Positions 1 through 59,808 of a DNA stretch of 59,808 nucleotides are shown in pieces (the stretch's first letter is position 1; every line of letters begins with the position of its first letter). Position numbers and translations under genes: made by a program. This stretch comes from Microbacteriaceae bacterium (GTDB lineage Bacteria; Actinomycetota; Actinomycetes; Actinomycetales; Microbacteriaceae). The notes under the pieces were generated by a model. That model was not told where the DNA came from, ran no database searches, and saw nothing but the letters and a program-made list of their open reading frames with translations. Location of the stretch: the NCBI GenBank assembly GCA_003852775.1, contig RDDZ01000056.1, forward strand, positions 1 through 59,808, read 5' to 3'.

Positions 1-1
1 C

Positions 2-841
2 TCCGCCCTGCCGAGCGTCGCGCGCGCCGTGCGGGTGCGGATCGTCGCGCTCGCGGGGGTGCTCGCCCTCGCGGTCGTGGCGCTCGCGGGCTCCGCCGTG
101 GTGGCGGCGCGCCCGATGGCGGAGCGGGTCATCCAGCCGGAGACCCGCAGCCGGGACGTCATGCTGTGCCTCGACGTCTCGGGCTCGATGACCGACGTCG
201 ACGCCGAGGTGCTCGAGCTGTTCTCGCGCCTCGCGGAGGACTTCGAGGGCGAGCGCGTGGGACTCACGATCTTCAACAGCTCGCCCGTGCAGGTGTTCCC
301 GCTCACCGACGACTACGCGTTCGTGCGCGAGCACCTCGACAGCATCCGCGCGAGCTTCGACTACATCGAGGACGTGCCCGAGTTCTGGGTCGGCACCCTG
401 AACGGTCCCGGGGCCTCGCTCGTGGGCGACGGGCTCGCCGCGTGCGCACTCGGTTTCGACAACCCCGATCAGGAGCGCTCCCGCTCGATCATCCTCGCGA
501 CCGACAACGAGGTGAACGGCGCCGAGACGGTCACCCTCGAGGAGGCGGGCGCCTACGCGGCGTCGCTCGGCGTGCGCGTGTACGCGATCGACCCCGTGAC
601 GGAGGGCTCGGAGACCGGCGCGGCGCTGAAGGCGATGGCCGAGGGGACGGGAGGCCGCTACTACGGCCTGCACGACACGACGACCGTCGCCGGCATCGTC
701 GAGGAGGTGCACGCGCAGGACGCCGCCGTGCTGCGCGGGCAGCCGCGCATCGTCAAGGTCGACGCACCGGGCGCCTGGCCCGTCGTCATCGCGGTCGCGG
801 CCTTCGCGCTCGTGCTCGTCGGTTGGAGGATGCGCGTATGA
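2..841 (+). CDS. VWA domain protein, BatA/BatB-like (5' end outside window)
   Basis: Membrane-anchored von Willebrand factor A protein. The frame is open to the left edge; a GTG at 29 is possible but lies inside what looks like the basic linker before a hydrophobic segment, so I treat the gene as 5'-truncated by the window. A canonical MIDAS motif (DVSGSM) follows, and a C-terminal transmembrane helix ends the protein. The stop overlaps the next start (ATGA). Two VWA proteins followed by a TPR protein resemble the Bat (BatA-BatB-BatC) arrangement that usually follows MoxR and DUF58 genes, which would lie upstream. Metal-dependent ligand binding at the outer membrane face is inferred; the substrate is unknown. 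Confidence 0.85.
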   Translation, partial: SALPSVARAVRVRIVALAGVLALAVVALAGSAVVAARPMAERVIQPETRSRDVMLCLDVSGSMTDVDAEVLELFSRLAEDFEGERVGLTIFNSSPVQVFPLTDDYAFVREHLDSIRASFDYIEDVPEFWVGTLNGPGASLVGDGLAACALGFDNPDQERSRSIILATDNEVNGAETVTLEEAGAYAASLGVRVYAIDPVTEGSETGAALKAMAEGTGGRYYGLHDTTTVAGIVEEVHAQDAAVLRGQPRIVKVDAPGAWPVVIAVAAFALVLVGWRMRV

Positions 842-1827
842 CCTTCCAGCCCGTCATCCCCGCCGCGATCGTGGTGCTCGTCGTGCTCGCGTTCGTCGCG
901 CTCGCGGTGTGGTCGCTCGTCCGTCGAGCGGATGCGCGCCCGGTGTGGGCCGTGCGGCTCGCCCTCGTCGTCGCGTGCGGCGCGCTGCTGCTGCGCCCCG
1001 GCATCCCGGGGACGTCCGAGACCCTCGCGACCGACGTCGACATCCTGCTCGTGGTGGACACGACCGCGAGCATCGTCGCCGAGGACTGGGACGGCGACCG
1101 CCCGCGCATCGAGGGTGTGCGCGCGGATGTGCAGCGCATCGTGACGCAGTACCCCGGCGCGCGCTTCGGCCTCATCACCTTCGACTCGGACGCCGTCACC
1201 CGCGTGCCCCTCACGACCGACACGACGGCCCTCATGACCTCGCTCTCGGTGCTCCGGCCGGAGGTGACCGCGAACTCGGAGGGCAGCTCGGTCGGCGCGG
1301 CCGCCTCGCTGCTCGCCGAGACGCTGCGGAACGCCGCAGCCGTCTCGCCCGAGCGCGCCCGGATGGTGTTCTACTTCGGGGACGGCGAGCAGACGTCGAC
1401 CGGTCAGCCGGAGTCGTTCGCCGGCAGCGCGTCGGAGGTCTCGGGCGGGCTCGTGCTGGGCTACGGCACCTCGGAGGGCGGGCCGATGCGCTCGACCTCG
1501 GCGGGGATCGACGGCCCCGGCTCGTACATCGAGTACGAGGGGGAGCGTGCCCTCTCGGTCATCGACCCCGAGAACCTCGAGCGCATCGCCGACCAGCTCG
1601 GCGTGGCCTACCTCGAGCGCTCGGCCGGCGCGCGCCTCGAGCTCCCGCCCGCGCCCGCGACGGCGACGACCGCGCAGGGGAGCACGGAGACCGTCGTCGA
1701 CCTCACGTGGATCGTCGCGCTCGTCGCGGCGGCCCTGCTCGCCCTCGAGCTCGCGCGCGTGACGGCGCACCTGACGCGGGCCGCGGGCGTGAGCCGCGTC
1801 CGCGCGGAAGGGGGTGGCGCCTCGTGA
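838..1827 (+). CDS. VWA domain membrane protein, second of the pair
   Basis: Second von Willebrand A protein of the operon, 329 residues. Start chosen at the ATG overlapping the previous stop (ATGA), which gives an N-terminal hydrophobic helix (about 10-28), a second helix (about 38-52), the VWA domain (about 66-270) and a C-terminal helix (about 288-306). The MIDAS motif is D74-T-T-A-S78 rather than D-x-S-x-S: Thr replaces the first Ser, which could still ligate metal. It probably pairs with the upstream VWA protein. The downstream gene begins at an overlapping GTGA, so translation is probably coupled. Confidence 0.85.
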   Translation: MTFQPVIPAAIVVLVVLAFVALAVWSLVRRADARPVWAVRLALVVACGALLLRPGIPGTSETLATDVDILLVVDTTASIVAEDWDGDRPRIEGVRADVQRIVTQYPGARFGLITFDSDAVTRVPLTTDTTALMTSLSVLRPEVTANSEGSSVGAAASLLAETLRNAAAVSPERARMVFYFGDGEQTSTGQPESFAGSASEVSGGLVLGYGTSEGGPMRSTSAGIDGPGSYIEYEGERALSVIDPENLERIADQLGVAYLERSAGARLELPPAPATATTAQGSTETVVDLTWIVALVAAALLALELARVTAHLTRAAGVSRVRAEGGGAS

Positions 1828-2570
1828 CCGACCCCGCCGCGCTCGTGCACGCGAACCGCCGTCGTCTGCGGTTGCGCCGCATCCTGCTGCTCGCGTCGAC
1901 GCCCCTGCTGCTCGTCGCATTGCTGTTCTGCGCCAAGGTGCTCAGCATGTACGCGTTCGCGCACCAGGCGATCGCCGCGAACGCGACGGGCGACCACGCG
2001 GGCACCGTCCAGGCGGCGCGCGGCCAGGAGGTGGTCAACATCTTCGAGCCCTGGAAGGCGCCCTATAACGCGGGCGTCGGCCTCGCCGAGCAGGACGACC
2101 TGGACGGCGCCCGCGCCGAGTTCGAGGAGGCGCTCACGCTCGCGCGCGGACTCGAGGAGTGCGCGATCCGCGTGAACCTCTCGATCGTGCTCGAGCGGAT
2201 CGGCGACCGCGCCCTCCGCGAGGGCGACGGCGCCGCGGCGTCGCGGGCGTGGCAGGAGGCGCTCACGGTGTCGGAGGACGCCCCGGCCGAGTGCGACTCG
2301 GAGGAGGCGCAGCAGAACTCGCCCGACCCGGAACGCGACCTCGAGGAGACGCTCGACGAGCAGCAGCAGCGCCTGCGCGAGAAGCTCGAGGACAGCACCT
2401 CGCCCGACGAGCCGGACGACTCCGACGATCCGCAGGAGCAGCAGACACCCGACGGCGACAAGCTCGACGACATCAGGGAGCAGCTCGAGCAGGGTCAGCA
2501 GGAGCGCGACCAGCGGGACCAGCGGAACGAGGGCGACGGCGGCGGCTGGGGGACGGATCGACCATGGTGA
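1824..2570 (+). CDS. TPR-like protein with acidic Gln-rich tail, BatC-like
   Basis: 248 residues, starting at a GTG overlapping the preceding stop. A basic N-terminus (residues 8-20) precedes one transmembrane helix (about 22-40). Residues 60-155 are helical and read like one or two tetratricopeptide units ('YNAGVGL', 'ARAEFEEALTLA', 'ASRAWQEALTVS'). The last 90 residues are extremely rich in Asp, Glu and Gln and look disordered or coiled-coil. A TPR protein with a charged tail directly after two VWA proteins is the BatC layout. It may scaffold the VWA partners; this is inference from order and composition. Confidence 0.75.
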   Translation: MTDPAALVHANRRRLRLRRILLLASTPLLLVALLFCAKVLSMYAFAHQAIAANATGDHAGTVQAARGQEVVNIFEPWKAPYNAGVGLAEQDDLDGARAEFEEALTLARGLEECAIRVNLSIVLERIGDRALREGDGAAASRAWQEALTVSEDAPAECDSEEAQQNSPDPERDLEETLDEQQQRLREKLEDSTSPDEPDDSDDPQEQQTPDGDKLDDIREQLEQGQQERDQRDQRNEGDGGGWGTDRPW

Positions 2571-3631
2571 GGTCTCACGAACGTGCGCAGTACATCGGCG
2601 GCTCGGAGGGTGCGCCGCCGCCTCCGCCGCCGGGCGGTTACCGCGCCGCCCAGCGGGTGGTCGCTCCCGCGTCGGCGCCGCCCGCCGGCGCGGCGCCGCG
2701 CCCGCGCCCGAGCGCGCTCGGCTGGACGGTGCTCGGCGCCTCCGTCCTGTTCGCCCTCGTGCTGCTCATCATGTGGGCGGCGGGGGCGACGGCGGCCATC
2801 TACGGTCTGCTCATGCTCGCGCTGCAGCTCGCGCTCGTCGTGGCGATCGTCGCCGCGCTCGTGAACGCGCGCGCCCGCGCGCTCGGCGCGATCGCGCTCG
2901 CCGTGGCGCTCGTCGTCAACGTCGGCACGATCGGCGCGGCGAGCGCCCTGCGGCCGGGGTCGTCGCAGGCGGTCGGCGCCGATCCCGAGGACGAGTACTG
3001 GGCGGCCTACCCGGGCATCAAGGGCCAGAGCGAGAGCGAGATCCTCGCGCGCATCTCGCTCGAGGAGGCGCGCGCGATGGCCGAGGAGGTCATGGCCGAG
3101 GTGCGGAGGCGGCTCACGGCGGAGTTCGGCTTCTCGTGGGTCGAGGGGGCGGCGGAGAGCACGCGCGCCGAGCGGAACGGCTACGGCGGCGAGTCGATGC
3201 TCGTCTCGTTCAGCTCGACGACGTGGTCGACGACGCAGCCGCTGCGCGACCACGAGCTCAAGCTCGCGGCGATGCAGCTCATCGAGGAGGTCATCGTCGT
3301 GTACGGCTTCTATCCGCTCATCCCGCTCAACGACCCCGCGACGGGCTTCGACCCCGCCTACCTGGAGCGGTTCTACGGCAGCGCCGACCCGCGCACGCAG
3401 ACCGACTGGGAGTGGTACAGCGACGACTACCCGGGGCCGATGCGGTTCTACGCGAACATCACCGACCTCACCCACGATCCGGACGGCAGCCGTCGTGCGG
3501 CGCGCGAGGCGGTCGTGGCGGGAACCGACGAGCCCGTCGAGGGACTGCGCCTGGGCTTCCTCGTGCCCGAGGTGCTCAGCGAGGCGGATATCGACGAGTT
3601 CCGCACGCGGATGGACGACTACCCGTACTGA
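2564..3631 (+). CDS. hypothetical membrane protein, last gene of the Bat-like operon
   Basis: 355 residues, ATG at 2564, overlapping the previous gene by seven bases. A proline-rich cytoplasmic N-terminus (poly-Pro at about 18-23) precedes three hydrophobic segments (about 50-72, 76-96, 103-122). The remaining 230 residues are a soluble domain with 'ISLEEARAMAEEVMAEVRRR' and several Trp/Tyr-rich stretches. I do not recognise a family. The overlap with the VWA/TPR genes suggests a shared transcript and a linked role at the membrane. Confidence 0.7.
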   Translation: MVRSHERAQYIGGSEGAPPPPPPGGYRAAQRVVAPASAPPAGAAPRPRPSALGWTVLGASVLFALVLLIMWAAGATAAIYGLLMLALQLALVVAIVAALVNARARALGAIALAVALVVNVGTIGAASALRPGSSQAVGADPEDEYWAAYPGIKGQSESEILARISLEEARAMAEEVMAEVRRRLTAEFGFSWVEGAAESTRAERNGYGGESMLVSFSSTTWSTTQPLRDHELKLAAMQLIEEVIVVYGFYPLIPLNDPATGFDPAYLERFYGSADPRTQTDWEWYSDDYPGPMRFYANITDLTHDPDGSRRAAREAVVAGTDEPVEGLRLGFLVPEVLSEADIDEFRTRMDDYPY

Positions 3632-3702
3632 CGCCGGGCACGCCCCAGCCCGGGCCCCCGCTCAGGCTCTGCGGACGTGACGCAGCGGAGGGGAGGGTTC
3701 GG

Positions 3703-3951
3703 TCAGCTGGCGCGGCGGGCGCGAGCGGCGCGGCGCTTGAGGGCGCGACGCTCGTCCTCGCTGAGGCCGCCCCACACGCCCGAGTCCTGGTTGGTCTCGA
3801 GGGCGTACTGGAGGCACTGCTCCGACACGGTGCACCGACCGCACACGGCCTTGGCCTTCTCGATCTGGTCGACGGCGGGTCCCGTGTTGCCGACCGGGAA
3901 GAAGAGCTCCGGGTCGACGGTGAGGCAGGCGGCCTTGTCGCGCCAGTCCAT
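3703..3951 (-). CDS. whiB1: WhiB1-type iron-sulfur transcription factor
   Basis: 82-residue Wbl protein. Cysteines fall at 9, 37, 40 and 46 (C-x27-C-x2-C-x5-C), the positions known for mycobacterial WhiB1, and should bind an NO-sensitive [4Fe-4S] cluster. 'DPELFFPVGN' and the turn 'GVWGGLSEDERR' match WhiB1 closely, and a basic C-terminal tail follows for DNA contact. I chose the internal ATG at 3951, preceded by GGAG with about 9 bases of spacing, over an upstream ATG that would add 12 residues (Gln/His-rich) and has no ribosome site. WhiB1 is essential and binds the primary sigma factor in relatives. Confidence 0.93.
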   Translation of the reverse strand: MDWRDKAACLTVDPELFFPVGNTGPAVDQIEKAKAVCGRCTVSEQCLQYALETNQDSGVWGGLSEDERRALKRRAARARRAS

Positions 3952-4152
3952 GGTGAGGTGCTCCGTTTCGTGTTGCTGTTGACGCATTCCGCGGAACGGC
4001 TACCCGTTTCCGCGCATGGCTGAAGAGGGTTCGAATGTGGCGGGGGATTAGTCGATTCGAACGCACTCACCACGTCGTGAGCGTCACATCAACCGTCAAC
4101 ACTGTTTCATACTTGTAACGTCTTATCAATAGTCTCCGGTTGGGATCTCGCT

Positions 4153-4551
4153 GTGAAAAACCCCGCTCGTCCGCCCGTTTTCTGGGGGCTTGCGGTGATG
4201 CTCGGGATCGAGCTCGCAGCGGTCACCGTCGTCGCGATCGTCCTGCTCGTCGACCTCGTCGCCCTCGAGCCGGCGTCGCTCGCGACGGCCCTCGCGCTCA
4301 CCGTGCTCGTGCTCATCGCGGTGGCCTGGATGGCGGCCACGCTCGTCGGCCTGTTCCGCGGTCAGGCGTGGGTGCGGGCGTCGGCGATCGTGTGGCAGGT
4401 GCTCCAGTTCGCGATCGGGCTGGGCGCGCTCCAGGGCAGCTTCGCGCAGCCCGCGTGGGGCTGGCCGATCCTCATCGTCGCGATGCTGACGTTCGCGCTG
4501 CTGTTCCTGCCGTCGGTCGTGCGCGGCACGCAGGATCGTCGCCGCGGCTAG
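4153..4551 (+). CDS. small four-helix membrane protein
   Basis: 132 residues starting with GTG. About four hydrophobic segments (roughly 9-33, 40-64, 78-96 and 100-120) with short loops and a basic C-terminus. No catalytic motif is visible and I recognise no named family; proteins of this size and layout are common and uncharacterised in Microbacteriaceae. Its 3' end overlaps the convergent LysR gene by 4 bases. The upstream 200 bases are shared with divergent whiB1 and are clearly lower in GC than the surroundings. Confidence 0.7.
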   Translation: MKNPARPPVFWGLAVMLGIELAAVTVVAIVLLVDLVALEPASLATALALTVLVLIAVAWMAATLVGLFRGQAWVRASAIVWQVLQFAIGLGALQGSFAQPAWGWPILIVAMLTFALLFLPSVVRGTQDRRRG

Positions 4552-5438
4552 CCCGCCGCGCGTTCGAGCGCGTCCCGGAAGGCGACGACGGCGGGGTGCC
4601 CCGCCATCGCGTGCCGCGTCGACGTGAACACCGTGCGCCGCGGGTCGCCGGGGAGCGGCACGAGCTCGACGCTCGGCTCCGCGCCCTGCCAGATGAGGTC
4701 GGGCAGCAGCGCCACGGCATGCCCGGTCTGGATGAGCCGCACGTGGGCCTGCAAGTCGGCCGTCTCGAAGCGGACGTGCGGTTCGAACCCTGCTCGACGG
4801 CAGGCCTGCTCGGCCCAGTGCCGCGACGCCGCGCCGTGGGGTTCCATGACCCAGGGGGCGTCGCGCGCATCCCGGATGTCGTGGATCGCGAAGCGGCCCG
4901 CCCTCCCGGGCGGCACCGCGAGGCGGATGGCATCGGTCGTGAGCGGGCGGCGGTCGAGGCCGGCGAGCGGCGGTGCCGCATGGCCGGGGTACTCCTCGGC
5001 GATGACGAGGTCGAAGTCGCGCGCGTAGGTCTCGTGGAGGGCGGTCTCGGGCTCTCGCTGCGTGACGATCGCCGTGAGGGCAGGGTGCTCGCGCTCGAGC
5101 ACGTCGAGCGCGGCAGGAAGGAGCGCGAGCGCGGCCGACTGGAACATCGCGACCCGGACGACGCCGGTCGCCTGCTCGAGCGACGCGGCGAGCTCGGTGT
5201 CGGCGCGCTCGAGCGCGGCGAGGATCTGCTCGGTGTGCTCGACGAGGATCTCGGCCTGCGGGGTGAGCTGGAGCCGTCGTCCGGCCTTCCGCAGGAGCGG
5301 GGCGCCCGCCTCGCGCTCGAGCTGGGCGAGCTGCTGCGACACGGCCGACGGGGTCTGGTGCAGGGCCGCGGCGACGGCCGCGATCGTGCCGCGCAGCGCG
5401 AGCTCCCGGAGGAGGGCGAGGCGGCGCACGTCGAGCAT
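4548..5438 (-). CDS. LysR-type regulator, probable regulator of putA
   Basis: 296 residues. An N-terminal winged HTH (about 1-60, with 'HQTPSAVSQQLAQLERE' as the recognition region) is followed by a LysR substrate-binding domain (about 90-290). ATG at 5438 chosen; an in-frame TTG 12 bases upstream also lacks a ribosome site. It is divergent from putA with about 95 bases between starts, the usual LysR-target geometry, so it probably controls proline catabolism. The effector (proline or a metabolite) is inferred only from position. Confidence 0.85.
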   Translation of the reverse strand: MLDVRRLALLRELALRGTIAAVAAALHQTPSAVSQQLAQLEREAGAPLLRKAGRRLQLTPQAEILVEHTEQILAALERADTELAASLEQATGVVRVAMFQSAALALLPAALDVLEREHPALTAIVTQREPETALHETYARDFDLVIAEEYPGHAAPPLAGLDRRPLTTDAIRLAVPPGRAGRFAIHDIRDARDAPWVMEPHGAASRHWAEQACRRAGFEPHVRFETADLQAHVRLIQTGHAVALLPDLIWQGAEPSVELVPLPGDPRRTVFTSTRHAMAGHPAVVAFRDALERAAG

Positions 5439-5532
5439 GCGGACAGTCAATCAGAAGGTTAAGCAAGACTGACGAATACCGCGAAGAAGACATTGCTGTT
5501 GCTTATGGGATCCCGGCGCGCACACTGGTCGC

Positions 5533-8500
5533 GTGACCCCGCCGAAGCGATCCACCGCATCCCTCGCCCCTGCGTCCGCCGGCTCCCCGCCGGGTGATCG
5601 CGATGGGGTGGCGGATGCCGTGGTCGCCCAGGTGCTGCGCTGGCTCGCGGAGGCCGAGCGCCTGCCCGTCGACCCCTCCGCCGAGCGGCTCGCGGGGCTG
5701 CTGCGCGACCCCGACGGGCTCGCGTTCGCGGTCGGGTTCGTCGACGGCGTCATCCGCCCCGAGGACGCGCACGTCGCCGCCCGGGCCCTCACGCGACTCG
5801 CGCGTCGCCCGCCCCGGTTCCTCGCCTGGCCGCTGCGCGCCGCGCTCCGCGTCGGCGGGATCGTCGCGCCGCTCTTGCCGGGCGTCGTCGTGCCGGTCGC
5901 GCGCGCGGTGCTGCGCCGCATGGTCGCCCACCTCGTGATCGACGCCGACGACCCGCGGCTCGGCCGGGCGCTCCGCCGCATCCGGGAACGCGGAGCGCGG
6001 CCCAACGTCAACCTGCTCGGCGAAGCCGTGCTCGGCGCCCGCGAGGCCGCCCGGCGGCTCGAGGGCACGCGCCGCCTCCTCGCGCGCGACGACGTCGACT
6101 ACGTGTCGATCAAGGTCTCGGCCACCGTCGCGCCCCACTCGCCGTGGGCGTTCGACGAGGCCGTCGACGACATCGTGCACGCGCTCACGCCCCTCTATCG
6201 GGACGCGGCCGCGGCCTCCCCGCCGAAGTTCGTGAACCTCGACATGGAGGAGTACAAGGACCTCGACCTCACGATCGCGGTGTTCCAGCGGATCCTCGAC
6301 GAGCCCGGACTGCGCGGCCTCGAGGCGGGCATCGTGCTGCAGGCCTACCTGCCCGACGCGCTCGGCGCGTACCTGCGCCTGCGCGACTGGGCCCGGGAGC
6401 GCCGGGCCGCGGGCGGCGCCGGCATCAAGGTGCGGCTCGTGAAGGGCGCGAACCTGCCCATGGAGCGCGTCGACGCCTCGGTGCACGACTGGCCGCTCGC
6501 GACGTGGTACACCAAGCAGGAGACCGACACCAACTACAAGCGCGTGCTCGACGTGGCTCTCCGCCCCGAGAACACGGCCCACGTGCGCCTCGGCGTCGCG
6601 GGCCACAACCTCTTCGACCTCGCCTACGCGCGGCTCCTCGCCGCCGAGCGCGGGGTGGCGGATGCCGTGGAGATCGAGATGCTGCTCGGCATGGCGCCCG
6701 CGCAGGCGGAGGCCGTGCGTCGCGACGTCGGTGGGCTCCTGCTTTACACACCCGTCGTCGCCTCCTCCGACTTCGACGCCGCGATCGCCTACCTCATCCG
6801 CCGGCTCGAGGAGGGCGCGGCGAGCGAGAACTTCATGTCGGCCGTGTTCGAGCTCCAGAGCTCCGAGCAGCTCTTCGCCCGCGAGCGCGACCGCTTCCTC
6901 GCCTCGCTCGCGGAGGTCGATCGCTCCGTGCCCGCGCCGCACCGCGTGCAGGACCGCACGCAGCCCCCCGCACCGGCGCCCGGCGCGGGGGAGGGCTTCC
7001 GCAACGCGCCCGACACCGATCCCGCCGTCGCCGCCAACCGGGCGTGGGCGCGCGCGGCGCTCGCGCGCAGCCGCACGACGCGGCTCGGCGAGCAGACCGT
7101 CGCGGCCTCGCGGATCCCGGATGCGGCGGGCGTCGACCGCGTGCTCCAGGTCGCCGTCGCCGCATCCGGGCCGTGGGCCGCGCGGGGCGCCCCAGGTCGT
7201 GCCGCGATCCTGCACCGGGCGGGCGAGCTGCTTGAGGCCCGTCGCGGCGAGCTCGTCGAGATCATGGCGGCCGAGGCGGGCAAGACCGTCGACCAGTCGG
7301 ACCCCGAGGTCTCGGAGGTCGTGGACTTCGCGCACTACTACGCCGAGCAGGCGCTCGGCCTCGAGCGGCTCGACGGGGCGCGCTACGCGCCGCGGCGGGT
7401 GACGCTCGTCGTGCCGCCGTGGAACTTCCCCCTCGCGATCCCGGGCGGCGGGGCGCTCGCGGCGCTCGCGTCCGGATCGGCCGTCGTCTTCAAGCCCGCG
7501 CGTCGCACGGCCCGGACGGCCGCCGTGCTCGCCGAGACGCTGTGGGAGGCCGGGGTGCCGCGCGAGGCGCTGCAGTTCGTCGTGCTCGGCGACGCGGCGC
7601 TCGGCGAGACGCTCGTGGCCGACGAGCGCGTCGACCAGGTGATCCTCACGGGCGGCTACGAGACGGCCGAGCGATTCCGCTCGTTCCGCCCCGAGCTCCG
7701 CCTGCTCGCCGAGACGAGCGGCAAGAACGCGATCGTCGTCACGCCCTCGGCCGACCTCGACCTCGCGGTGCGCGACGTCGCGTACTCGGCCTTCGGGCAC
7801 GCGGGGCAGAAGTGCTCGGCGGCGTCGCTCGTCATCCTCGTCGGCTCGGTCGCGCGCTCGCGGCGGTTCCGCGAGCAGCTGCTCGACGCCGTGCGGTCGA
7901 TGCCCGTCGGCGAGGCGTGGGATCCGGCGACCCGCATGGGCCCGCTCATCGCGCCCGCCGACGGCAAGCTGCTCGACGCCCTCACGCGCCTCGCGCCGGG
8001 GGAGAGCTGGCTGCTCGAACCGCGCCGCCTCGACGCGGAGGGGCGCGTCTGGAGCCCCGGCATCAAGACGGGCGTCGCGCCGGGCTCCGCGTTCCACCGC
8101 ACCGAGTACTTCGGTCCCGTGCTCGGCATCATGCACGCCGCGACGCTCGACGAGGCGATCGAGCTGCAGAACACCGTCGACTACGGGCTCACGGCCGGCC
8201 TCCACTCGCTCGACGCCGACGAGGTCGCGCGCTGGATCGATCACGTCGAGGCGGGCAACCTCTACGTCAACTGCGGCACGACGGGTGCGATCGTGCAACG
8301 GCAGCCGTTCGGCGGCTGGAAGCGCTCGGTCGTCGGCGCGGGGGCGAAGGCGGGCGGCCCGAACTACCTGCTCGGCCTCGGCCGCGTCGAGCCCGCGCCC
8401 GCGGCGGTCGAGCCGGGTGCCGCCGATCCCGTGACCGAGCGGCTCATCGCCGTGTTCGGCGCCCGCGGCGACGGGGCCCGGCGGATGCTGCTGCGCGCCG

Positions 8501-9009
8501 CCGCGAGCGACCGCCGCGCGTGGGAGGCAGAGTTCGGCGTCGTGCACGACGTCACGGGACTCGCCGCCGAGCGCAACGCGTTCCGGTACCGGACGCTCCC
8601 CGTGCTCGTGCGGGCGGAGGCCGCGGCCGACCCCGTCGAGGTCGCGCGCGTCGTGCTCGCGGGGCTGCGGGCGGGCGCACCCCTCACGCTCTCGACGGAT
8701 GCCGCGCTCACCCCCGCGGAGCTCGATGCGCTCCGGGCGGTCGGCGTCGACGTCCGCCTCGAGGGGGCCGAGGACTGGCGGCGCACCGCGGCGGTGCTAC
8801 GCGACGCGCGCATCCGACTCGTCGGCGGCGGCGGCGCCGAGCTGCTGCGCGCCCTCGGCGGCCGACCGGACGTGACCGTGTACGAGGGCGCCGTGACCGA
8901 GAGCGGCCGCGTCGAGCTGCTCGCGTTCCTGCGCGAGCAGGCGGTGTCGATCACGGCCCACCGCTTCGGCACTCCGAGCCCGATCGTCGAGGCCCTGCCG
9001 CTCGGCTGA
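5533..9009 (+). CDS. putA: bifunctional proline dehydrogenase / P5C dehydrogenase
   Basis: 1158 residues; GTG start. Oxidises proline to pyrroline-5-carboxylate (FAD) and then to glutamate (NAD+). The proline dehydrogenase barrel occupies about residues 80-460 ('RLVKGANLPMERVDAS', 'EMLLGMAPAQAEA', 'YLIRRLEEGAASENFM'). The aldehyde dehydrogenase part spans about 490-950, with general base Glu727 ('LLAETSGKN') and catalytic Cys761 ('GHAGQKCSAAS'). The last 200 residues resemble the C-terminal ALDH-like domain of long PutA proteins ('YEGAVTESGRVELL'). No ribbon-helix-helix DNA-binding domain is present, so control probably comes from the divergent LysR protein. A hairpin terminator follows. Confidence 0.95.
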   Translation: MTPPKRSTASLAPASAGSPPGDRDGVADAVVAQVLRWLAEAERLPVDPSAERLAGLLRDPDGLAFAVGFVDGVIRPEDAHVAARALTRLARRPPRFLAWPLRAALRVGGIVAPLLPGVVVPVARAVLRRMVAHLVIDADDPRLGRALRRIRERGARPNVNLLGEAVLGAREAARRLEGTRRLLARDDVDYVSIKVSATVAPHSPWAFDEAVDDIVHALTPLYRDAAAASPPKFVNLDMEEYKDLDLTIAVFQRILDEPGLRGLEAGIVLQAYLPDALGAYLRLRDWARERRAAGGAGIKVRLVKGANLPMERVDASVHDWPLATWYTKQETDTNYKRVLDVALRPENTAHVRLGVAGHNLFDLAYARLLAAERGVADAVEIEMLLGMAPAQAEAVRRDVGGLLLYTPVVASSDFDAAIAYLIRRLEEGAASENFMSAVFELQSSEQLFARERDRFLASLAEVDRSVPAPHRVQDRTQPPAPAPGAGEGFRNAPDTDPAVAANRAWARAALARSRTTRLGEQTVAASRIPDAAGVDRVLQVAVAASGPWAARGAPGRAAILHRAGELLEARRGELVEIMAAEAGKTVDQSDPEVSEVVDFAHYYAEQALGLERLDGARYAPRRVTLVVPPWNFPLAIPGGGALAALASGSAVVFKPARRTARTAAVLAETLWEAGVPREALQFVVLGDAALGETLVADERVDQVILTGGYETAERFRSFRPELRLLAETSGKNAIVVTPSADLDLAVRDVAYSAFGHAGQKCSAASLVILVGSVARSRRFREQLLDAVRSMPVGEAWDPATRMGPLIAPADGKLLDALTRLAPGESWLLEPRRLDAEGRVWSPGIKTGVAPGSAFHRTEYFGPVLGIMHAATLDEAIELQNTVDYGLTAGLHSLDADEVARWIDHVEAGNLYVNCGTTGAIVQRQPFGGWKRSVVGAGAKAGGPNYLLGLGRVEPAPAAVEPGAADPVTERLIAVFGARGDGARRMLLRAAASDRRAWEAEFGVVHDVTGLAAERNAFRYRTLPVLVRAEAAADPVEVARVVLAGLRAGAPLTLSTDAALTPAELDALRAVGVDVRLEGAEDWRRTAAVLRDARIRLVGGGGAELLRALGGRPDVTVYEGAVTESGRVELLAFLREQAVSITAHRFGTPSPIVEALPLG

Positions 9010-9046
9010 GCAGGCGGCAGCATTCCGGTCTCGCCGCGTCTCCCCG

Positions 9047-9065
9047 CCGGCGCCTGGTGCGCCGG
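9047..9065. terminator. hairpin between convergent putA and regulator gene
   Basis: Inverted repeat CCGGCGC-ctggt-GCGCCGG, a 7-bp perfect stem with a 5-base loop, in the 70-base gap between convergent genes. No U-tract follows, as is common in high-GC actinobacteria. Bidirectional use is inferred. Confidence 0.55.
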
Positions 9066-9079
9066 TTCGGATGCGAGGC

Positions 9080-9817
9080 TCAGCCGCGCCGCGTCGCGCG
9101 CAGGTGCGCGAGCTCGTAGCGCGTGCGGGCGCCCGCTGCCGCCATCGCGTCCGCGACCCGGCGGCGCACGGTGCGCACCGAGACGCCCAGCTCGGCGGCG
9201 ACCTCCGCGTCGTCGAGGCCGCGCTCGAGGGCCAGGAGGACGGGCTCGGCGGGATCGGCGGCGGCCCACGGCGAGGCGCCCGCCCAGCGGCGCTCGTAGA
9301 GCTCGCCGAGGGCTGCGACGACGGGAGGCGTGGAGAGCACGAGCGCGTCGACGTCGCCGGGCTCGTCCCACGTGGTCGGCACGACGGCGATCCGGTCGCG
9401 CACGACGAAGTACCACGCGCGCGCGTCGCCCGTGCGCACCTCGACGCCCGCGTGGGCGAGGCCCTCGATCACCGGGTGCGCGCGCACGTCGTCGCGCGCC
9501 GCGGACGGCAGGATGACGCGCACCCGGATGCGACCGCTCGCGAGCGCCGTCACGAGGTCGCGCCCCTGCTCGTCGCGGTCGCCCGCCGCGATCGCGAGGA
9601 GGGGCTCCAGGTCGGGCACGATCGCGCTCACGTCGGCGCCCTGCTGGAGGCCGCCGCGCGTCCACCACGCGTGCCAGGCGCCGGCGCTGCCGTGCACGAC
9701 GTCGACGACGCCGTGGACGGGCGGGGGCGGGGTCGCGGAGGCGAGCTCGCGCAGGCGGGCGAGCGCATCGCGGATCGCGGTCTCCTGGGCGTCCCAGTCG
9801 GTGGTCGTGAGGGCCAT
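9080..9817 (-). CDS. LuxR-type HTH regulator with PLD/TrmB-like sensor region
   Basis: 245 residues; ATG at 9817 with a purine-rich GGGAAGAAAG upstream. The C-terminal 60 residues are a LuxR-type HTH ('GLDDAEVAAELGVSVRTVRR'). The middle (about 70-165; 'GRIRVRVILPSAARDD', 'GVEVRTGDARAWYFVVRDR') resembles the phospholipase-D-like sensor found in TrmB-type and some Streptomyces LuxR-type regulators. The N-terminus is helical. It lies divergent from a lipoprotein gene with about 75 bases between starts and may regulate it. The ligand is unknown. Confidence 0.75.
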   Translation of the reverse strand: MALTTTDWDAQETAIRDALARLRELASATPPPPVHGVVDVVHGSAGAWHAWWTRGGLQQGADVSAIVPDLEPLLAIAAGDRDEQGRDLVTALASGRIRVRVILPSAARDDVRAHPVIEGLAHAGVEVRTGDARAWYFVVRDRIAVVPTTWDEPGDVDALVLSTPPVVAALGELYERRWAGASPWAAADPAEPVLLALERGLDDAEVAAELGVSVRTVRRRVADAMAAAGARTRYELAHLRATRRG

Positions 9818-9892
9818 GGCGCTTTCTTCCCGAGGTGTGGCATCATCGTGACACACATCGCGCGAGTTGGCATGAAGATGACAGGGGGAGTC

Positions 9893-10933
9893 GTGCGACG
9901 GACCACCACCCGTGCCGGGATGCCGGCGGCGCTCGCCGTCGTGCTCGTGCTCGTCGGCTGCGCGCCCGCGACGGCGCCGTCCGGAGGGGGAGGCGAGGCG
10001 GTGTCCGACGGCGCAACCCCCGCCGCCGCCGAGCTGCGCGGCCCCGCGATCGACCTCGACTGCGACGCCCTCCTCGCGGCGGTCGACCCCGCCCAGACGT
10101 ACGGCGGCGACTTCCGGCCCACGACCGTGTCGGGCGCGGGCGTCGGCGACTACCTGGGCCTCGCCTCCGCCGCGACCGTGCACGCGGGCGGGCTCGCGTG
10201 CGCGTGGGAGTCGTCGGCCGACCTCGTGCAGCTCGTCGTGCTCCCGGAGGCGACCGCGACGTGGGGGGCGCTCGCGCCCGAGCTCGCGACCTTCCAGCCC
10301 CACGAGGGCCGCTTCGGCACCTCGTTCCACGCGTGCATGGCCGGCTGCCGTGCCGACGTCCTCGTCGGCGACCGCTGGCTCAGCGCGACCCTCTCAGGCT
10401 CCGCCGGTGAAGAAGCCGCCTGGTCGCTCGTCGACCGGGCCGTGTCGGCGATCGCGGCGGCCGGCCCCGGCGATGAACCCTCCGTCGCCGCCGGGGCCAC
10501 TCCCGACTGCGCGGCCCTCGTGCCCGACGGCGTGCGCGTCTCCGCGTTCGGTGTCCCGCTCGCGGCCGACGCCCGCTTCGCGCCCACCCAGCCCGTGCTG
10601 CTGCACGGCGCCGTGCTCCAGCAGGGAGGCGTGCACTGCTTCTGGATGGGCGACGCGGGCGGCGACGCGTCCGTGCACGTGGGCCTGCTCCCCGGGGGAG
10701 CGGCCGCGTGGGATGCGCACTGGGCCGTCGCCCCGCATCCGTCGTCGAAGGTCGTGTGGAGCGACGCCCCCGAGCTCGGGGACGCGGCGAAGGCCGGATG
10801 CTACGAGCGCGGCGGCTGCTTCGTGTCGGTGCGCGCGGGCGACGACTGGCTCAGCGTCGACGTGCGGTTCGCTGCCGGTGACCACCTCGCGGCAGCGACC
10901 GCCATCGCGGAGGGCGTGCTCGCGGCGCTCTGA
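9893..10933 (+). CDS. secreted lipoprotein, two tandem related domains
   Basis: 346 residues from GTG 9893, which has a GGGGGAG ribosome site close by; in-frame ATGs at 9872 and 9878 are alternatives and would lengthen the N-terminus by up to 7 residues. A basic start, hydrophobic core and lipobox (LVGC, Cys near residue 23) mark it as a lipoprotein. Two halves look related: each has a 'DCxAL' start, a cysteine pair, 'CxW' in the middle and a 'GDxWLSxxxxF/GSAG' end, suggesting an internal duplication with disulfides. No enzyme motif is seen. Ligand binding outside the membrane is a guess. Confidence 0.75.
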   Translation: MRRTTTRAGMPAALAVVLVLVGCAPATAPSGGGGEAVSDGATPAAAELRGPAIDLDCDALLAAVDPAQTYGGDFRPTTVSGAGVGDYLGLASAATVHAGGLACAWESSADLVQLVVLPEATATWGALAPELATFQPHEGRFGTSFHACMAGCRADVLVGDRWLSATLSGSAGEEAAWSLVDRAVSAIAAAGPGDEPSVAAGATPDCAALVPDGVRVSAFGVPLAADARFAPTQPVLLHGAVLQQGGVHCFWMGDAGGDASVHVGLLPGGAAAWDAHWAVAPHPSSKVVWSDAPELGDAAKAGCYERGGCFVSVRAGDDWLSVDVRFAAGDHLAAATAIAEGVLAAL

Positions 10934-10973
10934 CGTCGCGGGCGCCCCTCCGCCTCCCGGTGAGTCGCGCGGC

Positions 10974-11483
10974 TCAGGCGGGCAGGCCGAGGCGCTTGCG
11001 CAGCATCGCGACGTGCCCGGTGGCCTTGATGTTGTAGAAGGCGCGCTCGATGACGCCCTCCTCGTCGATCACGAACGTCGCCCGGATGACGCCCTGCACC
11101 TCGCGACCGTAGAGCAGCTTCGTGCCGAACGTGCCGTAGAGGCCGTGCACGTGGCGGTCGGGGTCGGACAGGAGCGTGAAGGTGAGCTGCTCGGCCTCCG
11201 CCATCCGCGCGATCGCGGGCACCTCGTCGCGCGAGACGCCGACGACCGTGTAGCCCTCCGCCGTGAACGCGTCGAGCCGGTCGCGGAAGTCGCACGCCTG
11301 GCCCGTGCACGCCGGGGTGCCCGCCTCGCCGTAGAAGTAGAGGATGACCTTCCGCCCGCGCAGCTGCGAGAGGGTGACGGGCTCGCCGTGCTGGTCGAGG
11401 GCCGTGAAGTCGGGTGCGAGCGTCCCCTCCTCGAGGCGGATCGGGTCGGAAGCCGGGGCGGGGGAGGGCGCGTTAGAAATCAT
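10974..11483 (-). CDS. bcp: thioredoxin-dependent peroxiredoxin, BCP/PrxQ type
   Basis: 169 residues. Reduces hydroperoxides through a peroxidatic Cys59 in 'TPACTGQACDFRD', with resolving Cys64 five residues later, the atypical 2-Cys PrxQ layout. The AhpC/TSA fold spans about residues 18-165 ('APDFTALDQHGEPVTLSQL', 'DEVPAIARMAEAEQLTFTL', 'GVIRATFVIDEEGVI'). The length is usual for BCP with a short extra N-terminal tail. It reads away from tRNA-Lys and shares its upstream region. Confidence 0.93.
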   Translation of the reverse strand: MISNAPSPAPASDPIRLEEGTLAPDFTALDQHGEPVTLSQLRGRKVILYFYGEAGTPACTGQACDFRDRLDAFTAEGYTVVGVSRDEVPAIARMAEAEQLTFTLLSDPDRHVHGLYGTFGTKLLYGREVQGVIRATFVIDEEGVIERAFYNIKATGHVAMLRKRLGLPA

Positions 11484-11530
11484 GTCGCGGTCATGCTATC
11501 TTTGTTCTCCGGCCCGGGATTTCGGGCCGA

Positions 11531-11603
<73 letters not shown>

Positions 11604-11608
11604 CGGAT

Positions 11609-11643
11609 AAGCCCTCGCATCTCTCGCCAGATGTCGAGGGCTT
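11609..11643 (+). terminator. terminator of tRNA-Lys
   Basis: AAGCCCTCG pairs with CGAGGGCTT, with an inner CATCT/AGATG extension across a one-base bulge, followed by the T-rich tail TCTGCTTTCC. It ends six bases after the tRNA region starts to unpair, as expected for a short tRNA transcript. Confidence 0.8.
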
Positions 11644-11664
11644 TCTGCTTTCCCCGGCCCGCGC

Positions 11665-12144
11665 TCAGCCCTCGGCGCGCCGCGCGAGCAGGGGCGCCAG
11701 CCGCGGGGGGACGACCTCCTCGAGCGACACCGAGGTGCTCGTTCGCTGGACGCCCTCGATCTCGAGCAGCATCGTCGTGATGCGGTGCAGGTCGGCGGTG
11801 TCCCGCGCGACGACCTTGGCGTGCAGGTCGGCCGCACCCGTCGTGGCGTGCATCTCGACGATCTCGGGGATCTCGGCGAGCGCCCCGTACGCCTCGCGTA
11901 GGGTGCCCTGGCTGATGGCGATCTCGATGAACGCGACGAGCGGGTAGCCGAGCGCGGACGGCCGCACGCGCCGGCTCACGGGGCCGAGGGCTCCGCCGCC
12001 CTCGAGTCGGCGCAGGCGGGCGTGCACGGTGTTGCGCGCGAGGCCGAGGGTGCGCGAGAGCGCGAGGGCCGTCGCGCTCGGGTCATCGTCGAGGGCGCGG
12101 AGGATGCGGGCATCCGTCGCATCGATGGGCGTCGCGTTGGTCAT
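11665..12144 (-). CDS. Lrp/AsnC-family regulator
   Basis: 159 residues; ATG at 12144 with AGGAAG upstream at 8 bases. The N-terminal HTH (about 8-60, 'TALALSRTLGLARNTVHARL') is followed by an AsnC/RAM effector domain (about 70-150, 'GYPLVAFIEIAIS', 'GAADLHAKVVARDTADLH'). Such proteins sense amino acids as dimers or octamers. It is divergent from the YitT-like gene, with about 90 bases between starts, and may control it and the D-amino-acid enzyme beyond; that is inference. Confidence 0.88.
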   Translation of the reverse strand: MTNATPIDATDARILRALDDDPSATALALSRTLGLARNTVHARLRRLEGGGALGPVSRRVRPSALGYPLVAFIEIAISQGTLREAYGALAEIPEIVEMHATTGAADLHAKVVARDTADLHRITTMLLEIEGVQRTSTSVSLEEVVPPRLAPLLARRAEG

Positions 12145-12235
12145 CCTGCTCACTTCCTCGCTGAAGATTGAGCAAGAGTACCAACGCGATCCGCCTCGTT
12201 TGCGCTCGGTGGCGTCGCGCGGCGAGCATCGGGAT

Positions 12236-12901
12236 GTGACCGCCGCCCCCGCCTCCACCCCCGCGCCGCCGGTCGCCCCGCAGGAGGGCTCGGCGCCCGC
12301 GCCGCAGCGCCACACCCCGATCGAGGACGTCGTCGGCCTGCTGACGGGGATCGTCCTCGTCTCGCTCGGCCTCTTCATGCTGCACTCGGCGGGCGTCGTG
12401 ACGGGCGGCACCGCCGGCCTCGCGCTGCTCGTCGGCTACCTCACGGGGCTGCCGTACGCCGTGCTGTTCGTCGTCGTGAACGTGCCGTTCTTCCTCCTCG
12501 CGATCGGCCGCAAGGGCTGGAGCTTCACCCTGCGCACGGTCATCACGATCGTGGGCGTCTCGCTGCTGAGCGGGCTCTACGCGCTGCCGGGCGTGCTCGG
12601 CGGCCTCGGGCTCGACCCGCTGTTCGCCTCGATCGTCGGCAACCTCGTGATCGGCGTGGGCGTCGTCATCATCTTCCGCCACCGCTCGAGCCTCGGCGGG
12701 TTCAACATCGCCGCCCTCGTGCTGCAGGAGCGCACGGGCTTCCGCGCCGGGTGGACGCTCATGATCCTCGACGGCGCCGTCGTGATCGGCTCGATCCTCG
12801 CCGTCGAGCCGCTGCTCGTGCTCGTGTCGGCGATCGGCGTCGTCGTCATCAACGTGAGCCTCGTGCTCAACCACCGGCCCGACCGCTACCTCGGCTACTG
12901 A
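12236..12901 (+). CDS. YitT-family membrane protein
   Basis: 221 residues; GTG start with no convincing ribosome site, possibly leaderless. A proline-rich N-terminus (1-28) is followed by five or six transmembrane segments (about 34-54, 62-82, 94-114, 118-146, 170-186 and 188-206). 'AGVVTGGTAGLALLVGYLTG' and 'RHRSSLGGFNIAALVLQ' are typical of the YitT/DUF161 fold, which has only the membrane part here and no DUF2179 tail. Transport substrate unknown. Forty-six bases separate it from the next gene, so they may be co-transcribed. Confidence 0.85.
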   Translation: MTAAPASTPAPPVAPQEGSAPAPQRHTPIEDVVGLLTGIVLVSLGLFMLHSAGVVTGGTAGLALLVGYLTGLPYAVLFVVVNVPFFLLAIGRKGWSFTLRTVITIVGVSLLSGLYALPGVLGGLGLDPLFASIVGNLVIGVGVVIIFRHRSSLGGFNIAALVLQERTGFRAGWTLMILDGAVVIGSILAVEPLLVLVSAIGVVVINVSLVLNHRPDRYLGY

Positions 12902-12947
12902 GCGCGTGCCGCCGACCGGCGGCGCCGTACCCTGCCACGATGGGCGC

Positions 12948-14180
12948 ATGACGACGTCGGCGCCGGTGCCCGGACTCGAGCCCGACCCCGTGCTCGGGCC
13001 GGTGCACAAGTCGGTGCCGCCCGCGCTGTGGGGGAGGCGTTCCTCCGAGGTCGCGGCGGAGCGGCATCCGGTGGGTGTGTTCGCGACGCCGCTGCTCGTG
13101 CTCGACCGCGCCGCGTCCGACGCCAACGTCGCGACGCTCACGGCATGGGCCGCGGAGCGCGGCATGCAGCTCGCGCCGCACGGGAAGACCACGATGGCGC
13201 CCGAGCTCTGGCGGCGGCTGCTCGACGCCGGATGCTGGGGGCTCACGCTCGCGACCCCGTGGCAGGCCCAGGTGGCACGGGCGGTCGGCGTCGACCGCAT
13301 CCTCATCGCGAACGAGGTCGTCGACCCGGTCGGCGCCGCGTGGATCGCGAGCGAGCTCGACGCGCATCCGGAACTCGAGCTCGCGTGCTGGGTCGACTCC
13401 GCGGAGTCGGTCGCGGTGCTCGCGGCGACCGCGGGGGAGCGACCGCTCGACGTGCTCGTCGAGCTCGGCGACGCGGGCGGGCGCACGGGTGCGCGCGGGG
13501 TCGAGGCCGCGCTCGCGGTGGCGGATGCCGCGGCGGCCTCGCCGCGGGTGCGGCTGCGCGGGGTGGCCGGCTACGAGGGGAGCTACGGCTCCGACCGCCG
13601 CCCCGGGACGGTCGCGCGCGTGCGGGGTTACCTGCGCGAGCTCGCGGCGCTCGCGGACACCGTGCTCACCGCGCACGACGTGGCCGACCCGATCGTGTCG
13701 GCGGGCGGGTCCACGTGGTTCGACCTCGTCGCCGAGGAGCTCGCGCCCCTCGCCGACCGGGCGAGGATCGTGCTGCGCTCCGGGGCGTTCCAGGCGCACG
13801 ACGACGTCTTCTACGCGCACACGGCGGGCCTGCCGCTCGCACCCGCGCTCACCGTCATCGCCCGCGTCGTCTCCCGACCCGAGCCCGGCCTCGCGGTGCT
13901 CGACGCCGGCAAGCGCGATGCGCCGTACGACTACGACCCTCCGGTCGTGCTCGGCTCCGCCGACGGCCGCGCGCTCCCGGGCGCCCGTGTCGTCGCGCTC
14001 AACGACCAGCACGCGCACCTCGCACTGCCCGCGGACGCCGCGCTCGCGGTGGGCGAGGTCGTGCTGCTCGGCGTCTCGCATCCGTGCGGCGCGTTCGACC
14101 GCTGGCGGCTCGTGCCCGAGGTCGACGACGCCCGCGGGCCCGACCCGCGGGTCGTGGGGTTCCTGCAGACGGTCTTCTAG
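12948..14180 (+). CDS. PLP-dependent D-serine dehydratase / D-threonine aldolase-like enzyme
   Basis: 410 residues, fold-type III (alanine racemase-like) PLP enzyme. Lys80 in 'APHGKTTMAPEL' should form the internal aldimine. C-terminal 'SHPCGAFDRW' supplies His378 and Cys380, matching the zinc ligands of eukaryotic-type D-serine dehydratase. Members act on D-serine, D-threonine or D-threo-3-hydroxyaspartate; the substrate cannot be read from sequence. Start ATG at 12948. Next to an Lrp-type regulator and a permease it may form a small D-amino-acid catabolic unit. Confidence 0.85.
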   Translation: MTTSAPVPGLEPDPVLGPVHKSVPPALWGRRSSEVAAERHPVGVFATPLLVLDRAASDANVATLTAWAAERGMQLAPHGKTTMAPELWRRLLDAGCWGLTLATPWQAQVARAVGVDRILIANEVVDPVGAAWIASELDAHPELELACWVDSAESVAVLAATAGERPLDVLVELGDAGGRTGARGVEAALAVADAAAASPRVRLRGVAGYEGSYGSDRRPGTVARVRGYLRELAALADTVLTAHDVADPIVSAGGSTWFDLVAEELAPLADRARIVLRSGAFQAHDDVFYAHTAGLPLAPALTVIARVVSRPEPGLAVLDAGKRDAPYDYDPPVVLGSADGRALPGARVVALNDQHAHLALPADAALAVGEVVLLGVSHPCGAFDRWRLVPEVDDARGPDPRVVGFLQTVF

Positions 14181-14233
14181 CCGTCGCAGTGTCGCCCCTC
14201 GCGGGTAACGTGCCGTTCCGAGAGGACCATCAC

Positions 14234-15550
14234 ATGACCGACCTGACCGCTCTCCGCGACGCCACCGATGCCGAGATCCTGCTGCCGGGCGACGCGGCCT
14301 ACGACGAAGCCCTCCCCGTCTACGCGGGAGCGGGTGAACCCGCCGTCATCGTGCGACCGGGCGCGCCCGAGCAGGTGGCGGACGCGCTGCGCCTCGCGCG
14401 CGAGCACGGCCTGACCGTCTCGGTGCGCTCCGGCGGCCACGGCGCGAAGACGTTCCCCAACCCCGGCGGGCTCGTCATCGACATGGCGGCCTTCGACTCC
14501 ATCGAGGTGAACGACGACGGCACCGTCCGCGTCGGGACGGCCGCGACGTGGGGCGAGGTGGCGGACGCGCTCGCGCCCCACAGCCTCGTCATCACCTCGG
14601 GCGACACGCGCGACGTGGGCGTCGGCGGCCTCACGCTCGGCGGTGGCATGGGCTGGCTCGTGCGCTCGGTCGGGCTCACGATCGACACCGTCGAGTCGAT
14701 CGACATCGTCGTCCCCGACGGGCGGCACCTCACGGCATCCGCCGACTCCGAGCCCGAGCTGTTCTGGGCGCTGCGCGGCGGCGGGGGCAACTTCGGGGTC
14801 GCGACGCACTTCGTCTTCCGCGCGTCGAGGCTCGCCGCCGTCGTCGGCGGGCAGATCGTGCTCGCCCTCGACGACCTCGAGGGCGCGCTGCGGGGCTGGC
14901 GCGACGTCATGCGGGCGGCACCCGACGAGCTCACGACCTCCTTCCTCGCGCTGCCCGCGAAGGAACCGGGCGCCCAGCCGCGTGCGCTGCTCCTGGTCTG
15001 CTACGCGGGCGACGACGAGGCGGCGGGGCGCGCCGCCATCGCACCGCTGCTCGAGCTGCCCGGGGTCGTCTCCGTCGACATCTCGCGTCGTCCCTACGGC
15101 GACCTCGTCCAGGACGTCACGGCACCCCCGCCCGTCACGATGGTGGGGGGTCACGGTCTGAGCGACTTCGGCGACGACGTCATCGCAGACTACGCCGCCG
15201 CGCTGCGGGGCTTCGACGGCCCGACGGTGGCGTCCATCCGCTACCTCGGCGGGGCGTTCGCGCGCGTCGACCCGGACGCCACGGCCTTCGCCGTGCGCGA
15301 TCGCGAGGTCATGCTGTTCCGCGTCGCGATGCTTCCGCCGGACGCGGCCCCCGAGCTCGTGGCCGCGGCCGAGGCGCCGTGGGAGCCGATGCGCGCGCGC
15401 ATCACCGCGACCTACGGCAACTTCAGCGAGACGGCCGACCCCGAGCTTCTGCCCCTGCTCTACCCGCCGGCCACGCTCGAGCGGCTGCGGGCGGTCAAGC
15501 GGCGGTACGACCCCGACAACCTGCTCGCGCGCAACCACAACATCGTGTAG
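14234..15550 (+). CDS. FAD-linked oxidase of the berberine-bridge family
   Basis: 438 residues; ATG at 14234 with AGAGG upstream. PCMH-type FAD-binding domain about 30-205 and a C-terminal BBE segment ending 'YDPDNLLARNHNI'. His69 in 'RSGGHGA' is the usual 8-alpha-histidyl FAD attachment residue. The second attachment Cys of bicovalent members lies in 'GLT-C-D'; here the residue is Ile150 ('GLTIDTV'), so FAD should be held by a single bond. Members oxidise sugars, alcohols or alkaloids; substrate unknown. Confidence 0.87.
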   Translation: MTDLTALRDATDAEILLPGDAAYDEALPVYAGAGEPAVIVRPGAPEQVADALRLAREHGLTVSVRSGGHGAKTFPNPGGLVIDMAAFDSIEVNDDGTVRVGTAATWGEVADALAPHSLVITSGDTRDVGVGGLTLGGGMGWLVRSVGLTIDTVESIDIVVPDGRHLTASADSEPELFWALRGGGGNFGVATHFVFRASRLAAVVGGQIVLALDDLEGALRGWRDVMRAAPDELTTSFLALPAKEPGAQPRALLLVCYAGDDEAAGRAAIAPLLELPGVVSVDISRRPYGDLVQDVTAPPPVTMVGGHGLSDFGDDVIADYAAALRGFDGPTVASIRYLGGAFARVDPDATAFAVRDREVMLFRVAMLPPDAAPELVAAAEAPWEPMRARITATYGNFSETADPELLPLLYPPATLERLRAVKRRYDPDNLLARNHNIV

Positions 15551-15558
15551 CCGCGGGC

Positions 15559-16221
15559 TCAGCTCGCGGGCGGCGCCTTCGGCGTGCGCTTGGTCGCGGG
15601 CTTGGGGGCCGTGGCGGGCTCCTCCGCCGTCGGCTTCGGGGCCGCGGCCTTCGGTGCCGCGGCCTTGGGGGCGGCGGTCTTCTTCGGCGCGGCGGCCTTG
15701 GTCGCGGACGTCTCGGGCGTCGCCGTCTTCGGTGCGGCCGTGCGCTTCGCCGCCGACACCTTCGACACGGGCGGCTTCGCGTCCGGCACGAGCGTCGCCG
15801 CGGATGCCGAGGCGTGCGTGGCGGCCGACTTCGGCGCCGGGGTCGCGAGCGCCTCCGCGGCCTCGGCCTTCGCCTCCGCGCCCTCGGGGTTCGACGGCCC
15901 CGCGGTCGCGGCATCGGCGCTCGAGCTCGCCGGGGCGGTCGCCGCGGGCGTCGCAGGCGTTGCGGCGGGCGTCGCGGCTGCCGGGGCAGGCGCGGGAGTC
16001 GGGGGCTCGGGGCGGTAGCGGTCGGGGTCCGGCGCCTCGGGCTTTCGGGGCTCGTAGCGGTCGAGGTAGAGCTGCGCTGCGCGTGTGCCGACGAGCAGGA
16101 AACGCACGAGCAGCACGGTGACGCCGATGACGACGGCCGCGATGACGAGCGTGCCGATGATCTGCGCGATCGCCCCCATCGTGTGGAGGAGACTGCCGAA
16201 GCCCTGTCCGTATCCGTACAT
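15559..16221 (-). CDS. membrane-anchored protein with Ala/Lys/Pro-rich histone-H1-like tail
   Basis: 220 residues; ATG at 16221 shares its A with the stop of the gene before it (TGATG). The N-terminus is 'MYGYGQGFGSLLHTMG', then one transmembrane helix (about 19-44). After residue 55 the protein is low complexity: Ala, Pro and Lys repeats such as 'AAPK' and 'KAAAPK' recur in the last 70 residues, as in histone H1 and HU tails. The tail is expected to be basic and disordered; it could bind nucleic acid or acidic polymers near the membrane. No known family recognised. Confidence 0.7.
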   Translation of the reverse strand: MYGYGQGFGSLLHTMGAIAQIIGTLVIAAVVIGVTVLLVRFLLVGTRAAQLYLDRYEPRKPEAPDPDRYRPEPPTPAPAPAAATPAATPATPAATAPASSSADAATAGPSNPEGAEAKAEAAEALATPAPKSAATHASASAATLVPDAKPPVSKVSAAKRTAAPKTATPETSATKAAAPKKTAAPKAAAPKAAAPKPTAEEPATAPKPATKRTPKAPPAS

Positions 16222-16409
16222 CACCACTCCAGTTCCTTGGTCTTCGACTCCTCGACCACGCTGCCGACGGCGATCGCGACCGAGCAGGCCCAGCTGACCC
16301 ACATGAGGATGAGGCGCCAGTCGCGCGGTCCCTTGCGGGTGGCCTGCACGACGCCGACGGCCCCGAAGAGGGAGCTGAGAACGCTCGTGTTGAAGATGAA
16401 CTTGCGCAC
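16221..16409 (-). CDS. small membrane protein, 62 residues
   Basis: 62 residues with two hydrophobic stretches (about 6-22 and 32-50) joined by a basic loop, 'ATRKGPRDWR'. ATG start with GGAGGG eight to nine bases upstream (minus strand). It is translationally coupled to the following Ala/Pro-rich membrane protein by TGATG. Not recognised beyond being a small actinobacterial membrane protein. Confidence 0.65.
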   Translation of the reverse strand: MRKFIFNTSVLSSLFGAVGVVQATRKGPRDWRLILMWVSWACSVAIAVGSVVEESKTKELEW

Positions 16410-16521
16410 GGTGTGACCCTCCTTCGGCCTCCGCCCACGCTACCCCGGCCGACTGTCCGCCCGCGCGGGGGTTGCGCCGAGCGCCCGAGATGCGTATCAC
16501 CTGAATGTTCGCCCCGAGTTC

Positions 16522-16554
16522 GACCGATCGGTCAGTTTCTTGACCGATCGGTCA
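16522..16554. promoter_or_regulatory. twin palindromic operators upstream of tetR
   Basis: Two copies of the perfect palindrome GACCGATCGGTC (16522-16533 and 16542-16553), each within 'tgACCGATCGGTca'-type context. Their centres are 20 bp apart, two DNA turns, so two TetR dimers could bind the same face. 'ACCGATCGGT' is the kind of site used by many TetR repressors. The pair ends 15 bases before the tetR start, so it should occlude the promoter of the tetR-MMPL-yhgE operon. Confidence 0.85.
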
Positions 16555-16568
16555 GCTACGGTCGTCCG

Positions 16569-17117
16569 GTGACCACTGCATCCGAGCTCCGAGACGTCGC
16601 CCTGCGCGAGTTCGCGTCCGCCGGCTACCTCGGCACCTCGATCCAGGCGATCGCCGACCGCGCGGGCGTCTCGAAGGCGAGCGTGCTCTACCACTTCTCC
16701 TCCAAGGAGGCGCTGCTCGACGCCGCCCTGAGCCCCGCGATGGAGCAGCTCGCCGCGATCCTGCCGCGCACCGCGCAGCTCGCGGGCAGCCCCGAGGAGC
16801 GCACCGGGTTCCTCGTCGAGTTCGTCGACCTCCTGCTTGAGCACCGCCTGGCCGCGCAGGTGTTCATCACCCAGTCCGGTGCGCTCGGCGACGTGCCGGT
16901 CGTCGCGCGCGCCCAGGAGCTCATCCGCCACATCGCGGACGCGCGACCCGACCAGACGCTCGACGACCAGGTGCGCTTCGCGGTCGCCCTCGGTGGCGCC
17001 GCCTACCTGCTCGCGCAGGCAGGCAGCTACCTGCCCGACTCGGCCGACGACGCACGGCTGCGCGAGTCCCTCATCCGCATCCTCGGCGAACTCCTCGCCC
17101 CTGTGCCCGTCCCCTAA
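16569..17117 (+). CDS. TetR-family repressor of the MMPL operon
   Basis: 182 residues; GTG at 16569. N-terminal HTH about 3-50 ('TSIQAIADRAGVSKASVLYHF'), then a helical ligand domain. No ribosome site precedes the GTG and a TACGGT -10-like element lies just upstream, so the mRNA may be leaderless. Two palindromes immediately upstream imply autoregulation. The MMPL transporter gene starts 14 bases after the stop, so the ligand is probably a lipid or toxic amphiphile handled by the transporter (inference). Confidence 0.92.
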   Translation: MTTASELRDVALREFASAGYLGTSIQAIADRAGVSKASVLYHFSSKEALLDAALSPAMEQLAAILPRTAQLAGSPEERTGFLVEFVDLLLEHRLAAQVFITQSGALGDVPVVARAQELIRHIADARPDQTLDDQVRFAVALGGAAYLLAQAGSYLPDSADDARLRESLIRILGELLAPVPVP

Positions 17118-17131
17118 GGAGCCCGCCCCGC

Positions 17132-20074
17132 ATGGCCATCCTGCTCTCCCGTATCGGACGCTTCGCCTACCGGCGCGCGATCCCCGTGCTCGTCGCCTGG
17201 CTGCTGCTCGCGGCCGGCGCGGTCGTCGGCGGTCTCGCGCTCGGCGGAACCCTCCAGGACTCGTTCAAGATCCCCGGCACCGAGTCGCAGAACGCGATCG
17301 ACCGCCTCGCCGCGGTGTTCCCCCAGACCTCGGGCGCGAGCGGGCAGATCATCGTGCACTCGACCGGCGCGCGCATCGCCGAGCTGGAGGACGAGCTCGA
17401 GCGCGTCGCCGAGGAGATCGCCGGGATCGACGGCATCAGCAACACGATCTCGCCCTTCAACGAGTACGCGACCGACGCGATCAGCGACGACGGCATGACC
17501 GGCGTCATCCAGGTGCAGTTCGAGGGCTCGCACGAGGAGGTGTCCGAGGAAACGCTCGCCGAGGTGCAGGAGGTCGGCGACGAGCTCGCGTCGAGCACCG
17601 TGCAGGTCGAGTACGGCGGCCAGGTGTTCCAGGCCTTCCATTTCGGCCTCTCGATCATCGAGGTCATCGGCGTCGTGTTCGCGGCGCTCGTGCTCATCGT
17701 GACCTTCGGATCGCTGCTCTCGGCCGGCCTGCCGCTCATCTCGGCGCTCGTCGCGCTCGGAGCCTCGATGGGCGGGATCCTCGCGCTCGCCGCCTTCACG
17801 ACGCTCTCGACGACGACGCCGATCCTCGCGCTCATGATCGGCCTCGCGGTCGGCATCGACTACGCGCTCTTCATCCTGTCGCGGCACCGCAACCAGCTCG
17901 CGCACGGCGTCGACCCCGAGGAGTCGGCGGCGACCTCCGTCGCGACCGCGGGCGGCTCGGTCGTGTTCGCAGGCGTCACCGTCATGATCGCGCTCGTCGG
18001 CCTCCTCATCGTCGGCATCCCGTTCCTCGGCCTCATGGGCGTCACGGCGGCGTTCGCCGTGTTCATGGCGATGGCGGCCGCGGTCACGCTGCTTCCCGCG
18101 ATCATGGGCCTGCTCGGCCATCGACTCGCGCCGAAGCCCGGGTCGCGCGCGGCCCTGCGCGCCCTCGCGCAGGACGCGCACGAGGACGGCGGCGCAGCGG
18201 ATGCGGCCCCCGCCGGGAGCGCCCCCGCGCGAGGGCGCCGCCGCACCCTCGGCGAGCGCTGGGTCGGCATCGTGCTCGCGGCGCCCGTGCCGTTCATCAT
18301 CGGCGTCGTCGCGCTGCTCGGCGTCGCCGCCGTGCCCGCGACGCAACTCGCGCTCGCCCTGCCCGACGGCGGCAGCTACTCGGAGGAGGAGACCGCGCGC
18401 CGCGCGTACGACCTGACCGCCGAGGCGTTCGGTCCCGGCCGCAACGGGCCCCTCGTCGTGACGGTCGACATCACCCAGACGACCGACGTGCTCGAGGACC
18501 TCGAGGCGATCGCCGACGAGCTCGCGGAGGTGCCGGGCGTCGCATCCGTCGGCACCCCCATCCCGAACGCCACCGTCGACACCGCGATCATCCAGGTGAT
18601 CCCCGAGACCGGGCCGTCCGACCCGGAGACGACGGCGCTCGTCGAGCACATCCGCGACCTCGCGCCCGCGATCGAGCGCGCCTACGACACCCCCATCGCG
18701 GTCACCGGCTCGACCGCCGTCGCGATCGACGTCTCGAAGCGCCTCGACGAGGCCCTCCTGCCGTTCGGCCTCGTCGTCGTGGGGCTCTCGATCGTGCTGC
18801 TCATGATGGTGTTCCGCTCGGTCGTCGTGCCGATCAAGGCGGCGCTCGGCTACCTCCTGTCGGTGTTCGCGTCGTTCGGCGTCGTCGTCGCGGTGTTCCA
18901 GTGGGGCTGGGGCGCCGAGCTGCTCCACGTCGAGCCGGGGCCGATCCTCAGCTTCATGCCGATCCTGCTCATGGCGATCCTGTTCGGGCTCGCCATGGAT
19001 TACGAGGTGTTCCTCGTCTCGGGCATGCGCGAGGCCTACGTGCACGGGGCGACCCCGCGCCAGGCGATCGCGCGCGGCTTCGCGGGGGCGGCGCGCGTCG
19101 TCACCGCGGCGGCGCTCATCATGTTCTTCGTCTTCGCGGCGTTCGTGCCGGAGGGGATGTCGATGATCAAGGTCATCGCGCTCGGCCTCGCGGTGGGCGT
19201 CGCCGTCGACGCGTTACTCATCCGCATGACGCTCGTCCCCGCCGTCATGGCGCTCTTCGGGAAGGGCGCCTGGTACCTCCCGCGCTGGCTCGACCGGCTG
19301 CTGCCCGACGTCGACGTCGAGGGCGAGGGGCTGCGCGCGCACCTCGACGACCTCGCGTGGGCCGAGGGTCGCGTCGCCCAGGGCGACGCCGTCACCCTCG
19401 AGGGGCTCGTCGGCGGCGTCGGCGGCACGCGCATCGGCCCCTACGACGGCCGCGTGCCGGCGGGGTCGATCGCGCTCGTCGGCGGCGAGGCCGCCCGGCG
19501 CCGACTGCTCGCCGCGACCGTCGCGGGACGTCTCCCAGCGATCGAGGGCCGCGCCCAGGTGGCCGGACGCCCGCTCCCGAGCGAGGCGTCGCAGGTCGCG
19601 CGCCGGGTGTCGTTCGCCGAGTTCGGCGGGGCCGCGCGCGAGGGCGAGCGCCCCCTCGGCGAGCTGCTCGCCGAGCGCCTGCGCATCACGGGCCCGTGGC
19701 ACCGCGCCTTCACGGCCCGCCGTCGCGCACGCGCCTGGGTCGCCCGCATCCGTGACGTGATCGCCGCCTCCGGCTCGGACACCGCGGTCGGCTGGTCGAC
19801 GACCCTCGCCGCGCTCCCGCCCGTCGAGCGCGCGATCGCGACCCTCGGCATCGCCCTCGCCGAGCGCACGCCCGTCGTCGTGCTCGACTCGGTCGACCCG
19901 CTCCCGGGTGCCGACGGCGGTGCCGCCTTCCTCCAGGCGGCCGACCGCCTCGCCCCGGCCGTCACAACCGTCGTGATCGGCGCCGCCGACGCCGACGACG
20001 TCGCGCCCCCGCCGCTCTCCCGGCCGGTCGCCAGCTACCGACCCGCAGACCTCACCGAAGGAGCCGTCCGATGA
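17132..20074 (+). CDS. MMPL-family transporter with C-terminal degenerate ABC-ATPase-like domain
   Basis: 980 residues. Residues 1 to about 735 form a complete MMPL/RND-like exporter: 12 predicted helices in two repeats, each with an extracytoplasmic domain, and paired motifs 'GLAVGIDYALFILSR' and 'GLAMDYEVFLVSGMRE' bearing the Asp residues expected for proton coupling. Residues about 745-980 read like an ABC nucleotide-binding domain, but the P-loop position is G784-x4-R-R790-R with Arg for Lys, the signature is 'LPPVE' instead of LSGGQ, and Walker B is 'VVVLD919-S920' without the catalytic Glu. It should not hydrolyse ATP. AGGAG precedes the ATG. The last codons overlap the next gene (ATGA). 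Confidence 0.9.
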   Translation: MAILLSRIGRFAYRRAIPVLVAWLLLAAGAVVGGLALGGTLQDSFKIPGTESQNAIDRLAAVFPQTSGASGQIIVHSTGARIAELEDELERVAEEIAGIDGISNTISPFNEYATDAISDDGMTGVIQVQFEGSHEEVSEETLAEVQEVGDELASSTVQVEYGGQVFQAFHFGLSIIEVIGVVFAALVLIVTFGSLLSAGLPLISALVALGASMGGILALAAFTTLSTTTPILALMIGLAVGIDYALFILSRHRNQLAHGVDPEESAATSVATAGGSVVFAGVTVMIALVGLLIVGIPFLGLMGVTAAFAVFMAMAAAVTLLPAIMGLLGHRLAPKPGSRAALRALAQDAHEDGGAADAAPAGSAPARGRRRTLGERWVGIVLAAPVPFIIGVVALLGVAAVPATQLALALPDGGSYSEEETARRAYDLTAEAFGPGRNGPLVVTVDITQTTDVLEDLEAIADELAEVPGVASVGTPIPNATVDTAIIQVIPETGPSDPETTALVEHIRDLAPAIERAYDTPIAVTGSTAVAIDVSKRLDEALLPFGLVVVGLSIVLLMMVFRSVVVPIKAALGYLLSVFASFGVVVAVFQWGWGAELLHVEPGPILSFMPILLMAILFGLAMDYEVFLVSGMREAYVHGATPRQAIARGFAGAARVVTAAALIMFFVFAAFVPEGMSMIKVIALGLAVGVAVDALLIRMTLVPAVMALFGKGAWYLPRWLDRLLPDVDVEGEGLRAHLDDLAWAEGRVAQGDAVTLEGLVGGVGGTRIGPYDGRVPAGSIALVGGEAARRRLLAATVAGRLPAIEGRAQVAGRPLPSEASQVARRVSFAEFGGAAREGERPLGELLAERLRITGPWHRAFTARRRARAWVARIRDVIAASGSDTAVGWSTTLAALPPVERAIATLGIALAERTPVVVLDSVDPLPGADGGAAFLQAADRLAPAVTTVVIGAADADDVAPPPLSRPVASYRPADLTEGAVR

Positions 20075-21861
20075 TCCCCCACGACATCCCGGCCGCCCCG
20101 CGACCCCCGCGCCGCTGGGCGCGCGTGCTCGCGATCGTCGCCGCCGCGGCCGTCCCGCTCGCGTTCGCGGGCCTCACGATGGCAGCCCTGAGCGACGCGG
20201 GCACGGGCGTCGACCGCATCCCCGCCGCGATCGTGAACGAGGACGAGATGGTCACGCAGACCGCCGAGGACGGCACCGAGACCGTCATCCTCGCCGGCCG
20301 CCTGCTCGTGACCGAGCTCACCGGGACCGACTCGCCCGGCATGGACTGGCAGCTCTCGAACGCCGAGGAGGCGGCCGCCAAGCTCGCCGCGGGCGAGGTA
20401 TACGCGGTGCTCACGATCCCCTCCGACTTCTCCGCGTCGGTCGTGTCGCTGCAGAGCACCGAGCCCGTGCAGGCGCAGCTCGAGCTCGAGACGGACGACG
20501 CCCACTCCTACCTCGCGGGCTCGGTCGCGCAGTCGCTCGGCGACGGCATGGTGCGCGCCTTCGGGTCGGAGCTCACGAAGCAGTACATCGCGGGCATCTA
20601 CACGCAGTTCGGCTCGGTCGGCGAGGCGTTCGGTCAGGCGGCCGACGGCGCCGAGCAGCTCGCCGACGGCGCGACGCAGGCGGCGGCCGGCGCGCAGCAG
20701 TTCGCCGAGGGCCTCGACCAGTACACGAACGGCGTCTCGCGGCTCTCGTCGGGCCTGCAGACGATGCGTCAGCAGACCGCCGGGCTCGGCGACCTCGGGG
20801 CGGGCATCCAGGGCTACGCGGGCGGTGTCTCGCAGATGTCCGGCGGCCTCACGGCGCTCGCCCAGAACATGGCGGCCGACCCGCGGTTCACGAGCGACCC
20901 GACGCTCGCCCCCTACCTCGCGAACCTCCAGCAGCTCAGCGGCGGCCTCGCCCAGCTCGCGGGCAACGGCTCCGCGCTCGCCGCGGGCGCCGGCTCTCTC
21001 GGGCAGCTCTCGTCGGGCATCGCGCAGACCGCGAGCGGCGCCGCGCAGCTCGCCTCGAACGGCGCGGCCCTCGACTCCGGGGCGCGCGAGCTCGCCGACG
21101 GCACCGCGCAGCTCGCGACCGGGGCGTCCGAGCTCGCCACGGGCCTGCGCGAGGGCGCCGACCGCCTCGGCGGGGGCGGCGAGACGCCGTCGACGGATGC
21201 CGCCGAGGTCGCCGCGGACCCCGTCGGGCTCGAGGTGACGACGCGGAACGCCGTCACCCAGCTCGGCCAGATCATCGGCACCTACTTCGTGCCGCTCGGC
21301 CTGTGGGCCGGCGCGCTCGCGATCTTCCTCGTGCTCCCGCGCCTCAGCCGCCGCGTGCTCGCCTCGACGGCGGGCTCCGGCCGTGTGATCGGCTCGGAGG
21401 GGGTGCGTGCGGGCGCCGTCGCGGTCATCCAGGCGGTGCTGCTCGTCCTGCTGCTGCACGTCGCGGCGGGGGTGTCGTGGGCCCTGCTGCCGGCGACGCT
21501 CGGCTTCGCGCTCGTCGCGGCGCTCGCGTTCACGGCGTTCCACCAGCTGCTCACGGTCGGCCTCGGCCGCGCGGGGCTCGTGATCTCGCTCCTCCTGCTC
21601 GCGGTGCAGCTCGCCTCCGTCGGGGGCGTGCTGCCGAGTCAGGCGCTCGCGGGTCCGTTCACGTGGCTCGGGCAGGTCATGCCGCTCGGCTGGGCGACGA
21701 CGGGCCTGCAGCAGATCGTCGCGGGCGGCGACACGGGCCTCGCGGTCGGCAGCGCCCTCGGGCTCGCCGCGTTCGGCCTGCTGAGCGTCCTACTGAGCCG
21801 CGTCGTCATCCGCCGCGCGCGCCGCGCCTCCGTCATGCGGATGCTGCTCCCCGCCTCGTGA
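20071..21861 (+). CDS. YhgE/Pip-type ABC-2-like membrane protein
   Basis: 596 residues; ATG overlaps the MMPL stop. One N-terminal helix (about 17-38), a large extracytoplasmic region (about 45-395) that includes a long Ala/Gly/Gln/Leu heptad-like stretch with repeated 'GAxQLAxGA' units, then five C-terminal helices ('LWAGALAIFLVLPRL' onward). This is the YhgE/Pip (phage infection protein) and ABC-2 permease layout. The partner ATPase usual for ABC-2 is absent as a separate gene; the ABC-like tail of the MMPL protein may stand in structurally. Cell-envelope export is the likely role. Confidence 0.85.
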   Translation: MIPHDIPAAPRPPRRWARVLAIVAAAAVPLAFAGLTMAALSDAGTGVDRIPAAIVNEDEMVTQTAEDGTETVILAGRLLVTELTGTDSPGMDWQLSNAEEAAAKLAAGEVYAVLTIPSDFSASVVSLQSTEPVQAQLELETDDAHSYLAGSVAQSLGDGMVRAFGSELTKQYIAGIYTQFGSVGEAFGQAADGAEQLADGATQAAAGAQQFAEGLDQYTNGVSRLSSGLQTMRQQTAGLGDLGAGIQGYAGGVSQMSGGLTALAQNMAADPRFTSDPTLAPYLANLQQLSGGLAQLAGNGSALAAGAGSLGQLSSGIAQTASGAAQLASNGAALDSGARELADGTAQLATGASELATGLREGADRLGGGGETPSTDAAEVAADPVGLEVTTRNAVTQLGQIIGTYFVPLGLWAGALAIFLVLPRLSRRVLASTAGSGRVIGSEGVRAGAVAVIQAVLLVLLLHVAAGVSWALLPATLGFALVAALAFTAFHQLLTVGLGRAGLVISLLLLAVQLASVGGVLPSQALAGPFTWLGQVMPLGWATTGLQQIVAGGDTGLAVGSALGLAAFGLLSVLLSRVVIRRARRASVMRMLLPAS

Positions 21862-21862
21862 C

Positions 21863-21901
21863 CCTCGTGGGGGTGCGCCGACGCGCGTGCTCCCACGGAG
21901 G
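21863..21901. terminator. imperfect hairpin after the MMPL operon
   Basis: Between convergent genes, a GC-rich imperfect inverted repeat pairs CCTCGTGGG with CCCACGGAGG (one bulge) and continues with an inner GCGC stem. No U-tract. Weak but well placed as a bidirectional terminator. Confidence 0.4.
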
Positions 21902-21921
21902 TCGCACGGCCCGGGCGCGGG

Positions 21922-22803
21922 TCAGCGGCGGCCGGCGCGCTTCTCGGCGCGACGCGCCTGGCGGATCTTGAGCGGTAGCTCGCGCATCGGGATCGGCTCG
22001 CGCGTCGCGTGCTCCTGGCTCAGGTGCTCGCGCGCGAACGCCACGGTCTGCACGAGCTTGTCGAGCCGGTACTGCTCGTCCTTCTCCTGGCGCACGTTGA
22101 CCTCGGCGACGACGTTGCCCGTCCAGCCGCTCGCGGCGAGGTGCTGCAGCGTCTCGGCGACCGGCTGGGTGCCCTCACCCGGCAGCAGGTGCTCGTCGAG
22201 GATCGCGCCGTCGGCGGCCGCCGTCGCACCGTCGCACAGGTGGATGTGGGTGAGCTTGTCGCCCATCTGCATCGCCATCTGCAGGCTGTCGCGGCCCGAG
22301 AGCGAGGCGTGCGAGAAGTCGAGCGTCATGTGGTCGACGTCGAGGTCGAGCGGGTCGGGGGAGGGGGCGTAGGCCTTCATGCTGCGACCGCGCACCGTCC
22401 ACGGGAACATGTTCTCGACCGCGACCTTGACGCCCGAGTTCCGCGCCGCCTCCCGCACGATCCGCTCGAAGTTCTGCGCGTAGCCCGACTGCCAGCGGAA
22501 CGGCGGATGCACGACGACCGTGTCGGCGCCGACCGCGGCCGCCAGCTCGCCCGACTTCTCGAGCTTCACCTGCGGGTCGCGGCCCCACACGAACGTCGTG
22601 AGCAGCAGCACCGGGGCGTGGATGGCGGAGATGGGGAGGCCGTAGCGCTCGCTGATCTCGAGCAGCTTCGCCGCGTCCTGGGTCACGGGGTCGTTCGTGA
22701 CCATGACCTCCATGGAGTCGAACCCCGCCAGGCGCGCGATGCGGAAGGCATGCTCCACCGCGAACGGGTAGACGCACGTCGTGCTCATGCCGACGGAGAT
22801 CAT
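21922..22803 (-). CDS. sugar phosphate isomerase/epimerase (xylose isomerase-like TIM barrel)
   Basis: 293 residues; ATG at 22803. AP endonuclease family 2 TIM barrel over about 1-260: 'AIHAPVLLLTTFVWG', 'VVVHPPFRWQ', 'VAVENMFPW', 'MTLDFSHASL', 'THIHLCDG' and 'VAEVNVRQ' supply the metal-binding His, Glu and Asp residues at strand ends. The basic tail after 265 is specific to this protein. Substrate unknown. It is divergent from otsA with about 100 bases between the starts. Confidence 0.82.
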   Translation of the reverse strand: MISVGMSTTCVYPFAVEHAFRIARLAGFDSMEVMVTNDPVTQDAAKLLEISERYGLPISAIHAPVLLLTTFVWGRDPQVKLEKSGELAAAVGADTVVVHPPFRWQSGYAQNFERIVREAARNSGVKVAVENMFPWTVRGRSMKAYAPSPDPLDLDVDHMTLDFSHASLSGRDSLQMAMQMGDKLTHIHLCDGATAAADGAILDEHLLPGEGTQPVAETLQHLAASGWTGNVVAEVNVRQEKDEQYRLDKLVQTVAFAREHLSQEHATREPIPMRELPLKIRQARRAEKRAGRR

Positions 22804-22907
22804 GCGTTCCACGGTAGCCGCCGAAGATGACAGCCAGGTGAAGTCACAGGAAGCCCCAAACCGCAAGCCCCCGGACGCGATCCGGCCCTGCGTGTACCGT
22901 GGTCGCC

Positions 22908-24395
22908 ATGCCCGACGAACGCTACAGCTTCGTCGTCGTGTCCAACCGCCTCCCGGTCGACCGCGTGGTCGACGAGGCCGGAACCGCGAGCTGGAAACAG
23001 TCTCCGGGGGGCCTCGTCACGGCGCTCGAACCCGTCATGCGCGCCGCCGACGGCGCCTGGGTCGGATGGGCGGGACAGGCCGACGTCGACCTCGACCCCT
23101 TCGACAACGAGGGCATCCGCATCGTGCCCGTGCCGTTGTCGGCCTCCGACCTCGAGCTCTACTACGAGGGCTTCAGCAACGACACGCTCTGGCCGCTCTA
23201 CCACGACGTCATCGCGCAGCCGAGCTACCACCGCGAGTGGTGGGACCGCTACGTGCAGGTCAACCGCCGCTTCGCCGACGCCGTCGCGCGCATCTGCGAC
23301 GACGGCGCGACCGTGTGGGTGCAGGACTACCAGCTGCAGCTCGTCCCGGCGATGCTGCGCGAGCTGCGGCCCGACCTTCTCATCGGCTTCTTCAACCACA
23401 TCCCGTTCCCCGCGTACGGCATCTTCTCCCAGCTGCCGTGGCGCACCCAGATCGTCGACGGACTGCTCGGGGCGGATGTCGTGGGCTTCCAGCGGGTCGC
23501 CGACGCGGGCAACTTCTCGCGCGCGGTCCGCCGCCTCAAGGGCTACCCCACGAAGACCCCCTACATCGACGTGCCGGGCCAGGAGGAGGGGGAGTCCCGC
23601 CGCGTCATCGCGAAGGCGTTCCCCATCTCGATCGACACGAAGGGGTTCGAGGAGCTCGCGGCGAGCCCCCGCGTGCAGGAGCGCGCGGCGCAGATCCGCC
23701 ACGACCTCGGCAACCCGAAGACGATCCTGCTCGGCGTCGACCGCCTCGACTACACCAAGGGCATCGGCCACCGGCTCAAGGCCTACGGCGAGCTGCTGCG
23801 CGACGGTCGGCTGAAGGTCGAGGACGTCACCCTCGTGCAGGTCGCGACGCCGTCGCGCGAGCGCGTCGAGAGCTACCGCCAGCTGCGCGACGAGATCGAG
23901 CTCACGGTCGGGCGCATCAACGGCGATTTCGGCACGATCAGCCACCAGGCCATCAGCTACCTCCACCACGGCTTCCCGCGGGAGGAGATGGCGGCGCTCT
24001 ACGTGGCCGCCGACGTCATGCTCGTCACGGCGCTCCGCGACGGCATGAACCTCGTCGCGAAGGAGTACGTGGCGGCGCGCGCCGATGAGGACGGGGTGCT
24101 CATCCTGTCCGAGTTCACGGGCGCCTCCGACGAGCTCCGCGCCGCGCTGCTCGTCAACCCGCACGACATCGAGGGCGTCAAGGACGCGATCCTGCGCGCG
24201 ATCGAGATGCCCCGGCAGGAGCGGCGGAAGCGGATGCGGTCGCTGCGGAAGAAGGTCGCCGAGAACGACGTGACGCACTGGTCGGACAGCTTCCTGGCGA
24301 CTCTCCGGGGCACCCGCGGCCAGTACATCGGATGGGGCGGCGCGGGGCCGCTCGACGCGCTCGAGTGGACGATCGAGCGCCCGCCGCGCTCGTGA
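22908..24395 (+). CDS. otsA: alpha,alpha-trehalose-6-phosphate synthase
   Basis: 495 residues; GT20 glycosyltransferase that joins UDP- or GDP-glucose to glucose-6-phosphate. Hallmarks: 'FVVVSNRLPVDR', 'SPGGLVTALEPVM', 'VWVQDYQLQLVPAMLRELRP', 'FFNHIPFPAYGIFSQLPW', 'GVDRLDYTKGI' and 'ALRDGMNLVAKEYVA'. ATG 22908 chosen over a GTG three codons upstream. Its stop overlaps the otsB GTG (GTGA), so the two are coupled for the OtsAB trehalose route, an osmo- and stress-protection pathway. Confidence 0.96.
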   Translation: MPDERYSFVVVSNRLPVDRVVDEAGTASWKQSPGGLVTALEPVMRAADGAWVGWAGQADVDLDPFDNEGIRIVPVPLSASDLELYYEGFSNDTLWPLYHDVIAQPSYHREWWDRYVQVNRRFADAVARICDDGATVWVQDYQLQLVPAMLRELRPDLLIGFFNHIPFPAYGIFSQLPWRTQIVDGLLGADVVGFQRVADAGNFSRAVRRLKGYPTKTPYIDVPGQEEGESRRVIAKAFPISIDTKGFEELAASPRVQERAAQIRHDLGNPKTILLGVDRLDYTKGIGHRLKAYGELLRDGRLKVEDVTLVQVATPSRERVESYRQLRDEIELTVGRINGDFGTISHQAISYLHHGFPREEMAALYVAADVMLVTALRDGMNLVAKEYVAARADEDGVLILSEFTGASDELRAALLVNPHDIEGVKDAILRAIEMPRQERRKRMRSLRKKVAENDVTHWSDSFLATLRGTRGQYIGWGGAGPLDALEWTIERPPRS

Positions 24396-25183
24396 CCGGC
24401 CGGCTGCCGGAGCCGCTCGTCGGCGCGCTCCGCGAGATCGCCCGGGTGCGGCGCCTGCTCGTCGCGCTCGACTTCGACGGCACCCTCGCACCCGAGGTCG
24501 ACTCGCCCGAGAAGGCGCGCGCCCTTCCGGAGGCCCGCGCCGCCGTACTGCGGCTGCGGGCGCTCCCGAACACGCGCGTCGCGCTCGTGTCGGGCCGCGC
24601 CCTCCGCTCGCTCATCGAGGTCTCTGACCTGCCCGACGACGTACTGCTCGTCGGCTCGCACGGCATCGAGCTGCGGCTCGACGACCCGAACGCGCGCGTC
24701 TCGCTCGACACCGCGGAGCTCGAGCGCGTCGACGTGCTGCAGGAGGTGCTGAGCCAGGTCGCCGAGTCGATCGACGACGTGTGGCTCGAGGCGAAGCCCG
24801 CGGGCTTCGCGCTGCACACGCGCCTCGCGACGGAGGAGAACTCCCGCCTCGCCCATCTCGTGGCGCTGCGCGAGGCGCAGGCCGAGCTCGACGACCTCAC
24901 GATCCGCGAGGGCAAGAACGTGCTCGAGTTCGCCGTGCGCTCGACGACGAAGGGCGAGGCGATCGAGCATCTGCGCCGCTACGTCGCCGCCGACGCGGTG
25001 TTCTACGCGGGCGACGACGTCACCGACGAGGACGCCTTCGACGCGCTCCAGCCCCACGACCTCGGCCTCAAGTCGGGGGACGGGCCGACGCTCGCCTCCT
25101 ACCGCGTGCCCGGCCCCGACGACGTGGCGCACGTGCTCGCGACGCTCGCGACGTTCCGCGAGGGCGACGTCCACGAGCAGTAG
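24392..25183 (+). CDS. otsB: trehalose-6-phosphate phosphatase
   Basis: 263 residues; HAD-superfamily phosphatase that releases trehalose from trehalose-6-phosphate. Motif I 'ALDFDGTLAP' (nucleophile and acid/base Asp), motif II 'ALVSGR', the cap with 'GSHGIEL', and motif IV 'YAGDDVTDEDAF'. GTG start overlaps the otsA stop. Length and order are typical of OtsB. Confidence 0.95.
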   Translation: MTGRLPEPLVGALREIARVRRLLVALDFDGTLAPEVDSPEKARALPEARAAVLRLRALPNTRVALVSGRALRSLIEVSDLPDDVLLVGSHGIELRLDDPNARVSLDTAELERVDVLQEVLSQVAESIDDVWLEAKPAGFALHTRLATEENSRLAHLVALREAQAELDDLTIREGKNVLEFAVRSTTKGEAIEHLRRYVAADAVFYAGDDVTDEDAFDALQPHDLGLKSGDGPTLASYRVPGPDDVAHVLATLATFREGDVHEQ

Positions 25184-25207
25184 GCGTGTCGGAGTAACCT
25201 CGATCCC

Positions 25208-26935
25208 ATGCCGGACAGCACCGCCTCGGGTACCCCTGCGCCCGCGATCGACCACAAGCCCCGCTCCCGCACCGTCACCGACGGCATCGAGGCCACGACC
25301 TCCCGCGGCATGCTCCGCGCGGTCGGCATGGGCGACGCCGACTGGGACAAGTCCCAGATCGGCATCGCGAGCTCGTGGAACGAGATCACTCCCTGCAACC
25401 TGAGCCTCGACCGTCTCGCGCGCGCCGCCAAGGAGGGCGTGCACGCGGGCGGCGGCTACCCGCTGCAGTTCGGCACGGTCTCCGTCTCGGACGGCATCTC
25501 GATGGGCCACGAGGGCATGCACTTCTCGCTCGTGTCGCGCGAGGTCATCGCCGACAGCGTTGAGACCGTCATGCAGGCCGAGCGCCTCGACGGCTCCGTG
25601 CTGCTCGCGGGCTGCGACAAGTCGATCCCCGGCATGCTCATGGCCGCCGCGCGGCTCGACCTGGCATCCGTCTTCCTCTACGCCGGATCGATCGCGCCCG
25701 GCTGGGTGCGCCTCTCGGACGGCACCGAGAAGGACATCACGATCATCGACTCCTTCGAGGCGGTCGGCGGCGTGAAGGCCGGGATCATGTCGGAGGCGGA
25801 CGCCCACGCGATCGAGTGCGCCTTCGCGCCCGGCGAGGGGGCCTGCGGCGGCATGTACACGGCCAACACGATGGCGTCGGTCGCGGAGGCCCTCGGCCTC
25901 TCGATCCCCGGGTCGGCGTCGCCGCCCAGCTACGACCGCCGCCGCGACTACTACGCCCACCGCTCGGGCGAGGCCGTCGTCGAGCTGCTGCGCAAGGGCA
26001 TCACGACGCGCCAGATCCTCACCAAGAAGGCGTTCGAGAACGCGATCGCGGTCGGCATGGCGCTCGGCGGCTCGACCAACATCGTGCTGCACCTGCTCGC
26101 GATCGCTCACGAGGCCGAGGTCGAGCTGACGCTCGACGACTTCAACCGCATCGGCTCGAAGGTGCCGCACATCGGCGACCTCAAGCCGTTCGGCAAGTAC
26201 GTCATGAACGACGTCGACCGCCGCGGCGGCCTCCCCGTGCTCATGAAGGCCCTCCTCGACGCGGGCCTCATGCACGGCGACGCCCTCACCGTCACGGGCA
26301 AGACGCTCGCCGAGAACCTCGCCGACATCGGGCCGATCCCGCCGCTCGACGGCGAGGTGCTCCGCACGTTCGACGACCCCATCCACGAGACCGGCGGCCT
26401 CACGATCCTGCACGGCACGATGGCGCCGGAGGGCGCCGTCGTGAAGACGGCGGGCTTCGACGCCGCGACCTTCGAGGGCCCCGCGCGCGTCTTCGACCGC
26501 GAGCGCGCCGCCATGGACGCCCTCACCAACGGCGAGATCCAGAAGGGCGACGTCGTCGTCATCCGCTACGAGGGCCCGAAGGGCGGCCCCGGCATGCGCG
26601 AGATGCTCGCCATCACCGCGGCCATCAAGGGTGCGGGACTCGGCAAGGACGTGCTGCTGCTCACCGACGGCCGCTTCTCCGGCGGCACGACGGGTCTCTG
26701 CATCGGCCACATCGCGCCCGAGGCCGTCGACGCGGGCCCCATCGCCTTCGTGCAGGACGGCGACCGCATCCGCGTCGACATCCCGTCGCGCTCGATCGAG
26801 CTGCTCGTCGACGAGGCGGAGCTCGCCGCCCGCCGCGAGGGCTGGGAGCCGCTGCCCCCGCGCTACACGCGCGGCGTGCTCGCGAAGTACTCCAAGCTCG
26901 TCCGCTCGGCCGCCGAGGGCGCCGTCACGGGCTGA
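25208..26935 (+). CDS. ilvD: dihydroxy-acid dehydratase
   Basis: 575 residues. Converts 2,3-dihydroxy-isovalerate and -methylvalerate to the keto acids of valine and isoleucine biosynthesis. Iron-sulfur cysteines lie in '[13 protein letters not shown]' and '[15 protein letters not shown]'; '[14 protein letters not shown]' and C-terminal '[17 protein letters not shown]' are conserved. Normal IlvD length. It precedes ilvB by about 210 bases, which look like a separate promoter and leader, so ilvD and ilvBNC are probably separately initiated. Confidence 0.97.
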
Positions 26936-26972
26936 TTCCGGGGCTCGCCTCGGGTGCACCCGGCGAGCGGGC

Positions 26973-27104
26973 ATGAATGATCGGATAGCATTGCACCGAT
27001 AGGCACCCGGGTGGCACAACCAGTCCTGGCGTGGGCGTCGACCGCGACACCAGCGGTCGTCGGCATTCTGATCAGGGTGACGGCGTCATCGCGCGCTCGA
27101 CGCC
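26973..27104 (+). promoter_or_regulatory. ilvB leader: possible promoter, mini-ORF and two hairpins
   Basis: Within the 209-base gap before ilvB: a TAGCAT -10-like hexamer (26986-26991); a nine-codon ORF (26973-27002) containing Ile, Ala and Leu codons; a hairpin CGACCGC-7 nt-GCGGTCG (27039-27059); and a second, GGCGTC-11 nt-GACGCC (27082-27104). ilvB leaders in actinobacteria can act as attenuators. If TAGCAT is the true -10, the mini-ORF overlaps it and is not transcribed whole, so promoter and leader-peptide readings exclude each other. No U-tract follows either hairpin. Confidence 0.35.
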
Positions 27105-27144
27105 CTGGTTTCCCACCGACTGTGAACGTTCCGGAAGGTCATCC

Positions 27145-28953
27145 ATGACATCTTCGCCTGCCCCATCGGCGCCCTCAGCGGCAGCCAAGCGCGACGCCGC
27201 GCCCATCCTCACCGGCTCCGGCCAGGTCCTCGCGAGCCTCGAGAAGCTCGGCATCACCGACGTCTTCGGCATCCCCGGAGGCGCGATCATGCCCTTCTAC
27301 GACGAGCTCATGGCGTCGACCTCGATCCGCCACATCCTCGTCCGCCACGAGCAGGGCGGCGGCCACGCGGCCGAGGGCTACGCCGCGGCCTCGGGCCGGG
27401 TCGGCGTCTGCATCGCGACGTCGGGCCCCGGCGCCACGAACCTCGTGACCGCGATCGCGGACGCGCACATGGACTCGGTGCCGCTCATCGCGATCACCGG
27501 CCAGGTGTTCTCGACCTCGATGGGCACCGACGCGTTCCAGGAAGTCGACATCACGGGCATCACGATGCCCATCACGAAGCACTCGTTCCTCGTGACCGAC
27601 CCCGCCGACGTGCCGGCGACGCTCGCCGCGGCGTACCACATCGCCACGACGGGTCGCCCCGGCCCCGTGCTCGTCGACATCACGAAGGACGCGCAGCAGA
27701 AGTCGGCGCCGTTCATCTGGCCGCCGAAGGTCGACCTCCCGGGCTACCGGCCCGTCACGAAGGCGCACGGCAAGCAGATCCTGTCGGCCGCCGAGCTGCT
27801 CGCGACCTCGAGCCGGCCCGTGCTCTACGTGGGCGGCGGCGTCGTCCGCTCGGGAGCGGCCGCGGAGCTGCTGGAGCTCGCCGAGCTCACGGGCGCCCCC
27901 GTCGTCACGACGCTCATGGCGCGCGGCGCGTTCCCCGACTCCCACACGCAGCACCTCGGGATGCCGGGCATGCACGGCGCGGTGCCCGCGGTGCTCTCGC
28001 TGCAGGAGTCGGACCTCATCGTCTCGCTCGGCGCGCGCTTCGACGACCGTGTCACGGGCAAGGTGTCCGAGTTCGCCCCCGAGGCCAAGATCGTGCACGT
28101 CGACATCGACCCGGCCGAGATCGGCAAGATCCGTCACGCGGACGTGCCGATCGTGGGCGACGCGCGCGAGGTGATCATCGACCTCATCGACGCGTTCCGT
28201 CAGCTCGGGCAGAAGCCCGACCTCGCCGACTGGTGGACGCGCCTCGACCAGCTGCGCGCGAACTACCCGCTCGGCTACAGCGAGCCCGACGACGGCCTCC
28301 TCTCGCCGCAGTACGTCATCCAGCGGATCGGCGAGCTGTCGGGCCCCGAGGCGATCTACGCCGCGGGCGTCGGCCAGCACCAGATGTGGGCCGCGCAGTT
28401 CATCGGCTACGAGCGTCCGCACGCGTTCCTCAACTCGGGCGGCGCCGGGACGATGGGCTACGCCGTGCCCGCCGCGATGGGCGCCAAGGTGGCCGAGCCC
28501 GACCGCCTCGTGTGGGCGATCGACGGCGACGGGTGCTTCCAGATGACCAATCAGGAGCTCGCGACCTGCACGATCAACGACATCCCGATCAAGGTCGCGA
28601 TCATCAACAACTCCTCCCTGGGCATGGTGCGCCAGTGGCAGACGCTCTTCTACGACGGCCGCCACTCGTTCACCGACCTCAATACGGGCGCGCTCGACAA
28701 GGAGCGCTCGACCCGGATGGTGCCCGACTTCGTGAAGCTCGCCGAGGCGTACGGCGCCCTCGGCATCCGCGTCACGAAGAAGGAGGAGATCGACGACGCG
28801 ATCAAGCTCGCGATCGAGACCAACGACCGCCCGGTCGTCATCGACTTCATCGTGAGCCGCGACGCCATGGTGTGGCCGATGGTCCCGCAGGGCGTCGGCA
28901 ACTCGCAGGTCCAGTACGCCCGCGATCACGCGCCGGCGTGGGAAGAGGAGTAA
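27145..28953 (+). CDS. ilvB: acetolactate synthase, large catalytic subunit
   Basis: 602 residues; ATG with GGAAGG at about 6-7 bases. ThDP- and FAD-dependent condensation of two pyruvates, or pyruvate and 2-ketobutyrate. '[15 protein letters not shown]' and '[17 protein letters not shown]' carry the catalytic Glu; the ThDP motif '[15 protein letters not shown]' through '[12 protein letters not shown]' is complete. The small subunit follows five bases after the stop. First committed enzyme of branched-chain amino-acid synthesis. Confidence 0.97.
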
Positions 28954-28957
28954 GACC

Positions 28958-29467
28958 ATGTCGCATCACGTGCTCTCCCTCCTCGTCGAGGACAAGCCCG
29001 GTCTGCTGACCCGTGTCGCCGGCCTGTTCGCGCGCCGCGGCTTCAACATCAACTCGCTCGCGGTGGGCCCCACCGAGATCGAGGGGCTCAGCCGCATCAC
29101 GGTCGTCGTGGACGTCGAGGACCTGCCGCTCGAGCAGGTGACGAAGCAGCTCAACAAGCTCGTCAACGTCATCAAGATCGTCGAGCTCGACCCGGAGGCG
29201 TCGGTCCAGCGCGAGCACCTGCTCATCAAGGTGCGCGTCGACAACACGACCCGCAGCCAGATCCTCGAGGCCGTCAACCTGTTCCGCGCCCGCGTCGTCG
29301 ACGTCTCGCCCGACGCGCTCGTCATCGAGGTGACGGGCGACTCGGGCAAGGTGCAGGCGCTCCTGCGCGTGCTCGAGCCGTACGGCATCCGCGAGATCGC
29401 CCAGTCGGGCCTCCTCGCGATCGGCCGCGGCGGCAAGAGCATCACCGAACGCGTCTACAAGAACTGA
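28958..29467 (+). CDS. ilvN: acetolactate synthase, regulatory small subunit
   Basis: 169 residues; ATG with GAGGAG upstream. N-terminal ACT domain (about 4-78; 'HVLSLLVEDKPGLLTRVAGLF', 'RRGFNINSLAVGPTE') for valine feedback, then the C-terminal domain (about 85-165; 'VVDVSPDALVIEVTGDSGKV'). Sits directly after ilvB. Followed by a 120-base gap holding two inverted repeats before ilvC. Confidence 0.96.
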   Translation: MSHHVLSLLVEDKPGLLTRVAGLFARRGFNINSLAVGPTEIEGLSRITVVVDVEDLPLEQVTKQLNKLVNVIKIVELDPEASVQREHLLIKVRVDNTTRSQILEAVNLFRARVVDVSPDALVIEVTGDSGKVQALLRVLEPYGIREIAQSGLLAIGRGGKSITERVYKN

Positions 29468-30613
<1,146 letters not shown>

Positions 30614-30641
30614 TCGACCGATCCCGCGGCGTGAGCCGCGA

Positions 30642-30675
30642 CACGAGGGCGGGGGCTTCGGCTCCCGCCCTCGTG
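30642..30675 (+). terminator. strong terminator after ilvC
   Basis: 15-bp stem (CACGAGGGCGGGGGC pairing with GCTCCCGCCCTCGTG, one G-T) closed by a stable TTCG tetraloop, 28 bases after the ilvC stop. No U-tract. Probably ends the ilvBNC transcript. Confidence 0.8.
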
Positions 30676-30785
30676 GCGTCTCAGGCGGCGGCCGCCGACC
30701 CGCGGCCTCCCGCTCTCGCGCGGTTCCGGGGGGTGCGGAAGGGCGCGGATTGGCCGCCACGCCTGCTGGCCGATTGAATGGGAGC

Positions 30786-31919
30786 ATGACGGCGACTGCG
30801 GTGCACTTCGGAGCTGGCAACATCGGGCGCGGGTTCGTGGCGCCGTTCCTCAGGGAGAGCGGCTACGAGGTCGTGTTCGCCGACGTGAGCGACGAGCTCA
30901 TCACGGCGCTGCAGACTGAGCCGAGCTACCGCGTGCACGAGGTCGGCGAGGGCGGCCGCGAGCTCGTGATCGACGGCTACCGAGCGATCAACTCGCGCGA
31001 GAACCCGGACGACGTGGCCGCCGAGATCGCGCGCGCCGACATCGTCACGACCGCGGTGGGCGCCCGCATCCTGCAGTTCGTGGCCCCGCTCATCGCGCAG
31101 GGGCTCGCGCAGCGGCCGGCCGACGCGCGCCCGCTCATCGTGATCGCGTGCGAGAACGCGATCGGGGGCACCGACATCCTCGCGGCCGCGGTGCGCGAGC
31201 TCGGCGGCGACATGGATCGGGCGGTCTGGGCGAACTGCGCGATCGACCGCATCGTGCCCGAGCAGCGCGGCGGTCTCGACGTGACGCTCGAGACCTTCTG
31301 GGAGTGGGCGGTCGACCGCACGCCCTTCGCCGGCGACGTGCCCGAGCTCGCGGGCGTGCACTGGGTGGACGACCTCGAGCCCTACATCGAGCGCAAGCTC
31401 TTCACCGTCAACACGGGCCACGCGGCGACCGCGTACCTCGGCTACCGGCGGGGGATCGCGACGATCGCGGAGGCCCTCGCCGTGCCGGAGGTCATGGCCG
31501 AGGTGCGTGCCGTGCTCGCGGAGACGAGCGGGCTGCTCGTCGCGAAGCACGGCTTCACGGCCGAGGAGCAGACGCAGTACGTCGAGACGACCCTCGCGCG
31601 CATCACGAACCCCGAGCTGCCCGACACGTGCGCGCGCGTGGGGCGCGCTCCGCTGCGCAAGCTCGGCCGCCACGAGCGGTTCGTCGAGCCCGCGGCCCAG
31701 CTCGCCGAGCGCGGCGAGCCCGCGTGGAACCTGCTCACCGCGATCGGGGCGGCCCTGCACTTCGACCCGGACGACGACCCCGAGGCCGTCGAGCTCCAGG
31801 CGAGGCTCGCATCCGGCGCGACCCCGGCCCAGCTCGCCGCCGAGCTGTGCGGCGTGGACGCGTCGCACCCGCTGCACGGACCGCTGACCGAGGTGTTCCG
31901 CCTGCGGCTGTCGTCCTGA
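30786..31919 (+). CDS. mtlD: mannitol-1-phosphate 5-dehydrogenase
   Basis: 377 residues; ATG 30786 after a GGGAG. NAD-dependent interconversion of mannitol-1-phosphate and fructose-6-phosphate. N-terminal 'AVHFGAGNIGRGFVAPFL' nucleotide site, central 'ACENAIGGTD' and 'CAIDRIVPEQ', and the catalytic helix 'ERKLFTVNTGHAATAYLGY' with the conserved Lys, Asn and His. No PTS mannitol genes are next to it; the following gene starts 28 bases on. Confidence 0.93.
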   Translation: MTATAVHFGAGNIGRGFVAPFLRESGYEVVFADVSDELITALQTEPSYRVHEVGEGGRELVIDGYRAINSRENPDDVAAEIARADIVTTAVGARILQFVAPLIAQGLAQRPADARPLIVIACENAIGGTDILAAAVRELGGDMDRAVWANCAIDRIVPEQRGGLDVTLETFWEWAVDRTPFAGDVPELAGVHWVDDLEPYIERKLFTVNTGHAATAYLGYRRGIATIAEALAVPEVMAEVRAVLAETSGLLVAKHGFTAEEQTQYVETTLARITNPELPDTCARVGRAPLRKLGRHERFVEPAAQLAERGEPAWNLLTAIGAALHFDPDDDPEAVELQARLASGATPAQLAAELCGVDASHPLHGPLTEVFRLRLSS

Positions 31920-31947
31920 CACCGTGCGGATGGGGGAGGATGGACGG

Positions 31948-32433
31948 GTGACCTCCCGCGACCCCGAGCCCGTCGACGAGACGGACGACGACGACGCGGC
32001 GCTCTCCTGGGCGGGAGACGACGACCGCGGCCGCATGACGCCGCGCCTGCGCGACGCGGCGGACGACGTCCCCGCGGCCGCCGTCGAGCCGGAGCCCGAC
32101 GAGCCGCACGTCGCACCCCGCGCGCCCGGGGAGCGTGTGCTCCAGTTCGGCACCTACGCCTTCGGGGCGGTCTACCTCGCGATCTCGATCGGCTGGATCT
32201 TCTCGGTGCAGCTCATGTTCTACCCGGGCCTCGACCTGCTCGGCGAGATCATGTGGCAGTTCGGCGAGTTCCTCGCGATGGTGTCGGCGGCCCTGTGGTT
32301 CGCGGCCGTCCTAACGTTGACGCCCGAGGGCGTCGCGCGACGCGGCGCCAAGCGGATGGTGGCCTTCCTCGTGGGCGCGCTCGTGCTCGTGCCGTGGCCC
32401 GCCCTCGGCTACTGGATCGGGAGCATGCAGTGA
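31948..32433 (+). CDS. hypothetical three-helix membrane protein with acidic N-terminus
   Basis: 161 residues; GTG at 31948 preferred because GGGGGAGGA lies 7 bases upstream (earlier in-frame GTG and ATG lack one). Residues 1-60 are acidic and probably disordered; three hydrophobic segments follow (about 70-92, 104-126 and 136-155). The stop overlaps the next start (GTGA). I recognise no family. Confidence 0.7.
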   Translation: MTSRDPEPVDETDDDDAALSWAGDDDRGRMTPRLRDAADDVPAAAVEPEPDEPHVAPRAPGERVLQFGTYAFGAVYLAISIGWIFSVQLMFYPGLDLLGEIMWQFGEFLAMVSAALWFAAVLTLTPEGVARRGAKRMVAFLVGALVLVPWPALGYWIGSMQ

Positions 32434-32762
32434 GCGCACACGACGCGACCCGGGTGCAGGCCGCATCCGTGCCCCTCGGCTGGCGGATCGGCGTGGCCGT
32501 GATCTTCGCGGCGCTCTACGGCTGGTTTCTCTTCTCGGCCGTGAGCAACCTCGTCGCGCTCCCCGCCCTCTACACCGCTCAGGGTTTCGCGGAGTACATC
32601 CCGTGGACGCCCCTCGTGCTCGGCGTGATCGTGCCGCCCGTCGCCTACCTGGCGGCCCTCCTGATGGGCCGGGGCCGGGCGCTGAGCGCCCGCGTCGTCG
32701 TGTTCGCGGCGGGCCTCGCCGCGACCGCCGCCGCCGCGCTCAGCCTCTACGTGCTCGCCTGA
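32430..32762 (+). CDS. hypothetical three-helix membrane protein
   Basis: 110 residues; GTG overlapping the previous stop. Three hydrophobic segments (about 17-40, 55-80 and 87-108) without charged catalytic motifs. Its coupling to the preceding membrane protein suggests the two work as a pair. Function not recognised. Confidence 0.7.
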   Translation: MSAHDATRVQAASVPLGWRIGVAVIFAALYGWFLFSAVSNLVALPALYTAQGFAEYIPWTPLVLGVIVPPVAYLAALLMGRGRALSARVVVFAAGLAATAAAALSLYVLA

Positions 32763-32890
32763 TCCGCCCGGGTCGTCACCCGCCGAAACGGGAATGCGGC
32801 GTCCGGTACGCTGGCTGTGCCGCGCCAGCGCGCGCCGCGGCATCCGCTCTCCGCGGCCTGGCGCCGCAGTCCCCGCACGAAGGAACTTCC

Positions 32891-34486
32891 GTGGCAAAGC
32901 CGATCGTCCTGATCGCCGAACAACTCTCGCCCGCCACCGTCGAGGCCCTCGGTCCCGACTTCGACATCCGCGAGGTCGACGGCACCGACCGTCCGGCCCT
33001 CCTGGCGGCGCTCTCCGACGCGAGCGCGGTGCTCATCCGCTCGGCGACGCAGATCGACGCGGAGGCGCTCGCCGCGGCTCCCGCGCTCAAGGTCGTCGCA
33101 CGTGCCGGCGTGGGTCTCGACAACGTCGACATCAAGGCCGCCACCGAGGCGGGCGTCATGGTGGTCAACGCGCCGACCTCCAACATCATCAGCGCCGCCG
33201 AGCTCACGATCGGCCACATCCTGAGTCTCGCCCGCCACATCCCGGCCGCGCACGCGAGCCTCGCCGCGGGGGAGTGGAAGCGCTCGAAGTTCACGGGCAC
33301 CGAGCTCTACGAGAAGACCGTCGGCATCATCGGCCTCGGCCGCATCGGGGCGCTCATCACCGCCCGCCTGCAGGCGTTCGGCGTCGAGGTCGTGGCCTAC
33401 GACCCCTACGTGTCGCCCGCCCGCGCCCAGCAGCTCGGCGTGCGCCTCGTGAGCCTCGACGAGCTCCTCGAGCAGTCGGACTTCATCTCGATCCACATGC
33501 CGAAGACGCCCGAGACCACGGGCATGATCGCGGCCGCGCAGCTCGCCAAGATGAAGAAGAGCGCCTACATCGTCAACGTCGCGCGCGGCGGCCTGATCGA
33601 CGAGGACGCCCTCTACGACGCCCTCACCGCGGGCACCATCGCGGGCGCCGGCCTCGACGTGTTCAACGCCGAGCCGCCCGTCGACACGAAGCTCCTCTCG
33701 CTGCCGAACGTCGTCGTCACGCCCCACCTCGGCGCCTCCACCGACGAGGCGCAGGAGAAGGCGGGCGTCTCGGTCGCGCGCAGCGTGCGCCTCGCCCTCG
33801 AGGGCGAGCTCGTGCCGGACGCCGTCAACGTGGCCGGCGGCGTCATCGACCCGTTCGTGCGCCCCGGCATCGCGCTCGTCGAGAAGCTCGGCCAGATCCT
33901 CGCTGCCGTCGCCGGCCACGGCGCCCTCACCGACCTCGAGGTCGACGTGCGGGGCGAGCTCGCCGCCTACGACGTGAGCGTGTACCGCCTCGCGGCGCTC
34001 AAGGGGTACTTCACGAACCTCGTCACCGAGAACGTCTCGTACGTCAACGCACCGCTCCTCGCCGAGCAGCGCGGCATCACCTCGAGCCTCAACGTCTCCG
34101 AGGAGAGCAAGGACTACCGCAACACGACGACCCTGCGCGGCGTGCTGTCCGACGGCACGGCCGTCGAGGTCTCGGGGACGCTCGCCGGCACGAAGATGGC
34201 CGAGAAGCTCATCGGCCTCAACGGCTACGACATCGAGGTGCCGATCGCCGAGCACCACATCGTGATGTTCTACACCGACCGCCCGGGCATCGTCGCCGTC
34301 TACGGCAAGGAGTTCGGCGACGCGGGCATCAACATCGCGGGCATGCAGATCGCGCGCCGGAGCGCGGGCGGTCAGGCGCTCTCGATCATCACGGTCGACT
34401 CGCCGGTGCCCGACGACGTGCTTGAGCGCGTGCGCACCTCCATCGCGGCCGACGAGGTGCGCGAGATCGACATCGTCGCGGGCTGA
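32891..34486 (+). CDS. serA: D-3-phosphoglycerate dehydrogenase
   Basis: 531 residues, the long actinobacterial form. First step of serine synthesis. Substrate and NAD domains about 1-310: 'VVARAGVGLDNVDIKAATE', Rossmann 'VGIIGLGRIGALI', catalytic Arg in 'NVARGGLIDE' and His in 'TPHLGASTDEAQ'. An intervening domain (about 320-450) precedes a C-terminal ACT domain (about 455-528) for serine feedback. GTG start with GAAGGA upstream. A TACGCT -10-like element lies in the 128-base gap before it. Confidence 0.96.
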   Translation: MAKPIVLIAEQLSPATVEALGPDFDIREVDGTDRPALLAALSDASAVLIRSATQIDAEALAAAPALKVVARAGVGLDNVDIKAATEAGVMVVNAPTSNIISAAELTIGHILSLARHIPAAHASLAAGEWKRSKFTGTELYEKTVGIIGLGRIGALITARLQAFGVEVVAYDPYVSPARAQQLGVRLVSLDELLEQSDFISIHMPKTPETTGMIAAAQLAKMKKSAYIVNVARGGLIDEDALYDALTAGTIAGAGLDVFNAEPPVDTKLLSLPNVVVTPHLGASTDEAQEKAGVSVARSVRLALEGELVPDAVNVAGGVIDPFVRPGIALVEKLGQILAAVAGHGALTDLEVDVRGELAAYDVSVYRLAALKGYFTNLVTENVSYVNAPLLAEQRGITSSLNVSEESKDYRNTTTLRGVLSDGTAVEVSGTLAGTKMAEKLIGLNGYDIEVPIAEHHIVMFYTDRPGIVAVYGKEFGDAGINIAGMQIARRSAGGQALSIITVDSPVPDDVLERVRTSIAADEVREIDIVAG

Positions 34487-34516
34487 CGCCCGACCCGGGA
34501 TACCGCGCGAACGGGA

Positions 34517-34553
34517 AAGCGGCACGTGCCCACCCGAAAGGCACGTGCCGCTT
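34517..34553. terminator. terminator between serA and the convergent DUF6458 gene
   Basis: 14-bp perfect stem, AAGCGGCACGTGCC pairing with GGCACGTGCCGCTT, loop of nine bases, 30 bases after serA and 16 before the 3' end of the opposing gene. Serves both directions. Confidence 0.85.
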
Positions 34554-34569
34554 GGGACTCTCGCCGCCG

Positions 34570-34824
34570 TTACGGCAGCGGGTCGGTCTCGGTCGCACGC
34601 TGGTCGACCCGCGTGCCCGTGGCGGGGTCGACGTCCGACCGGACGGTGGTGATCGACTGGCGCTTGCGCATGAGCAGCACCAGCCCGATGAGCGTCACGA
34701 TGACGCCCGCGCCCATCAGCAGGTAGCCGACGAGGTCGAGGTCGATGACGTCCGTCTGCACGTTGAGCGCGAACGTGAAAATCGCGCCGACGACGAAGAG
34801 GAAGATGCCGAGCCCGATGCTCAT
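34570..34824 (-). CDS. DUF6458-like small membrane protein
   Basis: 84 residues. 'MSIGLGIFLFVVGAIFTFAL' starts the first helix, then 'DVIDLDLVGYLLMGAGVIV' and a second helix, followed by a basic and then acidic tail. This matches the actinobacterial DUF6458 pattern as I recall it. Role unknown; often solitary. AGGAGG lies about 5 bases upstream. Confidence 0.8.
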   Translation of the reverse strand: MSIGLGIFLFVVGAIFTFALNVQTDVIDLDLVGYLLMGAGVIVTLIGLVLLMRKRQSITTVRSDVDPATGTRVDQRATETDPLP

Positions 34825-34969
34825 GATGGCCTCCTTGGTTTCGGTCCCCTCGTGGGGGCTGCTACGAAACTAGGGACGGGCACAGCGTGCGGACAGCCCG
34901 TTGACTCCGCACCCCCGGAGCGCTATACGCGGGCGCGGAGGCGCATGCGCGGCCCGATAATCTGAACGC

Positions 34970-36016
34970 ATGACGCGCACCATCGACCTCGCCGTGATCG
35001 CGGGAGACGGCATCGGACCCGAAGTCATCGCCGAGGCGGTGAAGGTGCTGGATGCGGCGGTCGCCGGCGAGGCGCAGCTCGCGGTGACGTCCTACCCGTT
35101 CAGTGCGGCCCACTACCTCGAGACCGGGAACATCCTCGACGACGAGGACCTCGCCGCCCTCGCGAAGCACGACGCCATCCTGCTCGGCGCCGTCGGCGGC
35201 GACCCGCGCGACCCTCGCCTCGCGGGCGGCATCATCGAGCGCGGCCTGCTGCTCAAGCTGCGCTTCGCATTCGACCACTACGTCAACCTGCGCCCGACCG
35301 TGCTCTACCCGACGGTCGCGAGCCCGCTCGCGGACCCGGGCGACGTCGACTTCGTCGTCGTGCGCGAGGGCACCGAGGGGCCCTACGTGGGCAACGGCGG
35401 CAGCATCCGGAAGGGCACGCCGCACGAGATCGCCAACGAGGTGAGCGTCAACACCGCCTACGGCGTCGAGCGCGTCGTGCGCTACGCCTTCGAGCTCGCC
35501 GAGCGCCGCCGCAAGCAGGTCACGCTCGTGCACAAGACGAACGTGCTGACCCACGCCGGCGGCCTCTGGTCGCGCCTCGTCGAGGCGGAGGCGGCCAATC
35601 ATCCGGAGGTGGCGTGGAACTACCAGCACGTCGACGCCGCGACGATCCACATGGTGGCCGACCCTGGTAGGTTCGACGTCATCGTCACCGACAATCTCTT
35701 CGGCGACATCCTCACCGATCTGGCCGGCGCCATCAGCGGCGGCATCGGACTGGCGGCCTCGGGCAACATCAACCCCGACGGCACGTTCCCCAGCATGTTC
35801 GAGCCGGTCCACGGATCCGCGCCCGACATCGCCGGGCAGCAGAAGGCCGACCCCACGGCCGCGATCCTGTCGACCGCGCTCCTGCTCGACCACCTCGGTC
35901 TCGCGGATGCGGCGCGCCGGGTCGAGGCGGCGGTGGGCGCCGACCTCGCCGAACGAGGGACCAGCCCGCGCACGACCGCCGAGGTCGGAAGCGCCATCGC
36001 CGCCCGTCTCGGCTGA
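34970..36016 (+). CDS. leuB: 3-isopropylmalate dehydrogenase
   Basis: 348 residues. Oxidative decarboxylation in leucine synthesis, NAD+ and Mg2+ dependent. '[20 protein letters not shown]' at the start, '[17 protein letters not shown]', '[12 protein letters not shown]', and metal-binding '[15 protein letters not shown]' with downstream '[14 protein letters not shown]'. ATG start. ilvE follows after 57 bases, so these two may be one transcript. Confidence 0.95.
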
Positions 36017-36073
36017 CGTCGAGACGACGGGCGCACAATAGAGTTCACGAACCAGCGGAAGACGAGCCGACCC

Positions 36074-37189
36074 ATGACCCTCAACCTCCTCCCCATGGCC
36101 AACCAGGACCTCCAGTTCCAGGTGACCCGCAACGAGAACGCGAAGAGCCCCGAGGAGCGCGAGGCGATCCTCGCGAACCCGGGCTTCGGGCAGCACTTCA
36201 CCGACCACATGGTCGACATCTGCTGGTCGGAGAAGGGCGGATGGCACCGCCCGCGCGTGCAGCCCTACGGGCCCATCCAGCTCGACCCGGCCGCCGCGGT
36301 GCTGCACTACGCGCAGGAGATCTTCGAGGGCCTCAAGGCGTACCGCCACGCGGACGGCTCGATCTGGACCTTCCGCCCGGAGGCCAACGCGGCCCGCATG
36401 CAGCGTTCGGCCAAGCGCCTCGCGATGCCCGAGCTGCCGACCGAGTACTTCCTCGACTCGCTCAAGCAGCTCATCGCGGTCGACGGCGACTGGGTGCCGA
36501 CGCAGGACGAGACGAGCCTCTACCTGCGCCCCTTCGCATTCGCGAAGGAGGCGTTCCTCGGCGTGCGCCCCGCGAAGAAGGTCAACTACTACCTCATCGC
36601 CTCGCCCGCCGGCGCCTACTTCACGGGCGGCGTGACCCCCGTGTCGATCTGGCTCTCGACGAGCTACGCCCGCGCCGCCCACGGGGGCACGGGCGCCGCC
36701 AAGACCGGCGGCAACTACGCCGCGTCGCTCCTGCCGCAGGCCGAGGCCTACGAGAACGGCTGCGCCCAGGTGCTCTTCCTCGACTCGCAGGAGGGCCGCT
36801 ACCTGGAGGAGCTCGGCGGCATGAACCTCATCCTCGTGCGCAAGGACGGCACGCTGCTCACACCGGCATCCGACTCGATCCTCGAGGGCATCACGCGCGA
36901 CTCGATCCTGCAGCTCGCGAAGGACCGCGGCCACGCGGTCGAGCAGCGTCCGATCGCCTACGACGAGTGGCGCGAGGGCGTCGCCTCGGGTGACATCGTG
37001 GAAGCGTTCGCGTGCGGCACCGCCGCGGTCGTGACGCCCATCGCCGAGATCAAGACGGCCGACGACCGCGGCATCGTGATGCCCGAGGTCGAGGACCGCC
37101 TCGCCATGTCGCTGCGCGAGGAGCTCACGGGCATCCAGTACGGGCGCGTCGAGGACCGCCACGGCTGGCTGTACCGCCTCGACGCGTAG
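36074..37189 (+). CDS. ilvE: branched-chain amino-acid aminotransferase
   Basis: 371 residues, the long class IV form of actinobacteria. PLP enzyme for the last step of Val, Leu and Ile synthesis. Lys210 in 'AAKTGGNYAASLLPQ' is the Schiff-base residue; 'LHYAQEIFEGLKAYR', 'LYLRPFAFAKEAFLGVRP' and 'FACGTAAVVTPI' are conserved. Reads in line with leuB. Confidence 0.95.
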   Translation: MTLNLLPMANQDLQFQVTRNENAKSPEEREAILANPGFGQHFTDHMVDICWSEKGGWHRPRVQPYGPIQLDPAAAVLHYAQEIFEGLKAYRHADGSIWTFRPEANAARMQRSAKRLAMPELPTEYFLDSLKQLIAVDGDWVPTQDETSLYLRPFAFAKEAFLGVRPAKKVNYYLIASPAGAYFTGGVTPVSIWLSTSYARAAHGGTGAAKTGGNYAASLLPQAEAYENGCAQVLFLDSQEGRYLEELGGMNLILVRKDGTLLTPASDSILEGITRDSILQLAKDRGHAVEQRPIAYDEWREGVASGDIVEAFACGTAAVVTPIAEIKTADDRGIVMPEVEDRLAMSLREELTGIQYGRVEDRHGWLYRLDA

Positions 37190-37192
37190 CCC

Positions 37193-37216
37193 GCGTCACC
37201 GCGTCACCGCGTCACC
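37193..37216. repeat. three tandem copies of GCGTCACC
   Basis: An 8-bp unit repeated three times without variation at the junction of ilvE and the convergent hydrolase; the last copy supplies that gene's stop codon. Likely replication slippage. Confidence 0.8.
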
Positions 37217-37844
37217 GCGGCGGCAGAAACGCGGCGATCGCGTCGGCGGCCTGCGCGAGGTTCTCGGCGAGCGTGCGCCCCGACGCCTTGCGCGGCTTGA
37301 GGTCGTGGTCGCCGTCGGGCGCCCACGAGAACCCGATCGCGGGGGAGAGGGCGTAGCCGGCGACCTCCTCGCGCGACCCCATGACGTCGCGTTCGCCCTG
37401 GCACACGAGCGTCGGCGTCGCGAGCTCGGCGAGGTGCGCCGTGCGCAGCTGCTCGGGCTTGCCCATCGGGTGGAAGGGGTAGCCGAGGCACACGAGCCCG
37501 CGGATGCGTCCCGTTGCGTGCTGCTCGTCGGCGATCATCGAGGCCACGCGCCCGCCGAACGACTTGCCCCCGATCGCGGGCACGGCATCCGTCTCGGAGC
37601 GCACCTGCTCGAGCGCCGCGCGGTACTCGTCGAGCACGGCCTCGGCGCGCGGGTTGGGACGCCGCGCGCCCTCGCGTCGGGCGGCCATGTAGGCGAACTC
37701 GAAGCGGGCCACGCGGATGCCGCGGTCGCCGAGCAGCGAGGCCATGTCGTCCATCCACGCGGAGTCCATGGGGGCGCCCGCCCCGTGGGCGAGCACGATC
37801 AGGCGGTCGGAGTCGACGGGGCCGGTCCAGAGCAGGGTCGTCAC
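37212..37844 (-). CDS. alpha/beta hydrolase of the KANL3/Tex30 type
   Basis: 210 residues. 'LIVLAHGAGAPMDSAWM' forms the oxyanion region, the nucleophile Ser lies in 'GGKSFGGRVAS', 'LVCQGERDVMG' supplies the Asp and 'DGDHDLKPRKASG' the His. This small fold is usual for KANL3/Tex30 family hydrolases. Substrate unknown. Divergent from the FAH-family gene by about 43 bases. Confidence 0.85.
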   Translation of the reverse strand: MTTLLWTGPVDSDRLIVLAHGAGAPMDSAWMDDMASLLGDRGIRVARFEFAYMAARREGARRPNPRAEAVLDEYRAALEQVRSETDAVPAIGGKSFGGRVASMIADEQHATGRIRGLVCLGYPFHPMGKPEQLRTAHLAELATPTLVCQGERDVMGSREEVAGYALSPAIGFSWAPDGDHDLKPRKASGRTLAENLAQAADAIAAFLPPR

Positions 37845-37887
37845 GGGGTCAAGTATCCCGGCATGCGGGGACGACTAGGCTCGGAGG

Positions 37888-38670
37888 GTGAGAGTCGCAC
37901 GTTTCAGCACCGGAGGCGACCCGCGGTTCGGCATCGTCGACGATGAGGACCTCGTCGTCCTCTCCGGGGACCCCATGTTCGGCGGCTACCAGCCGACCGG
38001 GGAGCGCGTCCCGCTCGCCGAGGCCCGCCTCCTGGCCCCCGTCATCCCGCGTTCCAAGGTCGTGTGCGTGGGTCTCAACTACGCCGAGCACCGCAAGGAC
38101 ATGGCGAATGTCGACGCCCCCGAGAACCCGCTCATCTTTCTCAAGCCCAACACGGCGATCATCGGACCGGGCGACCCCATCCGCATCCCGCCGGTCGAGG
38201 GGCGCATCACGCACGAGGGCGAGCTCGTCGCCGTCATCGGCCGCATCGCGAAGCAGGTGCGCGCGGAGGACTGGGCCGACTACGTCTTCGGCTACACGAT
38301 CGGCAACGACGTCTCGGCGCGCGACCAGATGTTCGCCGACGGCCAGTGGGCGCGGGCGAAGGGCTACGACACCTTCGCGCCCATCGGCCCCTGGATCGAG
38401 ACCGAGCTCGAGCCCGACGGCCTCGAGATCCGCACGTGGGTCGATGGCGAGCCGCGCCGCCAGGGCAACACGCGCGACATGATCCACAAGCTGCCCGAGC
38501 TCATCGCCTACATCTCCGACGTGTGGACGCTCCTGCCCGGCGACATCATCATGACGGGCACGCCCTCCGGGCTCGGCGGCTTCGTGCACGGCCAGAAGGT
38601 CGACATCGAGATCGAGGGGATCGGCACGCTCAGCAACCCGGCGCTCGCCCGCGACGAGCACTCCGAGTGA
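37888..38670 (+). CDS. fumarylacetoacetate hydrolase-family protein
   Basis: 260 residues; GTG start. FAH C-terminal fold over about 55-255: 'VVCVGLNYAEHRKDM', 'HEGELVAVIGR' with metal-binding Glu residues, 'GNDVSARDQMF', 'WARAKGYDTFAPIGPWI' and 'DIIMTGTPSGLG'. Members cleave C-C bonds or decarboxylate 2-oxo acids; the reaction here is not resolved. Stop overlaps the MFS start (GTGA). Confidence 0.9.
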   Translation: MRVARFSTGGDPRFGIVDDEDLVVLSGDPMFGGYQPTGERVPLAEARLLAPVIPRSKVVCVGLNYAEHRKDMANVDAPENPLIFLKPNTAIIGPGDPIRIPPVEGRITHEGELVAVIGRIAKQVRAEDWADYVFGYTIGNDVSARDQMFADGQWARAKGYDTFAPIGPWIETELEPDGLEIRTWVDGEPRRQGNTRDMIHKLPELIAYISDVWTLLPGDIIMTGTPSGLGGFVHGQKVDIEIEGIGTLSNPALARDEHSE

Positions 38671-39923
38671 CCGAGGAGGCCGCTGCGGCCCCTGCCCCGC
38701 TCGACGAGGCGGAGATCGCGCGCGTCCGCACGCGCAGCCGCGCCGCGATCATCGCCGGGCAGGTGCTCGCGGGGGTCGGGATGGGGTCGACGATGTCGGC
38801 GGGCGCGCTCCTGATCGCCGAGGTGTCCGGCTCGGAGGCGCTCTCGGGCATGGCCGCGACGATGTCGACGATCGGGTCGGCGATCGCGGCGGTGCCGCTC
38901 GCCGCACTCGCGACGCGCTCGGGTCGCGCCCCGGCCCTCGCCACCGGCGCCCTCGTGGCGACGCTCGGCGCCGTCGTCGGCATCGTCGCCGCCGTCCTCG
39001 GCTGGACCCTCCTGCTGCTCGCGGGCGTCGTCATGCTCGGCAGCGGCACGGCCGTGAACCTGCAGGCGCGGTTCGCCGCGACCGACCTCTCGGAGCCGGG
39101 GCGCCGCGGGCGCGACCTCTCGGTCGTCGTGTGGTCGACGACGGTCGGGGCCGTGCTCGGGCCGAACCTCATCGGTCTGGGGGACACCGTGGGCCAGCTC
39201 CTGGGGCTGCCGCCTCTCTCCGGCGTCTACCTCTTCACGATCGCGGCGCAGGCTGCCGCGGTCGTCGTCTACCTCGTCTGGCTGCGGCCGGATCCGCTGC
39301 GCCTTGCGACGCGGATCGGTCTCGAGCGCGCCCCCGCGACGGACGCCGCACCGCGCGAGGCCGACGCGAACGGCGTCGCGACGGGCATGGTCGCGACTTC
39401 GCTCAGCCACGCGACGATGGTCGCGATCATGGCGATGACGCCCGTGCACCTCGTGAGCCACGGCGCGAGCCTGGGGCTCGTGGGCGTCACGATCAGCCTT
39501 CACGTCTTCGGCATGTACGCGTTCTCGCCGCTGTGGGGCGTGCTCGCCGACCGCCTCGGCCGCGAGGTCACGATCGCGATCGGGCAGGTGCTCCTGCTCG
39601 GCGCCCTCCTGCTGCTGGCCGCGGGATCCGAGTCGGAGCTGTGGGTGGCCGTGGGCCTCTTCCTCATCGGCTTCGGCTGGAGCGCGGCGAGCGTCGCGGG
39701 GTCGACCCTCATCACCGAGTCGGTCGGCGTCGTCGACCGCGCGCGCATCCAGGGCCGCTCCGACCTGCTCATGTCGACCGCAGGGGCGCTCGGCGGCGGG
39801 GCCGCGGGCCTCGTGCTCGCGCAGCTCGGCTACGGGGGGCTCGCGCTCGCCTCGACCGCGCTCGCGGCGATCGTGCTCGGTGCGCTCATCGCGCGCGCCG
39901 CGCGCCCGCGGCCGACGGCCTGA
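38667..39923 (+). CDS. MFS permease
   Basis: 418 residues; GTG overlapping the FAH stop. About 12 transmembrane segments with a charged central loop (about 208-235). Conserved MFS loop motifs: 'ALATRSGRAPAL' between helices 2 and 3, and 'LADRLGREVTIAIG' in the second half. Coupled to the FAH-family enzyme, so it may move a related organic acid or aromatic breakdown product; direction and substrate are not seen. Confidence 0.88.
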   Translation: MTEEAAAAPAPLDEAEIARVRTRSRAAIIAGQVLAGVGMGSTMSAGALLIAEVSGSEALSGMAATMSTIGSAIAAVPLAALATRSGRAPALATGALVATLGAVVGIVAAVLGWTLLLLAGVVMLGSGTAVNLQARFAATDLSEPGRRGRDLSVVVWSTTVGAVLGPNLIGLGDTVGQLLGLPPLSGVYLFTIAAQAAAVVVYLVWLRPDPLRLATRIGLERAPATDAAPREADANGVATGMVATSLSHATMVAIMAMTPVHLVSHGASLGLVGVTISLHVFGMYAFSPLWGVLADRLGREVTIAIGQVLLLGALLLLAAGSESELWVAVGLFLIGFGWSAASVAGSTLITESVGVVDRARIQGRSDLLMSTAGALGGGAAGLVLAQLGYGGLALASTALAAIVLGALIARAARPRPTA

Positions 39924-39972
39924 TCTCCCGAATTTCCGGCAACCGTCCAGGCGGGAGGGGCAGGCTGGTCGC

Positions 39973-40311
39973 ATGGCGCAGCCCCCCGAAGATCCCACGC
40001 GTATGCGGGATCAGCCGGCGCTCACGACCTCCCAGGGGCGCTCCTGGCTGATCCTCGGCGGCCTCCTCGCGCTCATCTCGCTCGCCGTGCTCGTCCCGAT
40101 GGCCGTGCTCAAGATGCCGCCCATGGGGGTCGCGGCCACCGCGGCCGTCGTCGTGGCCGTGCTCTACGGGTGCATGATCATCGTGCGCTTCGCGACGCCC
40201 CCGAGCCGTCTCCGTCTCGGGCTGCTCGCGGTCGACATGCTCGCGATCGCGTTCGTCGCCGTCTTCGCGGTCCTGCTCGTGGCCGAGCGGGCCGCGCAGT
40301 CGCTCGGCTGA
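39973..40311 (+). CDS. hypothetical three-helix membrane protein
   Basis: 112 residues; ATG 39973. Three hydrophobic segments (about 24-44, 53-73 and 82-104) after a hydrophilic N-terminus. No family recognised. Its end lies 15 bases from the convergent lacI fragment. Confidence 0.65.
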   Translation: MAQPPEDPTRMRDQPALTTSQGRSWLILGGLLALISLAVLVPMAVLKMPPMGVAATAAVVVAVLYGCMIIVRFATPPSRLRLGLLAVDMLAIAFVAVFAVLLVAERAAQSLG

Positions 40312-40326
40312 CCTGTCCGAGGCGGC

Positions 40327-41304
40327 TCAGGCCTCGCGCGTCGAGCGCCGCACGATGAGCTTCGTCGGAAGCGGGGTGTCCTCGGTGACGGTGTCGGGGT
40401 CCTCGACCGCGACGAGCACCTTCTGCATGACGAGCTCGCCGAGCGTCGCGAAGTCCTGACGCACGGTCGTGAGCGGCGGGAAGAGGTAGCCCGCCTCGGG
40501 CACGTCGTCGAACCCCACGACGCTGACGTCCTCGGGAACGCGGAGGCCGCGCTCGCGCAGCGACGAGAGCAGCCCGATGGCCATGTGGTCGTTGCTCACG
40601 AACACGGCGTCCCCTGCCTCGACGCCCAGCTCGGGCCCGAGCCGGTACCCGCTCTCCGCCGACCAGTCGCCGTGCGGCGGCTCGACGATGTCGAGCCGGT
40701 GGGCGACGAGCTCGTCGCGCCAGCCGCGCTCGCGCTCGATGGCATCCGGACTGCTCGGCGGCCCCCCGAGGTGCAGGATGCGCGTGTGCCCCAGCTCCGC
40801 GAGGTGGCGCACGGCGGAGCGGGCGCCGCGGTACTGGTCGATCGAGACGATGAGCGGGCTCGGGCGGGGCGAGGCGGCCACCGCGACGACGGGGATCGAG
40901 AGGTCGAGCCCGCGCACGACCTCGAGGACGGCGACGTCGACGACGATGAGCACGATCGCGTCGACGCGCTGGCGCAGCAGCGACTCGACGACGAGGCGCA
41001 CGGCGCCCGGGTCCTCGTCGAGGGAGCTCACCGTCTCCACGTTGTAGCGCGCGGCGCGTGCCGCGAAGTTGACGTGCATCGCGATCGAGGTGGGCCCGAA
41101 ATCCGAGACGCCGGGAGACACGAGACCGATTGTGCGCGTGCGGCGCGTCACGAGTGCGCGCGCGGCGGGGGAGGGGCTGTAGCGCAGCTGCGCGATCGCC
41201 TGCTCGACGCGCGCCCGGGTGGCGGGGCGCACGTTCGGGAGGTCGTTGAGCACGCGCGACAGCTCGGCGCGGATGGCGCGCGCGATCGCGACGAGCTGCT
41301 GCAC
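40327..41304 (-). pseudogene. LacI-family regulator lacking the first HTH helix
   Basis: The reading frame (GTG 41304) has an intact periplasmic-binding-like effector domain ('TIGLVSPGVSDFGP', 'VDAIVLIVVDV', 'GARSAVRHLAELGHTRILHL', 'VPEDVSVVGFDDVPEAG'). The DNA-binding part is family-like only from '[19 protein letters not shown]' on. Before it, helix 1 and the 'AGVSxxT' turn are replaced by '[13 protein letters not shown]', which has no LacI character and lies antisense to araA-like sequence. A deletion has probably removed the 5' end, about at 41265-41300. DNA binding should be lost unless this region folds unexpectedly. An arabinose-related effector is inferred from the neighbouring araA remnant. 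Confidence 0.75.
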
Positions 41305-42279
41305 CGCGAGCGAGTGCGGTCGTCGGCCACGCGTCCGACCCGGCCGTCACCGCCGCGATCGGCACCTGGACGCGCGCAGCCGCCGGCTGGACCGCGTCGC
41401 AGGGGATGCGCGTCGCGCGCTTCGGCGACAACACGCGCAACGTCGCCGTCACCGAGGGTGACAAGACCGAGGCCGAGATCCGCCTGGGCGTGAGCGTCAA
41501 CACGTGGGGCGTCAACGAGCTCGTCGCGCGCGTCGACGCGCAGGCGGACGCCGACATCGACGCCCTCGTGCAGGTGTACCTCGACGAGTACGACGTCGCC
41601 CCCGAGCTGCTGCCGGGCGGCGAGCGCCACGAGTCGCTGCGCTACGGCGCCGCGACCGAGCTCGGCCTCCGCTCGATCCTCGAGGAGGTCGGCGCGACCG
41701 CGTTCACCGACTCGTTCGAGGACCTCGGCGACCTCAAGCAGCTGCCGGGCCTCGCCGTGCAGCGCCTCATGGCCGACGGCTACGGCTTCGGCGCGGAGGG
41801 CGACTGGAAGACGGCCGTGCTCGTGCGGATCGCCGCCGTCATGGGCGCGGGCCTCCCCGGCGGCGCGAGCCTCATGGAGGACTACACCTACGACATGACC
41901 CCGGGCGAGGAGCTCATCCTCGGCGCCCACATGCTCGAGGTGTCGCCGTCCCTCACCTCGATGAAGCCGAGCCTCGAGATCCACCCGCTCGGCATCGGCG
42001 GCAAGGACGACCCCGTGCGTCTCGTGTTCACGGCGGAGGCGGGCCCCGCCGTCGTGGTCGCGCTCAGCGACCAGCGCGAGCGCTTCCGCCTCGTGGCTCA
42101 TCGCGGGTGCGGCGCACCACACGGTCATGACGAACCAGGTGGGCATCGAGGCGTGGGAGGACTTCGCGCGCATCGCGAGCGTCGAGCTCCTCGTGATCGA
42201 CGAGACCACGACCATCCGCTCGTTCGAGGACCAGGTGCGCGCGAACGCCGCCTACTACCGCCTCAACCAGTCCTTTGAT
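41305..42279 (+). pseudogene. araA: L-arabinose isomerase remnant, 5'-truncated and frameshifted
   Basis: From 41307 the frame reads '[19 protein letters not shown]', '[20 protein letters not shown]', '[15 protein letters not shown]', '[20 protein letters not shown]', '[16 protein letters not shown]' and '[12 protein letters not shown]', all typical of AraA. Roughly the first 130 residues are missing. After 'ERFRL' (about 42093) the frame changes and about 40 codons are absent; the homologous reading resumes as '[12 protein letters not shown]' and continues to '[12 protein letters not shown]', where a one-base loss seems to hide the stop. Catalytic Glu and His residues are still visible, so decay is recent. 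No start codon with a ribosome site. Confidence 0.88.
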
Positions 42280-42283
42280 CCGC

Positions 42284-42327
42284 TTTGTTGCACGCGCGCC
42301 GCTCAATCGCGGCGCGCGTGCAACAAA
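42284..42327. terminator. 19-bp perfect terminator palindrome
   Basis: TTTGTTGCACGCGCGCCGC pairs over all 19 bases with its complement, around a 6-base loop (tcaatc). It ends nine bases before the stop of the convergent LysR-domain gene and five bases after the araA remnant, so it terminates both. The A and T ends give a short U-tract in each direction. Confidence 0.93.
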
Positions 42328-42335
42328 CGGGAGCG

Positions 42336-42872
42336 TCAGCGGGAGGAGTTGGCGGTCCGGCCGCGCACGATGCCGATGAAGGCGTCGGCGCGCGGGTCGT
42401 CGAGGGAGCGCGGCCAGACGAGGGCGATGCCGGAGTCGGGCGCGTCGATCACGGGGCGCGCGATGACGTCGCGACGCGAGTGGGCCCGCGCCACCGACAT
42501 CGGCATGAGCGCGAGGCCCACGTTCGCGGCGACGAGCTCGACCGTGTCGGTGCCCTGCCCCTCGAGGATCGTCTCGCCCTCGAGGTCGGCGAGCGCGAGC
42601 TCGTCGAACGCCGCCACAGGGTGGTCCTTCGGGGCGACAACGACGGGGCGCTCCCGGTAGAGCGGGATGGCGTGGAGCTCGTCGTCGGCCGTCACGTCGC
42701 GCAGGAGCGCCATGTGCGCCGAGGCGTCCCGGAGGGATGCGAGCGCCGCCTCCTGGGGGAGCGGCCGCAGTTCGAGCGGGCTCCGCGGCATCCGCTCGCG
42801 CCAGATCCGCTCCCACTTGCCGGGCGTCGCCCCGGGCACGAACGCGACGACGAAGGGAACGGGCACGTCCAC
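42336..42872 (-). CDS. standalone LysR substrate-binding domain protein
   Basis: 178 residues from GTG 42872 (a second in-frame GTG lies at 42866). The whole protein is a LysR type 2 periplasmic-like effector domain ('ERMPRSPLELRPLPQEAALA', 'VVVAPKDHPVAAFDELALADL', 'TVELVAANVGLALMPMSVAR'). No HTH precedes it and none fits in the 17 bases before the divergent DUF5997 start. I recall the same pairing in relatives, so it appears to be a stable form rather than a fragment. A role sensing a small molecule for a partner protein is inferred. Confidence 0.82.
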   Translation of the reverse strand: MDVPVPFVVAFVPGATPGKWERIWRERMPRSPLELRPLPQEAALASLRDASAHMALLRDVTADDELHAIPLYRERPVVVAPKDHPVAAFDELALADLEGETILEGQGTDTVELVAANVGLALMPMSVARAHSRRDVIARPVIDAPDSGIALVWPRSLDDPRADAFIGIVRGRTANSSR

Positions 42873-42890
42873 GAGGCTACCCTCGGAACA
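42866..42890. promoter_or_regulatory. overlapping divergent promoters, probably leaderless
   Basis: Only 17 bases separate the two start codons. On the plus strand TACCCT (42879-42884) is a TAnnnT -10 placed to start transcription at or next to the ATG at 42890. On the minus strand TAGCCT overlaps it and is placed to start at the GTG at 42866-42872. No ribosome sites are present on either side. Confidence 0.5.
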
Positions 42891-43267
42891 TGACCGACGA
42901 GCCGCGCGAAGACCGCCGCCAGCAGCCCAAGCCCCCCAAGGTGCAGTACCTCTCGGCGCAGACCGCGGCGAAGAAGCTCGGCATCTACCTGCCGGCCGCC
43001 CCCGCCGAGTTCCGCGAGAACCAGCACTCCCGCGACGAGCTCGCGGCGCTCCAGACCGACCCGCCGGCGTGGCTGCGCACCCTGCGGGCCGAGGGGCCGC
43101 ATCCGCGCTCCGAGGTCTCGCGCCGACTCGGCATCACCAACTCGGGCCTCGCCCGCGCCGGGGTCGCGGATGCCATGACGACCGCCGAGATCCAGGCGAT
43201 CCTCGCCGACCCGCCGCAGTGGCTGCACGAGGAGCGGGCCCGCGCGCGCAAGGCCCAGCAGGGCTGA
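42890..43267 (+). CDS. DUF5997-like protein with possible HTH
   Basis: 125 residues. N-terminus is basic and Gln/Pro-rich; 'YLSAQTAAKKLGIYLPAAP' and 'FRENQHSRDELAALQTDPP' are typical of DUF5997 as I recall it. Residues about 73-95 ('HPRSEVSRRLGITNSGLARAG') look like a helix-turn-helix, and the basic C-terminus 'ARARKAQQ' would suit nucleic-acid binding. Divergent from the LysR effector-domain gene. The peptidase remnant begins right after its stop, in the same frame. Confidence 0.8.
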   Translation: MTDEPREDRRQQPKPPKVQYLSAQTAAKKLGIYLPAAPAEFRENQHSRDELAALQTDPPAWLRTLRAEGPHPRSEVSRRLGITNSGLARAGVADAMTTAEIQAILADPPQWLHEERARARKAQQG

Positions 43268-44464
43268 ATCCTGACGGGGGCGATCCTCGCCGTCGGGCTC
43301 GCCTCACCGGCGACGGCGGGCGGTTGGCCCGGCAAAGGGGGAGGACACGGACCGGGCCATGGGCACGGCCCCGGCAAGGACGACAAGAACAGCTCCGCGA
43401 CGCTGTGGAAAGCCGTCACCGCGACGTCGATCCGGTTCCACCTCGCGAAGCTGCAGGTGATCGCGGAGGCCGAGGGCGACATCGCGCTCGTCCAGCGCGG
43501 CACGTGCGACTTCGCCACGAAGGCCGCGAACGCGGAGGCCGCGGGCGCGTCCGCCGTCATCGTGTTCAACCAGGGCAACGAGGTGGAGGGCGACGACCGC
43601 TTCGGTGTGCTCTTCGGCACCCTCGGCGAGCTCGGGCGCACGATCCCCGTGATCGGGACGAGCTTCGAGATCGGCGAGGCCTTCGCGCTCGCGGAGGCAC
43701 CCACCGCCCGCATCGTCCTCGAGACGACGCAGGTGACGGTCGACACCTTCAACCTCGTCGCGACGAGCAAGAAGGGCGACCCGACCAAGCAGGTCGTCGT
43801 GGGCGCGCACCTCGACGTCACGAAGTCGAAGCCCGCGAGCCAGCTCGTGTTCGCGTGGTGGTCGGGTGAGGAGGACGGCCTGCAGGGCTCGGACTACTAC
43901 GTCTCGCAGCTGAGCGAGGAGCAGGTGGCGAACACCGCGCTCAACCTCAACTTCGACATGGTGGGTTCGCCCAACGCGGTGCGGTTCGTCTACGACGGCG
44001 ACGCGTTCGGCGAGACGGGTCCGGAGGGCTCGGCGGAGATCGAGCAGCTGTTCCTCGACTACTTCGCATCGCAGGGCCTCGAGACGGCGCCGACCGCGTT
44101 CGACGGACGCAGCGACTACTTCGCCTTCATCGACGCCGGCATCCCCGCAGGCGGTCTGTTCACGGGCGCCGAGGGCATCAAGACCGACGAGCAGGCCGCG
44201 ATCTTCGGGGGCACCGCGGGCGAGCCGTGCGACCCGTGCTACCACCAGGCCTGCGACACGACCGCGAACATCGACCCGGTCGTGCTCGAGGAGATGGCGG
44301 ATGCCGTCGCGCACGCCGTGTACACCTCGGCCGACGTGAAGACGCACAAGTGGCGTCACCACGACCACGGCCAGTGGAAGAAGTGGAAGCACCACCACGG
44401 CTGGGACGGCCGCGGCTTCCACGGCTCGGCATCCCCTGCCGCCGCCCCTCCGCGCGTGACGTAG
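43268..44464 (+). pseudogene. secreted M28 aminopeptidase remnant, no start codon, internal deletions
   Basis: Directly after the DUF5997 stop, in frame, the sequence reads the hydrophobic core and cleavage site of a signal peptide ('GAILAVGLASPATA') but has no initiator or basic n-region. A short 'HLAKLQVIAEAEG' helix then joins straight to the middle of a PA domain ('IALVQRGTCDFATKAANAE'), about 100 residues short. In the catalytic domain 'VVVGAHLD' joins 'VTKSKPASQLVFAWWSGEED', so the segment with the bridging Asp ('NDNGSG') is missing. The other ligands (His of HLD, GEE, 'NFDMVGSPN', 'CYHQACD') remain. The first usable start, GTG 43457, would give a cytoplasmic, inactive protein. His/Trp/Lys-rich tail. 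Confidence 0.85.
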
Positions 44465-44473
44465 CGTGGAGGG

Positions 44474-45250
44474 GTGGCGGAGTGCATTCACGGTTTCGAC
44501 GAGGGGCTCTGCGACGTCTGCTTCCCGCGGACGCCCGCGCCGGCGCCGAAGGCCGTGCGGCCCGCGGCGACCCGCGCGAGCGCGCCGCGTGCGTCGAGCC
44601 GGACGACGAGCCTGCGCACCCCGGTCACGGCCGGCGCCCCCGCCTCGCTCAAGCTGCCGGGCCGTCGCGTGCACCACGTGACGCACATCCGCACGCTCGA
44701 GTCGATCGCGCTCGACGGCGAGCTGCGCGCGGGCGCCGAGCCCGACGTCGACGTGAGCTCGGCCACGACGCGCGAGCTGCGCGAGACGGCGACCGTGCCG
44801 GGTGGCCTCAGCGTCGCCTCGTTCGTGTCGTTCGCGATCTCGCCCGACTCCACGCGCTGGCAGGAGCTGCGCGAGGGCGCCGAGGGCGCGCACTGGTCGG
44901 ATGCGGCCCGCGCGTCCAAAGCCACCGATTTCGTGATCCTCGCCGTGCCGGTCGACGCGCTCGGCGACGAGATCGTCTTCGCGGACGGGGACGCCGCCGC
45001 GGTCGGCACGCAGTTCTCGGTGGGTGTCGTCGGGGGCACGCAGGCGCTGCGCCGGCTGCACGCGACCGACCCCGACTTCCGTGACGCCGAGCTGCTCGTG
45101 CGCGGACCCGTGCCGCTCTCGGCGGTCGCCGCGATCACGGTCGCGAACGAGCGCGTACGCGACCGCGTGCGCGAGCTGTTCTCCGACGCGGGCCTCACGG
45201 CGCCGCGCATCGCGGTCTACCCGCCCGCCTTCACCGTCGACATCTACTGA
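44474..45250 (+). CDS. DarT-like (DUF4433) ADP-ribosyltransferase, orphan
   Basis: 258 residues; GTG start. N-terminal Cys/His cluster 'CIHGFDEGLCDVCFP' may bind zinc, then a Pro/Ala/Arg linker (about 20-60). From 'VHHVTHIRTLESIALDGELR' (about 66) the protein resembles DarT, which ADP-ribosylates thymidine in single-stranded DNA. 'DFRDAELLVRGPVPLSAV' carries Glu206 where DarT has its catalytic Glu, so it may be active. No macrodomain antitoxin (DarG) gene is adjacent. The role could be housekeeping rather than toxin-antitoxin. Confidence 0.75.
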   Translation: MAECIHGFDEGLCDVCFPRTPAPAPKAVRPAATRASAPRASSRTTSLRTPVTAGAPASLKLPGRRVHHVTHIRTLESIALDGELRAGAEPDVDVSSATTRELRETATVPGGLSVASFVSFAISPDSTRWQELREGAEGAHWSDAARASKATDFVILAVPVDALGDEIVFADGDAAAVGTQFSVGVVGGTQALRRLHATDPDFRDAELLVRGPVPLSAVAAITVANERVRDRVRELFSDAGLTAPRIAVYPPAFTVDIY

Positions 45251-45270
45251 CGACGGCCGCGGGGGGCCGC

Positions 45271-45693
45271 TCAGAAGCGCTCGGGCTCCGGACCGCGGCG
45301 GAAGCGCCTCCCGGTCAGCGTCCGCGGTCGGATGCGCACCCAGCGGTACTTGAGCGTCGGCACCCACGGCGCGAGCGGCAGGCGCTCGGCGGCGTCGATC
45401 TCGCTCCCGCGCTCGAGGCGCTCCGCCTCGCCCTTCACGACGACGCTGAAGGCCTCGCCCTCGTCCCAGCCGTCGATCTCGAGGGCGACCTCGGGGTTGA
45501 CGGTGAGCTCGACGAGCTTCGTGCCGGGTGCCGTGCGGAACCACAGCGCGCCCTCGTGCACCGCGAAGTTGATGGGGAAGATGTCGAGCTCGCCGGCCGC
45601 CGCGAGCGCGATCCGGCCCATCGGGGCGAGCTCGAGCAGCTCCCAGCACTCCCGCTCGTCGAGCACCTCCACGGGGTTCACGACGTCGTCCAT
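45271..45693 (-). CDS. pyridoxamine 5'-phosphate oxidase-like flavin protein
   Basis: 140 residues. Split-barrel fold: 'ECWELLELAPMGRIALAAAG', 'DIFPINFAVHEGALWFRTA', 'VALEIDGWDEGEAFSVVVKG' and C-terminal 'RWVRIRPRTLTGRRF'. Members bind FMN, F420 or haem; which cofactor is used is unclear. GGAGGA lies upstream of ATG 45693. Divergent from the EamA permease. Confidence 0.85.
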   Translation of the reverse strand: MDDVVNPVEVLDERECWELLELAPMGRIALAAAGELDIFPINFAVHEGALWFRTAPGTKLVELTVNPEVALEIDGWDEGEAFSVVVKGEAERLERGSEIDAAERLPLAPWVPTLKYRWVRIRPRTLTGRRFRRGPEPERF

Positions 45694-45788
45694 GGCGTCC
45701 TCCTTCGTCTCGCGCCCATCGTCCCCCCGGACGCCGCCCGCCGACAGGGACGTTCGGCCCGCGCCGCGGCATCCGCTTAGATGAACGC

Positions 45789-46661
45789 ATGATCGTGCTC
45801 GTCGGCCTCGCGAGCGCGATCGTCTACGGCGTCTCCGACTTCTTCGGCGGCCTCGGGTCGCGCCGCGTCTCGCCGCTGCTCGTGAGCCTCGTGAGCTTCG
45901 CGGCCGCGGCGGCGCCGATCGCGGTGCTGACTTTCGCCGTCGGCTCGGTGTGGTCGGCGGAGGCCGTGTGGCTCGGGCTCGCCGCGGGCCTCGCGGGCGC
46001 GGTCGCCATCTGGGCGTTCTACGCGGCCCTCGCGATCGGCCCGATGAGCGTCATCTCGCCGACGACCGCGGCCGTCGCGGCCCTCATCCCGGCGGTGGGC
46101 GGCATCCTGCAGGGGGAGCGGTTCCGTCCGCTCGGCTACGTCGCGCTCGCGGCTCTCGTCGTCGCGGCCGTGCTGCTCGGCGTGACCCGCGAGCAGCAGG
46201 GCGGTCGCGTCGGCGCGCGCGCGGTCGTGCTCGCCGTCGCCTCGGGGGTCGGTTTCGGCGGCTACAACGTCCTCATGGAGTGGACCCCGCCCGAGTCGGA
46301 GTATGCGCCGCTGCTCGTCGACCTCGTCGGCGGCGCGCTCCTGTTCGCCGTCGTGCTCGCCGTGTTCCGCGTCGTCCGCCGCGACTCGTGGTGGGGCGGG
46401 CGCGAGGCTCCGCCCGTTGAGGCCCGCCGCCCGGGTCTCCTCTTCGCCCTCGCCGCGGGACTCCTCATGGCCGTCGCCAACGCCCTCCTGCTGTGGGGGC
46501 TGCACCAGGGCCAGCTCGCGATCATGGGGGTGCTCGCATCCCTCTACCCGCTCGGCACGGTGCTGCTCGCGCTCACGGTGCTGCGGGAGCGGCTCATGCC
46601 CGTGCAGATCGTGGGCGTCGTGCTCGCGCTCGCCGCATCCGCCGCCCTCGCCTGGGGCTGA
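45789..46661 (+). CDS. EamA/DMT-family transporter
   Basis: 290 residues, about ten transmembrane helices in two five-helix repeats. '[20 protein letters not shown]' starts repeat 1; '[20 protein letters not shown]' and '[19 protein letters not shown]' are the EamA signature ends of each repeat. Probably a metabolite or amino-acid exporter. It sits 44 bases before gltX, which starts from its own AGGGG ribosome site. Confidence 0.87.
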
Positions 46662-46705
46662 GGTCTCGCAATCGGCGCCCACCCGGCCCAAGTAGGATCG
46701 AGGGG

Positions 46706-48211
46706 ATGTCGCTCCCCTTCTCCACGGCGACCGGCGCGGATGTGCGCGTGCGGTTCTGCCCCTCGCCCACCGGCACCCCCCACGTCGGGATGGTGCGCAC
46801 CGCTCTCTTCAACTGGGCCTACGCCCGCCACACGGGCGGCAAGCTCGTGTTCCGCGTCGAGGACACGGATGCCGCGCGCGACTCGGAGGAGAGCTACCTG
46901 CAGCTCATCGACGCGCTCACCTGGCTCGGCATCGACTGGGACGAGGGCGTCGAGAAAGGCGGCCCGCACGCGCCCTACCGCCAGTCGCAGCGCACCGAGA
47001 TCTACCTCGACCTCATCGAGCGCCTGAAGGCCTCCGGCCACCTCTACGAGTCGTTCGTGACCCCGGAGGAGATGGAGGCGCGCAACATCGCCAACGGCCG
47101 CGACCCGCGCCAGGGCTACGACAACTTCGAGCGCGAGCTCACCGAGTCCGAGCGCGAGGCCTTCCGGGCCGAGGGGCGGAAGCCGAGCCTGCGCCTGCGC
47201 GTGCCCGACACCGACCTCACCTTCCACGACCTCATCCGCGGCGAGATCACGTTCCCCGCCGGCAGCTTCACCGACTTCGTCGTCGTGCGGCCCAACGGCG
47301 CCCCGCTGTACACCTTCGTGAACCCCGTCGACGACGCGCTCATGGGCGTGACGCACGTGTTCCGCGGCGAGGACATCCTGTCGTCGACCCCGCGCCAGAT
47401 CGCGCTCTACCTCGCGCTCATCGAGCTCGGCGTCACCGACTTCATCCCGCAGTACGCGCACATGCCGCTCGTGTACGGCGAGGGTGCGAAGAAGCTCAGC
47501 AAGCGCGATCCCGAGTCGAACCTCTTCCACCACCGGGACCGCGGTTTCATCCCGGAGGGCCTACTCAACTACCTCGCGCTCCTGGGCTGGTCGATCGGCC
47601 CCGACCGCGACGTCTTCACGCAGGCGGAGTTCGTGGCGGCGTTCGACATCCGCGACGTCAACCCGAACCCCGCGCGTTTCGACCAGAAGAAGGCCGACGC
47701 GATCAACGGCGACCACATCCGGATGCTCGACGTCGCCGACTTCGAGCAGCGCATCGTGCCGTACCTCGAGGGCTACCTCTCGGACCCGCCCACGGAGCGC
47801 GAGCAGGCGATCCTGCGCGAGGCGGCGCCGCTCATCCAGGAGCGCGTGACGGTGCTGAGCGAGGCGCGCGGCATGCTCGCCTTCCTCTTCACGCCCGACG
47901 ACGGGCTCGAGTACGAGCATGACGCGATGCCGAAGGACGCCGACGAGGCGCGCCTCGTGCTCGACGCGTCGGAGGCCGCTCTCGAGGGGCTCACGGAGTT
48001 CGGCCGTGTCGAGATCGAGGAGGCGCTGCGTAAGGCCCTCCTCACCCCCGTCGAGGAGGGCGGCCCCGGCCTCAAGCCGCGCACCGCCTTCGGCCCGCTG
48101 CGCACCGCCATCTCGGGGCGCCGCATCAGCCCGCCGCTCTTCGAGTCGATGGAGATCCTCGGCAAGGAGTCGACGCTCGCCCGCCTCGAGCGTTTCCGCC
48201 AGGCGCTCTGA
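46706..48211 (+). CDS. gltX: glutamyl-tRNA synthetase
   Basis: 501 residues, class I synthetase. HIGH-type motif in '[20 protein letters not shown]', '[14 protein letters not shown]' for the acceptor site, KMSKS-type motif '[12 protein letters not shown]', and a C-terminal anticodon-binding domain. In actinobacteria this non-discriminating enzyme usually charges tRNA-Gln as well, with GatCAB; tRNA-Gln lies 103 bases downstream. ATG start with AGGGG. Confidence 0.96.
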
Positions 48212-48314
48212 CGCGGGGCGGCCCCTCGGTTCGGAGGGGCCTCATCCGTAGGGTAAAGTGTCTAGTCGGTTCGGGTTCGCCCGGACAGCACCGCTCGGCC
48301 CCCGGCCGGAACGG

Positions 48315-48386
48315 TGGGGTATGGTGTAATTGGCAACACGGCTGATTCTGGTTCAGTTGTTCTTGGTTCGAGTCCAGGTACCCCAG
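48315..48386 (+). tRNA. tRNA-Gln (anticodon CTG)
   Basis: 72 bases: acceptor TGGGGTA/TACCCCA, D loop GTAATTGGC, anticodon stem GCTGA/TCAGT with CTG at 48348-48350, T loop TTCGAGT, discriminator G, no encoded CCA. Upstream TAAAGT (about 48255) is a plausible -10. Accessory genes begin right behind it, so it is the probable integration site of an element. Confidence 0.97.
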
Positions 48387-48459
48387 CAACGAATCGCTAG
48401 AGTTCCCTAGGAAGTCCGGCTCCCTCCTCACTCCATCGAGTGGCCTGATCTGGCGTCCA

Positions 48460-48480
48460 GTGACCAGATTGGTGACCAGA
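48460..48480. repeat. direct repeat GTGACCAGA, arm-type site candidate
   Basis: GTGACCAGA occurs at 48460-48468 and 48472-48480, 12 bp apart, in the 190-base gap between tRNA-Gln and the excisionase-like gene. Short direct repeats here are typical of integrase or excisionase binding arms. The rest of this gap shows no gene. Confidence 0.4.
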
Positions 48481-48576
48481 AACCTCCACGGGGCGAGTTT
48501 CGCGGTCGTCTCTGCTGATGAGGTACGCACTCGCCCCCGCTGGTTCGCGTGGGTACGCGCTTCGCACCTGTCTGGC

Positions 48577-48777
48577 ATGGAAGCTCATGCACGCATCGAG
48601 GTCGAGCCCGCGTTCCTGACCCAGGCCGAGGTCGCCGCGCTGCTGGGCGTGCCCGAGCGCACGCTCGAAGGCTGGCGGCTCACGAAGTCGGGGCCGCCAT
48701 GGCTGAAGCTCGGCCGACACGTGAAGTACGACCGTGATGACGCACTCGCCTGGGCGCGGGAGCAGCGTCATGGCTAG
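48577..48777 (+). CDS. excisionase-like HTH protein
   Basis: 66 residues; ATG 48577. MerR-type winged HTH of the HTH_17/excisionase class: 'FLTQAEVAALLGVPERTLEG' and 'GPPWLKLGRHVKYDRDDALAW'. The integrase remnant starts in the overlapping bases (ATGGCTAGG at 48770). Position next to tRNA-Gln and an integrase fits a recombination directionality factor or a DNA-binding helper of an integrated element. Confidence 0.82.
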   Translation: MEAHARIEVEPAFLTQAEVAALLGVPERTLEGWRLTKSGPPWLKLGRHVKYDRDDALAWAREQRHG

Positions 48778-49117
48778 GCCGAAGATCGCCGCGGGCGAGG
48801 TCGGCCAGGTGCAGGTGACACAGCTCGCGAGCGGCAAGTGGCGGGCACGCGCCCGGATGCGCGACGACTCCGGCGAGCTGGCGCAGCTCCGCGCCGAAGG
48901 TGCAACCGAGTCTGACGCCCGCGACGAGCTGTTGTCACGCGCGAAGATGCTGACGACGCACACGAAGGCCATCGTCACCGCCGCATCGACCATCGCGGAG
49001 GCGGCGGAGGCGCGGCTGCCGACGGTGAGGGTGCGTGCCGAGAACGGCACGTTGTCGTGGTCGAGATGCCGGCGTCGCTACAGATCGCGGTTCCCAAACG
49101 GTCGCATACGCCGGTGA
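48770..49117 (+). pseudogene. tyrosine recombinase (integrase) N-terminal remnant
   Basis: Residues 1 to about 84 ('KIAAGEVGQVQVTQLASGKW', 'RARARMRDDSGELAQLRAEG', 'ARDELLSRAKML') resemble the N-terminal AP2-like and core-binding region of phage-type integrases. After about 49020 the homology stops and the frame runs off into antisense-like Arg-rich residues. No catalytic domain (R, H-x-x-R, Y) exists anywhere nearby. The break coincides with the start of AbiEi-like sequence, so a deletion joined the two. Confidence 0.75.
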
Positions 49118-49407
49118 TCGCTTACCCGCCCGTGACAGTGTTCCGATTCGAGGAGGCCACGTTCGAACTCGGTGTGACCGCGTTTGAGGCGGGGCCGGGA
49201 GAACCGGTGCGAATCTACAGTGCGGCGAGGACGGTAGCGGATCTCATGAGATTTCGGAGACGCCTTGGTGAGCCGACTGCGAACGCCGCGCTTCACCGAT
49301 ACCTGGCAGCGCCGAACTCGAAGCCGGCACTGCTGCTGGAGTATGCGGAAGCGCTGGGGACGTTTGGGCCGATGCGCGCTGCGCTCGATGTTGCGAGTGC
49401 CCGATGA
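49057..49407 (+). pseudogene. AbiEi antitoxin C-terminal remnant
   Basis: Up to 116 residues matching the C-terminal domain of type IV antitoxin AbiEi: 'VIAYPPVTVFRFEEATFELG' and 'VRIYSAARTVADLMRFRRRL', then an 'ALHRYL'-type helix. The N-terminal wHTH is missing and the reading begins inside the junction with the integrase remnant. No toxin gene follows. It differs from the intact AbiEi at 52033, so it comes from a second AbiE module. GC is lower than that of core genes. Confidence 0.7.
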
Positions 49408-49554
49408 GTCGTGCCACGCGAGATAGCGCCGCAGGGCGCGCATACCTCGACGGCATCCGTCACGCCGTCCGACCCGACAGGATCCGCCACAGGTAGGACG
49501 GACCTGTGACGGTTTCTGTCGGACCTGGCCGCAGCCGATCCGGTGACCACACGG

Positions 49555-50967
49555 TCAAGCCCGTATGACGGCCCGGGCGATGGCTGCGACGGCGGCGTTC
49601 ACGCCCTCGGGCCTCCAGTTCGCGCGGATCGTGCCCGCGAGCAGGTTGAGCGCATCGAGCGTGGGGCTGTCGGGGGAGGGTGCACGGTAGGGGTCCTCGC
49701 GGTCGCGCCAGCCGAGGTCGAAGAGGAGTTCGCTGATGCGTGACTCCCACAGTTCCGCGGGTGTCTCATTGGCGACGACGGTGAGTGCCATCCATCCGGC
49801 GTGCCGTTCGGCGGGGGTTGTTCCGAGCGGGAGTCTGCCGGTGATGTGCCGCAGGATCGCGCGCGGGTCGCCTCGGCGTTTGGCGATGGCCTGAGTCGGA
49901 GCGATGCCGCCCTTGCGCACAGACACGAGCCCCAGTGCCCGCGCCGTGGCGCGGAGTTCCCAGACGGGCCAGGTGAGGTCTTCGCGGTTGGCCTTGCCGA
50001 TCCACCATTCGGTGATGCCTGTGCGGTGTGCGATCTGCTCGACGGCGGCGGGCTTCAGGTACCCGGCGCCGGTGAGCGCCACGCCGTCCCCGACGGTGTC
50101 GAGCAGCACACGGAACGGCTCGGTGAGGTCGGCAGCCTCGTCGGTGCTGATATCGGTCACACCGGCGGCGGCCGGATGAGCGAGCGCGTCGCGCAGGCCG
50201 CGTGCGCCGCGGTTTCGGGCAAGTTCGAGCAGAGACTCGAGTTCCTCGACGACCGGGATCGGCTCTGCGGTGACCGCGGCGATCATTTCGTTCGCCCCAT
50301 CGATGTCGAATACGTCGGGGTGCCAGCCGCCGGGCAGCCAGGCGCGTCCCTCCGCTGTGCTGTCGAACACCTCAGGGCGGAGCGCGTCGTCGTAGTCGCT
50401 GCGCACCCAGTCCGCGAGTTCGGCGTAACCCCAGACGCCGCCGCAGTCCTCTGGAGGGCAGGCGAGCCTCCCTCCGACGCACACCGGAGTCGAAGGCGCG
50501 TTGTCGAGCACTTTCTCGACGCGCAGGACGTGCTTCCAGTCATCTCCGAAGTCGTAGTCGTACCAGACTCGGTCGCCCTCGGCAGACAGGACCTGATCGA
50601 GACGCACGTCGTCTTCGAGCATCCCTTCGTCGCCCTCGTCGAGGTCGAACTGCGTGAGGAACTCGGGAGGGTTCCGGTCATTGCTCGTGCGGAAACGGTG
50701 CAGGTGGCTGTCGGTCCATCCCATCGCCGCCTGGATCACCTCGTGCAACCGCGGGAGGAGGATGTCGCCGGGCACCTCGATACGTCGCCACACCGGCGGC
50801 TTCGTGCGCTGCAGATCGATGCGGATGCGGAAACCCCGCACCACCGAGGGGACAGGGAGAAGCTGTGGCTCGGGACGACGCCAAAGGTCGTCCAGATGAT
50901 CGGCGTCGGGGCGCAGCGCGGCGCTGAACTTCTGAAGATCCGGTGCCTCGAACTTCTCGGATGCCAT
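49555..50967 (-). CDS. plasmid pRiA4b ORF-3 family protein, extended
   Basis: 470 residues; ATG 50967 with GGAAG upstream. The pRiA4b ORF-3 domain covers about residues 40-235: 'RIRIDLQRTKPPVWRRIEVP', 'HEVIQAAMGWTDSHLHRF', 'YDYDFGDDWKHVLRVEKVL', 'CPPEDCGGVWGY', 'FD'. The other 230 residues are a separate helical region with 'TGAGYLKPAAVEQIAHRTGI', seen in longer family members. Such proteins are common on plasmids and islands; function unknown. Confidence 0.87.
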   Translation of the reverse strand: MASEKFEAPDLQKFSAALRPDADHLDDLWRRPEPQLLPVPSVVRGFRIRIDLQRTKPPVWRRIEVPGDILLPRLHEVIQAAMGWTDSHLHRFRTSNDRNPPEFLTQFDLDEGDEGMLEDDVRLDQVLSAEGDRVWYDYDFGDDWKHVLRVEKVLDNAPSTPVCVGGRLACPPEDCGGVWGYAELADWVRSDYDDALRPEVFDSTAEGRAWLPGGWHPDVFDIDGANEMIAAVTAEPIPVVEELESLLELARNRGARGLRDALAHPAAAGVTDISTDEAADLTEPFRVLLDTVGDGVALTGAGYLKPAAVEQIAHRTGITEWWIGKANREDLTWPVWELRATARALGLVSVRKGGIAPTQAIAKRRGDPRAILRHITGRLPLGTTPAERHAGWMALTVVANETPAELWESRISELLFDLGWRDREDPYRAPSPDSPTLDALNLLAGTIRANWRPEGVNAAVAAIARAVIRA

Positions 50968-51211
50968 CTTCCTTCTTCCGGCTCGGGCACATCACGTCGG
51001 GACGCACCATCGCGATCAATTCTCGCGGAGCACGTCGGTGCCCGCCCACCTGCTGGTTGGAGAACAGGTCGGTGCCGGTCGGTGTCACTCGCTCTGAACG
51101 GGTTGAGCGCTTCCTCGCCGCGCGCAAGCAGCGCGTTTGATGGGTGTCGAGCCCGGCTACGGAGAACGTCGTTGGGAACTCAATAAACCGCTGAGGTGAG
51201 GAGCTGAGGGA
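50968..51211. other. 244-base gap in the island, no gene seen
   Basis: Between the pRiA4b ORF-3 gene and abiEii. I see no start with a ribosome site and no recognisable homology. The right part (51165-51200) is lower in GC than the core. Confidence 0.4.
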
Positions 51212-52036
51212 TCAGCTCCTCGCGATGCGTGCGATGAAGTCGTTGACCCAGACGATCGCCTCATCGGCCGTTGCCAGGACGTCGAGTCCGTCGGCTGCTT
51301 CCTCGTAGAGGGTCTCCCAACGATCTCCGACGGCTATGCGTGGCGGCCATGTCTGCTGACGTCGATATTCGAAGAGCCTCGTACACGTCGCCTTGGTCAA
51401 CGACAGATCCACCGGTTCGTCAGCCTCGAGAATCTGAAGATCGACCAGGTCGTGTGCCCGCTCACTTCCTGCTGCCGAGAGTGCGTGAAGCTTCTGCGCG
51501 ATCTGGTGATCTGCCCGCAGAACAGGAACCGGCCGGGGTGCTTCGAGGCCGACCTCGGTAAAAAGCTCCGCGAGGTCGTGCGCGAGCCGGTACTCGGGCT
51601 CTTCTGCGTCACCGATCTCGTTGTGGCCCAGCTCGAAGGCAACCGTGCACCATGAGCGGCCCCGATAGTCGAGTTTCACCTCGAACGGCTGCATGACGTA
51701 CGCGGTCGGCACTCCCGTGGGGCGCGGTGTTTGCTTTTCGATGAGCCGACCTGTGAATCCCGCCCATCCTGCGGCGAGGGACTCCTCGAAATCGCTGCGG
51801 AACTGATGCAGAGGCCCACGTCTGGCCGCATCGAGATCCCTCGTGAATCGAGTGCCGCGACCGAAGCGCAGCGCCATCGCGCTTCCACCTTTGACGGCGC
51901 CGTCGGGCAGCATCTGCCCGACGACGACCAGCGCCATCCCCACACGCCGACGAGAAGCGAGTCCTTCGTCTCCTTCGAGATTGCGGATCCGCTGCTCCAG
52001 AGAGCGGAGGTTCGGCGGCGGCGTGTCATAGCTCAT
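51212..52036 (-). CDS. abiEii: AbiEii-type nucleotidyltransferase toxin
   Basis: 274 residues from ATG 52036, which overlaps the antitoxin stop by four bases. Nucleotidyltransferase motif 'VKGGSAMALRFGRGTRFTRD' with the acidic pair D67-L-D69; Lys in 'IAQKLHALS' and 'AHDLVDLQIL' near the middle match AbiEii/MenT-type toxins, which add nucleotides to tRNA acceptor ends. With AbiEi it forms a type IV toxin-antitoxin and abortive-infection module. The catalytic residues look intact. Confidence 0.87.
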   Translation of the reverse strand: MSYDTPPPNLRSLEQRIRNLEGDEGLASRRRVGMALVVVGQMLPDGAVKGGSAMALRFGRGTRFTRDLDAARRGPLHQFRSDFEESLAAGWAGFTGRLIEKQTPRPTGVPTAYVMQPFEVKLDYRGRSWCTVAFELGHNEIGDAEEPEYRLAHDLAELFTEVGLEAPRPVPVLRADHQIAQKLHALSAAGSERAHDLVDLQILEADEPVDLSLTKATCTRLFEYRRQQTWPPRIAVGDRWETLYEEAADGLDVLATADEAIVWVNDFIARIARS

Positions 52037-52575
52037 CGCTGGAGTTCCTTTCGCACGTGCTGCCATTCGGCCGTGGTCAGGAGACCCTCTGCTCTCGCCT
52101 GCTTGGCTGCCGACAGGAGTCGTTCGCCCTGAATACGACCGCGGCACTCGGTGAGAGCGTCGGCAACCGGTTGTGCTCTCAGCCCCTCATAGAAGGTGGT
52201 GCGTGCGCCAGGGGCGACCTGAGTCAACTCGATGGAGGCAGGAAGCCGCGGCCTGGCACGGCGGGGGACGGCGACCCTCACCTGCCGCGGATTCACGTCG
52301 GCAAGACCGAACAGTGCCAGGACGGATTCGCCATGCAGATACGCATCCTCTCCGACCCGGAGCAGCGCTTCTGCGTATTGGTCGTAGGGCGTTGGAGGGA
52401 TGTCAGCCACGCGGTACAGGCCGTAGGCGACGTTCTCGACCCCGCCCCGCGCCGCGAGCTTGGGAAGCTCGATCGGCGGGACCCCGGCCTCCGCTGCTTC
52501 CCGTGTGGTGACGTAGCCATAGTGGTCGAGCGCGATCTCGCGCACCACTTCTCGGTACTTCGCCTCAGCTGCCAT
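52033..52575 (-). CDS. abiEi: AbiEi antitoxin, transcriptional repressor
   Basis: 180 residues, complete: N-terminal winged HTH ('HYGYVTTREAAEAGVPPIEL', 'GGVENVAYGLYRV') and C-terminal antitoxin domain ('YLHGESVLALFGLADVNPRQ', 'TTFYEGLRAQPVADAL'). ATG 52575. A TATAGT -10 lies 6 bases from the start, so the mRNA is probably leaderless. AbiEi proteins repress their own promoter and neutralise AbiEii without stable binding. GC is lower than in the flanking core. Confidence 0.88.
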   Translation of the reverse strand: MAAEAKYREVVREIALDHYGYVTTREAAEAGVPPIELPKLAARGGVENVAYGLYRVADIPPTPYDQYAEALLRVGEDAYLHGESVLALFGLADVNPRQVRVAVPRRARPRLPASIELTQVAPGARTTFYEGLRAQPVADALTECRGRIQGERLLSAAKQARAEGLLTTAEWQHVRKELQR

Positions 52576-52609
52576 GTCACAACTATACCGAAAACGGTAG
52601 TGTTGTGAC
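52576..52609. promoter_or_regulatory. AbiEi operator/promoter dyad
   Basis: 34-bp imperfect palindrome directly against the abiEi start: outer arms GTCACAAC/GTTGTGAC, inner arms TACCG/CGGTA, centre AAAA; the two halves share one centre. It contains the minus-strand -10 TATAGT and the -35-like CTGTCA begins at its outer edge. Inverted repeats at this place are how AbiEi autoregulates in known systems. Confidence 0.8.
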
Positions 52610-52641
52610 AGTATGAGTGGTGGTTCTTCAGTCCACCCCTG

Positions 52642-52661
52642 ACCCCCGCTCCGGCGGGGGT
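52642..52661. terminator. terminator at the right side of the AbiE island
   Basis: ACCCCCGC-tccg-GCGGGGGT, 8-bp stem with tetraloop, followed on the plus strand by TTCTCTCGTTCTC. It sits between the divergent abiEi promoter and the 3' end of the next minus-strand gene. Lies where the sequence returns to core-like composition. Confidence 0.7.
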
Positions 52662-52671
52662 TCTCTCGTTC

Positions 52672-53055
52672 TCAGCGCCAGCCCGTCCACCCCGCGGGAG
52701 GGCGCTCCACGTACCCGGTCGAGTCGTCGGAGCTGTTCGCGACGACAGCCCACGGCGTCGTCGCGACGAGGTGCCGGCAGAGCTCCGCCATGAGCGCGCG
52801 ACGTGCCTCGACCGTCCCGTCGCCCGCCACGGACACGCGCCAGTCGGGCTCCCACGGCTCGCGGGCGCCGTCGATGGGATACGTCGTCACGACGAGGGCG
52901 TCCTCGGTGACGATGGTCGTGGCGACCTCCGCCCCTGCGATCGAGACCTGGGTGCGGCGCCCCCGGACGCGCAGGGCCGGGGCGATGGCGTCGACGAGCT
53001 CCTGGAGCCGGAGCGGCCCCCAGACCTCGACGATCTCGCTCACCCGACTCATCAT
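52672..53055 (-). CDS. hypothetical soluble protein
   Basis: About 127 residues from the first of two adjacent ATGs (53055, 53052); no strong ribosome site. Mixed alpha/beta composition, 'RRTQVSIAGAEVATTIVTED' and a Trp-rich C-terminus 'ERPPAGWTGWR'. I do not recognise it. Divergent from the proline-rich membrane protein gene. Confidence 0.6.
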   Translation of the reverse strand: MMSRVSEIVEVWGPLRLQELVDAIAPALRVRGRRTQVSIAGAEVATTIVTEDALVVTTYPIDGAREPWEPDWRVSVAGDGTVEARRALMAELCRHLVATTPWAVVANSSDDSTGYVERPPAGWTGWR

Positions 53056-53124
53056 CCGCCACGGGGAGAACTCCCCGCGTGCCCCGTTCGCGGGAGGGCG
53101 GGTAGACAGGGCAGACTCGTCCTC

Positions 53125-54393
53125 ATGTCCGATTCGCAGCAGCCCGGCGCCGCCGGCGACGACCAGATCCCTCCGATCCCTCCCGCACCGTCCGCCGACG
53201 TGCCCTCCGTGCCGCCCGTGCCCCCGGCGCCCGCCGCCCCCGCTGCACCGGACACCGCCGCGCCCGCTGCGGAGCAGCCCGCGGAGCCGTTCGCCGCTCC
53301 CGAGCCGGTGAACCCCTATGCGCCGCCCTCGACGACCGTCCCGACGTCGGCGCCTGCCGCGCCCGTGAACCCCTACGCCGCTCCCGCCGCGCCCGTGCCG
53401 CCCGTGCCGGCCGCGGCCGAGCAGCCGGCCGACCCGTACGCGGCCCCCGCCGCCCCGGTCCCGCCCGCGCCCGCCGCGGCGCAGCCGGAGAACCCGTACG
53501 CCGCGCCCTCCAACCCGTATGCGGCGCCCGGTGCCGACCCCTACGCAGCTCCCGGTGCCGCCGGCGCCCAGACCGCCTACGCGAACCCCGCCTACGCGGC
53601 CGCACCCGCAGGCCCCTCGCGCTTCAACGGCGTCGGCCTCGCGTCGCTCATCCTCGGCGGTGTGGCGTTCCTGTTCGGCATCACGGTCGGCTGGATCCCG
53701 TTCGTCGGGTTCTTCTTCGTGTTCCTCGCCATCGTCGGCATCGTGCTCGGCATCGTCGGGCTCGTCATGAAGAACAAGGCCAAGGGGCTCGCGATCGCGG
53801 GCACGATCGTCTCGGGCGTCGCACTCCTCATGACCGCTGCCATCAGCATCCTCATGGCGATCCTCTTCGCGAGCATCCCGACATCGAGCGACGACTTCGT
53901 GTGGGACGACGACCCGGTCATCACCGAACCCCACTTCGGCGCCGACGACCCGGATGCGCTCGGCGGCGTCGACAACCCCGCCGCGCCGGGCGACACGGTC
54001 ACCTTCACCGACTACGAGGGCGTCGACCAGTGGCAGGTCGTCGTCGGCGCGCCGAACCTCGACGCGACCGCCGACGTGCTCGCCGCCGACGAGTACAACG
54101 CGCAGCCCGAGGCGGGCTCCACCTACGTCGTGGTGCCGATGACGGTCACCTACCTCGGCGAGGACACCGACCTGCCCTACATGCTCTTCACCGCACTCGT
54201 CACGCAGAACGGCGAGGAGTACGACCAGAGCTACGTCACCTACCCGGGGTCGATCTACCAGGCCCCCGAGCTCGCCGCGGGAGAGACCGCCGAGGTCAAC
54301 CTCGTCTTCGAGGTCCCGGCGGACGAGGTCCCGGGCTCGGTGCTGCTCATCAGCTCCATCTGGGGCAACGACATCTACGTGCAGCTCGGCTGA
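53125..54393 (+). CDS. Pro/Ala-rich membrane protein, DUF4190-like with extracellular domain
   Basis: 422 residues. Residues 1-155 are low complexity with repeated 'NPYAAP' or 'DPYAAP' units. Two or three transmembrane helices follow (about 170-215 and 224-250) in the DUF4190 pattern ('GVGLASLILGGVAFLFGI', 'GLVMKNKAKGLAIAGTIVSG'). After an acidic segment, residues about 285-420 resemble a secreted DUF4352-like beta-sandwich ('DTVTFTDYEGVDQWQVVVG', 'STYVVVPMTVTYLGEDTD', 'AGETAEVNLVFEVP'). Envelope role assumed. Confidence 0.8.
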   Translation: MSDSQQPGAAGDDQIPPIPPAPSADVPSVPPVPPAPAAPAAPDTAAPAAEQPAEPFAAPEPVNPYAPPSTTVPTSAPAAPVNPYAAPAAPVPPVPAAAEQPADPYAAPAAPVPPAPAAAQPENPYAAPSNPYAAPGADPYAAPGAAGAQTAYANPAYAAAPAGPSRFNGVGLASLILGGVAFLFGITVGWIPFVGFFFVFLAIVGIVLGIVGLVMKNKAKGLAIAGTIVSGVALLMTAAISILMAILFASIPTSSDDFVWDDDPVITEPHFGADDPDALGGVDNPAAPGDTVTFTDYEGVDQWQVVVGAPNLDATADVLAADEYNAQPEAGSTYVVVPMTVTYLGEDTDLPYMLFTALVTQNGEEYDQSYVTYPGSIYQAPELAAGETAEVNLVFEVPADEVPGSVLLISSIWGNDIYVQLG

Positions 54394-54410
54394 CCCGCCG
54401 TACGCGCAGC

Positions 54411-54441
54411 GGCCCCCACCCGTCGAGCACGGGTGGGGGCC
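54411..54441. terminator. terminator between convergent genes
   Basis: 12-bp perfect stem GGCCCCCACCCG/CGGGTGGGGGCC with a 7-base loop, 17 bases after the stop of the Pro/Ala-rich protein gene and 39 before the end of the opposing gene. Confidence 0.85.
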
Positions 54442-54480
54442 GTCGTCGTCGGTGGGCGCGCAGCTGCCCCTCGGATCGGG

Positions 54481-55125
54481 TCAGAGGTCGATCGAGTCGC
54501 CGGGCTCGAGGATGCTGTACTCGCCGCCGCCCTGCTCGGTCGCCCACTGCAGGCGGTCGTTGTGCATCTTCTTGCCGGCGACCGAGAGCGTCATGTCGTG
54601 CACGGGGAACGCACGGCGGGGCTTCACGGCGAGCACGTAGTCCATCGCCTCGCCGACCTTGAGCCACGGGGCGCCGAGCGGCGCCGCGAGCAGCTCGACG
54701 TCGACGCCCTCGGGCACCGTGTAGGAGTCGCCGCCGTAGTAGAAGCCGCCGTCCACGAGCACGCCGACGTTGTCGATCACGGGGATCGAGGAGTGGATGA
54801 GGTTGTGCTTCTCGCCGAAGAAGTGCAGCGTGAACGGTCCCACCTCGACCTCGTCGCCCGCCGCGACGACCTCGACCTCGACGCCGGACGCGGCCGCCGC
54901 ATCCGCCGCCCCCTGCGGACCCAGCACGCGCGCGTCGGGGTTCGCCTCGACGAGCTCGGAGACGCGGTCGACCGAGAAGTGGTCGGCGTGCTCGTGCGTG
55001 ATCACGATGCCGACGATCCCGGAGGTGTCGGGCAGGCTCGCGAGGAACGAGCCCGGGTCGATCACGAGTCGGTCGCTTCCCTTGCTGACGACCATGGCGG
55101 AGTGCTCGTACTTCGTGACGTTCAT
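54481..55125 (-). CDS. metallo-beta-lactamase-fold hydrolase, UlaG-like
   Basis: 214 residues. Metal motif 'ITHEHADHFSVD' (HxHxDH), with further ligands in 'SSIPVI', 'GDSYTVP' and 'FPVHDM'. Short beta-lactamase-like fold as in UlaG and YtnP-type cytosolic hydrolases; substrate unknown. Divergent from the CE7 esterase. Confidence 0.87.
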   Translation of the reverse strand: MNVTKYEHSAMVVSKGSDRLVIDPGSFLASLPDTSGIVGIVITHEHADHFSVDRVSELVEANPDARVLGPQGAADAAAASGVEVEVVAAGDEVEVGPFTLHFFGEKHNLIHSSIPVIDNVGVLVDGGFYYGGDSYTVPEGVDVELLAAPLGAPWLKVGEAMDYVLAVKPRRAFPVHDMTLSVAGKKMHNDRLQWATEQGGGEYSILEPGDSIDL

Positions 55126-55179
55126 GGAAGGGAGCCTATGCCTCGCTGGCTATGGTGGAGAGGACCAAGGAGTTCTTGC

Positions 55180-56148
55180 ATGTTCGTCGACCTTCCTGAG
55201 GCCGAGTTGCGCGAGTACCGCAGCAGCCAGACCGATCCCGCCGACTTCGACGCGTTCTGGGACGCGACCCTCGCCGAGAGCCGCGCCGCCGCCCCCGCCG
55301 AGGCCCGTCTCGAGAAGGTCGACGCGGGCCTGCGCACGGTCGACGTGTGGGACGTGACGTTCCCCGGCTTCCAGGGGCAGCCCATCCGCGCGTGGCTGCG
55401 CGTGCCGCGCGGGGCCACGGGTCCGCTGCCGACGGTCGTGCAGTACCAGGGCTACGGCGGAGGCCGCGGCCGCCCGACCGAGAACCTCCTGTACTCGGCC
55501 GGCGGGTTCGCGCACTTCGTGATGGACACACGCGGGCAGGGCTCGGGCTGGTCGATCGGCGCGACGCCCGACTCGGGCGAGACGGGACCGCAGAGCCCCG
55601 GCGTCATGACCCGCGGCATCCACAGCCGCGAGACCTACTACTACCGCCGGCTGTTCACGGACGCCGTGCGCGCCATCGACGTCGTGCGCACGCTCGACGT
55701 CGTCGACTCCTCGCGCATCGCGATCGCGGGCGGCAGCCAGGGCGGCGGCATCACGCTCGCCGTCGCGGGGCTCGTCGACGGTCTCGTGGCCGCGCTGCCG
55801 CAGGTGCCGTTCCTGTGCGACTTCCCGCGCGCCATCACGATCCACGACTCCGACCCCTACCGCGAGCTCGTGCGCTACCTGGCGCAGCACCGGACGCCCA
55901 CGGCCTCCGTGCTCGAGACCCTGTCGTACTTCGACGGCGTCAACTTCGCCCGCCGTGCGACGGTCCCCGCGTGGTTCACGGTCGCCCTCATGGACGAGAT
56001 CTGCAAGCCGTCCACGGTCTTCGGCGCCTACAACGCCTACGCGGGGCCCAAGAGCATCGAGGTCTTCCCCTTCAACGGTCACGAGGGCGGCGGCGCGCAC
56101 ACCGAGGGCGAGAACCTGCGCATCCTGCACGAGGTATTCGGGGACTGA
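55180..56148 (+). CDS. acetyl xylan esterase / cephalosporin-C deacetylase, CE7
   Basis: 322 residues; ATG with AAGGAG at 7 bases. CE7 alpha/beta hydrolase: 'MFVDLPEAELREYRSSQTDP' N-terminus, 'VVQYQGYGGGRGRP' oxyanion loop, 'MDTRGQGSGWSIGATPD', nucleophile Ser in 'AGGSQGGGITLAVAGL', Asp in 'ALMDEICKPST' and His in 'NGHEGGG'. Removes acetyl groups from xylo-oligosaccharides and similar esters inside the cell. No signal peptide. Usual length for the family. Confidence 0.93.
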   Translation: MFVDLPEAELREYRSSQTDPADFDAFWDATLAESRAAAPAEARLEKVDAGLRTVDVWDVTFPGFQGQPIRAWLRVPRGATGPLPTVVQYQGYGGGRGRPTENLLYSAGGFAHFVMDTRGQGSGWSIGATPDSGETGPQSPGVMTRGIHSRETYYYRRLFTDAVRAIDVVRTLDVVDSSRIAIAGGSQGGGITLAVAGLVDGLVAALPQVPFLCDFPRAITIHDSDPYRELVRYLAQHRTPTASVLETLSYFDGVNFARRATVPAWFTVALMDEICKPSTVFGAYNAYAGPKSIEVFPFNGHEGGGAHTEGENLRILHEVFGD

Positions 56149-56157
56149 TCCTGCCGA

Positions 56158-56176
56158 TATACCCCCGAGGGGTATA
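56158..56176. promoter_or_regulatory. CsoR-type operator
   Basis: TATACCCC-cga-GGGGTATA, 8-bp arms around three bases, the classic copper-repressor box, ending 10 bases before the csoR start. It should control csoR-copB. Confidence 0.92.
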
Positions 56177-56186
56177 CCCTGTCGTC

Positions 56187-56467
56187 ATGATCGACGACAT
56201 CAAGAAGCGTGCCCTCCACCGCGCGCGCATCCTCCAGGGGCAGCTGCGCGGCGTGGAGAAGATGATCGAGGACGAGGCGTACTGCGTCGACATCATCACG
56301 CAGACGCTCGCGATCCAGAAGTCGCTCGGCAGCCTGAACAAGCTGCTCGTCGAGAACCACCTGCGCACCCATGTGTCGCACATGTTCGACGAGGGCGGCG
56401 AGACGCGCGACCGGGCGGTCGCCGAGTTGCTCGCCGTCTTCGAGCTCCAGCAGAACCGGGGTGCGTG

Positions 56468-56468
<1 letters not shown>
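56187..56468 (+). CDS. csoR: CsoR/RcnR-family metal-sensing repressor
   Basis: 93 residues, all-helical DUF156 fold. Cys33 ('DEAYCVDIITQ') and His58 ('VENHLRTHV') match two of the three Cu(I) ligands of CsoR, but the third, normally Cys, is His62. Cys-His-His also occurs in nickel/cobalt and some unclassified family members, so the metal is not certain; the operator and the downstream copper ATPase argue for copper. ATG follows the operator by 10 bases. TGATG coupling to copB. Confidence 0.9.
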
Positions 56469-58636
<2,168 letters not shown>

Positions 58637-58785
58637 GCCGGGCGGGGCCGTCGGGCCCGCCCTCCGCGAGCCGCTCGACGAGCGCGAGGCCCGCGTCCGC
58701 CCACTCGATCTCGGCGCGGGCGCGGGCCACGAGGCCCTCGTAGGCGAAGTGCTTGAACGCGATCGTGGGCTCGCGCGCAGACGCG

Positions 58786-58873
58786 CGCTGCCCCGGTTCA
58801 CGGAGCTGCGCACCCACGTTTACGAGCAGATCCAGCGCGCCAAGCGCGGCGAAGCGGTCCGGCCGGGCGCGTG
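58786..58873 (+). pseudogene. C-terminal remnant of an unidentified plus-strand gene
   Basis: The plus strand reads 'LPRFTELRTHVYEQIQRAKR', then 'GEAVRPGA' and a stop at 58871-58873, with normal codon use but no start. It begins where the opposing remnant ends. Too short to assign. Only about 45 bases separate it from the paaX-like gene. Confidence 0.45.
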
Positions 58874-58917
58874 AGGGTGTCGGGACGGCCGTCGTCGGCA
58901 CGGGAGGATGGTGAGTC

Positions 58918-59784
58918 ATGAGGAGTCGTGCGCCGAAGCAGCTCCTGCTCGCCTTCCTCGGCGAGTTCGTGCTCGACCGCCACAGCGATCCGCTGCGCGC
59001 GAGCGTCATCCTCGAGGTGCTCGAAGGGGCCGGCGTCGCGGCGCCCGCCGCGCGCTCGACCCTCGACCGCATGAGCTCCCGCGGGCTCCTGCACCGGTAC
59101 CGGAGGGGGCGTGAGATCGAGTTCGAGCTGACGCCGGAGGCGGAGGCGGTGCTGTGCGAGGGCGGTCAGCGCGTGCGGCAGAGCGACCCCTTCACCCCGC
59201 ACGGCGGTGGCTGGACCCTCGTGACCTTCACTCTGCCCGAGGGGCAGCGCATCCTGCGCCACCGCCTGCGCGCGACTCTCACCTGGGCGGGCTTCGCCCC
59301 GCTTCGCGACGGGCTGTGGCTCGCGCCGGGGGAGGTCGACATGGCCGCCGTGCTCGAGCCGCTGCAGGTCGACCTGCCGGCGGGCGCGCTCACGGCGTTC
59401 CGGGCGCGCGAGCTCCCGGGCTTCTCGATGGCGGAGTCGGTACGGGCCGCGTGGGACGTCGAGGCCATCCGCGCCGCCCACCTCGCCTTCATCGACACGT
59501 GGGGCCGGGCGGGGGTGACCGACGGCAGCCCCAACCCGATCTCGGCGCGCACGATGCTCGTCGCCGACTGGCTCGCGCTCCTGCGGGCCGACCCGCGCCT
59601 GCCGCGCGAGTTCATGGACCCCGACTGGCCCGCCGACCGCTCATTCGCGGTGTACCGCGCGCGGCACGACGAGCTCGACGGGCCCGCCGCCGAGGCGTTC
59701 GCGCGGCTCGTGGGGGGCGGAGGCTTCGCGCCCGGCGGCGGTCGGCGCCTAGCTGTTCTTCCTCGACACGTTGTGAACGCCTGA
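58918..59784 (+). CDS. PaaX-family transcriptional regulator
   Basis: 288 residues; ATG 58918 with GGGAGG upstream. N-terminal winged HTH (about 1-65; 'LLLAFLGEFVLDRHSDPLRA', 'AARSTLDRMSSRGLLHRYRR'), the central PaaX domain (about 80-175; 'GGWTLVTFTLPEGQRILRHR', 'WAGFAPLRDGLWLAPGEVD') and a C-terminal helical domain (about 180-265; 'LVADWLALLRADPRLPREFM'). PaaX represses phenylacetyl-CoA catabolism; no paa genes are in the window. The last 20 residues depart from family character, so the end may be frameshifted. Confidence 0.88.
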   Translation: MRSRAPKQLLLAFLGEFVLDRHSDPLRASVILEVLEGAGVAAPAARSTLDRMSSRGLLHRYRRGREIEFELTPEAEAVLCEGGQRVRQSDPFTPHGGGWTLVTFTLPEGQRILRHRLRATLTWAGFAPLRDGLWLAPGEVDMAAVLEPLQVDLPAGALTAFRARELPGFSMAESVRAAWDVEAIRAAHLAFIDTWGRAGVTDGSPNPISARTMLVADWLALLRADPRLPREFMDPDWPADRSFAVYRARHDELDGPAAEAFARLVGGGGFAPGGGRRLAVLPRHVVNA

Positions 59785-59808
59785 GGTAGGCGAAGACCTC
59801 CGGGACGA

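Follow-up and report, generated by a model that had tools for sequence, protein, structure and literature searches.

The window analysed here, a 59,808-nucleotide stretch of a Microbacteriaceae genome, holds on its forward strand a gene cluster that opens with a TetR-family regulator (16563..17117; Pfam TetR_N at 59.1 bits in ORF 16413-17117, HMM envelope 16563-17114). A tblastn search found a TetR-family match upstream in 43 of the 44 related loci L005-L048, the exception being L048. The following ORF (17132-20074, forward strand) is complete, starts with ATG and encodes 980 residues. It comprises an MMPL (RND-type) transporter part (residues 1-727, 17132..19312), a linker with a conserved helix (residues 728-751, 19313..19384), in which D728, E730, G731 and W743 are invariant, and a C-terminal tail. 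Its stop codon overlaps the start of the next gene (ATGA), which encodes a 596-residue, ABC-2-like membrane protein on the same strand (20071..21861). The initial annotation had named this neighbour a YhgE/Pip protein, and the family models agree: TIGR03062 scores 138.1 bits against a cut-off of 102.2 and TIGR03061 117 bits against 96.15, with an additional PF12698 match of 63.8 bits. By passing both cut-offs, the protein joins the YhgE/Pip proteins (phage infection protein; EsaA). The specific model for EsaA of type VIIb secretion, TIGR03929, scored 40.9 bits where the cut-off is 122, a weak match to the EsaA N-terminus. An ABC-type motor would normally serve a membrane protein such as YhgE/Pip. 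The ATPase of this permease had been described as absent as a separate gene, which holds for the locus, where none was found, but not for the genome as a whole: another contig carries a second YhgE/Pip gene, which is preceded by a separate, also degenerate ATPase-like gene.

MMPL-type membrane pumps are usually run by proton flow. The N-terminal part matches PF03176 at 293 bits (cut-off 20.5), and the best PDB match of the AlphaFold model of the whole protein is MmpL3 (7n6b, E 1.6e-33). Both Asp-Tyr pairs expected of the family are present, Asp243-Tyr244 (17858..17863) as the likely first proton-relay pair and Asp623-Tyr624 (18998..19003) as the likely second, each invariant in the 30 rows of alignment A2. 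Predicted fold, PF03176 and these invariant pairs thus constitute the likeness of the 980-residue protein to the MmpL3/MMPL family. We know of no MmpL of solved structure that carries an ABC domain. The two pairs were likened, by motif and order and without structural superposition, to the Asp-Tyr pairs of MmpL3 (PMC10466384), and these relay residues suggest that the MMPL part is a proton-driven exporter. MmpL5 binds the cytosolic protein AcpM (PMC12346298), an arrangement that differs from the ABC-domain tail described here.

The tail escapes family annotation: its last ~270 residues alone matched no Pfam or NCBIfam model at E<=10, and of 38 homologous tails scanned singly against Pfam, two touched PF00005, with a best E of 0.1. 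Since single-sequence searches remained empty, a profile and a predicted fold were needed to recognize it. AlphaFold assigned to residues 752-969 (19385..20038) an ABC nucleotide-binding fold (pLDDT 90.4, pTM 0.88), with a best Foldseek match in the PDB at E 1.2e-10. All 50 Foldseek matches listed are ATPases of ABC or ECF transporters, most of them so titled and a few identified by the nature of the entry. A profile of the 38 tails (alignment A1) searched against the PDB with hmmsearch recovered 243 sequences at E<=10 (best E 3.8e-8), and each of the 60 matches listed among them is a chain of an ABC or ECF transporter. These three approaches uphold the initial annotation, which had read the order of an ABC nucleotide-binding domain into the tail. 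Neither of the two outcomes it had named as speaking against this reading, a fold other than ABC or an unrelated conserved catalytic site, occurred; the conserved tail residues, judged by eye, formed no obvious new catalytic set.

The predicted fold and the order of elements, as well as the adjacency to an ABC-2-like membrane protein, are shared with ABC nucleotide-binding subunits such as CbiO and EcfA. By contrast with these subunits, the tail is fused to an RND-type pump and lacks the Walker A Lys, the signature, the catalytic Glu and the switch His. The motif replacements pointed out in the initial annotation were recovered as GEAARRR at the Walker A position (residues 785-791, 19484..19504), LPPVE for LSGGQ at the signature (residues 895-899, 19814..19828) and VVVLDS at the Walker B strand (residues 915-920, 19874..19891), where the Asp is kept and the catalytic Glu lost. 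To place them, we compared 104 YhgE-linked domains: 54 encoded separately (57 minus three repeated places; L140 and L141, from different genomes, are nearly identical), five MMPL fusions whose P-loop is intact, the 38 tails of A1 and seven shorter fused forms. Repeated places were dropped, as were L005 and L026 (frame interrupted) and L027, L034, L040, L044 and L047 (running off the contig inside the gene). Signature Ser-Gly and the catalytic Glu after Walker B were found in 0/104, and a His at the aligned switch column in 1/104. A regular-expression match to the signature in L149 lies at the wrong place in the sequence and was discarded. In the 30 best PF00005 matches of the same genome, which served as a control, Walker A, Asp-Glu and a signature that is LSGGQ or closely resembles it are present throughout; the regular expressions missed a motif in eight of them, all of which had their motifs when read. 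Taken together, sequence and structural model indicate that the tail is a pseudo-ATPase, devoid of catalytic motifs and with its predicted fold retained.

A domain of this kind might, without hydrolysis, still bind a ligand and regulate the pump as a sensor. The ligand would be a nucleotide where relatives have kept the P-loop intact, and another anion, at the conserved Arg790-Arg791, in Microbacteriaceae. In its favor, the Walker A Lys is kept in all five fused relatives L090-L094 and in 13 of the 54 separate ones, the Walker B Asp is kept in 34/38 tails, and the arginine pair that replaces the P-loop residues is itself conserved among the 38 tails (36 and 33, respectively). However, the Walker A Lys, absent from 38/38 tails and replaced by Arg in 36 of them, has changed at least six times on the tree, suggesting weak selection for nucleotide binding, and the P-loop of the protein in the window, which lacks Gly-Lys-Ser/Thr, is shorter by one aligned residue. 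We regard a ligand-sensing role as rather unlikely.

The tail domain is common to relatives across Microbacteriaceae. At five of the 44 tailed loci (L005-L048), the contig ends within the gene; the tail is present in all 39 that reach beyond it, and a YhgE/Pip gene follows the MMPL gene in 39/39. YhgE/Pip was found beside 0/36 tail-less MMPL genes, 35 of which have at least 3 kb of downstream sequence (the remaining one, L052, has 86 bases). In other actinobacteria, the ABC-like domain occurs as a separate gene directly before YhgE/Pip, and also as an MMPL fusion in which the P-loop is intact. YhgE/Pip adjoins the domain on the same strand in all 20 fetched neighbourhoods (8 separate, 12 fused), and adjoins 15 of 15 separate domains in a set of loci examined. 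Conversely, no ATPase-like gene was detected upstream of YhgE/Pip at 2 of the 31 loci in the order sample and at 11 of 26 additional loci in the phylum sample, so not every YhgE requires the domain.

In the tree of nucleotide-binding domains, a branch with support 100/100 splits 58 YhgE-linked rows from six canonical rows, all six from one genome. We conclude from these sequences that the tail shares its origin with the separate ATPase-like genes beside YhgE. In that tree, a branch with support 86/76 sets the 33 fused rows apart, as does a branch in the YhgE tree (SH-aLRT 97), suggesting with moderate support that fusion to MMPL probably happened once. Seven family codes (f1, f6, f7, f8, f23, f33, f45) include fused relatives, which rules out a fusion confined to Microbacteriaceae. 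No MMPL match lay near the separate ATPase-like genes in any of the eight fetched neighbourhoods (12-16 kb), and an ancestral MMPL-ATPase-YhgE operon thus found no example as an intermediate in this sample. These separate relatives are also dead, with no MMPL nearby; catalytic loss hence does not depend on fusion, and degeneracy as a consequence of the fusion is ruled out.

A dead domain could also be one half of a working pair. In such an arrangement, the pseudo-ATPase would associate with an active ABC ATPase encoded elsewhere, and YhgE would belong to an asymmetric transporter of which a single site works, as in heterodimeric ABC exporters. There is ample documentation of ABC transporters in which one site is degenerate, among them BmrCD, TAP and MsRv1273c/72c, which likewise include an ABC ATPase with disabled motifs, and the genome has 85 matches to PF00005 (with domains and fragments counted individually), many of them canonical. 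But those exporters keep one working site, whereas no working partner was found nearby here, and every YhgE-linked relative compared is disabled. A profile of canonical ATPases matched nothing in the 20 neighbourhoods L115-L134, and among the 44 loci L005-L048 it matched only at L013, where the gene lies on the opposite strand, about 2.4 kb upstream of MMPL. An asymmetric pair appears improbable.

If the catalytic residues are gone, other positions are retained. Glu848, in the Glu848-Arg849 pair (19673..19678), is a Glu in 87/104 rows and in 0/10 canonical ATPases, and its position corresponds to what we take to be the region where ABC permeases dock. By class, it is present in 51/54 separate domains, 5/5 fused domains with an intact P-loop, 31/38 tails of A1 and 0/7 short forms. 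In six of the seven short forms, the position is missing altogether, along with most of the helical subdomain, so that docking there would need another surface. In the sequences compared, Glu848 is thus a family-specific conserved residue of the YhgE-linked domains.

Selection on the tail was estimated with 6 of the 37 aligned relatives. Synonymous distances in this GC-rich DNA rise little with protein distance and are probably underestimated. Against L006, L011 and L041, dN/dS was 0.24, 0.26 and 0.24 for the tail and 0.25, 0.35 and 0.29 for the MMPL part, indicating that purifying selection acts on the tail where the relatives are close. For three pairs at greater distance, the tail gave higher values (0.52-0.76) than the MMPL part (0.42-0.45), and constraint on the tail may be relaxed. 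It is very unlikely that the tail is merely decaying and has no function: its lost motifs, its higher dN/dS in the three longer comparisons and the loss of most of a subdomain in some relatives would fit, but it is present in every locus that reaches beyond the gene, its fold is predicted with high confidence, its dN/dS is low in the three close pairs and family-specific residues are conserved.

With a predicted ABC fold, lost motifs and relatives that are the ATPase-like partners of YhgE/Pip, docking to YhgE/Pip is the natural reading of the tail. We consider it likely that the tail is a pseudo-ATPase derived from the partner subunit of YhgE, most plausibly docking YhgE/Pip to the presumably proton-driven MMPL pump; the physical contact would be made by the tail itself. 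In this scenario, an MMPL pump would have acquired at its C-terminus, probably in a single event, a nucleotide-binding subunit belonging to YhgE/Pip. Having lost its catalytic motifs and kept its fold, the subunit would have become a docking module that ties YhgE/Pip to the pump with no ATP hydrolysis at that site, and MMPL and YhgE/Pip would act as one envelope export complex. More speculatively, proton flow through MMPL could move YhgE, and the extracellular part of YhgE could serve as a conduit or stalk for MMPL cargo. The initial annotation had proposed such a docking pseudo-ATPase; this part is supported by the fold, the motifs and the relatives, but its simple version, protons taking the place of ATP, is weakened by the separate relatives that are dead without MMPL. 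More tentatively, we entertain a true RND/ABC hybrid, in which a proton pump would replace the ATP motor of an ABC-2-type protein through a dead ATPase that passes conformational change to YhgE. The fusion would then be one end of an actinobacterial pseudo-ABC family, a whole ATPase clade without hydrolysis.

ABC and RND transporters represent separate energy-coupling principles. A protein that joins the two through a disabled motor, and that persists throughout a bacterial family, would allow one to ask whether membrane proteins of the ABC type can be held or moved by means other than ATP. Moreover, the steps by which an ABC motor decays can be followed in the series of intact P-loop, changed P-loop and lost subdomain. 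Among the literature matches listed, no paper was found on an ATPase beside YhgE/Pip or on an ABC domain on MMPL. The passages of PMC4999554 on the YhgE/PIP domain of Enterococcus PIP give its function as unknown and name no ATPase; the loss of signature and catalytic Glu in 104/104 domains is a possible reason why YhgE/Pip proteins have not been understood as ABC transporters. By contrast with that description, of the 57 actinobacterial YhgE loci compared here, 44 have a pseudo-ATPase in front of YhgE, the 44 including four places already in other samples.

The complete ORF at 17132-20074 (+) encodes a 980-aa protein whose N-terminal portion is of the MMPL transporter family (PF03176, 293 bits); the best structural match of its full-length AlphaFold model (pLDDT 81.9, pTM 0.75) is MmpL3 (E 1.6e-33). 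In MmpL3, two Asp-Tyr pairs are tied to proton passage, according to published work (PMC10466384). D243-Y244 and D623-Y624 of the MMPL protein, likely the counterparts of these pairs, are unchanged in 30/30 aligned rows drawn from the 38 full-length proteins at hand. The gene lies between a TetR regulator gene and a YhgE/Pip gene (20071-21861, +), encoding an ABC-2-like membrane protein, whose start overlaps the MMPL gene end (ATGA).

The best 80 of 214 relatives of this gene in public genomes were kept. In 44 of them (L005-L048), from named Microbacteriaceae or actinobacterial records without family name, the gene continues into the C-terminal domain (residues ~752-970, hereafter the tail) or leaves the contig. 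The other 36 (L049-L084) come from Glycomyces, Streptomyces and Nocardia, among others; here the match is over by residue 750, and the six translated ones end after 732-761 aa. Alignment A1 comprises 38 tails, that of the window and 37 of the 44, omitting five cut by a contig end and two interrupted MMPL frames (L005 and L026; assembly error or broken gene). Searched alone against Pfam and NCBIfam, the tail matched no family at E<=10. The A1 profile retrieved 243 PDB sequences at E<=10 (best E 3.8e-8), of which the best 60 are ABC or ECF transporter chains throughout. The initial annotation had proposed that the tail has the element order of an ABC nucleotide-binding domain, and its AlphaFold model (pLDDT 90.4, pTM 0.88) agrees: Foldseek returned 1001 PDB matches at E<=0.001 (best E 1.2e-10; TM-scores, normalised by query length, 0.53-0.63). 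The best 50 are ABC or ECF transporter ATPases, most of them by title; a few entries, TTHA1159 and the RASP-ECSA model among them, we take to be such. The tail is thus predicted to be an ABC ATPase fold.

Aligned to canonical ATPases, the window tail carries G-EAARRR, one residue shorter, in place of the Walker A motif GxxGxGK[ST], LPPVER in place of the signature LSGGQR, and VVVLDS in place of the Walker B motif hhhhDE, bearing out the earlier reading that every catalytic element is replaced. The P-loop comparison across tailed relatives that had been suggested gave the same picture, the Walker A Lys being kept in 0/38 A1 tails, with Arg there in 36. Signature Ser-Gly and catalytic Glu are each found in 0/38, and the Walker B Asp is retained in 34/38. 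As a control, the best 30 of 85 PF00005 matches in the same genome all keep Walker A, signature (LSGGQ or close variants such as LSHGD, VSAGE and ISGGM) and Asp-Glu; these motifs were sought by regular expression, and the 8/30 with something missed were then read individually. Judged from its sequence, the tail is a catalytically dead ABC ATPase.

YhgE/Pip is the next gene in 39/39 tailed loci of L005-L048 with sequence past the gene. A tblastn search with the window's YhgE (E<=1e-3) gave a match in the flanks of 0/36 tail-less loci; the downstream sequence is 3 kb or longer in 35 of these and just 86 bases in L052. The tail-YhgE association is strong; the rows are related and do not represent 75 independent cases.

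In the class, A1 matched 248 of 296 genomes at E<=0.001; since the profile picks up ordinary ABC ATPases, the lower-scoring matches presumably include these. Among the best matches, three forms occur besides the tails. In the first, fused to MMPL, the P-loop is intact (L090-L094; GPSGSGKT, GSDGAGKT, GPPGTGKT), but there is an LTRLERK-like signature, and Asp-Asp replaces Asp-Glu; within this group L092 reaches 54.9 bits with PF00005 (cut-off 25). The second consists of separate genes, whose open frames span 239 to 623 codons; in many of them the P-loop reads GPSGSGRT (Lys to Arg). The third consists of shortened fused tails (L123, L124, L129-L131, L133, L134) in which the helical subdomain is mostly gone; the P-loop of L130, GPPHSGKT, is still intact. 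In 20/20 neighbourhoods chosen from A1 matches (L115-L134; 8 separate genes, 12 fused), a YhgE/Pip gene comes next after the domain on the same strand, and no MMPL match lies near the 8 separate domains within the 12-16 kb neighbourhoods. Among loci from the class-wide search, YhgE adjoins 15/15 separate domains, and the tail is therefore the counterpart of a separate partner gene of YhgE. Before the second YhgE/Pip gene of the window's genome (G000:C10:13816-14301; L135, L222) stands a separate ATPase-like gene, much more degenerate, with an unrecognisable P-loop (AETSERPTV), and no MMPL match was found in the 12 kb of this neighbourhood.

TIGR03061 searches from the YhgE side matched 128 of 198 genomes in the order and 77 of 246 in the phylum, loci being taken for the best matches only. 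The domain lies upstream in 29/31 order loci (L135-L165, one being the window's own) and, within ~1.5 kb, in 15/26 phylum loci (L196-L221, 4 being places already in the sample), with none in 11/26. Once repeated places were removed, 104 domains were counted, a non-random, actinobacterial sample of best matches to TIGR03061 or A1. Signature Ser-Gly and catalytic Glu are present in 0/104, the switch His in 1/104 and the Walker A Lys in 19/104 (5/5 fused intact-P-loop, 1/7 short, 13/54 separate, 0/38 A1 tails). By these motifs, every YhgE-linked relative compared is degenerate. A search for canonical ATPases nearby gave none in neighbourhoods L115-L134 and a single one, at L013, in L005-L048. Separate YhgE-linked domains outside the class (L200 and L206; G682 and G591) have an intact P-loop, GRNGSGKT, no signature, and Asp-Asp replacing Asp-Glu. 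Paired YhgE/Pip genes ~2.6-2.7 kb apart occur at G524:C11:502408 and 504969, and similarly in G477, G617 and G663; for L218, L219 and L220, which belong to these pairs, no ATPase-like gene was found in ~1.5 kb upstream.

In a tree of 64 domains, a branch with 100/100 support splits 58 YhgE-linked domains from 6 canonical ATPases encoded in the same genome as the window. With the latter as outgroup, the 33 fused domains are nested among separate genes; they share one side of a branch supported at 86/76 (not starred), Microbacteriaceae-type tails group at 100/99, and the Walker A Lys changes at least 6 times. The same 33 fused rows fall on one side in a 55-row YhgE tree (SH-aLRT 97), consistent with a shared history. 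One fusion event is the simplest reading of these trees, short of proof.

Against the close relatives L006, L011 and L041, dN/dS is 0.24, 0.26 and 0.24 for the tail versus 0.25, 0.35 and 0.29 for the MMPL part; in three more distant pairs the tail (0.52-0.76) exceeds the MMPL part (0.42-0.45). These values come from a simple counting method on six of 37 relatives, with synonymous distances probably underestimated in this GC-rich DNA; those of the close pairs indicate purifying selection on the tail. At the former P-loop, Arg790 is conserved in 36/38 A1 tails and Arg791 in 33/38. A Glu at window position E848, in a stretch that we take to be where ABC permeases dock, occurs in 51/54 separate, 5/5 fused intact-P-loop and 31/38 A1 domains versus 0/10 canonical ATPases; the position is absent in 6/7 short fused forms.

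Our best reading is that the dead ATPase would serve as a dock tying YhgE to the proton-driven MMPL pump, contact between tail and YhgE being inferred. That proton flow replaces ATP, as the initial annotation argued, is possible but not required: hydrolysis loss does not depend on the fusion, because separate relatives without an MMPL neighbour are also dead. Among the literature matches listed, none described an MMPL protein bearing an ABC domain, or YhgE next to an ATPase; ABC exporters in which one site is degenerate have been described. The tail is best seen as a pseudoenzyme that derives from a known domain and stands in a new architecture; hybrid energy coupling, if shown, would be categorically new.

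MmpL3 exports a trehalose lipid, and trehalose-6-phosphate synthase and phosphatase genes (22899-24395 and 24332-25183, +) lie downstream of the cluster, making a trehalose glycolipid a lead for the cargo. Of the 44 loci L005-L048, 7 also have an OtsA relative, although short flanks leave the matter undecided at many others. The trehalose genes are set apart from YhgE by a convergent TIM-barrel gene (PF01261; 21922-22866, -), a relative of which was found downstream at 19/44 of these loci.
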